From Halomonas denitrificans (GTDB taxonomy: Bacteria; Pseudomonadota; Gammaproteobacteria; Xanthomonadales; Wenzhouxiangellaceae): a stretch of 64,000 nucleotides of DNA. Below are positions 1 to 64,000 of the stretch, one piece after another. The notes under the pieces are model-generated. The model was not told the DNA's origin, did no database searches, and saw only the letters and a program-made list of their open reading frames with translations. The position numbers and the translations under genes were made by a program. Location of the stretch: assembly GCA_019800895.1 (NCBI GenBank), contig JAHVKF010000003.1, positions 744,001 through 808,000 on the forward strand, given 5' to 3'. The first letter of the stretch is position 1. Every line of letters begins with the position of its first letter.

Positions 1-2
1 CG

Positions 3-404
3 AACTCGGTGTTCACGACCATCACCGTCGTCAACCCGTCGCGCATGACGCATCGCCGGATCAGCGAACACATCGGCGTACGCTACGACGATTTCGCCGA
101 GGTCCGCTCGGTGGTCGACGACATCCGGTCGATGCTGCAGTCGCACGAGGGAATCGCGAGCGACCAGACCCTGATCGTGCACTTCGATCGCTTCGGCGCA
201 TCGTCCCTTGACATCATGGTGTACTGCATGACCCGAACGATCGTCTGGCAGGAGTATCACGAGGTGCGCGAGGACGTGCTGCTGAAGATCGGCGAGATCG
301 TCGAGAGCCATGGTGCCGAGATCGCGTTCCCGACCCGCACGCTGAAGATCGACGCGGTGCCGCCGGAGCTCGCCGGCACCGAAGCCGACGGAGACCAGCG
401 ATGA
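3..404 (+). CDS. MscS-family mechanosensitive channel, C-terminal part (partial)
   Basis: The reading frame is open from the window edge and ends in a TGA that overlaps the next gene's ATG (ATGA at 401-404). The first residues read NSVFTTITVVNPSRMTHRRI, the characteristic end of the MscS beta-domain, where an IPNS-type motif is followed by V-x-N-x-SRM. The remaining residues form the alpha/beta C-terminal cage domain. Family members are inner-membrane channels that open on hypo-osmotic shock. The transmembrane N-terminus lies outside the window, so the subclass (YnaI-like or YbdG-like) cannot be decided. The 4-bp overlap suggests translational coupling to the downstream phosphoribosyltransferase, although the functions are unrelated. 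Confidence 0.85.
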   Translation, partial: NSVFTTITVVNPSRMTHRRISEHIGVRYDDFAEVRSVVDDIRSMLQSHEGIASDQTLIVHFDRFGASSLDIMVYCMTRTIVWQEYHEVREDVLLKIGEIVESHGAEIAFPTRTLKIDAVPPELAGTEADGDQR

Positions 405-946
405 GGCCGCGCCGACTGCCCCACGATGCTGAATGCCTGTTCGGGGCCGAGCGGGTGCAGGCCGCGTACGACGACCTGGCCCAGCGCCTGGACAACGCGC
501 TGCCCGACGGCGAGATCCTGCTGCTGACCGTGATGACCGGCGGCCTGTTTCCCGCCGTGGAACTGGCGCGCAGGCTCGACCGTCCCCTGCGGATCGACTA
601 TGTCCATGCCACGCGCTACCGCGGTGCCCTGCGCGGCGGCGAGATCGAGTGGGTGCGCTGGCCGAAGCTGCCGGACCGTCGCTGCACGGTGCTGCTGGTC
701 GACGACATCTTCGACGAGGGCAGCACGCTGGCGGCGGTCCGCGATCGGCTGTCGGAAACGCATGACGTGACGACCGCGGTACTGGCCCGCAAGCTGCATG
801 ACCGGGGCTTGCCCAGGGACTGGATCGACTACCATGGCCTCGACGTTCCGGACCGCTACGTGTTCGGCTGCGGCATGGACTACGCCGAGCACTGGCGGGA
901 GCTGCCCGGGATCTGGGCGCTCCCCGTGGACGGCGACGGTCACTGA
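401..946 (+). CDS. hpt: hypoxanthine-guanine phosphoribosyltransferase
   Basis: A 181-residue PRTase-fold protein. The PRPP-binding loop is VLLVDDIFDEGSTL at residues 97-110, a variant of the usual VxxVEDxxDTGxTL in which the acidic pair is DD. A flexible-loop region (residues 68-82) and a hood segment rich in aromatic residues (W87, Y136, Y143) follow the HGPRT pattern. The family transfers a phosphoribosyl group from PRPP to hypoxanthine or guanine in cytosolic purine salvage. It lies directly upstream of a methylthioinosine phosphorylase-like gene. That enzyme releases hypoxanthine, so the two could act in sequence: MTI to hypoxanthine to IMP. The start overlaps the previous stop. The exact base preference cannot be read from sequence. 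Confidence 0.85.
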   Translation: MRPRRLPHDAECLFGAERVQAAYDDLAQRLDNALPDGEILLLTVMTGGLFPAVELARRLDRPLRIDYVHATRYRGALRGGEIEWVRWPKLPDRRCTVLLVDDIFDEGSTLAAVRDRLSETHDVTTAVLARKLHDRGLPRDWIDYHGLDVPDRYVFGCGMDYAEHWRELPGIWALPVDGDGH

Positions 947-965
947 TGCACCAGGGAGGCCGGGG

Positions 966-1709
966 ATGACGAGCGCCAACGTGGGAATCATCGGCGGCAC
1001 CGGTGCCCTGGACCTGTTCGACGCGTACGAATCGACCGCGCTGACCACGCCGTTCGGTCCGCCCTCGGCGCGCCCCGTGCGGATCGATCTCGACGGCCGC
1101 GCCGCCTGGTTCCTCGCCCGCCACGGACGCCCGCACCGGATTCCGCCGCACCGCGTGAACTATCGCGCCAACCTCCATGCGCTGCGCACGCTCGGGTGCA
1201 CCCGGGTGATCGCGGTCAGCGCGGTCGGTGCGGTGGACCCGGCCCTGGACAACGGCGCGCTGGTCGCCGTCGACCAGCTCATCGACTACACCTGGGGACG
1301 GGCCCATACGTTCAGTGACGGCGGCTCCGCGCCGTTGCGCCATGTCGAGTTCGAGAAGCCGTACGACGGCGCGGTCCGCCGCGCCCTGATCGAGGCGGCC
1401 AGCGAGTCGAGCGTACCCCTGGTGACCGAGGGCTGCTACGGCGCGACCCAGGGGCCGCGACTGGAAACGGCCGCCGAGATCGCGCGCCTGGCCCGTGACG
1501 GGTGCACCGTGGTCGGCATGACCGGAATGCCCGAAGCCGGGCTGGCCCGCGAGATCGGCATGGACTACGCCAACCTCTGCGTCGTCGCCAATGCCGCGGC
1601 GGGCGTCGCGGACACGCCGATTTCGGAAGAGGAGATCCATCGCGTGCTGGCATCCGCCATGGAGCGCGTCCGGCGACTGCTGGTTGCGGCGGTTGCACGC
1701 ATCGACTAG
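966..1709 (+). CDS. S-methyl-5'-thioinosine phosphorylase (MTAP/PNP family)
   Basis: A 247-residue member of the PNP/MTAP phosphorylase superfamily. The N-terminus VGIIGGTG (residues 6-13) is the phosphate-binding loop, and RHGRPHRIPPHRVNYRANL (52-70) is the second family signature. The specificity segment reads GMTGMPEA (184-191) where adenosine-preferring MTAPs have a MTTVPE-type motif. This substitution marks the bacterial methylthioinosine phosphorylases typified by Pseudomonas aeruginosa PA3004. The ATG at 966 was chosen because the open frame upstream of it has no homology and overlaps hpt. It sits 17 bp after hpt with GGGG just upstream. The product would phosphorolyse MTI to hypoxanthine and methylthioribose-1-phosphate, feeding hpt. 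Assignment as MTI- rather than MTA-specific rests on the motif only. Confidence 0.85.
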   Translation: MTSANVGIIGGTGALDLFDAYESTALTTPFGPPSARPVRIDLDGRAAWFLARHGRPHRIPPHRVNYRANLHALRTLGCTRVIAVSAVGAVDPALDNGALVAVDQLIDYTWGRAHTFSDGGSAPLRHVEFEKPYDGAVRRALIEAASESSVPLVTEGCYGATQGPRLETAAEIARLARDGCTVVGMTGMPEAGLAREIGMDYANLCVVANAAAGVADTPISEEEIHRVLASAMERVRRLLVAAVARID

Positions 1710-1829
1710 CGCCGTGTCCTAGGTCGGGGCCCGGAGTGTGACGGGGTTCGCGGATCAGCCGCTTGGGCTGGGCGGTCGGCTCCGGTACCATGAGAGTCCC
1801 ATGGACGGTGACTCCGACGGCCCGACCGA

Positions 1830-2726
1830 ATGACTGATCTGCTCCGTATCCAGGTCCGCTACCTCGTCGACAAGGACGTTCGCGTCCTGCGCTCGCTTGT
1901 CGGGCTGGCCGGTAGCAAGGCCGACCTCCGCGTCACGATTTCCGAAGCCGACGAAGGCGATGTGATCCTGGTCGATGTCGACGAAGCGGAGGGTGCCGCG
2001 GCCTGGCCCGAGCTCAATCGCGGCACGGTGCCCGTCGTCGCGCTGACCCGCAAGCGCGATTTCCCGGCCCGGTTCATGCTGACCAAGCCGATCCGCTCGC
2101 AGCAGCTCATCCAGTTGCTGGGTGAACTTCGGCACGCCGATTTCGACGAGGAATCCGGCGAGGCCCTGCCGGCCTGGGCAGTGATGTCCTTCGGCGATGA
2201 CGATGACGACCTGCCGCTGGCCGAGCACCTGCGTCGGCACCACTGGGACCAGCCGGTCCTGGTCGGTGGCGGAGACCTGCCCGAAGTCATCATCGACACG
2301 GGAGCCGGGGCCTGGTACTCGGGCGCCTCGGACCGCGAACTGGCCCGATTGCTGCGGCACGCGTTCAAGGCCTCGAGCGCGCGCACGCTGACCAGTGCCG
2401 AGCTCATCGACTACACCAACGGTCTCGAGCAGAACAATCTGACCAAACTCAAGTGGCGCGCCGGGCTCGCGCTCTCGGAAGGCGCCCTGCACCCCGACCT
2501 GGCCGGCGATGTGCGCCTGATGCTGCCGCAGGTGCCGCTGCAGGCGCTGTCCGACACGGCGTTTTCCCGCCAGGCTCGCCTGCTGATCCGTCAGCCGATG
2601 ACCGCCGAAGAACTGACCGAAGAGAGCCGGGCCGAGCGCGGCGACGTCGCCTGTTTCCTGAATGCCTGCCACGTCTGCGGGCTCCTGCTGCTCGACAGCG
2701 GCGGCGCCGAATCGGCGCTGGGCTGA
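1830..2726 (+). CDS. conserved hypothetical protein upstream of mvaS
   Basis: I do not recognise this 298-residue protein. The first ~90 residues alternate strands and helices (ILVDVDEAEG, VPVVALTRK, FMLTKPIRSQQL), reminiscent of a degenerate response-regulator receiver: a KP dipeptide follows a hydrophobic strand, but there is no convincing phosphoacceptor pocket. The middle is acidic (FGDDDDDLPL). The C-terminus ends in FLNACHVCGLLLL, with a paired CHxC near residue 285. There is no signal peptide or membrane segment, so it is probably cytosolic. It ends 28 bp before the proposed mvaS start, in the same direction, so the two are likely co-transcribed. ATG 1830 is the only reasonable start, because the in-frame upstream region is short. 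The gene has normal high GC for the window. Confidence 0.7.
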   Translation: MTDLLRIQVRYLVDKDVRVLRSLVGLAGSKADLRVTISEADEGDVILVDVDEAEGAAAWPELNRGTVPVVALTRKRDFPARFMLTKPIRSQQLIQLLGELRHADFDEESGEALPAWAVMSFGDDDDDLPLAEHLRRHHWDQPVLVGGGDLPEVIIDTGAGAWYSGASDRELARLLRHAFKASSARTLTSAELIDYTNGLEQNNLTKLKWRAGLALSEGALHPDLAGDVRLMLPQVPLQALSDTAFSRQARLLIRQPMTAEELTEESRAERGDVACFLNACHVCGLLLLDSGGAESALG

Positions 2727-2754
2727 TCCTTCCTCCGGCAGGCAGGGGCGCTGG

Positions 2755-3993
2755 GTGAACGCCCGCCCGGAGTCTTCCGTCGGTATCGATGCCGCGGCGT
2801 TTGCCGGGCCGCGCGGTTGCCTCGACCTGGCCGACCTGGCCGCTGCGCGCGGCATCGATCCCGCCAAGTTTCTCCAGGGCCTCGGGCAGCGTCGGATGGC
2901 GATCGCGTCGCCGTGCGAGGACACGGTCTCGCTGGCGGTCGCGGCGGCCGACCGGGCGCTTTCGGCGTTCGACATCGATCCCGGCGACATCGGTACGTTG
3001 ATCGTCGGCACCGAGACGGGCGTCGACCACAGCAAGCCGGTCGCGGTCTACGTGCACGAACTTCTCGGACTGTCCGAGCGCTGCCGAACGTTCGAAACCA
3101 AGCACGCCTGCTACGGCGCGATGGCCGGCCTGACCGCCTCGATGGACTGGATCGCTTCCGGACGCGCCCGCGGGCGCAAGGCGCTGGTCATCGCTTCCGA
3201 CATCGCGCGCTACGGCCTGGGCACTCCGGGTGAGCCCACCCAGGGCGCCGGCGCCGTCGCGTTGGTGATCGATCGACGGCCGCGGCTGCTCACGATCGAC
3301 CCCTCGCGGATCGGCGACTTCACGCGCCAGGTGATGGATTTCTGGCGGCCGCTGTACTCGAAGGTGGCCTTCGCGGACGGCCACTATTCGATCCGGTGCT
3401 ATCTCGACGCATTGACCGCCGCCCGGGCCGATGCGGTCGGACCCGGCGCCGAGCTGCTCGACGACCTGGCCGCGTGCCTGTATCACGTGCCGTTCGTCAA
3501 GATGGCCAAGAAGGCGCACCAGCGCCACCTGGAGATCGAGCGCGGTGCGCCGCTGGACCTCGAACGCGACGCCGACCGGCACCTGCTGGCCGAGGACCAC
3601 GGCCGACGCGTCGCGCCCTGGTTGGAGCTGAATGCGGAGATCGGCAACATCTACACCGGGTCGCTGTTCCTGGCCCTGATCGACCTGTTGCGCCAGGCGG
3701 CCGACCGGTTCGCGGGCCGGTCGATCAGCCTGTTTTCCTACGGGAGTGGCTGCGGCGCCACGTTCTGTCTCGGCGAAGTGGCCGAAGCCGCGTCGGACTG
3801 GTCCTCGGCGCTGGACCCCGCGGACGACCTGGCGCGCCGTCGCATGCTGGATATCACGGACTACGAGCGCTTCGTCCGTGACGGCGAGTCGGCCGATACC
3901 GCCGAGTCGCTCGACCCGGCCGCCTACGGGCTGGGGGAAGGGCTGTTCTACGTGGGCACGGTCGACCACCAGAGGCGGTACGTGCGGGGCTAG
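2755..3993 (+). CDS. mvaS: hydroxymethylglutaryl-CoA synthase
   Basis: A 412-residue thiolase-fold enzyme that condenses acetoacetyl-CoA with acetyl-CoA to HMG-CoA, the first committed mevalonate-pathway step. The N-terminus reads VGIDAAAF. The nucleophilic cysteine lies in KHACYGAMAGL (Cys119), preceded by the usual TVSLAVAAADRAL and VGTETGVDHSKP segments. The FVKMAKKAHQRH stretch matches the C-terminal domain of bacterial MvaS. The GTG at 2755 was chosen because AGGGG lies about 8 nt upstream and the protein then begins just before the VGID motif. An ATG at 2662 would overlap the preceding gene without homology. It is about 50 kb from the rest of the mevalonate genes in this window (52.6-57.6 kb). 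Function is clear from motifs; the start is an inference. Confidence 0.92.
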   Translation: MNARPESSVGIDAAAFAGPRGCLDLADLAAARGIDPAKFLQGLGQRRMAIASPCEDTVSLAVAAADRALSAFDIDPGDIGTLIVGTETGVDHSKPVAVYVHELLGLSERCRTFETKHACYGAMAGLTASMDWIASGRARGRKALVIASDIARYGLGTPGEPTQGAGAVALVIDRRPRLLTIDPSRIGDFTRQVMDFWRPLYSKVAFADGHYSIRCYLDALTAARADAVGPGAELLDDLAACLYHVPFVKMAKKAHQRHLEIERGAPLDLERDADRHLLAEDHGRRVAPWLELNAEIGNIYTGSLFLALIDLLRQAADRFAGRSISLFSYGSGCGATFCLGEVAEAASDWSSALDPADDLARRRMLDITDYERFVRDGESADTAESLDPAAYGLGEGLFYVGTVDHQRRYVRG

Positions 3994-4151
3994 GTGGCGT
4001 TGGAAGGGGCCAGGGGCCAGGGACTGGTTGGAGGGGGCCAGGGGCCGGTCGTTCGTGGCAGCCTCGCCGTTGGCCGGCGCACCCGTACTGCCCGGGCGAG
4101 GGTTGGTGTTTCGCTCGTCCCTGACCCCTTGCCCCTCACCCCTGCCTCCCA

Positions 4152-7100
4152 TCAACAGAAATCCCGCGAGTCCGCGGCCAGTCCGTCCAGCCAGCCGTCC
4201 AGCGAATCGAAGCGGCGGGCGACGACGTGCTGGGTGCCGTCGGCGTTCTGCAGCGTGCCGGTCACCTTCAGCAACTTGGCCTGCAGCACTTCGGCGCGGA
4301 ACCGGTCCAGCAGCTTCGGCCAGACGATCACGTTGACGATGCCGGTCTCGTCTTCCAGCGACAGGAACACCACGCCCGAGGCCGTGCCGGGCCGCTGGCG
4401 ATGGGTGACCACGCCGGCGGCCTGGACCGGCACGCCGTCGGCCAGGTCGGCCAGCGTGCGGGCCCGCTGCACGCGCCGCCCCAGGCGGCCGCGGAGCAGG
4501 GCGACGGGGTGGTGGTCCAGCGACAGTCCGGTGGCCGCGTAGTCGTCGATCAGTTCCTCGCGCACTGCCGGCAGGCCGAGCTGCGGCTGACGCTCCTGCA
4601 GCTGCGCCCCGGCCAGCAGGTCGCCCTGGCGGCGCGCGCCGAGGGCCTGCCAGCGCGCCCGGCGGCGATGTCCGGCCAGCCCCTTGAGGGCATCGGCCTC
4701 GGCCAGCGCGCGCATTGCCCCGGCATCCAGCCCGGCGCGCTCGGCCAGGTCGACGGCATCGGAGAAGGGACGATGCTCCCGTGCCCGGACCAGCCGTTCG
4801 GCCGCCTCTTCGGCCAGCCCGCGGACCTGGCGAAGGCCGAGACGGATGGCCGGCTCGCGACCCGGTCCGTCATCCGGTCCGCCGGCCCGGCCCGGTGCCG
4901 GGCACAGCGTGCAGTCCACGTCGCTGGCGCGGACGTCGACCGGCAGGACCTTGACGCCGTGGCGCCGAGCGTCGGCGATCAGCTGGGCCGGCGCGTAGAA
5001 GCCCATCGGCTGGCTGTTCAGCAGTCCGCAGCAGAACGCGGCGGGATGGTGACGCTTCATCCACGACGAGAACCAGGTCAGCAGGGCGAAGCTGGCGGCG
5101 TGCGATTCCGGGAAGCCGTAGTCGCCGAAACCCTGGATCTGGCTGTAGATCCGCTCGGCGAAGTCGGCCGGGTAGCCGCGCGCCTGCATGCCGGCGACCA
5201 GCTTCTCGCGGAACGGCTCCAACCCGCCGCGACGTTTCCAGGCCGCCATCGCGCGCCGCAGCTGGTCGGCCTCGCCGGGAGTGAAGCCGGCCGCGACGAT
5301 CGCGATCTGCATCACCTGTTCCTGGAAGATCGGCACCCCGAGCGTGCGCTTGAGGACCTTCTCCAGATCCGGGCCCGGGTAGCGGACCTTCGACGGGTCG
5401 GCGCGGCGCTCGAGGTAGGGGTGGACCATGTCGCCCTGGATCGGGCCCGGCCGGACGATCGCGACCTCGATGACCAGGTCGTAGAAACAAGCGGGCTTGA
5501 GGCGCGGCAGCATCGCCATCTGGGCGCGCGACTCGACCTGGAAGACGCCGACGGCGTCGCCGGCCGAAAGCATCGCGTAGGTCGCCGGGTCCTCGCGCGG
5601 GATCGAGGCCATGGTCAGCGGCGGCGCCCCGGGCCGGGTGCGCCGGTGCCAGTCGTTGACGAGGTCCAGGCTCCTGCGCAGGGCGGTCAGCATGCCGAGC
5701 GCCAGGCAGTCGACCTTCAGCAGGCCCAGGGTCTCGAGGTCGTCCTTGTCCCACTGGATGATCGTGCGGTCGGCCATCGCGGCGTTCTCGACCGGCACCA
5801 GCTCGTGCAGCGGAGCGTCGCTGATCACCATGCCGCCGACGTGCTGCGACAGGTGACGCGGCATGCCCACGAGCTCCCGGGTCAGGGCCAGCAGCCGGTG
5901 CACCGACTCGGAATCGGGGTCGAAGCCGGCCGCGCGCAGCCGCTCCGGCCAGCAGTCCGGCTTGTCCCACCACGCCAGCGACGCGGTCAGCCGGTTCATC
6001 CGGGTGGGGTCCAGGCCCAGCGCGCGGCCGACGTCCTTCAGCGCGCTCTTCGGCCGGTAGTGGATCACGGTCGCGGCCAGGGCGGCGCGTTCGCGGCCGT
6101 ACTTCCCGTAGATGTACTGCAGCACCTCCTCGCGCCGCTCGTGCTCGAAGTCCACGTCGATGTCCGGCGGCTCGTTGCGCTCCTTCGAGATGAAGCGCTC
6201 GAACAGCAGCTGCTGGGCCGAGGGGTCGACTTCGGTGATGCCCAGGCAGTAGCAGACCGCGGAATTGGCCGCCGAGCCGCGGCCCTGGCAGAGGATGCCG
6301 CGGTCCCGCGCGAAGGTGACCACGTCATGGACGGTCAGGAAGAAGGCCTCGAAGCCCATGTCCTCGATCAGCTTCAATTCGTGCGCGACCTGGGCGCGGA
6401 CCGCGTCCGGCGGACCGGCGGGCCAGCGGCGCTTCATCCCGTCCAGGGTCAGGCTGCGCAGGTGCTGGGTCGGCGTCAGGGGGGCAGGGACGAGTTCCTT
6501 CGGATAGCGGTAGCCCAGCGCGTCGAGCCGGAACGCGCAGCGCTCGGCCACGCGCAGCGTCTCGGCCAGCCACGGCTCGGGATACAGCGTTGCCAGGGTC
6601 GCGCGTCGGCGCAGGTGGGCTTCGCCGTTGGCGGCCAGGGCGCGGCCGCATTCGCCCAGCGGCCGGTCGTGGTCCAGCGCCGTGAGCACGTCGAGCAGCG
6701 CGCGACGGCTTCGGCGGTGCATCCGTACGTCGCCGCAGGCCAGCCGGGGCAGGCCGTGGCGCCGGCCGAACGCGTCGAGGCGCTCGAAGGCTTCCCGTTC
6801 ACCGGGCACCAGGCGCCGGGTGGCGCCCAGCCACAAGCGGGAACCGAACGCGGCGCGCAGCGGCGCGACGGTGCCGGCGGCCGCATCCAGCCGGCCCAGC
6901 GGCGGTTTCCAGATCGCAGAAACGTCCTCAACAGAATCTTCCAGATCATTGATTCTGAATGAGTACGTGCCCTTCTTCGCGCGCCGGCGCGCTTGCGTGA
7001 TCAGCCGGCAGATCGCCGCGTAGCCGGCCTGGCGCTCGGCCAGCAGCACCAGGTGGGTGCCGCAGTCGGCGACCAGTTCGCTGCCGATGATCAGCGTCAT

Positions 7101-7295
7101 CCCGACCTCGCGCGCGGCCTCGAAGGCCCGCACCACGCCGGCCATCGAACAGGTGTCGGTCAGCGCCAGCGCGCGGTAGCCGAGCGCGTGGGCGCGTTCG
7201 ACCAGCTCGGCCGGGGCGGAGGCGCCCCGGCGGAAGCTGAAGTGGCTCAGCGCGTGGAGTTCGGCGTAGTCGGGGTCGGGACGGGCGGCGCGCAT
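4152..7295 (-). CDS. dnaE2: error-prone DNA polymerase III alpha subunit DnaE2 (ImuC)
   Basis: A 1047-residue C-family polymerase. It has an N-terminal PHP domain (YAELHALSHFSFRRGAS, TDTCSMAGVVRAF), the catalytic core with DIDVDF near residue 380, the GRGSAANS motif, a helix-hairpin-helix region and a C-terminal OB fold (VQAAGVVTHRQRPGTASG). The length and the FSFRRGAS/TDxCSMAG forms identify DnaE2 rather than the replicative DnaE. DnaE2 normally performs translesion synthesis with ImuA/ImuB in the SOS response. The ATG at 7295 (or GTG at 7301) is the only start giving the family N-terminus. A perfect LexA box ends 13 bp upstream, with no obvious Shine-Dalgarno between, so the mRNA may be leaderless or nearly so. 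No imuA or imuB is adjacent, which is unusual. Confidence 0.93.
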   Translation of the reverse strand: MRAARPDPDYAELHALSHFSFRRGASAPAELVERAHALGYRALALTDTCSMAGVVRAFEAAREVGMTLIIGSELVADCGTHLVLLAERQAGYAAICRLITQARRRAKKGTYSFRINDLEDSVEDVSAIWKPPLGRLDAAAGTVAPLRAAFGSRLWLGATRRLVPGEREAFERLDAFGRRHGLPRLACGDVRMHRRSRRALLDVLTALDHDRPLGECGRALAANGEAHLRRRATLATLYPEPWLAETLRVAERCAFRLDALGYRYPKELVPAPLTPTQHLRSLTLDGMKRRWPAGPPDAVRAQVAHELKLIEDMGFEAFFLTVHDVVTFARDRGILCQGRGSAANSAVCYCLGITEVDPSAQQLLFERFISKERNEPPDIDVDFEHERREEVLQYIYGKYGRERAALAATVIHYRPKSALKDVGRALGLDPTRMNRLTASLAWWDKPDCWPERLRAAGFDPDSESVHRLLALTRELVGMPRHLSQHVGGMVISDAPLHELVPVENAAMADRTIIQWDKDDLETLGLLKVDCLALGMLTALRRSLDLVNDWHRRTRPGAPPLTMASIPREDPATYAMLSAGDAVGVFQVESRAQMAMLPRLKPACFYDLVIEVAIVRPGPIQGDMVHPYLERRADPSKVRYPGPDLEKVLKRTLGVPIFQEQVMQIAIVAAGFTPGEADQLRRAMAAWKRRGGLEPFREKLVAGMQARGYPADFAERIYSQIQGFGDYGFPESHAASFALLTWFSSWMKRHHPAAFCCGLLNSQPMGFYAPAQLIADARRHGVKVLPVDVRASDVDCTLCPAPGRAGGPDDGPGREPAIRLGLRQVRGLAEEAAERLVRAREHRPFSDAVDLAERAGLDAGAMRALAEADALKGLAGHRRRARWQALGARRQGDLLAGAQLQERQPQLGLPAVREELIDDYAATGLSLDHHPVALLRGRLGRRVQRARTLADLADGVPVQAAGVVTHRQRPGTASGVVFLSLEDETGIVNVIVWPKLLDRFRAEVLQAKLLKVTGTLQNADGTQHVVARRFDSLDGWLDGLAADSRDFC

Positions 7296-7307
7296 GCGCA
7301 CAGGATA

Positions 7308-7323
7308 CTGTATGCAAGTACAG
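7308..7323 (-). promoter_or_regulatory. LexA (SOS) operator of dnaE2
   Basis: The 16-mer CTGTATGCAAGTACAG matches the gammaproteobacterial CTGT-N8-ACAG consensus exactly. It lies immediately before the dnaE2 start, where LexA would occlude the promoter. By position it belongs to dnaE2, because the pirin gene on the far side is convergent in transcription sense and begins 0.9 kb away. Confidence 0.85.
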
Positions 7324-7351
7324 TCCTGTGCGCCGCAGGGTCAGTCCGGCC

Positions 7352-8236
7352 TCACGCGTCGGTCGCGTCGGTCAACGTCCCGTTCCGGTAGTCGATCATG
7401 GCCTGTTCGATCTCCTCGCGCGTGTTCATCACGAACGGTCCGTACTGGACCACGGGCTCCTCGATCGGCTTCGCGGCCAGCAGGAGAACCCGGGCCGGTT
7501 CGTCGTCCGGTGCCGACAGGACCACCCGGTCGCCGGGGCCGAGCAGGCCGGCGGCGTTCGCCGACAGCGCCTCGCCGGCGACCTGCGGCGTGCCGTCGAC
7601 CGCGTAGGCGAAGGCGTTGTGGCCGGGCGGCAGGTCGATCTCGACCGATCGGCCTGCCGCCAGCGCCACATCGAGCAGCAGCGGGTCGGTGCTTCGCTCG
7701 TGGCCGGTGTTGATCGCGCCGAGGATGTCGTCGGAGCGCCCGTCGGCGCGCAGGCTCGTGGCGCCTGCGATGGCCCGGATCCGGACCCCGTTCGCGGGCT
7801 CGAATTCCGGAATGTCCTGCGGCGCCAGGTCGCGATACGCGGGCGGACGCATCTTCTCGGCCGCCGGCAGGTTGATCCACAGCTGGAAGCCCCGGAGCCG
7901 GCCCTCGCGCTGGCGCGGCATCTCCGAGTGGATCACGCCGCGCCCGGCGGTCATCCACTGCACGCCGCCCGGGTCCAGGCGGCCGGTGTTGCCCATGTGG
8001 TCCTTGTGCTCCATCCGGCCGTCGAGCATGTAGGTCACGGTCTCGAAGCCGCGGTGCGGGTGCGGCGGGAAGCCGGCGATGTAGTCGTCCGGGTCGTCGG
8101 ACGAGAACTCGTCGAGCATCAGGAACGGGTCCAGGTGCAGCCCGCGCCTCGCGCCGAGGCTGCGGCGGAGCCTGACGCCGGCCCCGTCGGAAGCCGGAAT
8201 CGAGTCCAGGGAAAAGCGGATGCGTCGTTCGGTCAT
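7352..8236 (-). CDS. pirin family protein
   Basis: A 294-residue bicupin. The metal-binding cupin motif is in FPPHPHRGFETVTYMLDG (His residues of the HPHRG block), followed by MTAGRGVIHSEM. These are the diagnostic pirin segments, with two cupin domains and a C-terminal extension ending in a short acidic tail. Pirins are cytosolic Fe-binding proteins; some bacterial members oxidise quercetin and others modulate metabolism or redox-responsive transcription. The ATG at 8236 has AGGAGC about 6 nt upstream. It is followed upstream by an azoreductase-like gene on the same strand with a 26-bp gap, forming a two-gene unit that faces the divergent LysR regulator. Such pirin-azoreductase-LysR groupings commonly respond to quinones or electrophiles; that role is inferred here. 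Confidence 0.9.
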   Translation of the reverse strand: MTERRIRFSLDSIPASDGAGVRLRRSLGARRGLHLDPFLMLDEFSSDDPDDYIAGFPPHPHRGFETVTYMLDGRMEHKDHMGNTGRLDPGGVQWMTAGRGVIHSEMPRQREGRLRGFQLWINLPAAEKMRPPAYRDLAPQDIPEFEPANGVRIRAIAGATSLRADGRSDDILGAINTGHERSTDPLLLDVALAAGRSVEIDLPPGHNAFAYAVDGTPQVAGEALSANAAGLLGPGDRVVLSAPDDEPARVLLLAAKPIEEPVVQYGPFVMNTREEIEQAMIDYRNGTLTDATDA

Positions 8237-8262
8237 GGTCGTGCTCCTGTCCCGGGGGACCA

Positions 8263-8880
8263 TCAGGCGGCCAGCCGCTCTAGATCGCGCTGGGCGGACT
8301 CGAGCGCGGCCGCGGCGTGATCCTCGCCCATCGCGAGGCCTTCGGCGTGAACGAATTCGATCGGCCCCAGCCCGAGAAATCCGAGAAAGGTCTCGATGAA
8401 CGGGGTCTGGCTGTCGGCGGCGGTGCCGGCATAGCGGCCGCCGCGGGTCGACACGACCACCGCGCGGCGCCCGGTCAGCAGTCCCTGCGGCCCGCGGTCG
8501 GTATAGCGGAACGTGATCCCCGCCCGGGCGACGTGGTCCATCCAGGCCTTGAGCGCGGACGGGACGCCGAAGTTGTACATCGGCGCGGCGACCACGACGA
8601 GGTCGGCGGCCCGTAGCTCGGCGATCGCGGCATCGGACCAGGCCACGCGCTCGCGCTGGACCGCGCTGCGCTCGTCCGGCGACGTGCCGAACGCCGCGAA
8701 GGTCTCGGCATCCAGATGCGGCGGCGGGTCGCCGGCCAGGTCGCGGTGGGTGATGCGAAGGTCCGGCCCGCGGGTGGCCAGCCGGTCGAGGTAGTCGCGT
8801 GCAAGGGCCGACGACGTGCCGGCCTCGCCGCTCAGGCTCGAGGTGACCAGCAACGCATGGTGGGGGATTGAAGGCGTCAT
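8263..8880 (-). CDS. azoR: FMN-dependent NADH:quinone oxidoreductase / azoreductase
   Basis: A 205-residue flavodoxin-like reductase. The N-terminal phosphate-binding loop of the FMN site is in TSSLSGEAGTSSALA. The conserved MYNFGVPSALKAWMDHVARA block (central third) is the AzoR signature, followed by VVSTRGGRYAG. The family reduces quinones to quinols by two-electron transfer, protecting against thiol stress; azo-dye cleavage is a side activity. Two ATGs are possible (8892 and 8880). The second has GGAG 6 nt upstream and is preferred. It precedes pirin on the same strand and is divergent from the LysR regulator, whose gene begins less than 100 bp away, so that regulator probably controls it. 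Confidence 0.88.
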   Translation of the reverse strand: MTPSIPHHALLVTSSLSGEAGTSSALARDYLDRLATRGPDLRITHRDLAGDPPPHLDAETFAAFGTSPDERSAVQRERVAWSDAAIAELRAADLVVVAAPMYNFGVPSALKAWMDHVARAGITFRYTDRGPQGLLTGRRAVVVSTRGGRYAGTAADSQTPFIETFLGFLGLGPIEFVHAEGLAMGEDHAAAALESAQRDLERLAA

Positions 8881-8913
8881 GGGGTGCTCCATCGATTCGA
8901 CATGGACGCAGCT

Positions 8914-8919
8914 TATAAT
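8914..8919 (+). promoter_or_regulatory. consensus -10 element in the azoR/lysR intergenic region
   Basis: A perfect TATAAT lies 57 bp before the preferred LysR start, in an AT-rich stretch unlike the surrounding DNA. The nearby repeated heptamer TCGATAA (about 8928-8934 and 8962-8968) may be part of the LysR-type binding region shared by the two divergent genes. No clear -35 was assigned. Confidence 0.45.
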
Positions 8920-8975
8920 TGGTTTGGTCGATAAAAAAGCGGATAATTTCGCTCCAAATGATCGATAAAACAGAT

Positions 8976-9887
8976 ATGAAGGCGGGTCGCGTTACGCTCG
9001 AGCAGTGGCGGGCGCTGGTGGCGGTGGTGGATACGGGCAGCTTCGTCGCGGCCGCCGAGGCCCTGCACAAGTCGCAATCCTCGGTCACCCACGCGGTGCA
9101 GCGGATCGCCGAACAGCTCGATGTGACCATCTTCCGCCGCGAGGGTCGCCGATCCGTGCCGACGGAGGCCGGTCGCGTGCTGGTTCGGCGGGCGCGCCAG
9201 CTGATCGACGAGGCGGCGCGTCTCGAGCGCCTGGCCGGGGCCCTGTCGGCCGGCGAGCCGGCCGAGCTGCGGCTGGCGGTGGAGATCATCTATCCGACCT
9301 GGCACCTGCTCCGGGTCCTGGCCGCGTTCGGCGAGGATCACCCCGATACGCGCGTCGAGCTGTACGAATCGGTGCTCGGCGGGACGCAGGAGTTGATCGA
9401 GAGGGGCGACGTCGACCTGGCGATCGCCTCGACGGTGCCTCCCGGCTTCGTCGGCGAGCGCCTGCTCGAGGTCGAATTCGTCTGCTGTGCGGCACCTACG
9501 CACCCGCTTCACCGGCTCGGCCGGGACATCTCCCTGGCCGACCTGCGCCGGCATCGCCACCTGCTCGTGCGCGACTCCGGCCGCCGTCGCAGCGCCGGAG
9601 TCAGCGTGCTTGACGCCGAGCAGCGCTGGACCGTCAGCCACAAGGCGACCTCGATCCGCGCGGCCTGCATGGGCCTGGGTTTCGCGTGGTTCGCCCGGGC
9701 CAACGTCCGCGACGAACTCGAGCGCGGCGAGCTCCTGCCGCTGCCCCTCGGACCGGCGGGGCAGCGCACGGCGTCGCTGTTCCTCGTCCATCCGGATCCG
9801 GATCGCGCCGCCCCGTCGCTCCGGCGGCTGATGCGGCTGTTCCGTCAGCGATGCGAGATCGAACGACGTGCAGACCCGGAGCTGTAA
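8976..9887 (+). CDS. LysR-family transcriptional regulator
   Basis: A 303-residue LTTR. Residues ~6-65 form the winged helix-turn-helix (LEQWRALVAVVDTGSFVAAA, LHKSQSSVTHAVQRIAEQLD, RREGRRSVPTEAG). Residues ~95-295 form the periplasmic-binding-protein-like effector domain. Starts at 8958 and 8976 are both possible; 8976 gives the typical LysR N-terminal spacing. It is divergently transcribed from azoR-pirin across a short AT-rich region with a good -10, the usual arrangement for an LTTR and its target. The effector is unknown; quinones or related electrophiles are plausible given the targets. The C-terminus is arginine-rich (RRLMRLFRQR), which is a little unusual. Its stop is immediately followed by an in-frame start of the next open frame (TAATG), which is probably coincidental. 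Confidence 0.9.
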   Translation: MKAGRVTLEQWRALVAVVDTGSFVAAAEALHKSQSSVTHAVQRIAEQLDVTIFRREGRRSVPTEAGRVLVRRARQLIDEAARLERLAGALSAGEPAELRLAVEIIYPTWHLLRVLAAFGEDHPDTRVELYESVLGGTQELIERGDVDLAIASTVPPGFVGERLLEVEFVCCAAPTHPLHRLGRDISLADLRRHRHLLVRDSGRRRSAGVSVLDAEQRWTVSHKATSIRAACMGLGFAWFARANVRDELERGELLPLPLGPAGQRTASLFLVHPDPDRAAPSLRRLMRLFRQRCEIERRADPEL

Positions 9888-9943
9888 TGAAACAGCAACA
9901 AAACCGTCATATCGTTCCGTCAGCCCAACAGCGAGTCGAACCC

Positions 9944-11095
9944 ATGCGTTTTTCCAAGTCCAGCCCGGCGGTCGCCTGCGCCGCAGCATTCCTGTTCGCG
10001 ATTCCCGCCGGCGCCGTCGCGTCGGAATGGGACATCAGCGGCGATTTCCGCACCCACATGTACGCCGAGAACTGGCGCGACACGCGCTCCGGCGGTACCG
10101 ATGACGCCACGTCGATCGGAGCCCGCTTCCGCCTGCGCCTGGAGCGCGAAGTCAGCGAGAACTGCGAGTTCCAGACCCGCTTCGCGACCCGGATCAACGA
10201 GTCGGGCAACGACTGGGACGCCTACATCCGCGCCAATCGCGACAGCGGCACGGGCGTCAACGGCGGCACGGCCACGCTCGACGAGCTGTTCGTCCAGTGC
10301 GAGTCGGGCGACGGCCGGTCGCGCTGGACCGTCGGCCGGATGCAGTCCGATCTCGACCTCCCGCACATGGCATCGCGCAGCTTCGACCGCAGCCAGGCCA
10401 GCTCGATCAACATCGGCTGGACCGACGGCGTTTCCTATCGCCGCGACTTCGCCAACGGCTGGTACGGCGAAGGCGTGGTCCAGTACAACGGCCGCGACGG
10501 CAACGGGCAGACCTTCCGCGGCCCGATCACCTTCGACGACAGCGACGCCCGCATCGGATTCTTCGGCGTCATCGGCAGCGAGGCCGAGGTCGGACCCGTG
10601 TTCTTCCGCACCTTCTCCCTGACCGTGTACCCGGACGCGCTGGCCCCGGCCGGCACGGCCAGCGCCGAGCGCGACGACTACCTGCTCGGCGCGTTCAAGC
10701 TCGGTGCGGGCTGGGACCTGGACGATGCCGGACGACGCCTGGTCGCGGTCGGCGAGATCGCCCACGCGCCGAACACGCCGCTGAAGTCCACCCTGGGCCT
10801 GCCGGGCTCCGGCGACGTCGACGGCTGGGGTTGGCAGGTCGGCACCGACCTGGTCAACGTGTTCCCGAAGCACTCGGTGGGCCTGAACTATGGCCAGTCC
10901 GACGGCGGTATGCTGATTTCCAACGACTTCCGCCAGAACAACGAACTCGCCGAGTTCCGCTGGCAGTACAAGATGACCTCGGCGCTGCGCTTCGAGTTCC
11001 GCGCTCGCTGGCGCCGGGAGCTCGAGCGTCGCGAAGGCGCGGAGCAGCTGCAGCGCGATCGCGACGTCCGCCTGCGGTTCACCTACAAGTTCTGA
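9944..11095 (+). CDS. outer-membrane beta-barrel protein (porin-like)
   Basis: A 383-residue secreted protein with a signal peptide MRFSKSSPAVACAAAFLFAI and cleavage predicted after AVASE-like sequence near residue 27. The mature part has alternating amphipathic strands rich in R, D, Y and W, and ends YKF. A terminal aromatic phenylalanine is the BAM-recognition signal of Gram-negative barrels. The pattern (SGDFRTHMYAENW, SIGARFRLRLE, NCEFQTRFATRI) resembles alginate/porin-type proteins that describe a long barrel. The substrate is unknown. The ATG at 9944 is chosen because it gives a proper signal peptide, while an upstream in-frame ATG at 9887 would add 19 polar residues before it. A strong stem-loop terminator follows. 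Confidence 0.8.
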   Translation: MRFSKSSPAVACAAAFLFAIPAGAVASEWDISGDFRTHMYAENWRDTRSGGTDDATSIGARFRLRLEREVSENCEFQTRFATRINESGNDWDAYIRANRDSGTGVNGGTATLDELFVQCESGDGRSRWTVGRMQSDLDLPHMASRSFDRSQASSINIGWTDGVSYRRDFANGWYGEGVVQYNGRDGNGQTFRGPITFDDSDARIGFFGVIGSEAEVGPVFFRTFSLTVYPDALAPAGTASAERDDYLLGAFKLGAGWDLDDAGRRLVAVGEIAHAPNTPLKSTLGLPGSGDVDGWGWQVGTDLVNVFPKHSVGLNYGQSDGGMLISNDFRQNNELAEFRWQYKMTSALRFEFRARWRRELERREGAEQLQRDRDVRLRFTYKF

Positions 11096-11129
11096 TCGCG
11101 GATTCGTCTACGAACGACGATCGACGGCA

Positions 11130-11163
11130 CGGGCCGGCCTCCTCGGGGGTCGGCCCCTTTTCT
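11130..11163 (+). terminator. rho-independent terminator after the barrel gene
   Basis: GGGCCGGCC (11131-11139) pairs with GGTCGGCCC with one G-U pair, and TTTT follows. It lies 35 bp beyond the stop codon of the outer-membrane protein gene. Confidence 0.75.
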
Positions 11164-11177
11164 ATCCCTGAAATCGC

Positions 11178-11208
11178 TTGGCAAGCGCTCCCGGGCGGCT
11201 CGTACAAT
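11178..11208 (+). promoter_or_regulatory. sigma-70-like promoter of the SSS symporter
   Basis: TTGGCA (11178-11183) and TACAAT (11203-11208) are separated by 19 bp. Each differs from consensus at one position, and they lie 28 bp before the symporter ATG, just after the previous terminator. Confidence 0.5.
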
Positions 11209-11235
11209 GGCGTCTGACTTGCTTTCGGGACCGCC

Positions 11236-12615
11236 ATGCTGATCGCCACGATGCTCGCCTACCTGGTCGCGCTGCTCGCGATCGGGGCCTGGGCCCAGCG
11301 CCGCACCCAGGACACCGCCGACTTCCACCTCGCCGGCCGGAAGATGGGGCCCTGGGTCGCCGCGCTCTCGGCCTCGGCGTCCTCGTCGTCGGCCTGGACG
11401 TTGCTGGGCATGAGCGGCGCGGCCTACGCCTGGGGGCTTTCGGCGATCTGGTTGGTGCCTGCGATCCTGATCGGCTTCGTCATCAACTGGGTGTTCATCG
11501 CCCCCCGCCTGCAGCCGGCCAGCCACGCCGACGGCTCGCTTACCCTCGTCGAGTATCTGGCCAAGGGGACCGACCCGGCCTCCGAGCGCCGGCTCCGCGC
11601 GCTGGGCGCGCTGATCATCCTGTTCTGCTTCACCTTCTACGTGGCCTCGCAGTTCCAGGCCGCGGGCACCGCGATCGGCGCCGCGCTGCCGGTGACCGCG
11701 ACCTTCTCGATCATCGCGGGTGCCGCGATCGTCATCGCCTACGTGTTCCTCGGCGGTTTCTGGGCGGCCAGCGTCACCGATGCGCTGCAGGGGCTGATGA
11801 TGCTGCTGGTCGCCATCGTGCTGCCGATCGCGGCGCTGGTGGCCGTGGGCGGTTTCGACGGCATCTTCGACGGCCTGCGCGCGCTCGACGATCCGTCGCT
11901 GGTCCGCTGGGCCGACCAGCCGAACCTGCCGCTCGCCGTGGTGTTCGTCGCCGGCCTGTTCGGTATCGGTATCGGCTACCCGGGCCAGCCGCACGTGGTC
12001 AACCGCTTCATGGCGCTGGAAAAGGCCGAGTCGATCCGCCTGGCGCGCAATGTCGCGCTGACCTGGGCCGCGCTGATCTACACCGGCATGGTCCTTCTCG
12101 GATGGGCCGGGCGGGTCCTGATGCCCGAGCTCGAGGACGGTGAATCGCTGCTGCTCGTACTCGCCGCCGACCTGTTGCCGGCGGTGATCGGCGGCCTGAT
12201 CGCCGGCGGCGTGTTGGCCGCGATCATGTCGACGGCCGACAGCCAGCTCCTGGTCGCCGGCTCGGCGGTCAGTCACGACCTCCGCAACGGACGCTTCTCG
12301 CTCGCTGCCGACCGGATCGTAATCGTCGTCCTCGGCATCGCCGCCGTCCTGCTGGCCCTCTACTTCCCGGCCACCATCTTCGAGCGCGTGCTGTTCGCCT
12401 GGCAGGGCCTCGGCAACGCCTTCGGCCCATTGCTCCTCGTGCTGCTGTTCGGCGGCCCCGTGAAGCCCGGCTACCGCCTGGCGGCCATGCTGACGGGGTT
12501 CCTCCTGACCGTCGCCCTGAGCTTCACCCCGAACGCCCCCGGTGACGCCATCGAACGCCTCGTTCCCTTCGCCCTGGCGCTGGTGATTTCCTGGATGGGG
12601 CGTCAGCGGGCTTGA
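11236..12615 (+). CDS. sodium:solute symporter (PutP-like, SSS family)
   Basis: A 459-residue inner-membrane transporter with about 13 hydrophobic segments. The N-terminal FHLAGRKMGPWVAALSASAS motif contains the Na+-site serines. GIGYPGQPHVVNRFMA (around residue 250) is the PutP-type signature, and AAIMSTADSQLLV is the conserved TM8 block contributing to Na2 coordination. This places it among the proline-type Na+/solute symporters. PutP proteins are usually ~490-500 residues, so this one is slightly short at the C-terminus. Neighbours give no substrate hint. The start has a promoter-like sequence upstream. Proline is the best guess for substrate but is inferred from family resemblance only. 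Confidence 0.85.
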   Translation: MLIATMLAYLVALLAIGAWAQRRTQDTADFHLAGRKMGPWVAALSASASSSSAWTLLGMSGAAYAWGLSAIWLVPAILIGFVINWVFIAPRLQPASHADGSLTLVEYLAKGTDPASERRLRALGALIILFCFTFYVASQFQAAGTAIGAALPVTATFSIIAGAAIVIAYVFLGGFWAASVTDALQGLMMLLVAIVLPIAALVAVGGFDGIFDGLRALDDPSLVRWADQPNLPLAVVFVAGLFGIGIGYPGQPHVVNRFMALEKAESIRLARNVALTWAALIYTGMVLLGWAGRVLMPELEDGESLLLVLAADLLPAVIGGLIAGGVLAAIMSTADSQLLVAGSAVSHDLRNGRFSLAADRIVIVVLGIAAVLLALYFPATIFERVLFAWQGLGNAFGPLLLVLLFGGPVKPGYRLAAMLTGFLLTVALSFTPNAPGDAIERLVPFALALVISWMGRQRA

Positions 12616-12629
12616 GGGCGGTTCGAAAA

Positions 12630-12803
12630 GCGTTTTCTCGCAGAGACGCGGAGACGCAGAGGAAAAGCAAGAGCAAGAGCGTTGGAACCGCAGATGAACG
12701 CGGATGAACGCAGAAGGCGAGGAAGGCGAGGAAGGCGAGGAAGGCACCAACTCACTGTCGTCCCGGGCTTGACCCGGGATCCAGCGACTTTTTGCTTTAG
12801 CGG
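12630..12803. repeat. cluster of dispersed intergenic repeats (three families)
   Basis: Three elements that recur elsewhere in the window lie side by side. One is CGCAGAGACGCGGAGACGCA at 12640-12659, also near 23831 and inverted near 24155. The second is CGCAGATGAACGCGGATGAA around 12689-12708, with inverted relatives at 21580-21611 and 60131-60165. The third is a TCGTCCCGGGCTTGACCCGG block at 12758-12803, related to the 57.6-58.2 kb repeats. Between them is a short AAGGCGAGG tandem array (12714-12744). No gene is visible. Confidence 0.7.
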
Positions 12804-12808
12804 TTCTC

Positions 12809-13775
12809 TCAGGGTTCGCCGTCGAGATCGGGCGGGGTTTCGATGCGGACGCCGATGACGGCATCGGGTCCGCGCGTGAATTCCGGGCGAACCGGACCGT
12901 CATCGAAGATCAGGGGCGCCAACTCACCCAGGAACGCGCGGATTCTAGTTGCGCCGATGTCGCGTGCTGCAGCCGAGAACAGCACCTCGCCGTTCAGATG
13001 CAATTCGCAGCCATCCTGGGTGTCTCCGCCGGCCGAAGGCGGGATCACCTGACATCGAAACTCGGCGGAGGTCGTCGAGTCCCGGTAAGTGACTTCAAAA
13101 GGAGTTTCCAGTGAAATCGTGTTCTGCGGGCCCGGCGCCTCGGGAACTCGTTCGTCAAAGTTGAACCGCCAGGGCGGACGCGACGGGTCGGATTGATCAG
13201 CGAAAAGCCATTGGCCCATGACTTCATGAAACTGGAGCCGCTTGTTGGTGTTCAAGATTTCCCCGTGTCCGAAATTCTGCTTGACCGCAAACGTCTCCAG
13301 AATCTCTGATTGATCGTCCGAGGTATACGCAATCCGAATCAACCCCGTGTACGGAAACCAGACACCGACATCCCCAACCTTCGGTCACGAAGCCGTCGGG
13401 CGGGCCTCCGCAGTCGAGACAGGGGCCATCCGTGACTCTGAACAGCCTTCCGGTCATCCAGTGCAAGGGGAAATAGCCGTCCGTCGAGAAGGGCGGGTCA
13501 TCGGGAAGCAAGAATCCCATCGACACTGCATCGTCGCGAATCTCGGACGCGGCAGTATAAATTTCGGCCTCCCCGGTTTCCTCGTCGTACGCATAAATCA
13601 CCAAGAACACCGTGTCGCCCTGCAGCTCGATGTAGTACCCCTTTCCTCGCGCCTCCTGGCTGGTTTCAACGTACATGCCGGTCTCCGGGTACACGGCTTG
13701 AACGTCAAGAGGCGACAGGAATATCGCTGAAGCGACCGCAAGGAGCGGCACGAACGGGAGTCGGGTCAGGTGCAT
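12809..13775 (-). pseudogene. frameshifted gene for a secreted hypothetical protein
   Basis: Two overlapping open frames on the same strand appear to be one gene. The upstream part starts at ATG 13775 with a signal peptide (MHLTRLPFVPLLAVASAIFL) and continues through a segment with CLDCGG to about 13385. The downstream part, in another frame, reads VGVWFPYTGLIRIAYTSDD and runs to 12809. It has no plausible start of its own except an internal TTG. The switch must lie between about 13320 and 13385. In the downstream frame a TGA lies just upstream of that region, so the two frames cannot both be full length. The combined product would be about 320 residues, exported and of unknown function. A sequencing error cannot be excluded. 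Confidence 0.55.
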
Positions 13776-13981
13776 CGTCGAAGTCTTCGGGGTGGGCCAA
13801 CGCGGTTTCAGGCTAGCACCGGCTAGCGGGGCGCTCGATCGGCTTTCTGGCATCTCGATCCAGAAAAATCGAACAGAGTCAAGATGTTGAAGCGTAAAGT
13901 CGCGTGTATGTTGCGAGGGGACTGATCTGGGAAGATCAAGTCGCCGGGGGCGAGGGACGACAGGAATTGTGGAAAACGCCT

Positions 13982-14024
13982 CTGTGGGAGGCTGCCCTGC
14001 AGGCGACGGGACTACCTGTGGGAG
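13982..14024. repeat. REP-like repeat, left flank of IS110 remnant
   Basis: The block begins CTGTGGGAGGCTGCCCTGC, continues GGCGACGGGACT and ends CCTGTGGGAG. A nearly identical 43-bp copy lies at 15302-15344 on the other side of the transposase remnant. The sequence resembles the CCTGTGGGAG...GCTCGCGA type of repetitive extragenic palindrome. Confidence 0.65.
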
Positions 14025-14027
14025 ATT

Positions 14028-14986
14028 CTATGTCGCAGTGCAAGCTCTGCTGCTGATCCTAGGCTGGTACTCGGTCGCGTTCATGAGCAAGGCGAAGGCC
14101 ACGCGGGCGAGCTTTCTCGCGAGTGCGACCAGCGCCTGGATCGTCGACAGGCCTCGGGCTCGGTGGCGATCGTAGAAGCCGCGCCGCGTCTCGGATCTGC
14201 GAGCAGCCATCGCCGCCATGTACAGCAGGCGCCGCAGTTCGGCTCGCCCCTTCTTGGTCAGCTTCCTGCGACCTCGCATCGTGCCCGACTCCCGAACCTA
14301 GACATCCAGCCTGAGGAAGGCGATGAAGGCATCCCCGGACCGGAACGCTTCCCGGTGGAAGGCCATCATCAGTCCTGCGGCCGTCAGCTCTCCGATCCCT
14401 TCCAAGGCCTGCAGCCTCGAGCATCCGATCGCCATTGCTGGCTCCGGAGGACGCTCCGGATGCGCTTGAGGATCAAACGGTCGATTTGATCGATATGCCG
14501 GATCAGCGCCCTTCGGCTCGGGCCGAGCTCGGTCAGTCCGCGCAGGCTTTGATCGATGCGGGTCCGGCTCTGGATCAGTCGTGCTCGTCGCAGCAGCAGG
14601 CGCTGCAGGTCCCGATAGCCCCTGGGCGGAGGGCTCCAGGGCCGAAGCTCGGAGGCCTCCCGCTCCAGGTAGCGCTTCAGCAGCCGTGCATCGCTCGCAT
14701 CGTCCTTGGCCCGGCCGCTGATGCTCTCTCGGTATCGGTTCAGCCGATAGCCGTCGACCACATAGACCACGAGCCCGGCGCGATGCGCCTGCTCGACCAG
14801 TTCGACGTGGAACACGCCGGTGGCTTCGACCGCGATCCGGGCGAGACCCGGCAAGGTCTTGAGCCAGGCACGGATCGACCCGGCATCGCTGGCGATCTCG
14901 GCGATCGCATCCTCGTTGTGAGCGACGGCCAGGCTGGCCTTGCTGACATCGATACCGATGTCGGTGGCTTCCGTTCGCATTGCCAT
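14028..14986 (-). pseudogene. IS110-family transposase, inactivated
   Basis: Joined across two lesions, the product is ~320 residues, the normal length for IS110 transposases. The start at ATG 14986 has a GAGGAAG ribosome-binding site. The N-terminal RuvC-like DEDD domain is intact (GIDVSKASLAVA, VEATGVFHVEL, KDDASDARLL). A frameshift near 14440 moves to the frame reading LQALEGIGELTAAGLM, the helix-hairpin-helix region. An in-frame TAG at 14298-14300 then interrupts what should be the conserved RLDxxVRESGTMRGRRK block. Reading continues in the same frame to 14028 through RAELRRLLYMAAMAARR, which carries the C-terminal serine-region homology. IS110 enzymes are RNA-guided recombinases; this copy must be inactive. 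Confidence 0.85.
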
Positions 14987-15228
14987 GAGCGCTTCCTCCA
15001 AGCTTAGGCATGGATCAGGCTTGTCGGGGCTCCCTGCTGCGCTGCCTTGCATAGATCCTCGGTCCTGCACGGCCGATGGATTCCTTATCCGCGCTATGGC
15101 GAGGGGCGGGACGATATCTTCCACAGTCTGTGCCGTATGGCCAGAGGGCCGGCTAGTCCCTCCACCTCGACAGGCCTACGCTGCGACCTGCAGGAACGAA
15201 CATACAAGGCTGCCTTGCAGCCGACCCG
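14028..15228 (-). mobile_element. IS110-family insertion sequence remnant (approximate limits)
   Basis: The limits are not visible, because IS110 elements lack terminal inverted repeats. I bound the element by the REP-like sequences on either side. The 240 bp upstream of the transposase start has no gene and may hold the element's non-coding (bridge RNA) region. Members of the IS1111 branch are known to insert into REP-type repeats, which fits the surroundings here. Confidence 0.45.
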
Positions 15229-15244
15229 GCCAGACCCGATGGGG

Positions 15245-15344
15245 TCGCGAGCAGGCGCCCTCCCACAGGTGAAAGCAACCTTAGGCGCCGAATCGAAGGG
15301 GCTGTGGGAGGCTGCCCTGCCGGCGACCGGACTGCCTGTGGGCG
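15245..15344. repeat. REP-like repeats, right flank of IS110 remnant
   Basis: TCGCGAGCAGGCGCCCTCCC at 15245-15264 is an inverted REP-type unit. It is followed at 15302-15344 by a direct copy of the 13982-14024 repeat. Nothing else is visible between the transposase and czcA (14987-15389): no gene, and no clear terminator for the czc operon. Confidence 0.6.
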
Positions 15345-15389
15345 GCCAGCAGTGCCAGGCGAAATCCGATCCCGTCGATTCGCGCCCGA

Positions 15390-19562
<4,173 letters not shown>

Positions 19563-19566
<4 letters not shown>

Positions 19567-20876
19567 TCCTCGGGATTGTTCGTGATGGCGCCGATCGACG
19601 CCGGGTCATTCAATGAGGTTCCGGTGAGGCGTTCGATGACCACCTGCTGGGCGAGTGCAGCGGCTGCGGCATCGATCAATGCGCGTCGTGCCTCCAGAAG
19701 TTCGCGGCGCGCCGCGACGGCGTCCAGGTAGGTGTAGCGACCTCGCTCGTAGCCTGCCTGCGTCTCGTCCAGCGCCTCGGTGAGCAGGGGCAGCACGTCC
19801 TCTCGCAGTACCTTCGAGACCTCGACATGCATTGCGTAACCGCGCCATGCCTCGAACAACTGCTGGTCGAGCGAGAGTCGTTCTGCGGCCTGCTGGAATT
19901 CGACGGCCTCCCGCTCGATTCGCGCGGCCCGGATGCGCCCCCGGCTGCGCTGCTTCTGGAACAGCGGTACGCGGAGACCGGCGACCAGGGCGCTGTCGCC
20001 GATGCCGGCGTCGTGGCGAACACCGACCTCCCATTCGAGCTGGCCGTCCGCCCGAGCCTCTGCCAGCGCCAGCTCGGCGTCGAGCAGACGACCTCGAGCC
20101 GTGAAGGTCTCGATGGCCGGCGTCTCGGCGACCCGCTGGCGCAGCGTGACGAAGTCCGGCACCGGATCGAACCGGAACAGGTCGCCTTCGAGCCGGTCGA
20201 ACGCGGGCGCGTCCGCGCCCCAGAGACTGGCGATCGCTCGCCGAGCGGTCTCGAACTCGGCGATCCACCGGGATTTCTCGATACCCGCCCGAACCATTGC
20301 CGCTTCGGCGCGCAGCGCTTCAGCGCGCGGTGTCGCCCCGCGCTCAACGCGCACGCGCACCTGCTCGAGCGCGGACCGTGCAAGCTCTTCTGCCGAGGCG
20401 GCCAGGTCGATCCGGGCCTGGACTTCCAGGCCGTCGATGAATCGCCGAGCGACTTCGCCGGCCAGGTCCAACGCCTCGGCTCGCCGTTCAGCGTCGACGA
20501 CGCTCCGACGGGAGTCGACCACCGCCGTTCGCGCATCGCGCTGACCGCCCAGTTCGAGCACCGAAGAAAGCGACACGGACAGTTCCGCGCCGTCAACGCC
20601 CTGGAACGGTCCGGTGCCCAGGACGTTCTCGGCCTCCACGCCGAGCGAGTAGCCTGGTCGCAGTGCAGCAGCCTGGCGCTCGGCGACCAGGGCCTGGTCT
20701 CTCAAGGGGTAGAGCGCGAGCTCCGGGTTGGCCTCGACGGCGCGTCGTGTCGCTTCGGCCAGCGAAAGTGATTGCGCCCGGCTGGTCGCGGGCTGCGCGG
20801 CAAGCACCAGCAGGACAAGCAGCCCGGTGCCGCACGCGCGAACGCGGCGCGCTGCCGCGTGGATGCAGATGGTCAT
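19563..20876 (-). CDS. czcC: CzcC-type outer-membrane efflux channel (TolC family)
   Basis: A 437-residue outer-membrane efflux protein. A signal peptide (CGTGLLVLLVLAAQPATSRAQ) is followed by two OEP repeats of long amphipathic helices beginning LSLAEATRRAVEANPELALY, the usual first-repeat sequence. Six to eight long Ala/Glu/Arg helices form the periplasmic tunnel. It is first of czcCBA and shares a 4-bp overlap with czcB. It provides the exit duct for metals moved by CzcA. An upstream gene for a Cys/His-rich exported protein is probably co-transcribed (gap 57 bp). Confidence 0.92.
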
Positions 20877-20933
20877 GATTCGATCCCGTGTTCGATCGGC
20901 TCTGGAGGCCGGAAAGGGTGAACAGTACCGGGA

Positions 20934-21320
20934 TCAGGAGATGGGCGGTCGCTCGATGCGGGGCAGGGCCCGCCCGGTCAGGGCCAGGGGTTCGGTGTTG
21001 ATTCGCCCGGCTCGCCATACCGTTCCGAACACGAAGGGCTGGAACGCGATGGCCAGGTGGCACCCGTGGCCACTGGCGTGGCAGCAGTGTTCGCACGAAC
21101 CGCCATGGGGCAGGTCTTCACCCGGGCCGGACGCCGTCGTGGGCTCGCTGCAATCGCCCTCGCCACAGCCCGAAGCCGCAATGCCCGCGGCCACAACGAC
21201 CGGCTCGTCGCTCGAATCCGGACCCGCAGTTTCGGCAATAACGATCAGACCCTGGAACAGGATCAGCAGCGCCACCGAAGCGGCGCGCCATCGTCGGGTC
21301 GGTCGGAAACGGAGATTCAT
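20934..21320 (-). CDS. small Cys/His-rich exported protein at head of czc operon
   Basis: A 128-residue protein. The N-terminal segment RRWRAASVALLILFQGLIVI is a signal peptide or anchor. The central region holds CGEGDC, then SCEHCCHASGHGCHLA, a cluster of cysteines and histidines that could bind metal. I do not recognise a named family. By position it resembles small periplasmic regulators such as CzcI found ahead of czcCBA in Cupriavidus, but there is no sequence proof. The ATG at 21320 is chosen because it directly precedes the signal sequence; an upstream in-frame start at 21362 adds 14 polar residues. It likely senses or buffers metal in the periplasm (inference). Confidence 0.65.
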   Translation of the reverse strand: MNLRFRPTRRWRAASVALLILFQGLIVIAETAGPDSSDEPVVVAAGIAASGCGEGDCSEPTTASGPGEDLPHGGSCEHCCHASGHGCHLAIAFQPFVFGTVWRAGRINTEPLALTGRALPRIERPPIS

Positions 21321-21753
21321 GTCGGACTGCAGGTTCTTCGAACGCTGGAGAAATCCTAGCACGCCGCCTCTGCGGAAACGCGGCGGTGGTGTTGATCCCT
21401 GTGAACGTGGAGGCTCCCCTGCGCGCGGCCGACGGTCGAATACGCTGGGTCCCGGATTACTACACCGAGCGGCAGTCGCGCGAGTTTGCTGAACCGCACC
21501 GCGGCGATGCGATCGAATTCAGCACAGGCCGTCGCATCGCTCCGCCCGGGATCACAGCGGGGTAGTATCCCATGCCCATTCCGCGTTCATCCGCGATCAT
21601 CTGCGATTTTTCAAAGGCTTTCGCTTTTCTCTTCGCGTCTTCGCGTCCATCCTCTGCCTTTGCTTTTCGCCGGCCCGCCCGGCCTCCGTCGACCCCTCCA
21701 GCGCTGATAAAATAGCGGGCTGACCTTTCACCATTTCCCGAGGAAGCCCGTCC
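21321..21753. other. non-coding gap with dispersed repeats, between czc and prpD
   Basis: The gap contains the promoter region of the czc operon at its left. Around 21579-21611 is a copy of the TTCATCCGCG/TCATCTGCG repeat, followed by CTTCGCGTC repeats to about 21660. Near its right end TAAAAT (21708-21713) may be a -10 for prpD, and GAGGAAG precedes the prpD ATG. No gene is supported. Confidence 0.6.
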
Positions 21754-23208
21754 ATGAGCGGAGAAGTCGATATTCGCGCCGCTGCGCGCCCCGAGCCCGA
21801 TGCCCTGATCCAGCAGATCGCCGACTACGTCTGCGACTACGAGATCACCTCCGAGGAGGCCTGGCAGACGGCCCACTACTGCCTGAAGGACTCGCTGGCC
21901 TGCTCGATGCTGGCGATGCGCTTTCCCGAGTGCGTCAAGCTGCTTGGGCCGGTGGTGCCCGGTGCGGACCTGAAGGGTGGGGCGCGCGTGCCCGGCACGC
22001 ACTTCGAGCTGGACCCGGTCCAGGCCGCCTTCAACATCGGCGTCCAGGTCCGCTACCTCGACTTCAACGACACCTGGCTGGCCGCCGAGTGGGGGCATCC
22101 GTCGGACAATCTGGGCGCGATCCTGGCCGTGGCCGACTATATTTCGCGCACGGAAGTCGCCGAGGGCCGTGAGCCGCTCAGCGTCGAGGACGTGCTCGAA
22201 GCGATGATCAAGGCCCACGAGATCCAGGGCGTGCTGGCGCTGAAGAACTCCTTCAACCGCGTCGGCCTGGACCACGTGCTGCTGGTGCGCGTCGCGTCGA
22301 CCGCCGTGGTCACCCGCATGCTGGGCGGCTCGCGCGACGACGTGATCAACGCTGTCACCCACGCGTGGATCGACGGCGGGGCGCTCCGCACCTACCGCCA
22401 CGCGCCGAACACCGGCCCGCGCAAGAGCTGGGCGGCCGGCGACGCGTGCCGTCGCGCCGTGCAGCTGGCGCTGCTGACCATGAAGGGCGAGATCGGCTAC
22501 CCGTCGGCGCTGACGGCCAAGGGCTGGGGCTTCCAGGACGTGCTGTTCAAGGGCAACGACCTCGTGCTGGAGCGCGAGCTGGGCAGCTACGTGATGGAGA
22601 ACATCCTGTTCAAGATCTCCTTCCCGGCCGAGTTCCACGCCCAGACCGCGGTCGAGTGCGCGCTGAAGCTGCACGACCAGGTCAAGGACCGCCTCGACGA
22701 CATCGAGCGGATCGAGATCGAGACCCAGGAAGCCGGCGTCAGGATCATCGACAAGACCGGGCCGCTGAACAACTACGCCGACCGCGACCACTGCATCCAG
22801 TACATGGTCGCCGTGCCGATGATCTTCGGCGCCCTGACCGCCGAGTCCTACAACGACGACGTCGCCGCCGACCCGCGCATCGACGCGCTGCGCGACAGGA
22901 TGACGGTCAAGGAGAACCCGCGCTTCACCGAGGAGTACTTCGATGCCGACAAGCGCGCGATCGGCAACGCGGTGCAGGTGTTCTTCAAGGATGGTTCGAA
23001 GACCGAGCAGGTCAGCATCGACTATCCCGTGGGCCACCGCCGCCGCCGCGACGAGGGCATCCCGCTGCTCGAAGACAAGTTCGAGCGTGCGATCCGCGGC
23101 TACTTCAGCAAGCGCCAGGGCGAAGGGATCGTCGAGGCGATGGAGAACCGCGCCGTGGCGTCGAACCTGGACGTGCACGAGTTCGCTGCGCTGTGGTCGT
23201 TGATCTGA
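21754..23208 (+). CDS. prpD: MmgE/PrpD family protein (2-methylcitrate dehydratase-like)
   Basis: A 484-residue MmgE/PrpD-fold protein, full length for PrpD. The N-terminal all-alpha domain contains VRYLDFNDTWLAAEWGHPSDN, the family signature around the active-site lid (DFNDT and the GHPSDN histidine). The C-terminal domain has SFPAEFHAQTAVECA and the DHCIQYMVAVPMIFG segment. PrpD dehydrates 2-methylcitrate to 2-methyl-cis-aconitate in propionate catabolism without an Fe-S cluster. Here prpB, prpC and acnD are absent from the neighbourhood, so it may act with genes elsewhere or on a different hydroxy-acid. GAGGAAG 9-15 nt upstream supports the start. Confidence 0.88.
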   Translation: MSGEVDIRAAARPEPDALIQQIADYVCDYEITSEEAWQTAHYCLKDSLACSMLAMRFPECVKLLGPVVPGADLKGGARVPGTHFELDPVQAAFNIGVQVRYLDFNDTWLAAEWGHPSDNLGAILAVADYISRTEVAEGREPLSVEDVLEAMIKAHEIQGVLALKNSFNRVGLDHVLLVRVASTAVVTRMLGGSRDDVINAVTHAWIDGGALRTYRHAPNTGPRKSWAAGDACRRAVQLALLTMKGEIGYPSALTAKGWGFQDVLFKGNDLVLERELGSYVMENILFKISFPAEFHAQTAVECALKLHDQVKDRLDDIERIEIETQEAGVRIIDKTGPLNNYADRDHCIQYMVAVPMIFGALTAESYNDDVAADPRIDALRDRMTVKENPRFTEEYFDADKRAIGNAVQVFFKDGSKTEQVSIDYPVGHRRRRDEGIPLLEDKFERAIRGYFSKRQGEGIVEAMENRAVASNLDVHEFAALWSLI

Positions 23209-23275
23209 TCGCCGATTCGATCGCCGATTTGATCGCGGATCCGATCGCCGATCCGGTCGTCGATCCAGCCGCGAC
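23197..23275 (+). repeat. imperfect 12-bp tandem repeat after prpD
   Basis: About six degenerate copies of a GATCGCCGATTC-type unit (also seen as GATCGCGGATCC, GATCGCCGATCC and GGTCGTCGATCC) run from the prpD stop to just before the cytochrome b561 start. Confidence 0.7.
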
Positions 23276-23290
23276 CGTCCGGTCCCGGCG

Positions 23291-23812
23291 TTGACCGGCG
23301 AGCCTGTCCGCTACCCGAAGCGGCTTCGCCAGCTGCACTGGCTGCTGGCGTTGCTGCTGGTCAGCATGGTGCTGTTCGGGCTGTGGATGGGTACCCTCGA
23401 CCGGACCGACCCGCTGAAGACCGTGGTGCTGCCCTGGCACCTGGTCACCGGCGGGGTCGTGTTCGCGCTGACGGCCTGGCGGTTGACGATCCGTCGTCGA
23501 TCGCGGGCCTTGTTCGAGGCCGCCCGCACGGAGTCTGCGCCGGCACGCCGCGCGCTGGCCGGCTTCGTCCATGGCGCCTTCTACCTGCTGCTGCTCGGGT
23601 TGCCGCTGCTGGGCTTCGGCGTCTGGGTCCTCGACCCCCACCTGGGCCCGGCACCGTTCGGCGACGGGGTCGCCGTCGGCAACTGGTCCGAACGCCTGCA
23701 CCGAATCCACTACCTGGGCGCGTGGTCGGTCACCGTCCTCCTGCCGCTGCACGTCGCGGGTGCCCTGATCCGCGATCGAGCAGGGCACAGGCCGCTGTCG
23801 CGGATGCTCTGA
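23291..23812 (+). CDS. cytochrome b561
   Basis: A 173-residue four-helix membrane haem protein of the CybB family. Histidines are positioned as expected: RQLHWLLALL in helix 1, LPWHLVTGG in helix 2, GFVHGAFYLL in helix 3 and LLPLHVAGAL in helix 4, which together bind two b-type haems. It transfers electrons between the quinone pool and periplasmic or membrane partners such as superoxide. The TTG at 23291 is the only start upstream of the first histidine helix and lacks a clear ribosome-binding site, so the start is uncertain. The 12-bp tandem repeat lies directly upstream. Its downstream neighbour is a repeat-filled gap. Confidence 0.85.
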   Translation: MTGEPVRYPKRLRQLHWLLALLLVSMVLFGLWMGTLDRTDPLKTVVLPWHLVTGGVVFALTAWRLTIRRRSRALFEAARTESAPARRALAGFVHGAFYLLLLGLPLLGFGVWVLDPHLGPAPFGDGVAVGNWSERLHRIHYLGAWSVTVLLPLHVAGALIRDRAGHRPLSRML

Positions 23813-23820
23813 GAAAAGAA

Positions 23821-24187
23821 AGGCGTTTCTCGCAGAGACGCGGAGACGCAGAGAAAAGCGAGTAACCGTTCGGAGGTCCAAGTCACCATGCCATCCCGAA
23901 CGAGTGGCCGCTGATGGCCTCGAGATACGGAGAAGCCGAAACACATTGTGCTTCCGGCTCTGCGCTGCGCTTGGCCGGGGAGACGATGCGCGGGGCGTCA
24001 CGGATGCCCGGCGCGATTCCTCGGCACCACCATGGCAGGGAAAACGACTCGTTCACCTGTAGACGTGAGCTTGCGAGCGGTCCGTTGGGCCTTCGAGGAA
24101 TCAACCGAATCTTCGCTCGCAAGCTCACTCCTACAGGCCTTTCGGTTCGATCTCTGCGTCTCCGCGTCTCTGCGAGAAAACGCCTTT
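23821..24187. repeat. intergenic repeat block with inverted REP pair
   Basis: CGCAGAGACGCGGAGACGCA lies at 23831-23850 and its reverse complement lies at about 24155-24174, so the gap is bracketed by an inverted pair of one dispersed element. Inside are two facing REP-type arms: CCTGTAGACGTGAGCTTGCG at 24056-24075 and CGCAAGCTCACTCCTACAGG at 24118-24137. These could form a long stem. No gene is seen in 23813-24207. Confidence 0.7.
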
Positions 24188-24207
24188 CAAATGCTCCCCG
24201 GCAGGAT

Positions 24208-24801
24208 CTACTTCATCATCCGCCTGGCGGTGCGAAGCATGGCGCCGACGATGGGGAGGTGTTCGTAAAGGCCGCCGGCGGCGTCCCAGAAGTCCTGGTG
24301 CAGGACGATGCGGCCCGCCTCGTCGAAGCGCAGGTGGGTCATGCCGACGCTGTTCGATTCGACCTTCATCCCGAACGCCGCCGTTTCGAAGTGCATCGTC
24401 CATCGCACGTAGACCTCGTGGCCGTCCCGTAGCGTGTGGTCGACATCGACCCGGCTGACCTGCAGCTTGTCACCGGTGCTGGCCATGTAGTCGCCGACCG
24501 CCTCGCTGCTCTCCAGCGTGACCAGCGTGTCGTTGAAATACAGCCGATCGGCGTACAGTTCGCGCATTCTCTCGCCGACATCGTCGGCGGTCAGGTCGGC
24601 GAACGTGCGGCCGAATCGTTCGAGGCCGTCATCGATCGCCGCGGTCGATCCGGGAAAGGTGTCCAGCGCGTTGCGATAGGCATCCATGTCGCTCACTCCG
24701 GTGGGGCGCGTCCACCACAACCAGGCGGCGAGAAGCGCAAGGGCAATCGCGAACGCGGTCGCGAGCGCGACCGCGGGCGTTTTCTTCGAGGAATCAGCCA
24801 T
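24208..24801 (-). CDS. NTF2/SnoaL-like protein with N-terminal membrane anchor
   Basis: A 197-residue protein. Residues ~10-33 (VALATAFAIALALLAAWLWW) are a membrane anchor or uncleaved signal. The rest (DMDAYRNALDTFPGSTAAID to DFWDAAGGLYEHLPIVGAML) is an alpha+beta-cone NTF2/SnoaL domain. The LHQDFWDAAGGLYEHLP ending matches NTF2-like proteins commonly encoded beside DUF1365 and cyclopropane-fatty-acid synthase genes. It lies at the head of the lipid-modification cluster, divergent from the desaturase. The ATG at 24801 precedes the anchor; a TTG at 24828 would add nine residues. Its role is unknown; an accessory role in lipid modification is inferred from context. Confidence 0.75.
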   Translation of the reverse strand: MADSSKKTPAVALATAFAIALALLAAWLWWTRPTGVSDMDAYRNALDTFPGSTAAIDDGLERFGRTFADLTADDVGERMRELYADRLYFNDTLVTLESSEAVGDYMASTGDKLQVSRVDVDHTLRDGHEVYVRWTMHFETAAFGMKVESNSVGMTHLRFDEAGRIVLHQDFWDAAGGLYEHLPIVGAMLRTARRMMK

Positions 24802-24955
24802 AGCTGGAGTGTGGGGGGTGGTCGTCAACCGTCGGTGAACTCGTCGATGGGTGACGCGCCGGGGGGCGTTCGGCGCGGACGGTTCACGGCGGGTTCACCG
24901 GCAGCGGTGAGCATTCCACCGGCATACTACGCGCATCCGAACGAGAACCCTCTGA

Positions 24956-25876
24956 ATGTTGAAGTCCTTCCTGGCCTGGTTCGACACCCAGCAACTCGAG
25001 TCCGACGGGATACCGGGCCGCGCCGAGCATCGGATCGACCTCGCCCGGGTCGTTCCGTTCATCGGCCTGCACCTGGCCTGCATCGCGGTGTTCTTGGTCG
25101 GCATCTCGGCGACGGCCGTGGCCGTCTGTGTCGCCAGTTACCTGCTACGGATGTTCGCGATCACGGCGTTCTACCACCGCTATTTCTCGCACCGGGCCTT
25201 CCGGACATCGCGCCCGGTTCAGTTCCTGTTCGCGTTGATCGGCGCCAGCGCGACCCAGCGCGGACCGCTCTGGTGGGCCGCCCATCACCGTCGTCACCAC
25301 AAGCGTGCGGATCGATCCGGTGATCCCCACACGCCGCGCAAGGGCCTGTTCTGGTCGCACATGGGCTGGTTCCTCAGCCGTCGGCATTTCGGGACCGAGT
25401 GGGAGCAGATCCCCGACCTGGCGCGCTATCCGGAGCTGCGCCTGCTCGATCGCTTCGACCTGCTCGTGCCGATCGGCTACGCGGCCGCACTGTTCGTGCT
25501 CGGTAGCGTGCTCGAACGCGTCGCGCCGGGGCTCGGCACGTCGGGCGGTCAGCTGCTGGTATGGGGCTATTTCGTATCCACCGTCGCGCTGATCCACGTC
25601 ACCCTGACGATCAACTCCCTGGCCCACCGATTCGGCCGCCGCCGCTACGCCACCCGCGACGACTCGCGCAACAACGTCTGGCTGGCCCTGCTGACGCTGG
25701 GCGAAGGCTGGCACAACAACCATCACCATTTCCCCGGCTCGGCGCGCCAGGGCTTCTACTGGTGGGAGGTGGACATGAGTTATCTCACCCTGAAGGTCAT
25801 GTCCTGGTTCGGGCTCGTGTCCGACCTGAAGCCGGTGCCTGCCGGCGTTCGCGAAGCGCGTCGAGTCCGCTCGTGA
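24956..25876 (+). CDS. membrane fatty-acyl desaturase (acyl-CoA/phospholipid delta-9 type)
   Basis: A 306-residue integral di-iron desaturase. All three histidine boxes are present: HRYFSH (74-79), HRRHH (111-115) and HNNHH (253-257), with hydrophobic segments between them placing the boxes on the cytoplasmic face. The spacing fits stearoyl-CoA desaturase-like enzymes, which insert a cis double bond using O2 and an electron donor. It opens a seven-gene same-strand run and overlaps the next gene by 4 bp (GTGA). The product double bond would be the substrate for the two CFA-type methyltransferases downstream. The start at ATG 24956 is the first before the conserved region. Confidence 0.9.
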   Translation: MLKSFLAWFDTQQLESDGIPGRAEHRIDLARVVPFIGLHLACIAVFLVGISATAVAVCVASYLLRMFAITAFYHRYFSHRAFRTSRPVQFLFALIGASATQRGPLWWAAHHRRHHKRADRSGDPHTPRKGLFWSHMGWFLSRRHFGTEWEQIPDLARYPELRLLDRFDLLVPIGYAAALFVLGSVLERVAPGLGTSGGQLLVWGYFVSTVALIHVTLTINSLAHRFGRRRYATRDDSRNNVWLALLTLGEGWHNNHHHFPGSARQGFYWWEVDMSYLTLKVMSWFGLVSDLKPVPAGVREARRVRS

Positions 25877-27171
25877 GTCGAATCGCCGTCGTCGGCGGCG
25901 GCGTGGCCGGTCTGTACGCGGCCTGGCACCTGAGCAAGGACCCGCAGCACGACGTGACCTTGATCGAGGCGAACGGTCGCCCGGGCGGCCATGCCGACAC
26001 GCATCGGGTCCAGGCGCCGGGCATGGCGGAACCGGTCGATGTCGATTCCGGGTTCATCGTCTTCAACCATCGTCACTACCCGCACTTCAGCGCGTGGCTC
26101 GAGCGTCTCGGCGTGGCCTCGCACGCCAGCGACATGAGCTTCGGGATCAGCTGCGAGCGGACCGGGCTGGAATACAACGCCACGACCCTGAATACCCTGT
26201 TCTGTCAGCGACGCAACCTGTTCTCGCCGCGCTTCCTCGGCATGGTCGGCGACATCCTCAAGTTCTATCGGCGCGCACCGAGGCTGCTGGACGGGATGGA
26301 TGACACCCTGACGCTCGGCGACTGGCTGGACGGGCCGAGCGGCCTGGGGCGGGCCTTTGCCGACGACCACCTGATTCCCATGGCGTCCGCCTTGTGGTCG
26401 TCGCCGTCGGCCACCGTGCGCCGGTTCCCGATGCGCTACCTGCTGGAGTTCATGCGCAACCACGACATGCTGCAGGTCGACGGCCGACCCGAGTGGCGGA
26501 CCGTGACCGGCGGCAGCCAGCGCTACGTCGAGGCGGCGGTCGACAGCTTCGACGGCACGCTGTGTGTCGACTCTCCGGTGCGCGCCGTTCGACGAATGGG
26601 GCAGGGCGTCGTGATCCGCCTCGACGACGGTGCGATCGAAGCGGACCATGTCGTGCTTGCCTGTCATGCCGACCAGGCGCTGGCCCTGCTCGGCGAGTCC
26701 GCGAGCGCCACGGAGCGCGATGTGCTGTCGAAGTTCCGCTACGAGGACAACGACACGGTGCTGCACACGGACGCGACCCGGATGCCGAAGCACCCGAAGG
26801 CCTGGGCCGCCTGGGTCGTGCGGCGCGACGCGGGTGGCAATGACGATGGCACTGACGAGCGTGCATCGATTTCCTACTGGATGAACAAGCTGCAGGGCCT
26901 GCCCGACGACGTGCCGCTGATCGTATCGCTGAACCAGACCGAGCGGATCGACCGGGCCAGGATCCTGAAGCGGCGCGCCTACCGGCATCCGGTCTACGAC
27001 CCCGAAATGGTCCGTGCGCAGCAGCGCATCGGTGAGATCGACGGCATCGATCGGGTGTCCTTCGCCGGCGCCTGCTGGGGCTGGGGCTTTCACGAAGACG
27101 CGGTTCGGTCGGCGGTGCGGGTGGTGGATCGGATGACCCAGGTCGGGCGGGGGCGTGATGTGGCGGCCTGA
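25873..27171 (+). CDS. FAD-dependent amine-oxidase-like oxidoreductase
   Basis: A 432-residue flavoprotein. The dinucleotide fold VVGGGVAGLYAAWHL begins at residue 6, followed by IEANGRPGGHADTH (ribose-binding acid and GG motif) and DVDSGFIVFN. The C-terminal FAGACWGWGFHEDAVRSAV is the FAD-closing motif. It belongs to the NAD(P)-binding amine-oxidase-like family always found beside DUF1365 and CFA-synthase genes. Related flavoproteins have been implicated in desaturating acyl chains during furan-fatty-acid synthesis; that is a precedent, not proof. The GTG start at 25873 overlaps the desaturase stop, and its end overlaps the DUF1365 gene by 14-17 bp, showing tight coupling. Confidence 0.88.
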   Translation: MSRIAVVGGGVAGLYAAWHLSKDPQHDVTLIEANGRPGGHADTHRVQAPGMAEPVDVDSGFIVFNHRHYPHFSAWLERLGVASHASDMSFGISCERTGLEYNATTLNTLFCQRRNLFSPRFLGMVGDILKFYRRAPRLLDGMDDTLTLGDWLDGPSGLGRAFADDHLIPMASALWSSPSATVRRFPMRYLLEFMRNHDMLQVDGRPEWRTVTGGSQRYVEAAVDSFDGTLCVDSPVRAVRRMGQGVVIRLDDGAIEADHVVLACHADQALALLGESASATERDVLSKFRYEDNDTVLHTDATRMPKHPKAWAAWVVRRDAGGNDDGTDERASISYWMNKLQGLPDDVPLIVSLNQTERIDRARILKRRAYRHPVYDPEMVRAQQRIGEIDGIDRVSFAGACWGWGFHEDAVRSAVRVVDRMTQVGRGRDVAA

Positions 27172-27958
27172 GGACCAGTACGGCACCGGAACCGTGTGGC
27201 ATCGGCGCGTGGCGCCCCGCGACCACGCGTTTCGCTACCGCCTGTGGTTCAGCCTGCTCGACGTCGACCGACTGGAGCAGCGCTTCGCCCGGTCCCGCCT
27301 GTGGTCGCTGGGTCGCTTCGGCCTGGTGCGCTTCCGCCGCGACGACTACTTCAAGTCGCCGCACCGGCCGGAGCAATCGCTCGGCGATGCAGTGCGCGAT
27401 CGGATCGAGGAGCGGCTCGGTGTGCGTCCCGACGGAACCGTTCGAATGCTGACGCATCTTCGCCAGTGGGGCCTGGCGTTCAACCCGGTGACGATCTATT
27501 TCGCCCACGCGGCCGACGGGCCCTTGATCGCGATCCTCGCCGAGGTCCACAACACGCCGTGGGGCGAGCGGCACGCCTACGTGCTCGATGCCCGGGAGCA
27601 GCCGGGGCCGGACTACCGGTTCCGCTTCGACAAGGCCTTCCACGTCTCGCCCTTCCTGCCGATGGATCTCGACTACGACTGGCGGTTCCGGCTCCGCGAC
27701 GACTCGCTCGACGTTCACATGCGAGTCACTCCCGGGGACGGAGACTCGCGCCTGTTCGACGCCGGAATGCGGCTCGCGCTGTCCGATCTCGACACCGCCT
27801 CGATGCGCCGCCTTCCGCTGACCTTTCCGCTGCTGGCCCTGAAGGTCGTCGGCGGCATCTACTGGCAGGCCCTCATGTTGTACTTGAAGCGAGTTCCGTT
27901 CCATGATCATCCCGGGGACGCGCCGATCACGAGCGAGCACACCGATGCCCGGCGCTGA
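27158..27958 (+). CDS. DUF1365 family protein
   Basis: A 266-residue cytosolic protein of the DUF1365 family. Recognisable segments are GTVWHRRVAPRDHAFRYRLW at the N-terminus, the FGLVRFRRDDYF block, HLRQWGLAFNPVTIYFAHAA, AEVHNTPWGERHAYVL and FHVSPFLPMDLDYDWRF. The biochemical activity is not established. The gene almost always accompanies the FAD oxidoreductase and CFA-synthase-like methyltransferases. The ATG at 27158 directly follows a GTG codon, with a GGGCGGGGGCG run upstream. It overlaps both neighbours, so it belongs to the lipid operon. An acyl-chain modification role is inferred from context. Confidence 0.88.
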   Translation: MWRPEDQYGTGTVWHRRVAPRDHAFRYRLWFSLLDVDRLEQRFARSRLWSLGRFGLVRFRRDDYFKSPHRPEQSLGDAVRDRIEERLGVRPDGTVRMLTHLRQWGLAFNPVTIYFAHAADGPLIAILAEVHNTPWGERHAYVLDAREQPGPDYRFRFDKAFHVSPFLPMDLDYDWRFRLRDDSLDVHMRVTPGDGDSRLFDAGMRLALSDLDTASMRRLPLTFPLLALKVVGGIYWQALMLYLKRVPFHDHPGDAPITSEHTDARR

Positions 27959-29198
27959 TTTCGAGACCGCGGCGGCGGCCGATTCGTCCGGCGCATCCCA
28001 CCTCGAGCGGTGGTGTCGCGCCCGGGTGCTGGCACGCCTGGACGGCCTTGACGGCGGCCGCCTCACGATCCGCGACGCCGAGGGCGAACACGCGATCGGC
28101 GCAGAAACCGGCCTGGAGGGCGAGGTCGTGGTGCACGATCTTCACTTCTGGAAGATGATGGCGACCGGCGGCAGCGTCGGCGCCGGCGAGGCCTACATGG
28201 CGGGCCTCTGGGACAGTCCCGATCTCGTCGCGGTGATCCGTGTCCTCGCCGCCAGCCGAAGCGCCCTGGCCGAGATGGAGAAGGGCGGGGCGCGCATCTA
28301 CGGCTGGTTGCTGAAGCTCCTGCACCGAAGAAACCGCAACAGCCTGGCCGGCAGCCGCCGGAACATCTCGGCGCACTACGACTTGGGCAATGCGTTCTTC
28401 GCCGAGTGGCTCGACCCGCGCATGCAGTATTCGTCCGCGATCTTCGAGTCGGCGGACGACAGCCTGGAGCGGGCGCAGGAGAACAAGCTCGCCCGGATCG
28501 CCGCGAAGCTCGAACTCGGTCCCGACGATCACCTGCTGGAGATCGGCACCGGGTGGGGCGGCCTGGCGGTCTACATGGCCCAGACCACGGGCTGCCGGGT
28601 CACGACCACGACGATCTCGAAGGAACAGCACGCACACGCGGTCGAGCGCGTTCGCGCCGCGGGGCTGGAGGATCGGATCGAAGTCCTGCTGACCGACTAT
28701 CGAGACCTCGAAGGGCGGTACGACAAGCTGGTCTCGGTGGAAATGATCGAGGCCGTCGGCGCGGACTACCTCGACACCTATCTGCAGGTGATCCGGAACC
28801 GTCTCGAACCCGACGGGCTCGCGCTCGTCCAGGCCATCACGATCGAGGATTTCCGTTACGCAGATGCCCTGAAGAGCGTGGATTTCATCCAGCGCTACAT
28901 CTTCCCGGGGGCCTTCATTCCCTCGGTCTCGGCGATCACCGCTTCGATGGCGCGGGCCAGCGACCTCGGCCTGGTCGAGCTGTTCGACTTCGGCGAAAGC
29001 TACGCGCGCACGCTGCGCGCCTGGCGCGAGCGTTTCGAATCGGCCTGGGCGCGGATCGAGGACCTGGGCTTCGACGAGGCCTTCCGCCGCCGCTGGCGGT
29101 TCTACCTGGCCTATTGCGAAGGCGGTTTCCGGGAGCGGGCCATCAGCGATGTACACCTGCTGATGGCCAGGCCCGGCTACCGGAAGTCCCGTGCCTGA
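27945..29198 (+). CDS. cfa: cyclopropane-fatty-acyl-phospholipid synthase family protein
   Basis: A 417-residue SAM-dependent methyltransferase. The N-terminal lipid-binding domain contains FWKMMATGGSVGAGEAYMAG, and the bridging segment is ISAHYDLGNAFFAEWLDPRM. SAM motif I is LLEIGTGWGG near residue 198. The C-terminal QRYIFPGAFIPSVSAI and YARTLRAWRERFE blocks are typical of Cfa. The family methylenates cis double bonds of membrane phospholipid acyl chains. E. coli Cfa is 382 residues. The ATG at 27945 is preferred over 27903 because it overlaps the previous gene only slightly and has GAGCGAG upstream. It likely acts on the product of the desaturase in the same operon. Confidence 0.9.
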   Translation: MPGADFETAAAADSSGASHLERWCRARVLARLDGLDGGRLTIRDAEGEHAIGAETGLEGEVVVHDLHFWKMMATGGSVGAGEAYMAGLWDSPDLVAVIRVLAASRSALAEMEKGGARIYGWLLKLLHRRNRNSLAGSRRNISAHYDLGNAFFAEWLDPRMQYSSAIFESADDSLERAQENKLARIAAKLELGPDDHLLEIGTGWGGLAVYMAQTTGCRVTTTTISKEQHAHAVERVRAAGLEDRIEVLLTDYRDLEGRYDKLVSVEMIEAVGADYLDTYLQVIRNRLEPDGLALVQAITIEDFRYADALKSVDFIQRYIFPGAFIPSVSAITASMARASDLGLVELFDFGESYARTLRAWRERFESAWARIEDLGFDEAFRRRWRFYLAYCEGGFRERAISDVHLLMARPGYRKSRA

Positions 29199-29215
29199 GC
29201 CCGGCATCCCGGCCA

Positions 29216-29222
29216 AGGAGGC
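29216..29222 (+). promoter_or_regulatory. strong Shine-Dalgarno of the DUF2878 gene
   Basis: AAGGAGG lies 6 nt before the ATG at 29229. It is the strongest ribosome-binding site in this operon, whose other junctions rely on stop/start overlap. Confidence 0.6.
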
Positions 29223-29228
29223 CTCGCG

Positions 29229-29840
29229 ATGAGTCGGGCGGATCGCGATTTCTGGATCAACCAGGCGTTTTTCCAGCTGGCCTGGCCGGCCTGCGTGCTG
29301 GGCGCGGCCTACGGCACCCTCTGGCCGGCCGCGCTTCTGATCGGCGGCATGCTGGCCTGGACGCTGCACCCGGCCAACCGGCGCGCCGGCGACGTCCGGG
29401 CGCTGTCCGCGTTCGCGTTTACCGGGGTCCTCGTCGATACCCTGTGGATCCGGACCGGGGTCGTCGATTACGCGATGCAATGGCCCGTCGAGGGGTTCCA
29501 GCCGGCGTGGCTGACCGGACTCTGGATCGCGCTGGGGCTGACCGTGCATCATTCGCTCGCGGTGTTCGGGCGCCGTTGGCGCTTGTGGGTCCTCCTGGCG
29601 ACCGTCGGATCGCCGCTGTCCTATGCGATGGCGTCCCGTGTCGGCGCAGTGGACTGGATCGCGCCGGACTGGGTGGTGGTGTTGTGCATGGGGCCGGTCT
29701 GGGCGGTCCTTACCGGGTCCTTGTTCCGCATCCTGGGCCCCGGTAGCGAACCCCTGGCCAGCGACGGAAGCAAGCAGGAACGCAGGGCGGCAAGGACCGC
29801 GAGCGAAGGGAAGAACACAATGGAGACTGTGCAAGGATGA
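29229..29840 (+). CDS. DUF2878 family membrane protein
   Basis: A 203-residue inner-membrane protein with about five hydrophobic segments (residues ~12-50, 60-75, 95-115, 120-140, 145-165). The N-terminus reads FWINQAFFQLAWPACVLGA, which is diagnostic of DUF2878, a family found with CFA synthase, DUF1365 and FAD oxidoreductase genes. Function is unknown; a role as membrane scaffold or in lipid handling is inferred from context. The last ~25 residues (GSKQERRAARTASEGKNTME) are hydrophilic and unlike the family, and may be an extension with little function. Its stop overlaps the next gene's ATG (ATGA at 29837-29840). Confidence 0.85.
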   Translation: MSRADRDFWINQAFFQLAWPACVLGAAYGTLWPAALLIGGMLAWTLHPANRRAGDVRALSAFAFTGVLVDTLWIRTGVVDYAMQWPVEGFQPAWLTGLWIALGLTVHHSLAVFGRRWRLWVLLATVGSPLSYAMASRVGAVDWIAPDWVVVLCMGPVWAVLTGSLFRILGPGSEPLASDGSKQERRAARTASEGKNTMETVQG

Positions 29841-30865
29841 GTGCCATCGACTGGGCCGAGCGGGGCTGGGTGCCCGACACGCTGATCCGCCAGGCGATCC
29901 GCCGCCTTCTACGCCAGCGATTGCGGGAAGAGTTCGTCGACGATGTCGAACGCCAGGGCGAGGTGTTCGAACGACGGATCGGCGAATTGCGAGAATCCGA
30001 AATCGCGCTTGAAACGGAGGCCGCCAACGAACAGCATTACGAGGTGCCTGCCGGTTTCTACGAACTGGCGCTGGGCCGGCACCTGAAGTACTCGTCGGCC
30101 TATTTTCCGGACGGCGTCCGTTCGCTGGACGAAGCCGAGGCCGCGATGCTGGCGCTGACCTGCGAGCGCGCCGGCCTGCAGGATGGGCAGGCCGTCCTGG
30201 AACTGGGTTGCGGCTGGGGGTCGCTGACCTTGTGGATGGCCGAACAGTACCCCGGATCGAGCATCGTCGGCGTGTCGAATTCGGCCTCGCAGCGCCGTCA
30301 CATCCTTGCGCGCGCGGCCGACCGCGGGCTGGACAACATCGAAATCCTGACCTGCGATGTCAACCGCCTCGAGCTCGACCGGACCTTCGATCGCGTGGTG
30401 TCGGTGGAGATGTTCGAACACGTGCGCAATTACCGCAGACTGCTCGAGCGGATCGCCGGCTGGCTGACCGATGACGGCCAGCTGTTCGTCCACGTGTTCT
30501 GCCACCGCTTTCTCATGTACCCGTTCGAAACGCAGGGCGACGACAACTGGATGGGCCAACACTTCTTCACCGGTGGCCTGATGCCGTCGGCCGATACCTT
30601 CTTCCGGTTCCAGGACCACCTGCGGGTCACGCGACGATGGCTGGTCGACGGCCGGCACTACGCACGAACGTCCCGTGCCTGGCTGGACAACCTCGATCGC
30701 AATCGCGACGCTGCGCTGGCATTGTTCGAGAACGACGGCAGCGACGTGCCCGCGCGAATCCGGGTCCAGCGTTGGCGGATGTTCTTCATGGCCTGCGAGG
30801 AACTGTTCGCGTACAACGGCGGTTCCGAGTGGCCGGTCGCCCACTACCGGTTCGAGAGGCGGTGA
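29837..30865 (+). CDS. second CFA-synthase-like SAM methyltransferase
   Basis: A 342-residue methyltransferase related to, but distinct from, the cfa gene upstream. The core contains NEQHYEVPAGFYELALG, LELGCGWGSLTLWMAEQYP (SAM motif I, ~121-139), VVSVEMFEHVRNYRRLLERI and YARTSRAWLDNLDRN. The lipid-binding N-terminal domain of true Cfa is missing. Instead there is an ~45-residue helical lead. This architecture resembles the small-molecule/methyl-fatty-acid methyltransferases that accompany DUF1365 clusters. With two different methyltransferases the operon may make an acyl modification beyond a simple cyclopropane ring (inference). It starts within the previous stop codon. Confidence 0.87.
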   Translation: MSAIDWAERGWVPDTLIRQAIRRLLRQRLREEFVDDVERQGEVFERRIGELRESEIALETEAANEQHYEVPAGFYELALGRHLKYSSAYFPDGVRSLDEAEAAMLALTCERAGLQDGQAVLELGCGWGSLTLWMAEQYPGSSIVGVSNSASQRRHILARAADRGLDNIEILTCDVNRLELDRTFDRVVSVEMFEHVRNYRRLLERIAGWLTDDGQLFVHVFCHRFLMYPFETQGDDNWMGQHFFTGGLMPSADTFFRFQDHLRVTRRWLVDGRHYARTSRAWLDNLDRNRDAALALFENDGSDVPARIRVQRWRMFFMACEELFAYNGGSEWPVAHYRFERR

Positions 30866-30869
30866 CGTC

Positions 30870-32213
30870 GTGCGCCCCTTGAACCGCCTTCTCAAGGGCA
30901 GCATCCGGACCAAGCTGATCCGGGTGTTCATCCTGCAGGTGCTGGCCATCTCGGCAGCGACGGTGCTGGGGGTCTATGCCGCCGCGCTGGTGGTCGAGCA
31001 GGTCCTGGTGCAGGAGGCATTGAACGGGGAAGCGGAGCACTTCTGGGAAAATCGCGCCGCGGATCCTGCCTTTCCGCTGCCGAACACCGACAACCTGACC
31101 GGCTACCTGAGCGGACCGGGCGCAACGGCACCGTTGCCCGACTGGCTGGCCGACCGTGAACCCGGCTTCGGGCGGGTCGAGACCGGCGCAGGCACGGCGC
31201 CGGTCCTGCATGTCTCCGAGCGCGACGGGCAGACGCTCTACCTGGTGTTCGATGAAAACCAGGTCTCGAACCTGGCGTTCTATTTCGGCATCGCCCCGCT
31301 GACCGGGGTCCTGTTGATCATCTACGTGCTGACCTGGCTGGGCTACCTGATGAGCCGGCGTGCAGTCTCTGCCATGGTGCAACTTGCCGACGCGGTGCGG
31401 AACTTCGATTTCCAGGAAGGCCGCTTCGATCAGCTCCGTCTTCAGGAAATGACCGACACCACCGATACGGAGGTTCTGGCCCTGGTCAACGCCTTCGACC
31501 AGTTCACCACACGTCTCGAGCGCTTCGTCGCGCGCGAGCGGAATTTCACGCGCAACGCGTCCCACGAGCTGCGCACCCCGCTCGCGGTGCTCAAGGGCAA
31601 CCTCGACATCCTGAAGAAGAATCCCGACTCGCCGCGGCGCAGCGACACCTACGAGCGCATGGCGCGCACGGTTCGAGACATGGAATCGCTGGTCGAGACG
31701 CTGCTGATCCTGGCCCGCGAGTCCGAGTCGAAGCTGTCCTGGTCGTCGGTGGTGCTCAACGACCTCGTCGCCGAGCAGCTCGACCAGGTCCGGCGGGCCG
31801 TCGATCGTCCCGACGTGAAGACCTCGATGTCGGCCGACGTCCTGCTCGAGACCGAGGCGCCGGAGCGGGTCCTCGGCATCATCTTCCATAACCTGCTGCG
31901 CAATGCCATGACGTTTACCCAAAGCGGCGAGGTGAGCGTGCACGTCGACGCGCATTCGGTCACCGTCCGCGACACGGGCTGCGGCATGAGCGACGCCGAT
32001 CTCGAGCGCGCCTTCGAACCGTTCTATCGCGCCCACGATCGCTCGAACGAGGGCTACGGTCTCGGGCTGGCCATCGTGGCCCGCCTGTGTCGCCGGTTCG
32101 GCTGGCCCCTGGAGGCTGAGAGCGAGCTGGGTGTCGGCACCTCGTTCCGGGTCAGCTTCCCCCGGGCCCGGCGGGTGGAGTTCGTCGGCAAGGACAAGCG
32201 GGCGGCAGGTTGA
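30870..32213 (+). CDS. sensor histidine kinase
   Basis: A 447-residue membrane kinase. TM1 spans ~15-38 (RVFILQVLAISAATVLGVYA) and TM2 ~140-160, enclosing a ~100-residue periplasmic sensor. A short HAMP-like linker follows. The dimerisation/phosphoacceptor box is NASHELRTPLAVLKGN with His232. The N box (FHNLLRNAMTFT), G1 (DTGCGM), F and G2 (GYGLGLAIV) boxes are all present, so it should be active. The GTG start is 4 bp after the methyltransferase stop, so it is transcribed with the lipid operon. No response regulator is adjacent. The only regulator in the window, at 50.8-51.5 kb, is also without a kinase, so the two could be partners (speculative). Confidence 0.9.
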   Translation: MRPLNRLLKGSIRTKLIRVFILQVLAISAATVLGVYAAALVVEQVLVQEALNGEAEHFWENRAADPAFPLPNTDNLTGYLSGPGATAPLPDWLADREPGFGRVETGAGTAPVLHVSERDGQTLYLVFDENQVSNLAFYFGIAPLTGVLLIIYVLTWLGYLMSRRAVSAMVQLADAVRNFDFQEGRFDQLRLQEMTDTTDTEVLALVNAFDQFTTRLERFVARERNFTRNASHELRTPLAVLKGNLDILKKNPDSPRRSDTYERMARTVRDMESLVETLLILARESESKLSWSSVVLNDLVAEQLDQVRRAVDRPDVKTSMSADVLLETEAPERVLGIIFHNLLRNAMTFTQSGEVSVHVDAHSVTVRDTGCGMSDADLERAFEPFYRAHDRSNEGYGLGLAIVARLCRRFGWPLEAESELGVGTSFRVSFPRARRVEFVGKDKRAAG

Positions 32214-32393
32214 TGCGGACGGGCCGCGTCGGCCTTTCCTCGTCGGTCCGATTTTACATTCCCGCCTCCGGACGGCATAATTCCAGGGGTCCCCGGGGGG
32301 ATCGAGACGTGGGCCCGAATACGCATGCGCCGGACTTTCGGGGCCTTCGATTGCACCGGACGAATCCCAAATCCATGCAGAGGAAGTAGGTCT

Positions 32394-33659
32394 ATGCGCG
32401 TTTCCCGATTCAAAGCCGCACTTGCGGTGACCTTGCTGGCGCTCGCCGGCCTGGCCAATGCCCAGCAACTTGCCGTCGTCAACAGCGGCCCCGCACTCTA
32501 CCTGGTCGACACCTCCGGCGGCTCCTTGTCGATCCTCGACTCCGCGACCATTCCGCCCGCCGAAGTCCTGCAGATCCACCAGATCTTCCACGTCGTCCAG
32601 CACCCGACCAACGGCATGATCTACGCCTCGTCGAACAATCCGTGCTTCGACGGGACCATCGGCTGCTGGGGGAACGGGCGCGTCGACAAGTTCCAGGTCA
32701 GCGGTTCGACGATCAGCTACGTCGGCCCGGCCTACATCATGAACAACGATGCCTTCCTCAACGACGGCATCTCCTGCGCCCAGGGCACGGAGATGGACAC
32801 GGGCTATCCCGGCCAGGAAGGCTTCTGTGCGCCGACCCGCATGGCCTTCTCGCCGGACGGCTCGCGCCTGTACATCGATGACGACGAACTCGACGGCATC
32901 GAGATCTTCTCGGTCGATCCCGGCACCGGCGACCTGAGCTTCCTGGCCGAGGGCGGCAGCACCAGCTATCACGGCCTGCTGTTCCAGAACGACCGGCTCT
33001 ATCTCGGCAACTCGGTGTTCTCGGTCGCCGGCGATGCGGTCACCGGCGTTCTGGATGACGAGTACGGCAACGGCAACGTGCTGCTGCCGAGCGGTGCGAT
33101 GATGACGGCGCTCAACAACAATGCCATCGCGGCGTACAGCCTGGCCAATCCCGACGCACCGGCCGAGATCGACCTGCTGAACATCGGCGGCGGAACGGCG
33201 GTCGATATCGCCGGCACGGCGGACGGCAGCCTGTGGGTGCTCGGCGGCCGCGACGTGCTGACCACCGTGTCGTGGGACGGCGCGACCCTGACCCAGCTCG
33301 ACCAGGTCACCACGCCGACGACGCAGCGCGCTCACCGGGATGTGGCCATCATCGAAGCCGGCGGCGCGATCTATGCCCTGGTCGCCCACTTCACGCCGGA
33401 AGTCGACGCAGACTACGGCACCAACGCCACCGGCGCCCAGCTGTGGTCGATCGACCCGGGCACCGGGGCGCTGACCCAGGTCTCCGACCTGCCGCTCGCC
33501 GATGGCTGGTCGCGGGCCGCACTGCCCGTGTCCGGTGTCGTCCTGCCGGCGGCGGAAACCGTTCCGACCCTGTCGGTCGCCGGTATCGCCGTCCTGGCCC
33601 TGATCCTCGCCGCGCTGGCCGTCTTCGCCGGTCGGGCACGCTTCGGCCGGAACGGCTGA
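32394..33659 (+). CDS. secreted beta-propeller-like protein with IPTL-CTERM sorting signal
   Basis: A 421-residue exported protein. Signal peptide MRVSRFKAALAVTLLALAGL is cleaved near ANAQQ. The body has repeated strand patterns with SPDGSRLYIDDD and GTGDLSFLAEGG, resembling lactonase-type beta-propellers; three disulphide-capable cysteine pairs lie around residues 80-145. The C-terminus VPTLSVAGIAVLALILAALA followed by GRARFGRNG is the IPTL-CTERM tripartite signal (PTL motif, TM helix, basic tail) recognised by exosortase-type systems. AGGAAG lies 8-13 nt upstream of the ATG at 32394. A strong terminator follows, so it is monocistronic. The ligand or substrate is unknown. Confidence 0.85.
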   Translation: MRVSRFKAALAVTLLALAGLANAQQLAVVNSGPALYLVDTSGGSLSILDSATIPPAEVLQIHQIFHVVQHPTNGMIYASSNNPCFDGTIGCWGNGRVDKFQVSGSTISYVGPAYIMNNDAFLNDGISCAQGTEMDTGYPGQEGFCAPTRMAFSPDGSRLYIDDDELDGIEIFSVDPGTGDLSFLAEGGSTSYHGLLFQNDRLYLGNSVFSVAGDAVTGVLDDEYGNGNVLLPSGAMMTALNNNAIAAYSLANPDAPAEIDLLNIGGGTAVDIAGTADGSLWVLGGRDVLTTVSWDGATLTQLDQVTTPTTQRAHRDVAIIEAGGAIYALVAHFTPEVDADYGTNATGAQLWSIDPGTGALTQVSDLPLADGWSRAALPVSGVVLPAAETVPTLSVAGIAVLALILAALAVFAGRARFGRNG

Positions 33660-33689
33660 CGCACGCGTTCGGATCAAGCACGACCCCAG

Positions 33690-33717
33690 GGCCCCGCTTC
33701 GTGCGGGGCCTTTTTTA
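33690..33717 (+). terminator. rho-independent terminator
   Basis: GGCCCCGC (33690-33697) pairs perfectly with GCGGGGCC (33703-33710) around a TTCGT loop and is followed by TTTTTTA. It ends the IPTL-CTERM gene. Confidence 0.9.
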
Positions 33718-33719
33718 TT

Positions 33720-34066
33720 CGGCTGTTCAGTTCGCGGGTCGAAGCGCCGGCGCCGATCGAGCGGGTCCGTGGGCGCGGTCGCGCCGGGTGAACGGTCTCG
33801 TCCTGCCGGCTCCCTTGCCGCATCGAGAAGGCGTAGGGGCCAAGCTGCACGGCGTGCTGGAGTCGCTGGAGTCGCTGACGCGATGCGCCAGGGAAGGGCC
33901 TCGCGTCTCCGGGTGTTCCCGGTCCTGGGGCAGCGGTTACGCCTACGTAAGAGAAATCGGGCGCGGCGGGGCGAGACGTGGTGAACGCTTCAGCATCCGC
34001 TCGAGCGCAGCAGTCGTGACGGCGCAGGCGCGCCGCCAGTCGCTCCGGGGTGATTCGAACCCGGCC
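33720..34066. other. non-coding gap, nothing recognised
   Basis: No open frame here has coding character, and I see no repeat from the families that fill other gaps. The stretch GGTGATTCGAACCCGGCC near 34050 resembles a tRNA T-arm, but no tRNA can be folded. Confidence 0.5.
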
Positions 34067-34534
34067 TCAGTCGCGGCGCGACCGACGGAGCTCTTCGGTT
34101 TCCGTGTAGCGCGAGTAGAGATCGAACAGCACGCGGCGGAACTGGGTGCTGTAACCGGCCGCTACCCCCAGCGCCAGGGTGGCGATGGCCGCCTTGTCGG
34201 GATTCCGGCGTACCCAGTCGCTCAGGACCGGGTCGGCGTGTTCGCGCAGCAGGGACTCGAGCTCGCTGCCCAGTTCCAGCTCGTCCTCGCTACGCCGCCG
34301 GTTCGACGACGCGCCTCGAACGGCGTTGGCGATGCGGGCGGTCAGCAGGATCAAAGCGATCAGGACGACCCCGCACGCTGCAGTGACCAGCGCTGCCAGG
34401 TCGGGCGGCAGCGATTCACGGAACGCGAAGTACCCCGCCACCCCGAGAAACGCCACCACGCAGAGCGCCAGGGGCACGACGAGAACGGTCACCAGCGCGC
34501 CGGTTTCGACGCGACGCTTGATCTTGCCGATCAT
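34067..34534 (-). CDS. phage-holin-superfamily/YqjE-like membrane protein
   Basis: A 155-residue protein with two adjacent transmembrane segments (VTVLVVPLALCVVAFLGVAG and LVTAACGVVLIALILLTARI, residues ~14-72), then a basic/acidic cytosolic region. The arrangement and its position next to a YqjD-like gene match the holin-X/YqjE group of inner-membrane proteins, which in E. coli sit in the yqjCDEK operon. The C-terminal ~60 residues (NPDKAAIATLALGVAAGYST) contain a third weakly hydrophobic patch typical of YqjD-type anchors. Function is unknown; YqjD relatives bind ribosomes in stationary phase. It lies 61 bp downstream of the YqjD-like gene on the same strand. Confidence 0.7.
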   Translation of the reverse strand: MIGKIKRRVETGALVTVLVVPLALCVVAFLGVAGYFAFRESLPPDLAALVTAACGVVLIALILLTARIANAVRGASSNRRRSEDELELGSELESLLREHADPVLSDWVRRNPDKAAIATLALGVAAGYSTQFRRVLFDLYSRYTETEELRRSRRD

Positions 34535-34595
34535 TGCACGACTCTCCCTGATTCCGGTTTTCGAAACGTCGTTGCGCGGTTCTGCATCGGCGGGT

Positions 34596-34871
34596 TCAGC
34601 GGTCGAGCAGCTTGCCCAGCACGAAGCCGATGCCCAGCGCCATCGCGAGACTGGTCATCGGACGTTCCTCGATTTCCTTCTCGAACGCGCCCCACTTCTC
34701 CTTCGCCGTATCGCGGGTGCGGTCCGCCGCGGCCTGCAAGCGCTCCTTGCCTTCGTCGGTCGCGGTCTGGGCGATGCGGGAAACGATGTTGCCGATCTCG
34801 GACAGCTCGCCCTTCAGGCTGGCAAATTCCTTCTTGAGTTCTTCCAGTTCCTTTTCGGTCGCAGTTGCCAT
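34596..34871 (-). CDS. YqjD/ElaB-like ribosome-associated membrane protein (DUF883)
   Basis: A 91-residue protein. Residues 1-70 form an amphipathic helix with heptads (EKELEELKKEFASLKGELSE, DEGKERLQAAADRTRDTAKE). The C-terminus has RPMTSLAMALGIGFVLGKLL, the membrane anchor with the ERPxxSLAxAxGxGFxLG motif that defines the YqjD/ElaB/YgaM family. In E. coli these tail-anchored proteins are RpoS-induced and associate with ribosomes at the inner membrane. AGGAGG-type sequence (CAGGAGGC) is a few nt upstream of the ATG at 34871. It is probably co-transcribed with the YqjE-like gene. Confidence 0.85.
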   Translation of the reverse strand: MATATEKELEELKKEFASLKGELSEIGNIVSRIAQTATDEGKERLQAAADRTRDTAKEKWGAFEKEIEERPMTSLAMALGIGFVLGKLLDR

Positions 34872-34969
34872 TGCAGCCTCCTGTCGTTGAATTCAATCCA
34901 TCAAGCTAACACATCCGCCGCAGGCGACGGATCGACCTGCAGGCCGCCGCGCGATCGGCGCGGGTCGGC

Positions 34970-36373
34970 TCAGGCGGCATTCGGGTCCGGTCGCGAGTCG
35001 GTTGCCGCCTCGGTGCTCGCGAGATCCTTGTCGGCGTCTCCCGAGTCGTCGGAGTCGTTGTCCAGCGCCGTCCAGGGAAGCTCGAGAGCCGCGGCCCAGG
35101 CCATGCCGAGCGCCAGACCGAGAGCGATCCCGGATGGCGCCGCCCAGCCGGCGACCACGGTGCCGAGCCCAACCGTGAACACGATGAACGTGGCGAACGC
35201 CGCGCAGGCCACCGCACCGGCCCAGTCCTTCAATCGTGCGGTCAGCGCCGTGGCATGGACGAGCAGGGCCGCCACTGCCGCTACCGGCACGGACGGGAAC
35301 TCGGCGTTCTCCACGTGTCCGGAGAGCACGAAGCGGTCGAGAAGGAACGCGCCGCCGGTCGCTCCGATCACGCCGACGCCGAAGCGCAGCGCGGCGATCC
35401 AGTCGGCGTAGCGGTACACGAGCGCCATCGCCGGGAGCATCAGGACCGCCATACCGGGCCAATGGAACGCCAGCAGCGCGGCCCGGGCGATGGCAACGGC
35501 TTCCTCCGTTCGGGTCGCGACCATCCACTCGAGCACCGGGTAGTCGATGCGCGCCAGGCCCCAGATTTCCTCGGTCTGGCTGAACACCAGTCCGGCGCCG
35601 CCGATCGCGGCAACCAGCGCCAGGAAGCAGATCGTCAGGCTGAGACCCTGGGCGAGGCGGGGATCGAGCCGACAGGCAAGCCACACGAAGAACGGCCGCA
35701 GCGCTCGGGCGATGCCGCGTGTCCCGGTGACCCGGAAGGCGAGCCGGAAGAAGGCCTTGACCCGGCGCTGGTTGGCCGCGACGCGCTTCGCGATCCAGCG
35801 GATGATCAGGGCCGTGAAGAACAGGACCAGGACCAGCATCGCGGCCGCGCCGCTGATGTCCTGGATCAGGCCCCAGGATTCGCCGAGCAGGTAGCCGAGG
35901 GTGAGAAAGGAAAACGCCCAGAGCAGGCTGGCGATGAGGTCGAACACGAAGAAGCGTCGGTAGCTCATTCCCGCGGAACCGGCCAGGAAGGGCGTGATGA
36001 TGCGTGTCGGCGTGGAGATGCGCCCGACGACGATGGCCCATTCGCCCCGTCGCAGCATGAAGTCCTGGGCCTTCTGGATGGGGCCGCTCAGGAAACGCTG
36101 CAGGAAGGCCGATTGCAGCAGGTCGTCGCCGAAGCGTCGACCGAGGAAGAAGCCGGTGGCATTGCCGGCCACCGTGGCGAAGAACACGATGCCGAGCAGC
36201 GCGCCGAAGTGGACCTGGCCGCGCGAGGCGAGGATGCCGCCGGTCACGACGGCCAGCTCGCCGGGCGTGACGAACCCCAGGAAGAACGCCGCTTCGGTCC
36301 AGCAGAACACGGCGATCAGGAGGTAGACCGTCAGCGGCTGCAGTTCGAAGAGCGGATCGAGGAGCTTGTCCAT
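34970..36373 (-). CDS. DedA-family protein fused to degenerate PAP2-like domain
   Basis: A 467-residue polytopic membrane protein. Residues ~1-200 are a DedA/VTT domain: FLGFVTPGELAVVTGGILAS, a GxFLGRRFG-like block and VVGRISTPTRIITPFLAGSA with the conserved Arg/Pro motif. Residues ~225-440 have the helix pattern of a PAP2 phosphatase. DedA-PAP2 fusions are known in proteobacteria and act in lipid recycling or undecaprenyl-phosphate metabolism. Here, where PAP2 enzymes carry FPSGHAxxA, the sequence is FPSVPVAAVAALLVH, and the C-terminal SRxxxxxHxxxD motif is replaced by WAAPSGIALGLALG. The second domain is therefore probably not catalytic. A very acidic tail (DNDSDDSGDADKDL) ends the protein. 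Confidence 0.82.
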   Translation of the reverse strand: MDKLLDPLFELQPLTVYLLIAVFCWTEAAFFLGFVTPGELAVVTGGILASRGQVHFGALLGIVFFATVAGNATGFFLGRRFGDDLLQSAFLQRFLSGPIQKAQDFMLRRGEWAIVVGRISTPTRIITPFLAGSAGMSYRRFFVFDLIASLLWAFSFLTLGYLLGESWGLIQDISGAAAMLVLVLFFTALIIRWIAKRVAANQRRVKAFFRLAFRVTGTRGIARALRPFFVWLACRLDPRLAQGLSLTICFLALVAAIGGAGLVFSQTEEIWGLARIDYPVLEWMVATRTEEAVAIARAALLAFHWPGMAVLMLPAMALVYRYADWIAALRFGVGVIGATGGAFLLDRFVLSGHVENAEFPSVPVAAVAALLVHATALTARLKDWAGAVACAAFATFIVFTVGLGTVVAGWAAPSGIALGLALGMAWAAALELPWTALDNDSDDSGDADKDLASTEAATDSRPDPNAA

Positions 36374-36721
36374 ACGGGTCTACTCGGCTCTGGGTCGGGT
36401 CGATCGTCCGTCGGGCCGTTCGGTGGCCGTACCGGTCTGCATCGCGCGCGAGTCGGCGGTTCGCCCCGGAGGACGCATGCGCCCATGCTCCGAGTATGCG
36501 CCCGCGGCGCGGCGGCGTGGTGGCGCCATGCAGGCACCGGTCGCCGCGCGGCTCGGCGCGACCCTGCGGCTCGAGGTCGCCTCGGGCGCCGACGCGTTCC
36601 CGGCTTCAAGCATGCCGCGCGCCGCCTCGAACGTCGTTGGACCGGTACGACATGACGGCGCGATGACCCGGGAGCGGCGGACATCGCGGCCGAGGCGGTC
36701 GGACAGTGCCTGCTCGAGACG
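36374..36721. other. non-coding gap between dedA and csbD, nothing recognised
   Basis: Upstream regulatory region of the DedA-like gene. Neither strand has an open frame with coding character, and no known repeat is seen apart from the csbD terminator at its right end. Confidence 0.5.
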
Positions 36722-36758
36722 AAAAAGGCCCGGCGGCCGCAGGAGCGGCCACCGGGCC
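36722..36758 (-). terminator. rho-independent terminator of csbD
   Basis: On the minus strand GGCCCGGTGGCCGC pairs with GCGGCCGCCGGGCC (one G-U-type mismatch) around TCCT and is followed by TTTTT. The stem is unusually long (14 bp). Confidence 0.9.
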
Positions 36759-36801
36759 AATGCGTGCATCACGCGTGCTGCCAATGGAGAGTCGGCGGCG
36801 T

Positions 36802-36993
36802 TCAGTCGACCAGATCGTTGAGCTTCTTGGCGATCGCTTCCCGGCTCTCGCCGTATTTTTCCTGGATCCGGGCGATCAGCTCGTCCTTGTTGCCTTCGGC
36901 CTTCTTGACCTCGTCGTCGGTCAGTTCGCCCCACTGCTGCTTGACCTTGGCGTTGAACTTGTCCCACTTGGCTTCTGCCTGATCGTTGTTCAT
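36802..36993 (-). CDS. CsbD family stress protein
   Basis: A 63-residue protein with the full CsbD consensus: a short N-terminus, AKWDKFNAKVKQQWGELTDD and then GNKDELIARIQEKYGESREA. CsbD-like proteins (E. coli YjbJ) are small, highly charged helical proteins of the general stress response; the molecular function is unclear. The ATG at 36993 has GGAGCA upstream. A strong terminator ends the gene, so it is monocistronic and probably highly expressed under stress. Its nearness to the YqjD/YqjE-like and DedA-like genes suggests a stationary-phase/envelope-stress neighbourhood. Confidence 0.92.
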   Translation of the reverse strand: MNNDQAEAKWDKFNAKVKQQWGELTDDEVKKAEGNKDELIARIQEKYGESREAIAKKLNDLVD

Positions 36994-37235
36994 GGATTGC
37001 TCCAGTGATGAATTCGGGTCGAAGTATGGGGGCAGGGCGGCCGGTCGTCATTAACCTAGGTTGATTGCTGCTACACAGGCCGTAGACCGGGCCGCCGACG
37101 GGGCGGTGAACGGTCCGGTCGCAGGCTTCGAAAACGTCCCCGGTGTCCGGTCTCGAATGCCCAACCCCGGGCCGCCGAACTGCTCTACACTGTGCGCGCT
37201 TTTTCGAACCTCTTTTCCCTTCCGGAGCTTGCCCG

Positions 37236-38438
37236 ATGAAATTGAACCTGGTCCGGGCGCTGTGCGCCCTCAGCCTGCTGCTTGCGCTGCCGCTGCACGC
37301 CGCCGACATCAACGTGGACACCACCGTCGACGAGAGCGACGGCAGCTGTGCCGACGGCGACTGTTCCCTGCGTGACGCCATCGACACCGCCGCCGCCGGC
37401 GACCGCGTCCTCGTTCCGGCCGGCGTCTACACGCTGACGCTGGGTGCCCTGACGCCCACCGTGTCGATGGACATCCTCGGTGATGGCGCGCAGTCGACCG
37501 AGCTCGTTGGTGACGACGCGAACGGTGTCCTGGATATCACTGCCGGAACGATCACAGTGACCATCGAGGCGCTGAGCATCGCCAACGGCCGCAGCGGCCG
37601 CGGTGGCGGTGTCTTGATCCGCGAAGCCACGGTCGTGATGCGGGACTGCATCGTTCGGGACTCCGCGGGCTTCAACGGTGGCGGAATCGCTGCGGATCAA
37701 TCGACCGATCTGACGATCGAGCGCTGCGCCATTCTCGACAACCTGGCCGACGGCAATTCCGGCGGCGGCATCAGCGTCGATGGATCGACGCTCACGCTGC
37801 TCGACTCCACCGTGGCCGGCAACAGCGCGCCGTCTTCGGGCCGGGTCGGCGGTGGTCTTGCCGTGTTCGGCGGTCTGCGCGGCGGCTTCGGTCCGAGCAC
37901 CGTGGTCATCCGGAACTCGACGATCGTCGCCAACGACGCCGAGGACATCGGTGGCGGGATCTACGTGGGTCCGGGCGGCCATTCCGTTTCCATCAGCAAC
38001 AGCATCGTGGCCAACAACCCCGGCTTCGACTGCGGCCCGGGCGTCACGTCGCTCGGCTGGAACATCGATTCCGACGGCACCTGCAACCTCGTGGCGTCCG
38101 GCGACCAGCCCTCGACCAACCCCGACCTCGGTCCGCGCGGCCTCAACGGCGGCTCCACGCCCAACTACCTGCCGAACCCGGGCAGCCCGGCGATCGACGC
38201 CGGCAACCCGGCCGCGCCGGATACCGGCGACGCGACCTGCACCCTGGCCGACCAGCGCGAGCTGGTGATCGACGGCGGTGATGTCTGCGATATCGGCGCG
38301 GTCGAGAGCGACGGCGTCCCTGCCGCCAGCGGCCCGCCGATTCCCCCGGCCGAGACCATTCCGGCGCTCGGGCCGATCGGCCTGCTGGTCCTGCTGCTGC
38401 TGATCGGCGGCCTGGCTCCGGTCGCGCTGCGCCGCTGA
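37236..38438 (+). CDS. secreted parallel beta-helix protein with IPTL-CTERM signal
   Basis: A 400-residue exported protein. Signal peptide MKLNLVRALCALSLLLALPL ends near HAAD. CADGDCSLRDAIDTA (residues ~33-47) is the CSLRDA motif found at the start of many right-handed parallel beta-helix ('choice-of-anchor'/polymorphic outer-membrane-like) proteins. The body has repeated short strands with GGGI/NSTI turns (NGGGIAADQSTDLTIERC, GGGISVDGSTLTLLDSTV, GGGIYVGPGG). The C-terminus IPALGPIGLLVLLLLIGGL followed by ALRR is an IPTL-CTERM sorting signal. GGAG lies upstream of the ATG. It is likely surface-attached or released after exosortase processing; function is unknown. Confidence 0.85.
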   Translation: MKLNLVRALCALSLLLALPLHAADINVDTTVDESDGSCADGDCSLRDAIDTAAAGDRVLVPAGVYTLTLGALTPTVSMDILGDGAQSTELVGDDANGVLDITAGTITVTIEALSIANGRSGRGGGVLIREATVVMRDCIVRDSAGFNGGGIAADQSTDLTIERCAILDNLADGNSGGGISVDGSTLTLLDSTVAGNSAPSSGRVGGGLAVFGGLRGGFGPSTVVIRNSTIVANDAEDIGGGIYVGPGGHSVSISNSIVANNPGFDCGPGVTSLGWNIDSDGTCNLVASGDQPSTNPDLGPRGLNGGSTPNYLPNPGSPAIDAGNPAAPDTGDATCTLADQRELVIDGGDVCDIGAVESDGVPAASGPPIPPAETIPALGPIGLLVLLLLIGGLAPVALRR

Positions 38439-38454
38439 GGCACCCCCACCGATT

Positions 38455-38485
38455 CCGATGACCGGCCGGCCCGGCCGGTCATCGG
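38455..38485. terminator. strong stem-loop between beta-helix gene and fbp
   Basis: CCGATGACCGGCC and GGCCGGTCATCGG are perfect 13-bp arms around a five-base loop. They lie 16 bp after the IPTL-CTERM gene stop. There is no long T run, so it is a probable but not canonical terminator. Confidence 0.5.
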
Positions 38486-38682
38486 TCCTCGCTTTCGTTC
38501 GTTCCCGCTACGGCCCGTTGCGCAGGCGGGTGCGGGCGAAGGTCGTTGCGACGTTCCGTCGGCAGCGCCACGTCCGCGTCGATTCGGCCCGCCTGCCGGT
38601 TGCCTCAGCGCCGGATGGGGACCGACGAGCGGCTATACTTCCGGCGGTTCGATCCTCCTGACCCATCGCCCCGGTTTTCTCC

Positions 38683-39705
38683 ATGCGCATCGGCACCACG
38701 CTCACCAACTACACCATCAACAAGCAGAAGGGCTTCCAAGGCGCCAGCGGCACCTTCACGGGCCTGCTCAACGACATTGCCGTGGCCTGCAAGCGGATTT
38801 CCGACCTGGTCAACAAGGGCGATCTCGTCGGCGTGCTCGGCGCGGCCGAGTCCGAGAACGTGCAGGGCGAACAGCAGAAGAAGCTCGACGTGATCAGCAA
38901 CGACCTGATGATCGAGGCGCTTCAGCACAACGGGCACATCGCCGGGCTGGCATCGGAGGAAATGGACACGATTTACCATCTTCCTGAAGGCGCGCAGCGC
39001 GGCAACTATCTCGTCCTGTGCGACCCGCTGGACGGCTCGTCGAATATCGACGTCAACGTCTCGGTGGGCACGATCTTCTCGATCCTCAAGGCCCCCGAGG
39101 GCGTCGAGAAGCCGACCGAAGCGGATTTCCTCAAGCCCGGCACCGAGCAGGTCGCGGCCGGCTACTGCCTCTACGGCCCGGCCACGATCCTGGTCCTCAC
39201 CACCGGCGACGGCGTCAGCATGTTCACGCTCAACCGGGACTTCGGCGAATTCCTGCTGACCCGCGAAGACGTGCGCGTGCCTGAGGAGACCGCCGAGTTC
39301 GCGATCAACATGTCGTACCGCCGTCACTGGGATGCACCGATCGAACGCTACATCGCCGAGTGCCTGGAGGGAGAGCAGGGCGTCCGGGGCAAGAACTTCA
39401 ACATGCGCTGGATCGCCTCGATGGTGGCCGAGGTTCACCGCATCCTGACCCGCGGCGGCATTTTCATGTACCCGGCAGATGCGAAGATCAGGGCCTCGGG
39501 CAAGGCCGGCAAGCTGCGCCTGATGTACGAAGCCAACCCGATGGCGATGCTCATCGAGCAGGCTGGCGGTGCCGCCACCACCGGCCGCCAGCGCATGCTC
39601 GAGGTGGAGCCGGACGAGTTGCACCAGCGGGTCCCGGTGATCCTCGGCTCACGATCCGAGGTCGAGCGCGTGGCGTCCTACCACGACGAAGCGGCCGCCG
39701 ACTGA
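38683..39705 (+). CDS. fbp: fructose-1,6-bisphosphatase class I
   Basis: A 340-residue class I FBPase, full length. The metal-binding signature [20 protein letters not shown] (residues ~111-130) and the ASEEMD motif upstream supply the acidic ligands. [16 protein letters not shown] and [21 protein letters not shown] form the sugar-phosphate site. The enzyme hydrolyses fructose-1,6-bisphosphate to fructose-6-phosphate in gluconeogenesis. A TATACT (38634-38639) may be its -10. It is convergent with pntB, separated by 51 bp containing a GC-rich palindrome (39717-39733). Confidence 0.96.
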
Positions 39706-39756
39706 TCCCGCGGCCGCCGGGCGGGCCGCCCGGTCGCGCCGGACGCGGTCCGACCG

Positions 39757-41211
<1,455 letters not shown>

Positions 41212-41215
41212 GGCC

Positions 41216-42790
41216 TCAGCTCCTCTGGAACATGGCGAGCATCCGGCGGGTCACCAGGAACCCGCCGAAGATGTTGACCGAGGCCATCAGGACCGATAGC
41301 GCGGCAAGGATCATCACGAGGAAGCTGCCGGAGACGATCTGCAGCAGGGCTCCGACGATGATGATCGAGGAGATCGCGTTGGTGATCGCCATCAGCGGCG
41401 TATGCAGCGAGTGCGCCACGCCCCAGATCACGTGGTAGCCGACGAACACGGCGAGCACGAACACGACCAGGTGCTGCATGAAGCTCGGCGGCGCAACGGT
41501 GCCGAGACCGAGAATCGCCAGGCTGCCCAGGCCCAGCAGCAGCCCGGTCCGGTTCAGCGTCTTCTTCAGCTCGGCGGTCTCGCGGGCGGCGCGCTGCGCG
41601 GCGGTCTCCTCCGGCTCCTTCTTCTTCGGCTTGGCGGCCGCAATGGCCTTGACCTTCGGCGCCGGCGGCGGCCAGGTGATCTCGCCCTCGTGCGTGACCA
41701 GCGCGCCGCGGATCACGTCGTCGTCCATGTTCACGACCGGCCGACCGTCCTTGTCCGGCGTCAGGTCGTCGAGCATGTGGCGGATGTTGGTGGCGTACAG
41801 GTTCGAGGCCTGGGTCGCCATCCGGCTCGGGAAGTCCGTGTAGCCGATGATCGTCACGCCGTTGTCGGTCACGAACTTCTCGTCGGCCTTCGTCAGCGTG
41901 CAGTTGCCGCCGCGCTCGGCGGCGAGATCCACGATCACCGAGCCCGGCTTCATGGCTTCGACCATGTCCCTGGTCCACAGCTCCGGGGCGGGGCGGTTCG
42001 GGATCAGCGCCGTGGTGATGACGATATCGACGTCCGGCGCCAGCTCGCGGAACTTCTCGAGCTGCTTCTCGCGGAACTCGGGGCTGGACGGCGCCGCGTA
42101 GCCGCCGGACTCGGAACCATCGCTTTGTTCCTCCTCGAAATCGAGGAACACGAACTCGGCGCCCATCGATTCGATCTGCTCGGCGACCTCGGGGCGAACG
42201 TCGAAGGCCAGTGTGATCGCGCCCAGCGACACGGAAGTGCCGATCGCGGCCAGTCCGGCCACGCCGGCGCCGACCACCAGGACCTTGGCCGGCGGCACCT
42301 TGCCGGCCGCCGTCATCTGGCCCATGAAGAAGCGACCGAAGTGGTTGCCGGCCTCGACCACCGCGCGGTAGCCGGCGATGTTGGCCATCGACGACAGCGC
42401 GTCCATTTTCTGCGCCCGGCTGATCCGCGGCACCATGTCCATGGCCAGCACGGTCATGTTTTTCGCCTTCATCTGCTCGAGCAGGTCTTCGTTGGCGGCG
42501 GGCCAGACGAAGGAGATCAGCGTCTTGCCGTCGGGCGCCTTGCGGATCTCGGCCTCCGACGGTTCGCGCACCTTGATGATGATGTCGGCCTGCTTCCAGA
42601 GCGCCTCCGCCGAATCGACGACCGTGACGCCGGCTTCGGCGTAGGCCTCGTCGGTGATCGACGCCTTCGCCCCGGCCCCGGCCTCGACCAGGCACTCGTA
42701 GCCCAGCTTCTGCAGCCGGCCCGCGCTCTCGGGCGTCAGCGCGACGCGCGCTTCGCCCGGTGCGGTCTCTTTCGGTGCACCTACTTTCAT
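41216..42790 (-). CDS. pntA: NAD(P) transhydrogenase subunit alpha (fused alpha1-alpha2)
   Basis: A 524-residue protein with domain I (NAD(H)-binding; [47 protein letters not shown]) followed by a charged Lys/Pro/Glu linker and about four transmembrane helices (residues ~430-515) of domain II. The alpha1 and alpha2 parts, separate in some alphaproteobacteria, are joined here as in E. coli. An insert [16 protein letters not shown] (~228-243) near the nucleotide site is typical of one branch of PntA. It is the first gene of the pntAB operon. The region upstream marks the boundary with the low-GC island. Confidence 0.96.
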
Positions 42791-43134
42791 CGTTTCACTC
42801 CTAAGATCCCTTTGCCCCTCGAGTCCCGGCGCCAGCCTAAGACTTCATTATCGCGCCGACGGGCGACCGAGCGGTGAGCAACTGTAGGATGCTAGCCCCG
42901 GGCGCTCGAATCATCAAATCGACTGGCGTCGCCGGCCGCGTGCCGGTGATAATCCGCAGCGGAGTCCGCCGCGGCACCGACATCGGCCGGCAGCATGTAG
43001 GTAGGCACAAAAGAGAGGATGTCTCGGGTGGCTTGGCAGGTTTTCAGCCACTGCAAAAAGAGCCTGACATCGGTTAAACACGAGCGCTCAATAGGCTGTA
43101 CATCGCTTGCCTGAACTGTGAAGATACGGTACGG
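42791..43134. other. junction between core chromosome and low-GC island
   Basis: No supported gene. Base composition drops from GC-rich to roughly balanced around 43.0 kb. The left part should hold the pntA promoter. I found no tRNA or direct repeat marking an insertion site. Confidence 0.45.
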
Positions 43135-43140
43135 ATGGAA

Positions 43141-43638
43141 ATGAGGCTCAATCAACGATGCAGCCGAGAGAGGAATGAAAAATTGAAAGACAGACGTCGA
43201 AGCGCGCTGCATTTGGCAGCCAGAGTGAGCACGATTGGAGTCGTGTTCTACATCACTCTCTTGCTCGCGGTAGCCCTCGGGATAGAAGAGAAGTCGTTCT
43301 GGGAAAAGAACTGGGATATCGTGATGGGCGGCGGGCTTGGCTGGCTGTTCGGGATCGGGGCCTTTGCCGTAGTCGGAGTCACTGTCTGGTTCGCCGGACC
43401 ATTCATGGGAGCGTTTGGTCTTATTTCAATGGCGACTGGCGGGTTGCTCGGAGGTCTTGGGCTAGGCTCAGTCATTCACGTACTCAGAGATCCGTCCGAT
43501 TACAACTTCAATGTGCCAGTCATCTCTGCAGTTGCCGTGGGAGGCATGATTGTTTCTTGGTTTCTGTCGAATTACATTGATATGAAAATCGAGCTAAGGG
43601 AGCGGAGGCGAGCGGCGGATATTTCCGATGCAGAGTGA
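43141..43638 (+). CDS. hypothetical inner-membrane protein (low-GC island)
   Basis: A 165-residue protein I cannot assign. After a basic N-terminus (RNEKLKDRRRSALHLAARVS) there are four hydrophobic segments: VVFYITLLLAVALGI, GLGWLFGIGAFAVVGVTVWF, GAFGLISMATGGLLGGLGLG and ISAVAVGGMIVSWFL. It ends in a charged tail (KIELRERRRAADISDAE). Glycine-rich TM2 and TM3 suggest close helix packing. It overlaps nothing and is followed after only a few bases by the zinc-finger gene in the same direction, so the two may be co-expressed. Two ATGs (43135 and 43141) are possible. Codon use is less GC-biased than in the core genes, indicating acquisition. Confidence 0.55.
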   Translation: MRLNQRCSRERNEKLKDRRRSALHLAARVSTIGVVFYITLLLAVALGIEEKSFWEKNWDIVMGGGLGWLFGIGAFAVVGVTVWFAGPFMGAFGLISMATGGLLGGLGLGSVIHVLRDPSDYNFNVPVISAVAVGGMIVSWFLSNYIDMKIELRERRRAADISDAE

Positions 43639-43641
43639 GAC

Positions 43642-44058
43642 ATGCTTGTCAACGGTTTTCCTGGCTGCCCCAAAGAGATTTGGATGACTAAGATCGACCA
43701 CGAGCGCAGAAATCTCGAGGATAAGGCCAAGAAGCCTGAACGTGAGCGAGTGATCGCGGGATCGAGTGAATCAAAGACACTACGAGGGGTTCGAAAGAGG
43801 GTTTGGAGTGCCGGGCATGGATATGGACCCGCACCTGCTTCCGGCTTTTCAGCATGTCCAAAGTGCAACGCGCATGTAAAAACGAGGAAGCTAAGAAAGC
43901 ATATTATCGATGTTCACCGCCGCTTCAAATGCCCGGTATGCCAGACCATGTGTGAAGGCGCAACTCAACTACGTCGTCACGTCCGCCAGAAGCACGGAAA
44001 GCCTGCTCTTCGAAAGGTAAATCGATACCTGCGCTTGAAGTTCAGGTCAGGCTTTTGA
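43642..44058 (+). CDS. small protein with two classical C2H2 zinc fingers
   Basis: A 138-residue basic protein. Residues 72-92 form CPKCNAHVKTRKLRKHIIDV-H (Cys72, Cys75, His87, His92; C-x2-C-x11-H-x4-H). Residues 97-118 form a second finger (Cys97, Cys100, His113, His118; C-x2-C-x12-H-x4-H). The linker is only RRFK. Hydrophobic residues fall at the canonical core positions (Val79/Leu84 and Cys104/Leu110). Tandem C2H2 fingers are typical of eukaryotic nucleic-acid-binding proteins and rare in bacteria, where the Ros/MucR fold is the usual zinc finger. The N-terminal half is charged and probably disordered, and the C-terminus is very basic. A DNA- or RNA-binding role is inferred. An internal start at ATG 43684 is also possible. 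Confidence 0.65.
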   Translation: MLVNGFPGCPKEIWMTKIDHERRNLEDKAKKPERERVIAGSSESKTLRGVRKRVWSAGHGYGPAPASGFSACPKCNAHVKTRKLRKHIIDVHRRFKCPVCQTMCEGATQLRRHVRQKHGKPALRKVNRYLRLKFRSGF

Positions 44059-44078
44059 GTTATAGGTTTAGAGTCCGT

Positions 44079-44273
44079 TCACCGTTCCTTGGCCGTCAAG
44101 TAGATTCTCGAGGCCAGTTTTACCGCGATTCCGGTGTCCAGATGATTGCGGATGACATCACGGCCCGTCTGTAGATCGAAGCCATAAAACCACTGGCTCC
44201 GAACGATGCGAGTGGTCACGTGGTAGTGCAGCGTGGTTTCGAGCGAGACAATGCGGCAGCGAGGAAGGGGCAT
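44079..44273 (-). pseudogene. N-terminal fragment of Y1 (IS200/REP-associated type) transposase
   Basis: The 64-residue reading frame begins MPLPRCRIVSLETTLHYHVT and continues WFYGFDLQTGRDVIRNHLD. This is the N-terminus of a family of Y1 transposase-like proteins, in which the HxH-type histidines (here HYH, residues ~17-19) bind metal. The homology then stops: the usual LASIFAIDICAYAVM continuation is cut short after KLASRIYL, and no tyrosine helix follows. It is therefore a decayed fragment. It sits inside the cassette-like region, upstream of a pair of direct repeats. Confidence 0.55.
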
Positions 44274-44339
44274 CGGGCGGACCGAGTTTGGATCGATCTG
44301 CAGTCTGGCGCCCGAGCTCAGACGGGAAAATCGGAGAAG

Positions 44340-44445
44340 TGCTCGAATTCAGCTACAGAGATTTCCCAGGACATGTGTGTCCACGTTCTCTCAGAACTAC
44401 AGAAATTCCCTAGAACATGGGTGTCCACGTGTTTCCATGTCGATC
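44340..44445. repeat. pair of imperfect direct repeats near transposase fragment
   Basis: The first copy is about 44345-44390 (CTACAGAGATTTCCCAGGAC then ATGTGTGTCCACGTT). The second copy is about 44396-44441 (CTACAGAAATTCCCTAGAAC then ATGGGTGTCCACGTG). The ~45-bp units differ at scattered positions. They may be recognition sequences of the truncated Y1 transposase. Confidence 0.55.
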
Positions 44446-44473
44446 GGAGTCTTAAGTAAAGCCACGACCTGGC

Positions 44474-44569
44474 GGCTACCGCCTTAGTTCAGCTACGGTA
44501 GAGGCGACGCTTGCTTTTGGGGAGTGAATCATTGGCGGTTCAAACGTCCGCTGCAACGATTTGTTGGCT
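44474..44569 (-). repeat. attC-like recombination site (cassette of the HEPN-like gene)
   Basis: Read on the minus strand, it begins CCAACAAATCGTTGCAGC shortly after the gene's stop codon and ends CTGAACTAAGGCGGTAGCC. The GTTGCAGC and GCTGAAC boxes are inverted relatives, as are the outer AACAA and GTAGCC boxes, which is the attC pattern R''-L''...L'-R'. Length is 96 bp. It is the least certain of the three sites because the inner part is not a clean hairpin. Confidence 0.45.
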
Positions 44570-44571
44570 GT

Positions 44572-45699
44572 TCAGGAAACAGCTTCGGCGTGGATGAACC
44601 CATAAAGAAAAACCTCCCCGTCAAAATGACAAACGTGCCAATATGGGCCATCCCCCTTCAATCCTTCGACCCAATAGTCCGTGTCTAGTCGCGTCACCCC
44701 CGGTGGCGTAATCGCCGAAACTTCAGATGTGGCATCGGCTTTTGCATATACAGGAACTTCTTCTCTGGACAGATCTAAATAAAAGCGTTCATGGTGACCG
44801 GATTGGGTTGCCTGCCATGTCCGGTGCAAAGACAGCACTACATCAAGCGTAGCCGAAAATATGTACTCGATCTTTTCGGTGAGCACTTTGGCGTCCAGCT
44901 TTGCAAGGTCGTACTTTACGACCCAGTTCCCATTCTTGCGCTTAAACACCTCTGGGGTCAGTCTCCATACATTCCAAAAGGCAGTGTTGTCAGCACCCGA
45001 TATCAGCAAGTGCTCATTAACCCGCGCATGGTCATAAACAATGAAACCTGTGGGCTCACGCACATTCTCCTCAATGAAATCCCTACTCTTGGCATAAAAA
45101 GGAGCGGATGACAGTCCAGCCCGCAAGCCTCTCGGCTCCCCGTCGAAGTACTCGCTTATATCGTAGCGGTGCTCAATCTCGCAGTACAACGCTTTGCGGC
45201 AAGCGATAGCACATCCCTCATGGTCGTCATTTGAAAGTGCTTCCTGGGCCTCCTTTAGTAGTTCTTTGGACTCGCCATCCCTCAATAGATCAATGGCACT
45301 AATCGATGCAAACGGGCGATCAAAAACCGATGTAGAAACCTCGTCAAAAAATTCGCGAACAGCCACTAACAAGCGGTCGCATTCATCTCGCGCAGGCTGG
45401 ATTCCATAGTGCTTTGAATCAATGCGTACACGATTCAGTCTGAGCAATCTAGCTTTGAACGGAAGTTCTTTCGGTTTAATTTTCTCATTGATTAGAACAA
45501 AGTAGCGATCAAACCTGGTGTTTTGATCAACGTCGCATTGACAGTGATCTGCCAAACCGACCAAAAACGCTTCCACCGCGTCTTGCATGAGATTCGCGGC
45601 GGCAAACAGATGCATATCATTGGCTGAACGTAGCGATCCCGCCGCCAATTCATAGAGGTGACGGCTCAGAACTACCCTTCTAATTGTTTCAATATCCAT
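44572..45699 (-). CDS. HEPN-like cassette-encoded protein, function unknown
   Basis: A 375-residue protein. The first ~110 residues are helical, with HLYELAAGSLRSANDMHLFA and ANLMQDAVEAFLVGL. They contain RIDSKH (Arg92, His97), an R-x4-H motif of the kind found in HEPN-superfamily RNases; the preceding helices fit the HEPN four-helix layout. Residues ~140-185 form a second helical pair, and the C-terminal ~190 residues are beta-rich and unrecognised. HEPN proteins are common in toxin-antitoxin and anti-phage systems, so a defence role is possible but not shown. The gene is low in GC and is bounded by attC-like sites on both sides, in the orientation expected for an integron cassette. Confidence 0.7.
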   Translation of the reverse strand: MDIETIRRVVLSRHLYELAAGSLRSANDMHLFAAANLMQDAVEAFLVGLADHCQCDVDQNTRFDRYFVLINEKIKPKELPFKARLLRLNRVRIDSKHYGIQPARDECDRLLVAVREFFDEVSTSVFDRPFASISAIDLLRDGESKELLKEAQEALSNDDHEGCAIACRKALYCEIEHRYDISEYFDGEPRGLRAGLSSAPFYAKSRDFIEENVREPTGFIVYDHARVNEHLLISGADNTAFWNVWRLTPEVFKRKNGNWVVKYDLAKLDAKVLTEKIEYIFSATLDVVLSLHRTWQATQSGHHERFYLDLSREEVPVYAKADATSEVSAITPPGVTRLDTDYWVEGLKGDGPYWHVCHFDGEVFLYGFIHAEAVS

Positions 45700-45716
45700 C
45701 TAAGCTGGACCGTGAC

Positions 45717-45803
45717 GGCTAACGTCTGAGTGAAGCGGCGCGGCCTTAGCCTCGGCCGGTGGAGGCCCGAAGGGCCGGAAAATGCTTGAGCGGCTTGTTA
45801 TGT
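45717..45803 (-). repeat. attC site between two cassette genes
   Basis: On the minus strand it reads ACATAACAAGCCGCTCAAGC, then a GC-rich imperfect hairpin (CCGGCCCTTCGGGCC near its centre), and ends CTTCACTCAGACGTTAGCC. The outer TAACAA/GTTAGCC boxes and inner CTCAAGC/GCTTCAC boxes are the conserved attC ends. The TAA of the upstream gene lies inside the R'' box, as is common in gene cassettes. This is the clearest of the three sites. Confidence 0.75.
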
Positions 45804-46088
45804 GTTTGCCACTAAAAGTGCCACCAATTGCAAGATGCCCGATGCTATTAGAAAGGCGAAGCCGGTAATTAAAAGCCTCTTCTTCTGCGCTCTTTCTATG
45901 TGTGCAGTTGAATTCCCAAGATTTTGAATATCTCCAGTTTGGTTTGGCATTAACTGCTGAATATTTAATTCATGACATTCTGCGACCAACGAGACGGCCG
46001 TTAGGATGCCTGTGACTCTATATGCCAAAATAATTGAGCCAATAATGCTGCTTAAGGCAGCGAGAATTTTGATTGTTTCAACAGTCAT
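45798..46088 (-). CDS. small cassette-encoded membrane protein
   Basis: A 96-residue protein with two transmembrane segments: IKILAALSSIIGSIILAYRV (residues ~5-25) and LLITGFAFLIASGILQLVAL (residues ~71-92). Between them is a hydrophilic stretch with ECHELNIQQLMPNQTGD. I do not recognise the family. The stop TAA falls within the R'' box of the downstream attC-like site, and another attC-like site lies just upstream of the start, so it is a complete single-gene cassette. GGGAA is a weak ribosome-binding site 7-8 nt upstream of ATG 46088. Codon use is AT-richer than in the flanking core genes. Confidence 0.65.
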   Translation of the reverse strand: MTVETIKILAALSSIIGSIILAYRVTGILTAVSLVAECHELNIQQLMPNQTGDIQNLGNSTAHIERAQKKRLLITGFAFLIASGILQLVALLVANT

Positions 46089-46107
46089 GAAATTCCCTTC
46101 TAGTATG

Positions 46108-46170
46108 AATTACGTTTGCGTGGACCGGCGCCGGCTTTATCGGCGTCCGCGCTGGATGCGTTGTTATGTG
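46108..46170 (-). repeat. attC-like site downstream of the 60-residue gene
   Basis: On the minus strand it begins CACATAACAACGCATCCAGC and ends CCACGCAAACGTAATTC. It shares the ACATAACAA left end with the site at 45717-45803. The right-end ACGTAAT is a degenerate version of the ACGTTAG box. The inner CGGACGCCG and GCCGGCGCC can form the stem. It is short (63 bp). Confidence 0.55.
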
Positions 46171-46205
46171 ATCGATTCAGAGGCTCCATAGAATTTCCAG
46201 ACTGG

Positions 46206-46388
46206 TCATTCTGGAACCCAACCGTCCTCTGTTTTCCTGAATGTATATTCATTCGAATCGAGTTTGATGGTTAGTCGCGGGTAATTTCCAGACCCATCAG
46301 TGTTGCCCGTGACCACTTTCGTTCGTTCAACGACTGCCGAATCCTGATTTGAACGATAGATTTGGTCTAGCAGGTCATTAAGAGTCAT
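46206..46388 (-). CDS. 60-residue hypothetical protein with strong ribosome-binding site
   Basis: ATG 46388 is preceded by GAGGAGAAAAGG, one of the best ribosome-binding sites in the window. The product (MTLNDLLDQIYRSNQDSAVV, ending RLTIKLDSNEYTFRKTEDGW) has an N-terminal helix and a small beta-sheet-like C-terminus. No family is recognised. It is followed 25 bp later by an attC-like site, so it is probably the first visible cassette gene of the array. Cytosolic; function unknown. Confidence 0.55.
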   Translation of the reverse strand: MTLNDLLDQIYRSNQDSAVVERTKVVTGNTDGSGNYPRLTIKLDSNEYTFRKTEDGWVPE

Positions 46389-46708
46389 CCTTTTCTCCTC
46401 TGAAATTTCCAATGTGAACCGGCAAGAGAATTCCGTTTGGAAACATAACTCCAAATTAGGCGGCGAAAGTACCGGGTAAAGGAAACTCGTGCAAAAACCG
46501 CCGAATTTCTCCCGGTTCGCCGCTTGCCACGAAGCAGTCGCATGATTTCCCACCAGTTCTTTCCGCCAAACGCCAGTTTTATCCTGCACGATCGCCGAAT
46601 AGCGCGCAACTCGTTCGGTCGGATAGAAGAACGCCCGGGCATCCCGGGCGCTTTCGTGGCGATTGAATCCGCCGTTTACCACGTGGGCTTTGCCTTCGAC
46701 GTCCGGCC
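46389..46708. other. non-coding edge of the cassette island
   Basis: Base composition rises back to the core level toward 46.7 kb. A short open frame on the minus strand (46385-46642) lacks coding character. Its left part should contain the promoter of the 60-residue gene. No attI site or integrase is visible here. Confidence 0.45.
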
Positions 46709-49700
46709 TCAGCCGTCCCTGTCGATCTCGCCTAGCAGCACCTCGACCGCTTTCTCGAGCATGCCGTCCTCGCCGGCCGCGATGCGGTTCGGGTCGGGAT
46801 AGACCAGCACATCCGGCTCGGTCGTCTTCCGCTCCAACCAATCGCCGGCCGGGTCCTTGATGCCGAGGCGTGGGGTGCCGGCGCGGATGTCGCCGGAGGC
46901 GAGGGTTTCCCATCCGGCGTAGGTGCAGGTGCCGGCGATCGGGGTGCCGACGAGGGTGCTGATCTCGAGGTTCTGCCAGGCGGCGACGAAGCAGTGGCCG
47001 TCGGAGTAGGCGGCCTCGTTGGTCAGGGCGACGGAGGGCTTGACCCACTCGGTCAGCGGCTCGCCCTGGGCCGTGCGGCCGTCGGGGACGTTCCACATGT
47101 ACTGGCGCCCGGTGAACAGCTGGACCAGCCAGTCGACGAGGTCACCGCCGCGGTTGTCGCGGACGTCGATGACGATGCCTTCCTTGTCGAAGTGGCGGCC
47201 GAACAGGTCGCTGTAGACGCGTCGGTAGGCGTCGTCGGACATCTGCGGGATGTAGACGTAGCCGAGCCGTCCGTCCGAGAGTTCTTCGACGAGCCGGTGG
47301 CGGGACTCGACCCAGGCCTCGTGCCGCCACTGCTGCTCGTCGTCGATCGAGACCGGCTTCAGCACGACGTCGTAGCGATCACGGCCGTCGGCCAGGGTCA
47401 GACGAATCCGCCGGTCGACCTTGTCGGCCAGCCGGGCGAACAGGTTGGCATCTTCTCCGACGGACTGGCCGTCGACCGCGACGATGCGGTGGCCGGCCGC
47501 AACCCGATCGCTGGCGCGGGCCAGAGGACCCTGAACCAGCACCGAGGCGATTCGGACGCCGTCCTGCATGTTCTCGAGATCGAGCTCCGCGCCCAGTGCG
47601 CCGGTCGGCTCGACGGCCTCGCGGTCCAGGCGGGCATAGGCGTGCGAGACGTCGAGTTCGCCGATGAACTCGTTCAGGATTTCGACGAAGTCCGCGTTGG
47701 TCTCGATGTTTGCCAGCTTGGCCCGGTAGTGCGCGTACATGCCGTCCCAGTCGGCCTCGGCCAGCACGGCCGGGTCGTAGATGCGGTCGCGGGTGGTCTG
47801 CCAGACGTGGTGGAGCATCGCGCGGCGCTCGGCCGCGGCGTCGACGATGCCGGTCATCGCGCTCTCGATGGGCTCGGCGCTTGCCGTGTCGGCCTCCAGG
47901 TCGACCTTCGACAGCGTGCCATCGGCTAGCACGACCGCCGTCTTGTCGTCCCCGGTGAGCGCCAGCTCGGCGCGCTGCGCCCCGAGCTTGACCCGCCGTG
48001 CGGTCTCTTCCTCGACCAGGTCGTGCGCCCAGAGGTCGTAGCCGCCTTCGAAGCGGCTCAAGTAGTAGAGCTTCGACGCGTCGCTGGTCAGCTCGAAGTC
48101 GGCCAGGTCCGAAGAGTGGATCGTCAGGCGGGCCTGGCGATCGGATGCCCCTTCGGCCTGGAAGCTCACCGGCTCGGGCGCGGGTTCGTTCGATTCCTTT
48201 TCCTCTTCGGCGTCGGGGTCGTCCTTCGCCTCGAGCGCGCGCTCTTCCTTGGTCTGGCGGAAGCGGTCGAAGGCGTCCTGGTCGAGGAACTGCGCGTGGA
48301 CGTCGAGCTGGGCGCCGTGGCCGCCGTGCTGGCGGGGGCCGTAGCGCGCGGTGGTCCAGGCGATCAGGCCGGCCTCGGCGTGCCACTGCGGCGCGGCGTC
48401 GAGGTAGCCAGAACGGGTCAGGTCGCGGGGCGGTTCGGACCCGTAGGCGGGAACGAGGGCGACGTTGCGGAAGAACAGACGGCCGCCGGGCTGGATGTCG
48501 ACGGCCAGGAAGCGGCTGTCGGGCGACCAGTCGAAGCGGATGTCGTCGTTGCCGAGCGAGTAGTTCAGGTCGTCGGGCACCACGCTGACCGAGCGGCCGT
48601 TCCTGCGGTCGAACACGCGCACCTCGGCCCAGTCGTCGAGGTAGGCGACGTGCCGGCCGTCGGGCGCCGGCACCGGGTGCGTGGCCGCGGCGCGGCCGTC
48701 GCCCGGTTCGTCCTCATCGAGAGGCTGCCCCTCGATCAGCCGGGTTTCCTCGACCTGCGTGGCGGCGTAGAAGAAGCGCTCGTCGGCATCGATCAGCCGG
48801 CTCTCGAAGATCGCCCACTGCGCCTCGCGCTCGCCGGCGTAGAGCAGGCCGCGGCCGTCGGGGGTGAAGGCCAGGTTCCGCTCCAGGCCCGGGGTGTCGG
48901 TTATGCGGCGCGTGGTGCCGAAGTCCAGCGCGGTCACGAAGACGTCGCCGCGGACCACGAAGGCGATGTCCTTGTCGTTCGGCGACAGCACGAACTCGCT
49001 GATCTCGCCCGCGAACTCGACCTCTACGCGGTCGTCGCCGGTGTCGGCGGTCGGCAGCGTGATGGCGACCGGCGCGGCGTCGTTGCCGGGGCGAGATTCC
49101 AGGTCATCCGCGCCCAGCACGTAGATCTCGCCGTCGAAGCCGTAGGTCAGCGTGCCGTCGGCCGCGATGCTCAGGCCGCGGACCGGGTGGCGCTCGTGGA
49201 AGGTGACCTGGGTGGCGCCGGCTTCGCCAACGTCGAACGGCTGGCGCCAGACGTTCAGGCTGCCGGAGCGCTCCGACAGGAAGTGGAAGCCATCGCCATC
49301 GGCATTCCAGGCCGGCGTGTGGTCGTTCCAGCGGTTGGTCGTGAGTTGCTCGTGGCGGCCGCTGTCGTGATCGACGGACAGGTCCAGCATCCAGACGTCG
49401 CGGGCAAACGGCGAATCGTCGTGTTTCCGGTATGGCTGGTCGCCCTTGTAGTCCGAGTAGAGCAGGCGGTCGCCGGCAGGAGACGCGATCGCCTGGCGCG
49501 CTTCGATCGGCGTGACCTGTCGCGGCGTGCCGCCGGTGATCGGTACCGCATAGAGTTCGGGACGCGAGCGGTGCGGGTCGGCCGCCAGTTCGGGCGGGTC
49601 GTAGCGGACGCTCTCGAACAGCACGGACTCGCCGTCGGCAGTGAACCCGGTGACCACGTCGTGCGCCTCGTGGAAGGTCAGCCGGCGGACCGTGCCGTCG

Positions 49701-49999
49701 GCCAGGTCCAGCAGGTAGACGTCGAGCGTGCCGTTGCGATCGCTGCTGTAGGCGATGCGCTGTCCGTCCGGCGACCAGCGCGGGTTCGACTCGACCGCGT
49801 CGGTGCGGGTCACCGCGATGGCGACCCCGCCGGTCACGGGCACCCGGTGGATGTCGCCGGCGTGGGTGAAGGCGATGGTCTGCCCGTCGGGCGAGATCGC
49901 CGGGTCGCGGAGCCAGCGTTCGCCCGCCGCTTGCGCGGCGGCGGAGATCGAGCTGAGTAGGGAAGTCAGGACAATGGAAAGCAGGAACGGAAATCGCAT
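46709..49999 (-). CDS. tricorn protease homologue (S41 family, secreted)
   Basis: A 1096-residue protein. A signal peptide (MRFPFLLSIVLTSLLSSISA) ends near AAAQAAG. Residues ~25-330 form a PD40-type beta-propeller (RDPAISPDGQTIAFTHAGDI, SNPRWSPDGQRIAYSSDRNG). A second propeller occupies ~330-700, with an acidic insertion (EAKDDPDAEEEKE) near 615-630. The C1 domain with His in DVSHAYARLD (~785), a PDZ domain (PLARASDRVAAGHRIVAVDG) and the catalytic C2 domain follow. C2 has EAAYSDGHCFVAAW with the Ser nucleophile near residue 998 and DVRDNRGGDLVDWLVQLF. Tricorns degrade oligopeptides. With a signal peptide this one acts in the periplasm or outside the cell. Confidence 0.92.
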   Translation of the reverse strand: MRFPFLLSIVLTSLLSSISAAAQAAGERWLRDPAISPDGQTIAFTHAGDIHRVPVTGGVAIAVTRTDAVESNPRWSPDGQRIAYSSDRNGTLDVYLLDLADGTVRRLTFHEAHDVVTGFTADGESVLFESVRYDPPELAADPHRSRPELYAVPITGGTPRQVTPIEARQAIASPAGDRLLYSDYKGDQPYRKHDDSPFARDVWMLDLSVDHDSGRHEQLTTNRWNDHTPAWNADGDGFHFLSERSGSLNVWRQPFDVGEAGATQVTFHERHPVRGLSIAADGTLTYGFDGEIYVLGADDLESRPGNDAAPVAITLPTADTGDDRVEVEFAGEISEFVLSPNDKDIAFVVRGDVFVTALDFGTTRRITDTPGLERNLAFTPDGRGLLYAGEREAQWAIFESRLIDADERFFYAATQVEETRLIEGQPLDEDEPGDGRAAATHPVPAPDGRHVAYLDDWAEVRVFDRRNGRSVSVVPDDLNYSLGNDDIRFDWSPDSRFLAVDIQPGGRLFFRNVALVPAYGSEPPRDLTRSGYLDAAPQWHAEAGLIAWTTARYGPRQHGGHGAQLDVHAQFLDQDAFDRFRQTKEERALEAKDDPDAEEEKESNEPAPEPVSFQAEGASDRQARLTIHSSDLADFELTSDASKLYYLSRFEGGYDLWAHDLVEEETARRVKLGAQRAELALTGDDKTAVVLADGTLSKVDLEADTASAEPIESAMTGIVDAAAERRAMLHHVWQTTRDRIYDPAVLAEADWDGMYAHYRAKLANIETNADFVEILNEFIGELDVSHAYARLDREAVEPTGALGAELDLENMQDGVRIASVLVQGPLARASDRVAAGHRIVAVDGQSVGEDANLFARLADKVDRRIRLTLADGRDRYDVVLKPVSIDDEQQWRHEAWVESRHRLVEELSDGRLGYVYIPQMSDDAYRRVYSDLFGRHFDKEGIVIDVRDNRGGDLVDWLVQLFTGRQYMWNVPDGRTAQGEPLTEWVKPSVALTNEAAYSDGHCFVAAWQNLEISTLVGTPIAGTCTYAGWETLASGDIRAGTPRLGIKDPAGDWLERKTTEPDVLVYPDPNRIAAGEDGMLEKAVEVLLGEIDRDG

Positions 50000-50184
50000 C
50001 GTTTCGGGTCCGAAAGGAGGGGCGGGGCGCTGGATCCACCAGGGCCATCGGGGAAGAGTACGCGAGTCCGGCCCCGGATTCGGGGCCGTCAGCCCCGCTC
50101 GGGCGTCCAGTGGGCGTGCCTCCCGTCGGCATCGACGATGTCGGCGAAGTCGGCGGCGGTGCCGAGATTCATGGACGTTCCTGG

Positions 50185-50724
50185 CTAGAGCCCGGTCGAG
50201 CCGACCAGCACGAGGTTGGAGTCGAAATGATACGCGCTGCTGTGTCCCATGATGATGGGGTCAGGTCCCCCGTCCGGCGATCCCGGGTTGTAGTGGGTCG
50301 TGTACGCCAGGTAGCCGCCTTGAGGCATCGCGTAGATCATCAGAATCCGCTCCGGGACGTTTCGCGACATTTCGCGATCCCGCGTCCAGCCGATGCCCTG
50401 CAGATCCAGTGTCTCTCGGACTCGCTGGCACGCAGCAGCATCCCGGATATTCGACAACCCCCGCAGATCGCTGCGCTTCGGAACCGGAGTGATCCCGATC
50501 CCTTCCAGCCGTTGACGAAAAACTCGATTATTCAGGACGATGCGCAGCAATCGGTGCAGAGAACGCTGCGTCGCCTGGTTCAGGTTCGACACCTCGGTGC
50601 AGTGCGGCGCGCCGAGCGAGTCGAGAGGCAGGGTCGATTCCTGCGCAGCGGCAGTGCCAAGAAGAAGAGCCGCACCGAGTGCGATCGATGCGGCTCTTGA
50701 TAATCGGCGATAAATCAGACGCAT
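50185..50724 (-). CDS. secreted hypothetical protein
   Basis: A 179-residue protein with signal peptide RRLSRAASIALGAALLLGTA (cleaved near AQES). The mature region has a helical segment NQATQRSLHRLLRIVLNNRV, two cysteines (CTEVSN and AACQRV) that could pair, and a beta-rich end (ERILMIYAMPQGGYLAYTTH, YHFDSNLVLVGSTGL). I do not recognise the family. It lies between the tricorn protease and the response regulator on the same strand, with 51 bp before the latter's stop, but there is no sign that it is part of either unit. Confidence 0.7.
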   Translation of the reverse strand: MRLIYRRLSRAASIALGAALLLGTAAAQESTLPLDSLGAPHCTEVSNLNQATQRSLHRLLRIVLNNRVFRQRLEGIGITPVPKRSDLRGLSNIRDAAACQRVRETLDLQGIGWTRDREMSRNVPERILMIYAMPQGGYLAYTTHYNPGSPDGGPDPIIMGHSSAYHFDSNLVLVGSTGL

Positions 50725-50775
50725 GCACCAGAGGCTACCGTGAGACTCTGCCTCGGTTCAAGACCGGGGTCTTCA

Positions 50776-51477
50776 TCAGGCGTCGTCCGGGTGCGCCAGC
50801 TTGAAGCCCATGCCCTGGACCGTGTGCAGCAGCTTGGTCTCGAACGGGCGGTCGATGGACTTGCGCAGGTTGTACATGTGGCTCCTGAGCGTGTCCGAAT
50901 CCGGCAGCATGTCCCCCCAGAGTTCGTTTTCGAGCTGCTCGCGGCTGACCAGGCGCGGGGATTCGCGCATCAGGATGCGCAGGATGCGGATCGAGGTCGG
51001 CGACAGGTTCAGGCGCTTGCCGTCGCGCTCGACGCGCATCGTGCGCGGGTCGAACACCAGGTCGCCGATCTTGATCGCGCCGTCGGAGACTTCGCCGCGG
51101 GCGCGGCGGATCAGGGCGTTGACCCGGGCCGAGAGTTCTTCCATGTCGAAGGGCTTGACCAGGTAGTCGTCGGCGCCGGACTCGAAGCCCTCGATCTTGT
51201 CGTCGAGCTGGTCGCGCGCGGTCAGCATCAGGATCGGCGTGGAGTCGCCGCGGTCGCGGAGCTTCTTGCAGACCTTCATGCCGTCGACCTTGGGCAGCAT
51301 CAGGTCGAGCACGATGATGTCGTAGTGGTTGTCTTCGAGCAGGTTCAGGGCGATCGAGCCGTCGGCGGCGTAGTCCATCGCGAACCCGGAGTCCTCGAGG
51401 AAGGCCCCGACCGTCGCGGCCAGGTCGTCGTGGTCTTCCACCAGCAGAATGGTGGCATTTGCGGTTTCTTCGCTCAT
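50776..51477 (-). CDS. OmpR/PhoB-type response regulator (no adjacent kinase)
   Basis: A 233-residue two-domain regulator. The receiver has the acidic pocket (LLVEDHDD), phosphoacceptor Asp58 in IIVLDLMLPK, the Thr in MLTARDQ and Lys108 in DDYLVKPF. The C-terminal winged helix contains LSPTSIRILRILMRESPRLV and SDTLRSHMYNLRKSIDRPF. The ATG at 51477 has GAGGAG upstream. No histidine kinase is next to it; the histidine kinase at 30.9-32.2 kb has no regulator, so the pair could work together (speculative). It lies between the secreted hypothetical gene and ispA on the same strand. Confidence 0.93.
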   Translation of the reverse strand: MSEETANATILLVEDHDDLAATVGAFLEDSGFAMDYAADGSIALNLLEDNHYDIIVLDLMLPKVDGMKVCKKLRDRGDSTPILMLTARDQLDDKIEGFESGADDYLVKPFDMEELSARVNALIRRARGEVSDGAIKIGDLVFDPRTMRVERDGKRLNLSPTSIRILRILMRESPRLVSREQLENELWGDMLPDSDTLRSHMYNLRKSIDRPFETKLLHTVQGMGFKLAHPDDA

Positions 51478-51623
51478 CGTCGAGCTCTCCTCGGGGCGGA
51501 TTCGGAAATCGTCGAATGCGCCGTACAGGCCGCATTTCACATTTGTGAACCGAGTCTAGCGCGCCCGCCTCCCCGGGAAATCAACGGGCGTTCACCGGCG
51601 CGAAAGGAGCGTGAAGGGCGAGC

Positions 51624-52496
51624 TCAGAAGCGGCGCCGGACGATCCTGGCGCCGAGCGCGGCGAGGTCCTCTCGTGCGGGCCCCGGCGGCAGGCGCTCCA
51701 GCGCGCCCCGAGCCTCGTCGAGCAGGGCGTCGGCGCGCGCGCGGGCGGCCTCGACGCCGTTCAGGGCGGGCCAGGTGGCCTTGCCCCGGGCCTGGTCGGA
51801 ACCGGCCGGTTTGCCCAGCTCCTCGGTGCTGCCTTCCACGTCCAGCAGGTCGTCGATGACCTGGAATGCGACGCCGATCGCGTCGCCGAAGTCGGCCAGC
51901 GCCAGCCGCTCGGCTTCGGAGGCCGGGCCCAGGTGCGCCGGCAGTTCGACCGCGGCGCGGATCAGCGCGCCGGTCTTGCCCCGGAACATCGCCTCCAGCA
52001 GGTCCGTATCCGGCGTTTCCTTCTCGAAGGCCAGGTCCAGCACCTGGCCGCCGACCATGCCGGTCGAGCCCGCCGCGTCGGCCAGGCCGGCGATCACCGA
52101 GGCCGGCATCCCGGCCCGCGCCAGTCCGCCGAAGGCCAGGGTCAGCAGCGCGTCGCCGGCGAGGATGGCCGTGGCCTCGTCCCAGGCCCGATGCACGGTG
52201 GGTTTTCCGCGCCGGAGGTCGTCGTCGTCCATCGCCGGCAGGTCGTCGTGGACCAGGGAATAGCAGTGGACGAGCTCGACGGCTGCGGCGATCGGGGCGA
52301 CCGCGTCGTCGGAAAGCCCGAGCACGCTGCCGGCGGCGAACGCCAGCTGGGGACGGATGCGCTTGCCGCCGTTGAACACCGCGTAGCGCATCGCCGCGTG
52401 CAGCGGGGCTGGGCGCGTGGCCTCGGCGGGCAGCCAGGCGTCGAGTTCGCGTTCGACGCGCTCGATCCATGCGGCGCTGCGGGCGGGTTCGTTCAT
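51624..52496 (-). CDS. ispA: farnesyl diphosphate synthase (polyprenyl synthetase family)
   Basis: A 290-residue all-alpha prenyltransferase. The first Asp-rich motif is VHDDLPAMDDDDLRRG (DDx4D type, typical of bacterial FPPS), and the second is FQVIDDLLDVEG. Other conserved blocks are NGGKRIRPQL, MVGGQVLDL and GKTGALI. It condenses DMAPP with two IPP to FPP. The start is ambiguous (52508 or 52496); the second has a GGAACG element upstream. It is divergent from the mevalonate operon, whose first gene starts about 100 bp away, so the shared intergenic region may coordinate synthesis of IPP and its use. Confidence 0.93.
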   Translation of the reverse strand: MNEPARSAAWIERVERELDAWLPAEATRPAPLHAAMRYAVFNGGKRIRPQLAFAAGSVLGLSDDAVAPIAAAVELVHCYSLVHDDLPAMDDDDLRRGKPTVHRAWDEATAILAGDALLTLAFGGLARAGMPASVIAGLADAAGSTGMVGGQVLDLAFEKETPDTDLLEAMFRGKTGALIRAAVELPAHLGPASEAERLALADFGDAIGVAFQVIDDLLDVEGSTEELGKPAGSDQARGKATWPALNGVEAARARADALLDEARGALERLPPGPAREDLAALGARIVRRRF

Positions 52497-52603
52497 CGGG
52501 CGTTCCATGGGCGGGCCGGACGGGACCGGGCCAGTGTACGAGCGGCCGGGATGCGCTGCTACACTTCGGGCGGTGTTCCTCCAGCCGGTGTCCCGGTCCG
52601 CCC

Positions 52604-53614
52604 ATGCCCGCTTCCCCCCGAGAACTCGACGCGCCGGCCGCGGCCTCGGCCCGCGCCGGCGCGAACTTCGCGCTGATCAAGTACTGGGGCAAGCGTGACG
52701 TCGCGCTGAACCTGCCGGACGTCGGCTCGATCTCGCTGACGCTGGAGGCACTGCACACGGAAACCACCGTGCGCTTCGACCCGACACTGGCCGCCGACGA
52801 GCTGGTCCTGGACGGCGAACCGGCCCCGGAGCGGGCGCCCCGGATCTCGACGTTCCTCGACGTCGTTCGCGAACGGGCAGGCGTCCGCGCCTTCGCCCGC
52901 GTCGAGACCGCCAACAACTTCCCGACCGCCGCGGGCCTCGCGTCCTCGGCCTCCGGGTTCGCGGCGCTGACCGTCGCTGCGGCCGCGGCGCTGGAACAGG
53001 ACTGGGACGAGCGAACGCTCTCGGAACTGGCACGGATCGGCTCCGGCTCGGCGGCGCGATCGATCTTCGGCGGCTTCGTCGAGATGAAGCGTGGTCGCTA
53101 CAGGACCGGGTCCGACAGCGTGGCGAAGCCGATCGCCGATGCGCGCCACTGGCCGCTGCAGGTGGCCGTGGCGATCACCACGCGCGCCGAGAAGGCGGTC
53201 GGCTCGACCGAGGGCATGCAGCGCACCGCCGAGACCTCGCCGTTCTATCGCGCGTGGGTCGAGAACCAGGAAAACGACCTGGCCGAGGCGCGCGACGCGA
53301 TCGCGAACAAGGACTTCGAGCACCTGGCGGAGGTCTCCGAGGGCAGCGCGCTGGCGATGCATGGCCTGGCGATGTCGGCCCGGCCGGGCCTGCTGTACTT
53401 CAACGCCACGACCATGGAATGCCTGCATCGGATCCGCGCCCTGCGCGCCGACGGCGTGCCGGTGTTCTTCACCGTCGACGCGGGCCCGCAGGTCAAGGCG
53501 ATCTGCGAGTCGGTGGCGCTGCCCACCGTGCGCGACGCCCTGCGCGACGTGGACGGCGTGCTCGACGTGGTCGAAAGCGGCCTGGGCCCCGGCGCGGCCC
53601 TGTACGCGCCTTGA
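52604..53614 (+). CDS. mvaD: diphosphomevalonate decarboxylase
   Basis: A 336-residue GHMP-superfamily enzyme. It has FALIKYWGKRD near the N-terminus (Lys26), PTAAGLASSASGFAAL (the ATP-binding loop, ~107-122), SGSAARSIFGGF with Arg152, the Ser201-containing GSTEGM segment and VDAGPQVKA with Asp292. These are the decarboxylase-specific Arg, Ser and catalytic Asp. The enzyme converts mevalonate-5-diphosphate to isopentenyl diphosphate with ATP. The ATG at 52604 is the first before the homology. The stop is shared with the mvaK2 start (TTGA). It is the first gene of a four-gene run encoding the lower mevalonate pathway. Confidence 0.95.
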   Translation: MPASPRELDAPAAASARAGANFALIKYWGKRDVALNLPDVGSISLTLEALHTETTVRFDPTLAADELVLDGEPAPERAPRISTFLDVVRERAGVRAFARVETANNFPTAAGLASSASGFAALTVAAAAALEQDWDERTLSELARIGSGSAARSIFGGFVEMKRGRYRTGSDSVAKPIADARHWPLQVAVAITTRAEKAVGSTEGMQRTAETSPFYRAWVENQENDLAEARDAIANKDFEHLAEVSEGSALAMHGLAMSARPGLLYFNATTMECLHRIRALRADGVPVFFTVDAGPQVKAICESVALPTVRDALRDVDGVLDVVESGLGPGAALYAP

Positions 53615-54630
53615 ACATCGTCCATACCAGCGCGCCGGGCAAGCTGCTGCTGTTCGGCGAATACGCCGTGCTGGCCGGCGGCACGGCGGTGGTCATGGCG
53701 GTGGATCGACGCGCCGCGGTATCGATCGAGACGGCGGATGCGGAGGACCTCCACGTCGCCGCCCCGCAGCTGGGTCTGGCCGGTGACGGGCTGACCTTCG
53801 ATCCCGATCGGCCGGACCGCCTGCTCGGCCTGACGGGCCGCCTGCTGGCCGCTCGCCTCGAACACTACGGAATCGAGGCGACCGGGCTGCGGATCGAGAT
53901 CGATACGGGCGCCTTGTTCGACGCCGACGTGAGGGGGCGGCCCGTCAAGCTCGGCCTGGGCTCCAGTGCCGCGGTCGCCGCGGCGCTGGACACGGCGCTG
54001 GCGGCTTTGGTCGAAGCGCCCCTGCCGACCTTCGACGACCTGCTTCCGGCCTACCGGAACGCCCTGGGCGCCCCGGCCAGCGGGGCCGACCTGGTCGCCA
54101 GCCTGCAGGGCGGGCTGCAACGCATGAGGTCCGACGGGGGCACGACGAGAGCTTCGACGCGCGCCCTGGCCTGGCCCGAAGGACTCCACGCGCGACCGAT
54201 CTGGGTCGGCCGGCCGGCCTCGACGCCGGCCTTCGCCGCGGCGTTCGAGACCTGGCGCAACAAGTGTCCCGACGCCGCAGCCGACTGGGTCGAACGGATG
54301 GACGGCATCACCGGGCGCGCCCTGGACCGGGGCACCGCCGCGGCCTGGTGTGCTGCCGCGGCCGCCTGGAGCGAAGGGCTGTTCCAGCTGCAGTCGGCCC
54401 TCGGGTTGGAGATCGTGACCGCCGCGCACCGGGACCTGGCGGCGCACGCGGCCGACCTCGGCGTGGCCTACAAGACCTGCGGCGCCGGCGGCGGCGATTT
54501 CGGCATCGCGCTGTCGGACGACCCGGACGCGCTCCGGGCCTTTTCCGGGCGGGCTTCGGAACGCAATGGGCGTCCGGTAGAATTGGACGTCGATCCGGCC
54601 GGTGCGCGCGTCGAGCCGCCGGCGCGCTGA
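53611..54630 (+). CDS. mvaK2: phosphomevalonate kinase
   Basis: A 339-residue GHMP kinase. It begins HTSAPGKLLLFGEYAVLAGG (residues 5-24), and has the ATP loop KLGLGSSAAVAAAL (~113-126), a substrate-binding NALGAPASGADLVASLQGG segment and the C-terminal KTCGAGGGDFGIAL motif. It phosphorylates mevalonate-5-phosphate. The only start with the conserved N-terminus is the TTG at 53611, overlapping the mvaD stop as TTGA, so its translation probably depends on termination of mvaD. There is an 18-bp gap to the following fusion gene. Confidence 0.93.
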   Translation: MNIVHTSAPGKLLLFGEYAVLAGGTAVVMAVDRRAAVSIETADAEDLHVAAPQLGLAGDGLTFDPDRPDRLLGLTGRLLAARLEHYGIEATGLRIEIDTGALFDADVRGRPVKLGLGSSAAVAAALDTALAALVEAPLPTFDDLLPAYRNALGAPASGADLVASLQGGLQRMRSDGGTTRASTRALAWPEGLHARPIWVGRPASTPAFAAAFETWRNKCPDAAADWVERMDGITGRALDRGTAAAWCAAAAAWSEGLFQLQSALGLEIVTAAHRDLAAHAADLGVAYKTCGAGGGDFGIALSDDPDALRAFSGRASERNGRPVELDVDPAGARVEPPAR

Positions 54631-54647
54631 TTTCCCAGGAGCGTTTC

Positions 54648-56993
54648 GTGGCACGAATCCCCAAGTTCTACAAGCTGTCGGTGACCGAGCGCGTGCGTGC
54701 GGTGCGCCAGCAGGGCCTGCTGTCGCCGCAGGATTTCCAGGCGCTGGTCAGCGGTGAGCACACGCTGGACGTCGACTCCGCCGACAAGATGATCGAGAAC
54801 GTGATCGGCGTGATGGGGCTGCCGGTCGGGCTGGGGCTGAATTTCCTGATCAACGGCCGCGAGTACGCGGTGCCCCTGGTCGTCGAGGAGCCGTCGATCG
54901 TCGCCGCGCTCAGCTCGGCGGCCAAGGTGGCGCGGGCCGGCGGCGGCTTCGAGGTCGAGAGCACGGAGCCGATTCTCATCGGCCAGATCCAGGTCGTCGA
55001 CGTGCCGCATCCGCAGCGGGCAAAGGCCGCGCTGCTGCAGCGCAAGGACGAGATCATCAATCTCGCCAACAGCCTGCACCCCAACATGGTCGCGCGCGGC
55101 GGCGGCGCCAAGGACCTCGAGGTCCACATCCACCCGTCATCGGGGCAGGGCGGCGACATGGTCGTGGCCCACCTGCTGGTCGATACGCGCGACGCGATGG
55201 GCGCCAACCTGGTCAACACGATGTGCGAAGGCGTCGCCTCGCTGGTCGAGAACATCGCCGAAGGCAAGGTGTTCCTGCGCATCCTGTCGAACCTGACCGA
55301 CCGGGCCATGGTCCGGGCGAAGGTGGCGATCCCGCTCGACGCGCTGGCCGGCAAGGGCTTCGACGGCGAGCAGGTCCGCGACGGCATCATCCTGGCCAAC
55401 GAGTTCGCGTCGATCGACCCCTATCGCGCGGCGACCCACAACAAGGGGATCATGAACGGAATCGACGCGGTTGCCCTGGCCACGGGCAACGACTGGCGCG
55501 CGATCGAGGCCGGCGCGCACGCCTGGGCCGCGCGCGGCTCGCACTACGCGTCGCTGACCCAGTGGACCCGCGGCGACGACGGCGCGCTGCTCGGCCAGCT
55601 CGAGATTCCCCTGAAGGTGGGCATCGTCGGCGGTCCGCTCCAGTCCAATCCCACGGTCGGCATGAACCTGCGCCTGCTCGGCGTCAAGACGGCGCGCGAG
55701 CTGGCCGAGGTGATGGGTGCGGTCGGCCTGGCGCAGAACTTCTCGGCGGTGCGCGCCCTGGTCACGGAAGGCATCCAGCAGGGCCACATGACCCTGCACG
55801 CACGCAGCGTGGTCGCCGCCGCCGGCGCCCCGCCGGAAATCTTCGACACGGTGGTCGACCGCCTGATCGCCTCCGGCGAGATCAAGATCTGGAAGGCGCG
55901 CGAGCTGGTCGGGGAGCTGGCCCGCAAGGGCCTGAACGAACGCCTCGAAGGCGGCGCCGAGCGCCAGGACGACAACCGCCCGACCGAGCTCGATGCGCCT
56001 GCGATGGCCGCCGGCCACGGCAAGATCATCCTGCTCGGTGAGCACGCCGTGGTCTACGGCCGCCACGCGGTGGCCGCGCCGGTGCCGCTGGCCATCCAGG
56101 CCCACGTCGAGAAGGGCGGCGACGGGGTCCAGATGATCATTCCGCGCTGGGGCGTGGAGCAGCGCCTGCACACGCGCAGCGAGAAGCAGCACTCCTTCGA
56201 CAAGTCGATGAACCTGATCCTGGAGACGCTGGGCCTGCAGGACGAAGCGATGCGGATCGAGATCTTCCCCAACGTGCCGCGCGCGATGGGCCTGGGCGGC
56301 TCGGCCGCGCTGGCGGTCGCGACGATCCGCGGGCTGGACCGGTGCTTCGAGCTGGGCCTCGACGACGAACAGGTCAACGCGCTGGCCTTCGAGTGCGAGA
56401 AGATCGCCCACGGCACGCCCTCGGGCATCGACAACACCCTGTCCACCTACGGCCGCGCGATGCTGTTCCGTTCCGGCGACGACCCGCTGCGCAGGGAGAT
56501 CGAGATCGCCACCCCGGTCGACCTGGTGGTCGGAATTTCGGGCATCGAGAGCCTGACGGCTGCGACCGTGGCCCGCGTGCGCAAGGCGCGCGAGGCGCAC
56601 CCGGCGCTGTACGACGACATCTTCGACCAGATCGATTCGCTGGTGCTGCAGGGCGTCGATGCGCTGGCCGACGTGTCCGTGGACAACCGGCTCGAAACGC
56701 TGGGCGAATTGATGAACGTCTGCCAGGGCCTGCTGAACGCGATGCAGGTCTCGAGCTGGGAACTGGAGGAAATGATCCAGATCGCGCGCCGCGAGGGCGC
56801 CCTGGGCGCCAAGCTGACCGGCGGCGGGGGCGGCGGCTCGATCATCGCCCTGTGCCCGCCGGGCGGAGAAACCGCGCCGAAGATCGAAGCGGCGCTGAAG
56901 GAGGCCGGCTACCAGGCCGTGCCGGTGACGATTGGCGGTGACGGCGGCGGTGACCGCGGTGACGGCGGCGGTCCGGCAGGGGGTGGGGCATGA
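54648..56993 (+). CDS. HMG-CoA reductase (class II)-mevalonate kinase fusion
   Basis: A 781-residue bifunctional protein. Residues ~1-440 are class II HMG-CoA reductase: ENVIGVMGLPVG (50-61), Glu81 in EEPSIVAA, RDAMGANLVNTM, Lys266 in HNKGIMNGID, Asp282 in GNDWRA and His380 in QQGHMTLHAR. These correspond to the catalytic Glu83, Lys267, Asp283 and His381 of the Pseudomonas mevalonii enzyme. After a short acidic/polar linker (~436-454), residues ~455-765 are mevalonate kinase: GHGKIILLGEHAVVYG, GLGGSAALAVATI, HGTPSGIDNTLSTYG (with the catalytic Asp) and LTGGGGGGSIIAL. A 20-residue Gly/Asp tail follows. CAGGAG precedes the GTG at 54648. HMG-CoA would pass directly to mevalonate-5-phosphate on one chain. 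Confidence 0.95.
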   Translation: MARIPKFYKLSVTERVRAVRQQGLLSPQDFQALVSGEHTLDVDSADKMIENVIGVMGLPVGLGLNFLINGREYAVPLVVEEPSIVAALSSAAKVARAGGGFEVESTEPILIGQIQVVDVPHPQRAKAALLQRKDEIINLANSLHPNMVARGGGAKDLEVHIHPSSGQGGDMVVAHLLVDTRDAMGANLVNTMCEGVASLVENIAEGKVFLRILSNLTDRAMVRAKVAIPLDALAGKGFDGEQVRDGIILANEFASIDPYRAATHNKGIMNGIDAVALATGNDWRAIEAGAHAWAARGSHYASLTQWTRGDDGALLGQLEIPLKVGIVGGPLQSNPTVGMNLRLLGVKTARELAEVMGAVGLAQNFSAVRALVTEGIQQGHMTLHARSVVAAAGAPPEIFDTVVDRLIASGEIKIWKARELVGELARKGLNERLEGGAERQDDNRPTELDAPAMAAGHGKIILLGEHAVVYGRHAVAAPVPLAIQAHVEKGGDGVQMIIPRWGVEQRLHTRSEKQHSFDKSMNLILETLGLQDEAMRIEIFPNVPRAMGLGGSAALAVATIRGLDRCFELGLDDEQVNALAFECEKIAHGTPSGIDNTLSTYGRAMLFRSGDDPLRREIEIATPVDLVVGISGIESLTAATVARVRKAREAHPALYDDIFDQIDSLVLQGVDALADVSVDNRLETLGELMNVCQGLLNAMQVSSWELEEMIQIARREGALGAKLTGGGGGGSIIALCPPGGETAPKIEAALKEAGYQAVPVTIGGDGGGDRGDGGGPAGGGA

Positions 56994-57583
56994 GCGCGTC
57001 CGCCGACCGAGCCGTCAACGAGAAGGTCTCCTTCGACGACGAACCGCTGATCCTGGTCGACGAGAACGACCGGGAGATCGGCCACCGCGACAAGGTCGAT
57101 TGCCACACGGGCCACGGCACGCTGCACCGGGCCTTTTCCGTGTTCCTGTTCGACGAGCAGGGCCGGGTATTGCTCCAGCGCCGCTCGAACGAGAAGCCGC
57201 TGTGGCCGTTGTACTGGTCGAACAGCTGCTGTTCCCACCCGCGCCGGGGCGAGGACCTCGACTACGCCACCGCCCGCCGCATGCGCGAGGAACTGGGTCT
57301 GGAGTCCGACCTCGAACGCCTCTACAGCTTCATCTACCAGGCCGACTTCGGCGACCGCGGCGCCGAGCACGAGTACTGCCATGTCTACATCGGCCGCGCC
57401 CGCGGCGAGGTCGAAGTCCACCCCGAGGAAATCGCCGAGTGGAAATGGATTTCTCCCGAAGACCTCGACGCCGAACTCGCCGCCCACCCCGAACGCTTCA
57501 CCCCCTGGTTCAAGATGGAATGGCTCGAACTGCGCACGACCTATGCGGATCGGGTGGAGGCGCTGGTCGGGGGGCGTGCCTGA
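56990..57583 (+). CDS. idi: isopentenyl-diphosphate delta-isomerase, type I
   Basis: A 197-residue Nudix-fold type I isomerase. GTLHRAFSVFLFD and WSNSCCSHPRRGED (Cys81 being the catalytic cysteine of the NSxCxHP motif) precede RMREELGLES (Nudix-like box) and EHEYCHVY with the catalytic Glu128. It interconverts IPP and DMAPP using Mg2+ or Mn2+, supplying ispA. Its ATG overlaps the fusion gene's stop (ATGA at 56990-56993). It is the last gene of the mevalonate run. Type I enzymes do not need FMN, unlike the type II isomerases that often accompany bacterial mevalonate operons. Confidence 0.96.
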   Translation: MSASADRAVNEKVSFDDEPLILVDENDREIGHRDKVDCHTGHGTLHRAFSVFLFDEQGRVLLQRRSNEKPLWPLYWSNSCCSHPRRGEDLDYATARRMREELGLESDLERLYSFIYQADFGDRGAEHEYCHVYIGRARGEVEVHPEEIAEWKWISPEDLDAELAAHPERFTPWFKMEWLELRTTYADRVEALVGGRA

Positions 57584-58321
57584 TTCCTTTTGGATGATGG
57601 ACGCGAAGATCGCAGAGCGGCAACGGGCGCGAAGGAAAAGCTTTGGGATTGAAAGTCGCTGGGCCCCGGCTCGAGGCCGGGGCGACGGAGCGGATCGGAT
57701 TGCCTGATTCTGTCGTCCCGCACTTGATGCGGGCCCCAGCCTTTGGCTTTGATCGGAGGGTAGTGCCAGCAACCTCCAGATGATCGGCGCGAAGAGGAGA
57801 AGGGGCGGAGGACGCGAAGGAAAACTGCGCAACAAGGATTTCTGTTGCACGTCGCATCGGCTGCCGACGGTTGCCGTAGGTTCAGATTGCCGTCGGCCTT
57901 CGAGCTGTTGCAAAGGTCCGTGGGGTTACGGTCGAAGTCGCTGGATCCCGCATCGAGTGCGGGACGACAGAATCAAGCAAACACAAACATTCCGTCGCCC
58001 GCCCCCGAGTGGGGGTCCAGCGACTTTCAGCTACATCGCGTTCCCTTCGCGGCATTGGCTGCCGACGGTTGCCGTAGGTTCGGATTGCCTTCGGCCTGCG
58101 AGCTGTTGCGAAGGTCCGTGGGGTTACGGTCGAAGTCGCTGGATCCCGCATCAAGTGCGGGACGACAGAATCAAGCAAAACACTCCGTCTCCCCGGCCTC
58201 GAGCCGGGGTCCAGAGACTTTCCTTTACATCGCTCTTCCTTTGCGTCCTCTGCCCCTTAGCGCCTTCGCGCCCATCAGCTAAAGGCTACGGCCACCCAAC
58301 CAGAACGAAGCCGGCCAGAGC
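57584..58321. other. non-coding region between idi and rluB
   Basis: It contains partial relatives of the 198-bp unit at 57630-57780 (GTCGTCCCGCACTTGATGCG at ~57714-57733), then the tandem pair. A run resembling CCTTTGCGTCCTCTGCCCC closes it. No gene or terminator hairpin specific to idi was found, though the many inverted DNA segments could serve. Confidence 0.6.
57859..58254 (+). repeat. tandem duplication of a ~198-bp unit downstream of idi
   Basis: GGCTGCCGACGGTTGCCGTA begins copy 1 at 57859 and copy 2 at 58057, giving a 198-bp period. Both copies carry GTGGGGTTACGGTCGAAGTC, the palindromic TCCCGCATC(A/G)AGTGCGGGA, and a closing GTCCAG(C/A)GACTTTC. They are around 85-90% alike by eye. 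No gene is supported here. Confidence 0.8.
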
Positions 58322-59218
58322 CTAGCGTCGTCGTCGAGGCGGTTTCGGTTCGCGGTCGGGTTTGCTGTCGTCGACGGCGACGAGTTCGGTGGCGCGGCCG
58401 GGGAGGCCGACGTCTTCTCGGAGCACTCGGTGGTCGATGGCGCCGAGGATCTTCCAGCGGCCGGGCTTGACGTCGGCGGGCAGGAAGACCGGGCCGAAGC
58501 GCACGCGCTTGAGGCGCGCGACCTGGGCGCCGACGGCGTCCCAGAGGCGGCGGACCTCGCGATTGCGACCTTCCATGATCGTCACCGTGTACCAGGTGTG
58601 CGATTCGGTTTCCTCGCCGATGACCAGGTCGGAGAAGTTGGCCATGCCGTCCTCGAGCTGCACGCCCTCGAGCAGGCGGGCGAGGTCGGCGTCGTCGACC
58701 TTGCCGCGGATTCGGCACAGGTATTCCCGATCGACGTTGCCGGAGGGATGCATCATCCGGTTGGCAAGCTCTCCGTCGGTGGTCAGGACCAGCAGTCCGG
58801 CCGTGTTCAGGTCGAGCCGGCCGACCGCGATCCAGCGCCCCGTCGGCGGCTTGGGCAGGGCATCGAACACGGTGCGGCGGCCTTCCGGGTCGTCGCGCGT
58901 CGTGACCTGGCCCTCGGGCTTGTGGTAGATCATCGTGCGGTGCTGGGCCGGGCGGGCCTTGACCGTGAAGCTGCGGCCGTCGACCTGGATGCGGTCGTCG
59001 GCGACCCCGCGCGTGCCGAGCTCGGCCGGCTTGCCGTTGACCCGGACCTGCCCGGCGGCGATCTTCGCTTCGATTGCGCGTCGCGACCCCAGTCCGGCCC
59101 CGGCCAGCAGCTTCTGCAGCCGCTCCCCGGACTCCGGCGGCATGCCGTGCGGACGCCGGCTGTCGCGGCGGACCGGCCTATCGCCGGTCTTCGGCTTCCC
59201 GCTCGTCTTCTTCGCCAT
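58322..59218 (-). CDS. rluB: ribosomal large-subunit pseudouridine synthase B (RluB-like)
   Basis: A 298-residue enzyme with an N-terminal S4 RNA-binding domain (ERLQKLLAGAGLGSRRAIEA) and an RsuA-type catalytic domain. The latter has GRLDLNTAGLLVLTTDGELA with the catalytic Asp (~136), and EGRNREVRRLWDAVGAQV. RluB makes Psi2605 in 23S rRNA. The ATG at 59218 overlaps scpB by 41 bp and gives a length like E. coli RluB (291). The same frame stays open to 59509 and could start at ATG 59464, adding 82 basic Lys/Arg/Thr/Ser residues that overlap scpB's acidic tail. An internal ATG at 59146 is also possible. The C-terminus is basic (PKPPRRRR). Confidence 0.87.
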   Translation of the reverse strand: MAKKTSGKPKTGDRPVRRDSRRPHGMPPESGERLQKLLAGAGLGSRRAIEAKIAAGQVRVNGKPAELGTRGVADDRIQVDGRSFTVKARPAQHRTMIYHKPEGQVTTRDDPEGRRTVFDALPKPPTGRWIAVGRLDLNTAGLLVLTTDGELANRMMHPSGNVDREYLCRIRGKVDDADLARLLEGVQLEDGMANFSDLVIGEETESHTWYTVTIMEGRNREVRRLWDAVGAQVARLKRVRFGPVFLPADVKPGRWKILGAIDHRVLREDVGLPGRATELVAVDDSKPDREPKPPRRRR

Positions 59219-60053
59219 CCGTTGCTTCGACGGCGTCCTGTTCGTCGCCTTGCTCGACGTCGGCTTCGAGCCCGTCGTCTTCCGACTCGGATCCGGTTTG
59301 CCCGGCGCCTTCTTCTTCGCCGTCGACCGGGCCGTCCGATTCTTGTCCGTCCGGCTGCTCTTCGGGGTCGAACTCGCGCTTGTCGTGCGCGTCGCTTTGC
59401 GAGTCGTCTTGCGAGCCGGCTTCGGGCTCGCCTTGCGCGTCGGTCGATTCGTTTTCTTGCTCATCGCTTCGGGTCTCGCTTGCCGGCCGATCGGGGTCGG
59501 ACAGCTCAAGTTCGGGTTCGAGGTTGTCGAGGTCGCGGATCTCGGCCAGGGTCGGCAGATCGCCGAGCCCCTTCAGGTTGAAATAGTCGAGGAAGTCCTT
59601 GGTCGTGCCCAGCAGTTCGGGCTTGCCCGGCACGTCGCGGTGGCCGACCACCTTGATCCAGTCGCGGTCCTGGAGCGTCTTCAGGATGTTCGCGCTCAGC
59701 GACACGCCGCGGATCTCCTCGATCTCGCCGCGGGTGATCGGCTGCCGATAGGCGATGATCGCCAGGGTCTCGAGCAGCGCGCGCGAGTAGCGCGGCGGCT
59801 TTTCGCTCCACAAGCGGGAGATCACCGGCATCAGCTTCTGGCGCACCTGCAGCCGGTAGCCGCCGGCGACCTCGACCAGCTCGACGGCGCGACCTTCGAG
59901 GTCGGAGTCGAGCGCGGCCAGCGCCTGGCGAATCAGCGAATGCCCCGGCTGTTCGTCTTCGTCGAACAGGCCGTTCAACTGGACCAGCGTCAGCGGCTGG
60001 CCGGCCGCGAGCAGCGCGGCTTCGATGTATTGCTTGAGCTTGTCGGGATCCAT
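59178..60053 (-). CDS. scpB: segregation and condensation protein B
   Basis: A 291-residue ScpB. Residues 1-175 hold the two winged-helix domains: KQYIEAALLAAGQPLTLVQL, ALLETLAIIAYRQPITRGEI and LLGTTKDFLDYFNLKGLGDL. ScpB bridges ScpA and stabilises the Smc-ScpAB complex that condenses and segregates chromosomes. Unusually, residues ~185-291 form a ~105-residue acidic, low-complexity tail (repeats of DGQESDGPVDGEEEG type), probably disordered. It ends inside the overlapping basic frame of rluB. The 130-bp gap to scpA contains a dispersed repeat. Confidence 0.93.
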   Translation of the reverse strand: MDPDKLKQYIEAALLAAGQPLTLVQLNGLFDEDEQPGHSLIRQALAALDSDLEGRAVELVEVAGGYRLQVRQKLMPVISRLWSEKPPRYSRALLETLAIIAYRQPITRGEIEEIRGVSLSANILKTLQDRDWIKVVGHRDVPGKPELLGTTKDFLDYFNLKGLGDLPTLAEIRDLDNLEPELELSDPDRPASETRSDEQENESTDAQGEPEAGSQDDSQSDAHDKREFDPEEQPDGQESDGPVDGEEEGAGQTGSESEDDGLEADVEQGDEQDAVEATDGEEDEREAEDRR

Positions 60054-60130
60054 TGATAAGCGGGTTTCGAGAGATTGGGGTCAGGGTCGATGTGTCGGTC
60101 GAGCGTCCGATCCGGAAATCGCTGCATTTC

Positions 60131-60165
60131 TCATCTGCGTTCATCCGCGTTCATCTGCGGTAAAG
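60131..60165. repeat. dispersed TTCATCCGCGTTCATCTGCG repeat between scpB and scpA
   Basis: TCATCTGCGTTCATCCGCGT followed by TCATCTGCGGTAAA has inverted relatives at 12687-12715 and a degenerate direct copy at 21579-21611. It lies within the gap of the scpA-scpB pair. Confidence 0.65.
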
Positions 60166-60183
60166 CAATTTCAGGGGTGGGGT

Positions 60184-61029
60184 TCAGGCGGTTTCCTCGT
60201 GGCCCGGCGCCCGCAGGTAGATCTGGCCGAACAGCTCCTGCTGGACCAGGTCGACGAGGTGCTCGCGCAGCAGTTCGAGCAGGGCGAGGAAGGTCACGAC
60301 AGCGCCGAGACGGCCCTCGTCGAGGTCGAACATCTCCTCGAAGCGGACGAACTCCTTCGCCTTCAGCGACTGGACGATGCGGCTCATCCGCTCGCGCACG
60401 CTCAGCGGCTCGGACTGGATGCTGTGCTGGGCGAACAGCTCGGCCCGGGCCATCACGTCGCGCAGGGCCAGCAGCAGTTCCTTCAGGTCGACCTCCGGCG
60501 GCACGCGCACCGGCTTGTCGTCGACGACTTCGGCGCTGGCCACGACGATGTCGCGCTCGAGGCGCGGCAGCTCGTCGAGGTCCTCGGCGGCCTGCTTGAA
60601 GCGCTCGTACTCCTGCAGCCGGCGGATCAGCTCGGCGCGCGGATCGCCTTCGTCCTCCTCTTCGACCTTCGGCCGGGGCAGCAGCATGCGCGACTTGATC
60701 TCGGCCAGGATCGCGGCCATCACCAGGTACTCGGCGGCCAGCTCCAGCCGCATGTCCTGCATCATTTCGATGTAGCCGGTGTACTGGCGGGTGATCTCCG
60801 CGATCGGGATGTCGAGGATGTCGATGTTCTGGCGCCGGATCAGGTACAGCAGCAGGTCCAGCGGACCCTCGAAGGCGTCGAGGAACACTTCCAGCGCGTC
60901 GGGCGGTATGTACAGGTCGTCGGGCAGTTTCAGCAGCGGTTCGCCACGGACCGTGGCCAGTGGAATCTGCTGCTGCTGGGCCCGCTCCTGCTGCGCGTGT
61001 TCTTCGGCGGTCCGGACGGTGTCGCTCAT
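60184..61029 (-). CDS. scpA: segregation and condensation protein A
   Basis: A 281-residue kleisin. After ~40 polar residues (EEHAQQERAQQQQ), the N-terminal domain begins VFLDAFEGPLDLLLYLIRRQ, the ScpA signature that binds the Smc neck. The middle is charged and helical with PRPKVEEEDEGDP. The C-terminal winged helix (GRLGAVVTFLALLELLREHL) binds the Smc head. ScpA closes the ring of the Smc-ScpAB condensin. The start at ATG 61029 was preferred because in-frame starts upstream add only polar sequence overlapping the divergent promoter. Smc itself is about 2.3 kb away, separately transcribed. Confidence 0.94.
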   Translation of the reverse strand: MSDTVRTAEEHAQQERAQQQQIPLATVRGEPLLKLPDDLYIPPDALEVFLDAFEGPLDLLLYLIRRQNIDILDIPIAEITRQYTGYIEMMQDMRLELAAEYLVMAAILAEIKSRMLLPRPKVEEEDEGDPRAELIRRLQEYERFKQAAEDLDELPRLERDIVVASAEVVDDKPVRVPPEVDLKELLLALRDVMARAELFAQHSIQSEPLSVRERMSRIVQSLKAKEFVRFEEMFDLDEGRLGAVVTFLALLELLREHLVDLVQQELFGQIYLRAPGHEETA

Positions 61030-61070
61030 CGGCGGCAGTGTAGCAGCCCGTTCCGGTCCGGTGCGCTCGT

Positions 61071-61076
61071 TATACT
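61071..61076 (+). promoter_or_regulatory. -10-like element between scpA and yciI
   Basis: TATACT on the plus strand, with TATAAC overlapping on the minus strand, lies 37 bp before the yciI start and 42 bp before the scpA start. This short divergent region probably serves both genes. Confidence 0.4.
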
Positions 61077-61112
61077 GCCGGGTCCGTCCCATCGACACAG
61101 CCCGGAGCGCCC

Positions 61113-61412
61113 GTGCTCTACATGATTCTCGGCATCGAGTCCGACGACGGCCTGGCCGGCCGCAAGGCGGCGCGGGCCGATCATCTCGCGCGCCTCGACG
61201 CCCTGCGCGACGATGGTCGGCTGGTACTGGCCGGACCGCTGCCGGCGATCGACGCGGAGGATCCCGGCCCGGCCGGATTCAGCGGATCGCTGGTGGTCGC
61301 CGAATTCGAATCGCTGGACGCCGCACGCGACTGGGCCGCGGCCGACCCCTACATCGCCGCGGGCGCGTGGACCGGAGCCGAAGTGCGACCGTTCCGGCAG
61401 GTGCTGCCGTGA
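61113..61412 (+). CDS. yciI: YciI family protein
   Basis: A 99-residue dimeric ferredoxin-like protein. HLARLDALRDDGRLVLAGPL and SLVVAEFESLDAARDWAAAD followed by PYIAAGAW are the full YciI pattern, with the conserved His24 and Asp79 region. GTG 61113 is taken as the start because it gives the E. coli-like MLY N-terminus. The biochemical role is unknown; it may be a small hydrolase or dioxygenase. Its stop overlaps the bolA start (GTGA). Confidence 0.92.
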   Translation: MLYMILGIESDDGLAGRKAARADHLARLDALRDDGRLVLAGPLPAIDAEDPGPAGFSGSLVVAEFESLDAARDWAAADPYIAAGAWTGAEVRPFRQVLP

Positions 61413-61705
61413 GTGCCGAGCGGCCGTCCGGCATCGACCCGGAGGTGACCGCCCGGCGCGTCGCCATGATCCGCGAACGAATCGAGGCGGCGCTGGACCC
61501 GGACGCGCTGGACGTGATCGACGAATCGCACCTGCACGTCGGCCACCCGGGTGCGCGGGACGGCCGCGGGCACTTCCGCGTCCGGATCCGGTCGGAGGAA
61601 CTGGCCGCGCAGTCGAGGATCGCACGCCACCGCTCGATCTATGCGGCGCTCGGCGACCTGATGACGACCGACATCCACGCCCTGGCCATCGACGTCGAGG
61701 ACTGA
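61409..61705 (+). CDS. bolA: BolA family protein
   Basis: A 98-residue BolA. It has an N-terminal lead, then DESHLHVGHPGARDGRGHFR (containing the variable His used with monothiol glutaredoxin to bind a [2Fe-2S] cluster) and RIARHRSIYAALGDLMTTDI. BolA proteins work with Grx4-type glutaredoxins in iron-sulphur and iron sensing, and in morphology under stress. The GTG start at 61409 overlaps the yciI stop, so the pair is translationally coupled. The yciI-bolA order is common in gammaproteobacteria near the terminus operon yciABC. Confidence 0.92.
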   Translation: MSAERPSGIDPEVTARRVAMIRERIEAALDPDALDVIDESHLHVGHPGARDGRGHFRVRIRSEELAAQSRIARHRSIYAALGDLMTTDIHALAIDVED

Positions 61706-61747
61706 CCGGGCCGGGCGACGAATTTCATTCGAGAACAAGGGTTCGAT

Positions 61748-62653
61748 ATGTTCTGCAACAAATTGATAAAAAGCGCTTTCTTCCTGCCGGCTGCTGTCCT
61801 TCTCACGGCCTGCGGCGCCGACGACGAGGCCCGCTGGGTGCACGAGGACGACGTCGTGCTGGTCGAGGTCGGCGGCGAGCCCGTGACCAAGGCGATGCTG
61901 GAAGTGGTCATGGAAAACGGCGGTGTGGGCGAAGACGACACGGAGCGGATGCGCGAACTGCTCGACGGCCTGATCCGCCTGCAGGTGGTGGCCAATGCCG
62001 CGGAGCAGCAGGGTCTGTCCGACGATCCCAAGGTTCGCGCCGAGCGCCGGATCGCCGATCTCCGGGTGCAGAACGTGCGCTTCCTCGACCGCTACCGCGA
62101 AGATAACCCGGTCACCGAGGGCGACATCCAGCGGGCCTACCGCGAGCAGGTGGAGCGGTCGGGCCGGGCGCGCTACCGGATCGAGGCGGTCCCCTTCGAG
62201 CAGCAGTCCGAGGCGCTGGCCGCGCTGGACGCGGTCGAACGGGGCGAGCGCGACTTCGCCGACGTGGTGGCGGTGGCCGAGGCCAGCGGGGCGACGGTCG
62301 TGCGGCCGGACTGGATCGACTTGAGCCAGGTGCCGGCGAGCTTCGCCGAGAGCCTGGAAGAGGCCGAGGCCGGCGAGGTGCTGCCGGTGCCGCAGGCGAT
62401 GGGCGATTCCTGGCTCGCCGTGCGCGTGCTGGCGATCGACGACCTCGAGCCCCCGCCGCTGGCCGATGTGCGCGAGGGCATCCGGCGCACGCTGACCGCG
62501 CGCCAGGGCGAGGCGCTGGTCGAGGAACTGTTCCAGGGCGCAGAGATCGTGCCGATGCTGCCGATGACGGCTGCGGACCCGGAAGTCGATTCCGACCGCG
62601 AGCCGGATGCGGACGGTCCTTCCGGCGATCCGTCCGGCGCGCGTTCGGAGTAG
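61748..62653 (+). CDS. PpiC/SurA-like peptidyl-prolyl isomerase lipoprotein
   Basis: A 301-residue lipoprotein. The lipobox LLTAC puts Cys22 at the mature N-terminus, followed by GADDEARW with Asp at +3-4. A SurA-N-like helical segment (ITKAMLEVVMENGGVGEDDT, RELLDGLIRLQVVANAAEQQ) is followed by a parvulin-like domain (RIEAVPFEQQSEALAALDAV, DFADVVAVAE, PQAMGDSWLAVRVLAID). Typical parvulin catalytic histidines are not obvious, so activity is doubtful. Such proteins assist folding of secreted and outer-membrane proteins. It starts 42 bp after bolA, probably in the same transcript. A low-complexity Asp/Pro/Ser tail ends it. Confidence 0.82.
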   Translation: MFCNKLIKSAFFLPAAVLLTACGADDEARWVHEDDVVLVEVGGEPVTKAMLEVVMENGGVGEDDTERMRELLDGLIRLQVVANAAEQQGLSDDPKVRAERRIADLRVQNVRFLDRYREDNPVTEGDIQRAYREQVERSGRARYRIEAVPFEQQSEALAALDAVERGERDFADVVAVAEASGATVVRPDWIDLSQVPASFAESLEEAEAGEVLPVPQAMGDSWLAVRVLAIDDLEPPPLADVREGIRRTLTARQGEALVEELFQGAEIVPMLPMTAADPEVDSDREPDADGPSGDPSGARSE

Positions 62654-62732
62654 CTCGCGGAACGAGCCGCGGAATCGGGCGGCGGAATCGGACCGCAGAA
62701 TCGGACGGCGGCGCCGGCGCCGCCGATCGCGC

Positions 62733-63122
62733 TCAGGGCAGCTCGACCTTCGTCGGCGGGGTCCAGTCCTCGGCGCGGTGTTCGACGACGACGTCCGTGT
62801 ACACCCCGCCGCGCACGTTGAATTCCGCGGTCAGGCGCATGAAACGCGGGTTCGTCGCGGCCACCAGGTCGGCCAGGATGCGGTTGGTCACCGCCTCGTG
62901 GAACGCGCCCTCGTCGCGGAACGACCATGCATACAGCTTCAGCGACTTCAACTCCACGCACAGCTTGTCCGGGACGTACTCCAGGCGCAGCTCGGCGAAG
63001 TCCGGCTGGCCCGTCTTCGGGCACAGGCAGGTGAATTCGGGCACCCGGATGCGGATCGTGTAATCGATCTCCGGGCGCGGGTTCGGGAAGGTCTCCAGGT
63101 CTTTGCTGGGGGAAGTCGACAT
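62733..63122 (-). CDS. queF: NADPH-dependent 7-cyano-7-deazaguanine reductase QueF
   Basis: A 129-residue short-type (YkvM-like) QueF. The active-site cysteine is Cys34 in [17 protein letters not shown] and the proton donor Asp41 lies 7 residues later, as in the Bacillus subtilis enzyme (Cys55/Asp62). [20 protein letters not shown] contains the conserved substrate-binding Glu. It reduces preQ0 to preQ1 in queuosine tRNA modification. The ATG at 63122 starts the conserved region. It is monocistronic, convergent with the PpiC-like gene and divergent from smc. Confidence 0.95.
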
Positions 63123-63377
63123 TCGGGGTCCTGTGGGTCTGACGTGAGCGGGATTTCCGAGGCACAATAGCCGCGTCGCAATAGAATAATTCACCCGGGG
63201 CCAACGGACGTCGACACCGCGCCGATACGTCGTCGAACCGATGGTCGAGGCGATGGTCGGGCCGACGCCGGAGTCCGGACCCCGAACCCGATCCTCCGGC
63301 CCCGACCCCTGGTCCCGATCCTCGATGAGTATCGATCTCGATCCCCGAACCCACCGTACAGAGAACCGTCACCCTCC

Positions 63378-64000
63378 ATGCGCCTGACCGCCATCAAGCT
63401 GGCCGGATTCAAGTCCTTCGTCGATCCGACCACGATCAAGTTCCCGTCCAACCTGATGGGCATCGTCGGCCCCAACGGCTGCGGCAAGTCGAACATCATC
63501 GATGCCGTGCGCTGGGTGATGGGCGAAAGCTCGGCGCGCCAGCTCCGCGGCGAATCGATGAGCGACGTCATCTTCTCCGGCTCCAGCGCCCGCAAGCCGG
63601 TGACCACGGCCACCGTCGAGCTGGTGTTCGACAACGCCGACGGCCGCGCCGGCGGCGAATACGCCAAGTACAGCGAAATCTCCGTGCGCCGCCAGGTGAG
63701 CCGCGACGGCCAGTCGCTGTATTTCCTCAACGGCAGCCGCTGCCGCCGCAAGGACATCACCGACCTGTTCCTCGGCACGGGCCTCGGGCCGCGCAGCTAC
63801 GCGATCATCGAGCAGGGCATGATCTCGCAGATCGTCGAGGCCCGCCCCGAGGAGCTCCGCGGCTTCCTGGAGGAGGCCGCGGGCATTTCGCTCTACAAGG
63901 AGCGCCGGCGCGAGACCGAGAACCGGATCAAGCACACGCGCGAGAACCTCGAGCGGCTCGACGACCTGCGCGAGGAGGTCGGCAAGCAGATCGCTAAGCT
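63378..64000 (+). CDS. smc: chromosome segregation protein SMC (partial, 5' end)
   Basis: The first ~207 residues of Smc. The N-terminal head has [18 protein letters not shown], Walker [21 protein letters not shown] (residues ~32-51), the Q-loop region and the FSGSSARKP block. [20 protein letters not shown] and [20 protein letters not shown] lead into the coiled coil. With ScpA and ScpB (60 kb) it forms the condensin ring. The gene runs off the window. CCTCC-like pyrimidines precede the ATG at 63378, with no good ribosome-binding site. Confidence 0.95.

Follow-up and report, generated by a model that had tools for sequence, protein, structure and literature searches.

Does one gene in Halomonas denitrificans encode two consecutive enzymes of isoprenoid synthesis in a single working protein? 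A sequence-only reading had proposed that a gene in the window (the whole 64,000-nucleotide stretch of DNA analysed here) joins a complete class II HMG-CoA reductase to a complete mevalonate kinase in one open frame. We found that it does, based on family models, key residues, fold, selection and a frame conserved in relatives. The gene starts with GTG and is translated without an internal stop into a protein of 781 amino acids (calculated mass 82.3 kDa), in which the reductase is followed by a flexible linker of approximately 25 residues and then by the kinase (Table 1). Its sequence makes it highly probable, in our estimate, that the product is one bifunctional enzyme. The N-terminal reductase would convert HMG-CoA to mevalonate, probably with NADPH, and the C-terminal kinase would convert mevalonate to mevalonate-5-phosphate. 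In this reading we infer the catalysis of both halves, the cofactor and the dimer geometry.

Table 1. Positions in the window of the fused gene, its parts and the genes that accompany it.
Feature	Positions	Strand	Remarks
HMG-CoA synthase-like gene	2779-3981	+	TIGR01835 339 bits, under cut-off 360; PF01154 102 bits, over cut-off 25
Farnesyl diphosphate synthase	51624-52508	-	Divergent neighbour; NF045485 305 bits, cut-off 275
mvaD, diphosphomevalonate decarboxylase	52469-53614	+	TIGR01240 295 bits, cut-off 171; start codon not settled
Phosphomevalonate-kinase-like GHMP kinase (pmk-like)	53617-54630	+	TIGR01220 71 bits, below cut-off 166; start codon not settled
Shine-Dalgarno-like AGGAG	54637-54641	+	Six bases before the GTG start of the fused gene
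Fused gene	54648-56993	+	781 aa plus stop; single open frame
Class II HMG-CoA reductase half	54648-55928	+	Residues 1-427; Glu81, Lys266, Asp282, His380; cofactor site 144-150
Linker	55929-56003	+	Residues 428-452; poorly conserved, disordered at 434-449
Mevalonate kinase half	56004-56918	+	Residues 453-757; Lys459, Glu465, GLGGSAA 548-554, Glu584, Asp595, KLTGGGGGG 722-730
C-terminal tail	56919-56990	+	Residues 758-781; Gly-rich, mostly disordered
idi, type I isopentenyl-diphosphate isomerase	56990-57583	+	TIGR02150 159 bits, cut-off 106

Each half is an ordinary member of its own enzyme family. The proposed domain architecture held up against protein families: the reductase half scored 413 bits with its best model, TIGR00532 (cut-off 260; residues 2-385), and the kinase half 248 bits with TIGR00549 (cut-off 163; residues 457-735), each above the NCBIfam cut-off. 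Pfam gave the same two domains (reductase and GHMP), with no match to a thiolase domain. The top structural matches in Foldseek were class II reductases (P. mevalonii, 51-54% identity), followed by the mevalonate kinases of L. major and M. mazei. The P. mevalonii type shares its whole fold and catalytic residues with the reductase half (~52% identity overall), and differs from the window's protein in that the latter has NADPH-like residues in place of Asp146 and a kinase behind the flap. The kinase half shares fold and motifs with the two GHMP mevalonate kinases (29-33% identity), and differs from them in being attached to a reductase.

We found the same fusion in many other genomes. Pooling a scan with genome searches gave 133 loci, some of them overlapping or repeated, whose reductase match scored 180 bits or more; in 82 of these the kinase and the reductase share one open frame. 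This makes it very unlikely that chance or an assembly error produced the joined frame. We left out three loci that reach a contig end (L026, L063 and L070), one that overlaps L024 (L028), one with a frame change (L019) and one identical to L016 (L032), which gave 76 distinct complete fused relatives (below, fused rows). Four cultured species are among the carriers, Dyella monticola and three of Cryobacterium; metagenome bins with the fusion are labelled Calditrichota, Acidobacteriota and Planctomycetota, and such labels can be wrong. Separate, adjacent reductase and kinase genes do exist, in nine loci (L077, L079-L084, L087 and L088), and two such genes might have been joined by a sequencing or assembly error. 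However, the same fusion occurs in cultured isolates and many other assemblies, and we give such an error next to no chance; an assembly artefact was ruled out by the frame common to relatives. The fusion is real, old and common to bacteria of several groups.

The catalytic positions were intact in both halves of all fused rows. In the reductase half, the four residues named beforehand (Glu81, Lys266, Asp282 and His380) correspond in the alignment to residues 83, 267, 283 and 381 of P. mevalonii reductase and were present in 76/76 rows; passages of PMC10070635 describe the catalytic roles of Glu83, Lys267 and His381 in class II reductase. In the kinase half, Lys459, Glu584, Asp595 and Ser552 were likewise conserved in 76/76 rows. 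We take these to be GHMP kinase motif positions, with Lys, Glu and Asp presumably catalytic. Purifying selection acted on both halves, with dN/dS of 0.015-0.13 for the reductase and 0.015-0.21 for the kinase (11 pairs). The intact residues and the selection suggest that both halves are likely to be catalytically active. They also argue against the notion that one half is dead or purely regulatory, as does the finding that the fused protein had one match in its own genome and no second (a search whose coverage of GHMP kinases is incomplete, since it did not pick up the pmk-like gene); we consider that notion very improbable.

The fused gene lies in a cluster with the order mvaD-pmk-fusion-idi. 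The ATG of idi overlaps the stop codon of the fused gene. The pmk-like gene appears to be a divergent phosphomevalonate kinase, identified mainly by its position in the cluster. This order was common among fused loci with enough flanking sequence: idi was directly downstream of the fusion in 61/74, the pmk-like gene directly upstream in 58/73, and mvaD upstream in 32/40. The HMG-CoA synthase-like gene lies ~51 kb upstream of the fused gene in the same window. Scans of the locus found no promoter-like sites, and two terminator-like sites compared with a mean of 1.7 in shuffled sequences.

The best model for the reductase half, TIGR00532, carries the label 'degradative', which raises the question of direction: the reductase might degrade mevalonate, with the kinase acting as a scavenger. 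NADH-type class II reductases have Asp at position 146, and NADPH-type enzymes have Tyr, Pro and Ser at 146-148 and Arg at 152 (passages of PMC10070635). We found Asp at the 146 position in none of the 76 fused rows (His in 75, Asn in one), compared to 19/50 unfused reductase rows. The next cofactor positions were Pro in 74/76 fused rows and then Lys, Asn or Arg in 70/76, and Arg occupied the 152 position in 75/76. The site of the window's protein departs from the NADPH consensus in having His instead of Tyr at 146 and Asn at 148. The residue at position 146 does not fit the NADH-dependent, mevalonate-degrading type. Because of the cofactor residues and the biosynthetic gene cluster, NADPH-dependent synthesis is favoured; the fused reductase probably uses NADPH, and the family label is probably wrong for the fused clade.

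Markers of the MEP pathway also bear on direction. We searched 41 genomes (the window's own and 40 relatives). The fusion was present in 26, two of them incomplete in draft assemblies (the gene is cut off by a contig end in G003 and has a frame change within its kinase part in G005). A twenty-seventh genome, G036, matched the fused protein only through a distant reductase (29% identity). Dxr was found in 15/41 genomes (14 over the cut-off, and a fragment in G040) and IspH in the same 15, and the 26 fusion carriers were exactly the genomes without Dxr and IspH; neither search found IspH or Dxr in the window's own genome. In family f1, the sole genome of 25 without the fusion, G011, has both. 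Within the order, then, the fusion marks genomes without MEP markers. The link is looser at greater distance: among 17 further carriers Dxr was present in six (G079, G769 and four Cryobacterium), or 6/43 overall. Dxr was also absent from 12/18 genomes with an unfused reductase, which indicates that its absence marks the mevalonate pathway and not the fusion as such. The absence of MEP markers from the 26 carriers of the order speaks against a degradative role.

In favor of that role is the distribution of HMG-CoA synthase. TIGR01835 (E <1e-30) and PF01154 detected a synthase in the same 15/26 carriers, and PF01154 detected none in the 15 non-carrier genomes. In the remaining 11 carriers (G003, G006, G010, G013, G014, G017, G018 and G020-G023), TIGR01835 gave at most weak matches and PF01154 none. 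Two of these, G017 and G022, are single-contig genomes, and all 11 also lack Dxr and IspH. The pathway therefore looks incomplete at its start in these carriers. These carriers may have a synthase so divergent that both models miss it; the alternative is that they obtain HMG-CoA from another source. Leucine breakdown supplies HMG-CoA in other organisms; we doubt that it does so in these 11. Taking cofactor site, gene cluster and MEP markers against the family label and the undetected synthases, we give a degradative reductase with a scavenging kinase very little credence.

What might the linkage between reductase and kinase add? Class II reductases function as dimers whose active site lies at the interface (passages of PMC12292504), and their C-terminal flap shuts over the active site and then shifts once more for product exit (passages of PMC10070635). 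AlphaFold2, with 46 aligned sequences, predicted two confident domains (mean pLDDT 86.7) and placed the flap helices at residues 376-391, 399-409 and 414-434. A flexible linker would join the kinase to the end of the mobile flap of the reductase. Because the kinase is attached just behind the flap, the linker should let it reach the place where mevalonate is released. We infer that the tether would hold the two activities near each other and in a one-to-one ratio. A further step, that the flap-borne kinase captures mevalonate as the flap opens to release product, is a tentative idea that we consider unlikely; the position of the kinase behind the flap follows from the sequence, and a kinetic gain from the tether does not.

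Our results might also indicate that the fusion ensures only equal amounts of the two enzymes, with mevalonate diffusing freely and the tether bringing no catalytic gain. This is our preferred explanation minus its proximity step, and we judge its chances to be slightly better than even. It is consistent with the properties of the linker. A linker between the domains had been predicted, and we found one, of ~25 residues and not the ~20 claimed. Its mean identity to the other linkers in the fused rows was 8%, and its length between two fixed points was 12-88 residues (median 32; 41 in the window's protein). Linker dN/dS was ~0.95 in comparison with L002, and 0.24-2.9 in the eight of 11 pairs with estimable dS. 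The model gave pLDDT <50 at residues 434-449, and a pTM of 0.56 left the mutual placement of the two domains undefined. A long, variable, disordered linker and domains without a defined placement speak for equal amounts alone. In addition, separate adjacent genes suffice in Bacillaceae. In contrast, the 76 fused rows form one clade and have all retained the same linkage, which suggests, indirectly, some benefit beyond that of an operon.

Two metagenome-bin loci, L069 and L073, encode a fused reductase in which the flap that should follow the catalytic histidine is mostly missing. The kinase lysine comes 24 residues after the conserved LHAR motif in L069 and 20 in L073, whereas the window's protein has 72. 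In these two proteins, some of the space of the lost flap may be filled by the kinase. The Gly/Asp-rich tail that had been noted at the other end of the protein is real, and was disordered at residues 767-781 in the model; of four same-genus sequences compared, the window's protein and L002 were the only ones with a Gly-rich tail.

A disordered linker could also be a place where the halves become separate proteins, by cleavage or by a second translation start. We found an in-frame ATG or GTG no more than 15 codons before the kinase lysine in 28/76 fused rows, including the window's own at 56004, and one genome (G012) has an extra free-standing kinase. However, only 4/76 had a Shine-Dalgarno-like run at the internal start, with none in the window's own genome, compared to 51/76 near the gene start, for which the search was more permissive. 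We consider separate products improbable, and a single bifunctional chain remains the reading that we prefer.

Trees of the two halves point to an old origin. In a quick tree of 126 reductase rows, which carries a long-row warning for L141, the 76 fused rows were on one side of one branch (support 100). In the free kinase tree, which left out two very long rows (L029 and L030), eight Bacillaceae kinases were placed among the fused rows on a branch of length 6.5; a quick tree with the two rows likewise needed two changes. The tree with the fused kinases as one clade was not rejected (p-AU 0.204). The fused kinases form a lineage far from the sampled unfused kinases. Within the fused rows the two halves were congruent: distances correlated at 0.94 (maximum 0.32 in 999 shuffles), the reductase and kinase trees shared 39/73 splits, and there was no conflict between the well-supported splits of the two halves (28 versus 25). 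The sequences are thus probably derived from a single old fusion, a single origin of the kinase half being compatible with its tree. The simplest reading is that the fusion arose once, long ago, and was handed down as one unit, with occasional transfer from one phylum to another. The kinase halves of four Cryobacterium loci (L065, L066, L068 and L072) were sister to Salinisphaera-like rows (support 100/100), which suggests a transfer between phyla in that case.

The fusion is uncommon in even samples of the class and the phylum. In the class sample, 10/369 genomes had it, including the window's own (nine complete, with G219 cut by a contig end); unfused class II reductases occurred in 18 genomes, a distant reductase in one and a kinase-like match alone in two, and the other 338 had no match at E 1e-20 or better with at most two candidates scored per genome. 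In the phylum sample, with the kinase half as query, the fusion was found in 2/398 genomes, again including the window's own, and a third genome had a 27% match. Thirty-seven plasmid records matched, none covering more than 80% of the query. The scan of one genome per species took the best 80 of at least 591 loci and favours fusions, because three of the six peptides used as queries come from the kinase.

Searches of an open-access library gave no description of a reductase-kinase fusion, and it may well be listed in subscription journals or architecture databases. MvaE of Enterococcus likewise combines two enzymes of the mevalonate pathway in one polypeptide, and one of the two is again a class II reductase. 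In MvaE a thiolase precedes the reductase and the steps are non-consecutive, whereas in the window's protein the kinase follows the reductase and the steps are consecutive; passages of PMC13001223 and PMC10070635 confirm the earlier description of MvaE as a fusion of thiolase and reductase. IspDF is also a fusion within the isoprenoid pathways, of non-consecutive steps in the MEP pathway. A 2026 review names MvaE and IspDF, and its passages on them name no reductase-kinase fusion (PMC13001223). Eight Bacillaceae loci (L079-L084, L087 and L088) have the same order, reductase and then kinase gene, but in separate frames with stops between them, and their kinases are 31-35% identical to the window's. 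A passage of the Wenzhouxiangella genome paper says that the mevalonate pathway and squalene synthase set the genus, which NCBI lists under Chromatiales, apart from Marinicella, and makes no mention of a fusion (PMC7691419). The window's own genome has two genes of the squalene/phytoene synthase family. The protein appears to be a natural, old version of an aim of pathway engineers, two successive mevalonate enzymes in one chain, and its natural linkers of different lengths offer a way to examine whether flux gains from tethering.

We made two further observations. In genome G012 (L024 and L028), a 320-codon open frame for a free-standing mevalonate kinase lies directly 3' of the fused gene; its later part is nearly identical to the fused kinase, and it is a tandem duplication of it. 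In the window, positions 57611-58262, between idi and rluB, hold a cluster of direct and inverted repeats with two 128-base copies that are 95% alike, and part of the repeat unit has 23 matches in the window's own genome.
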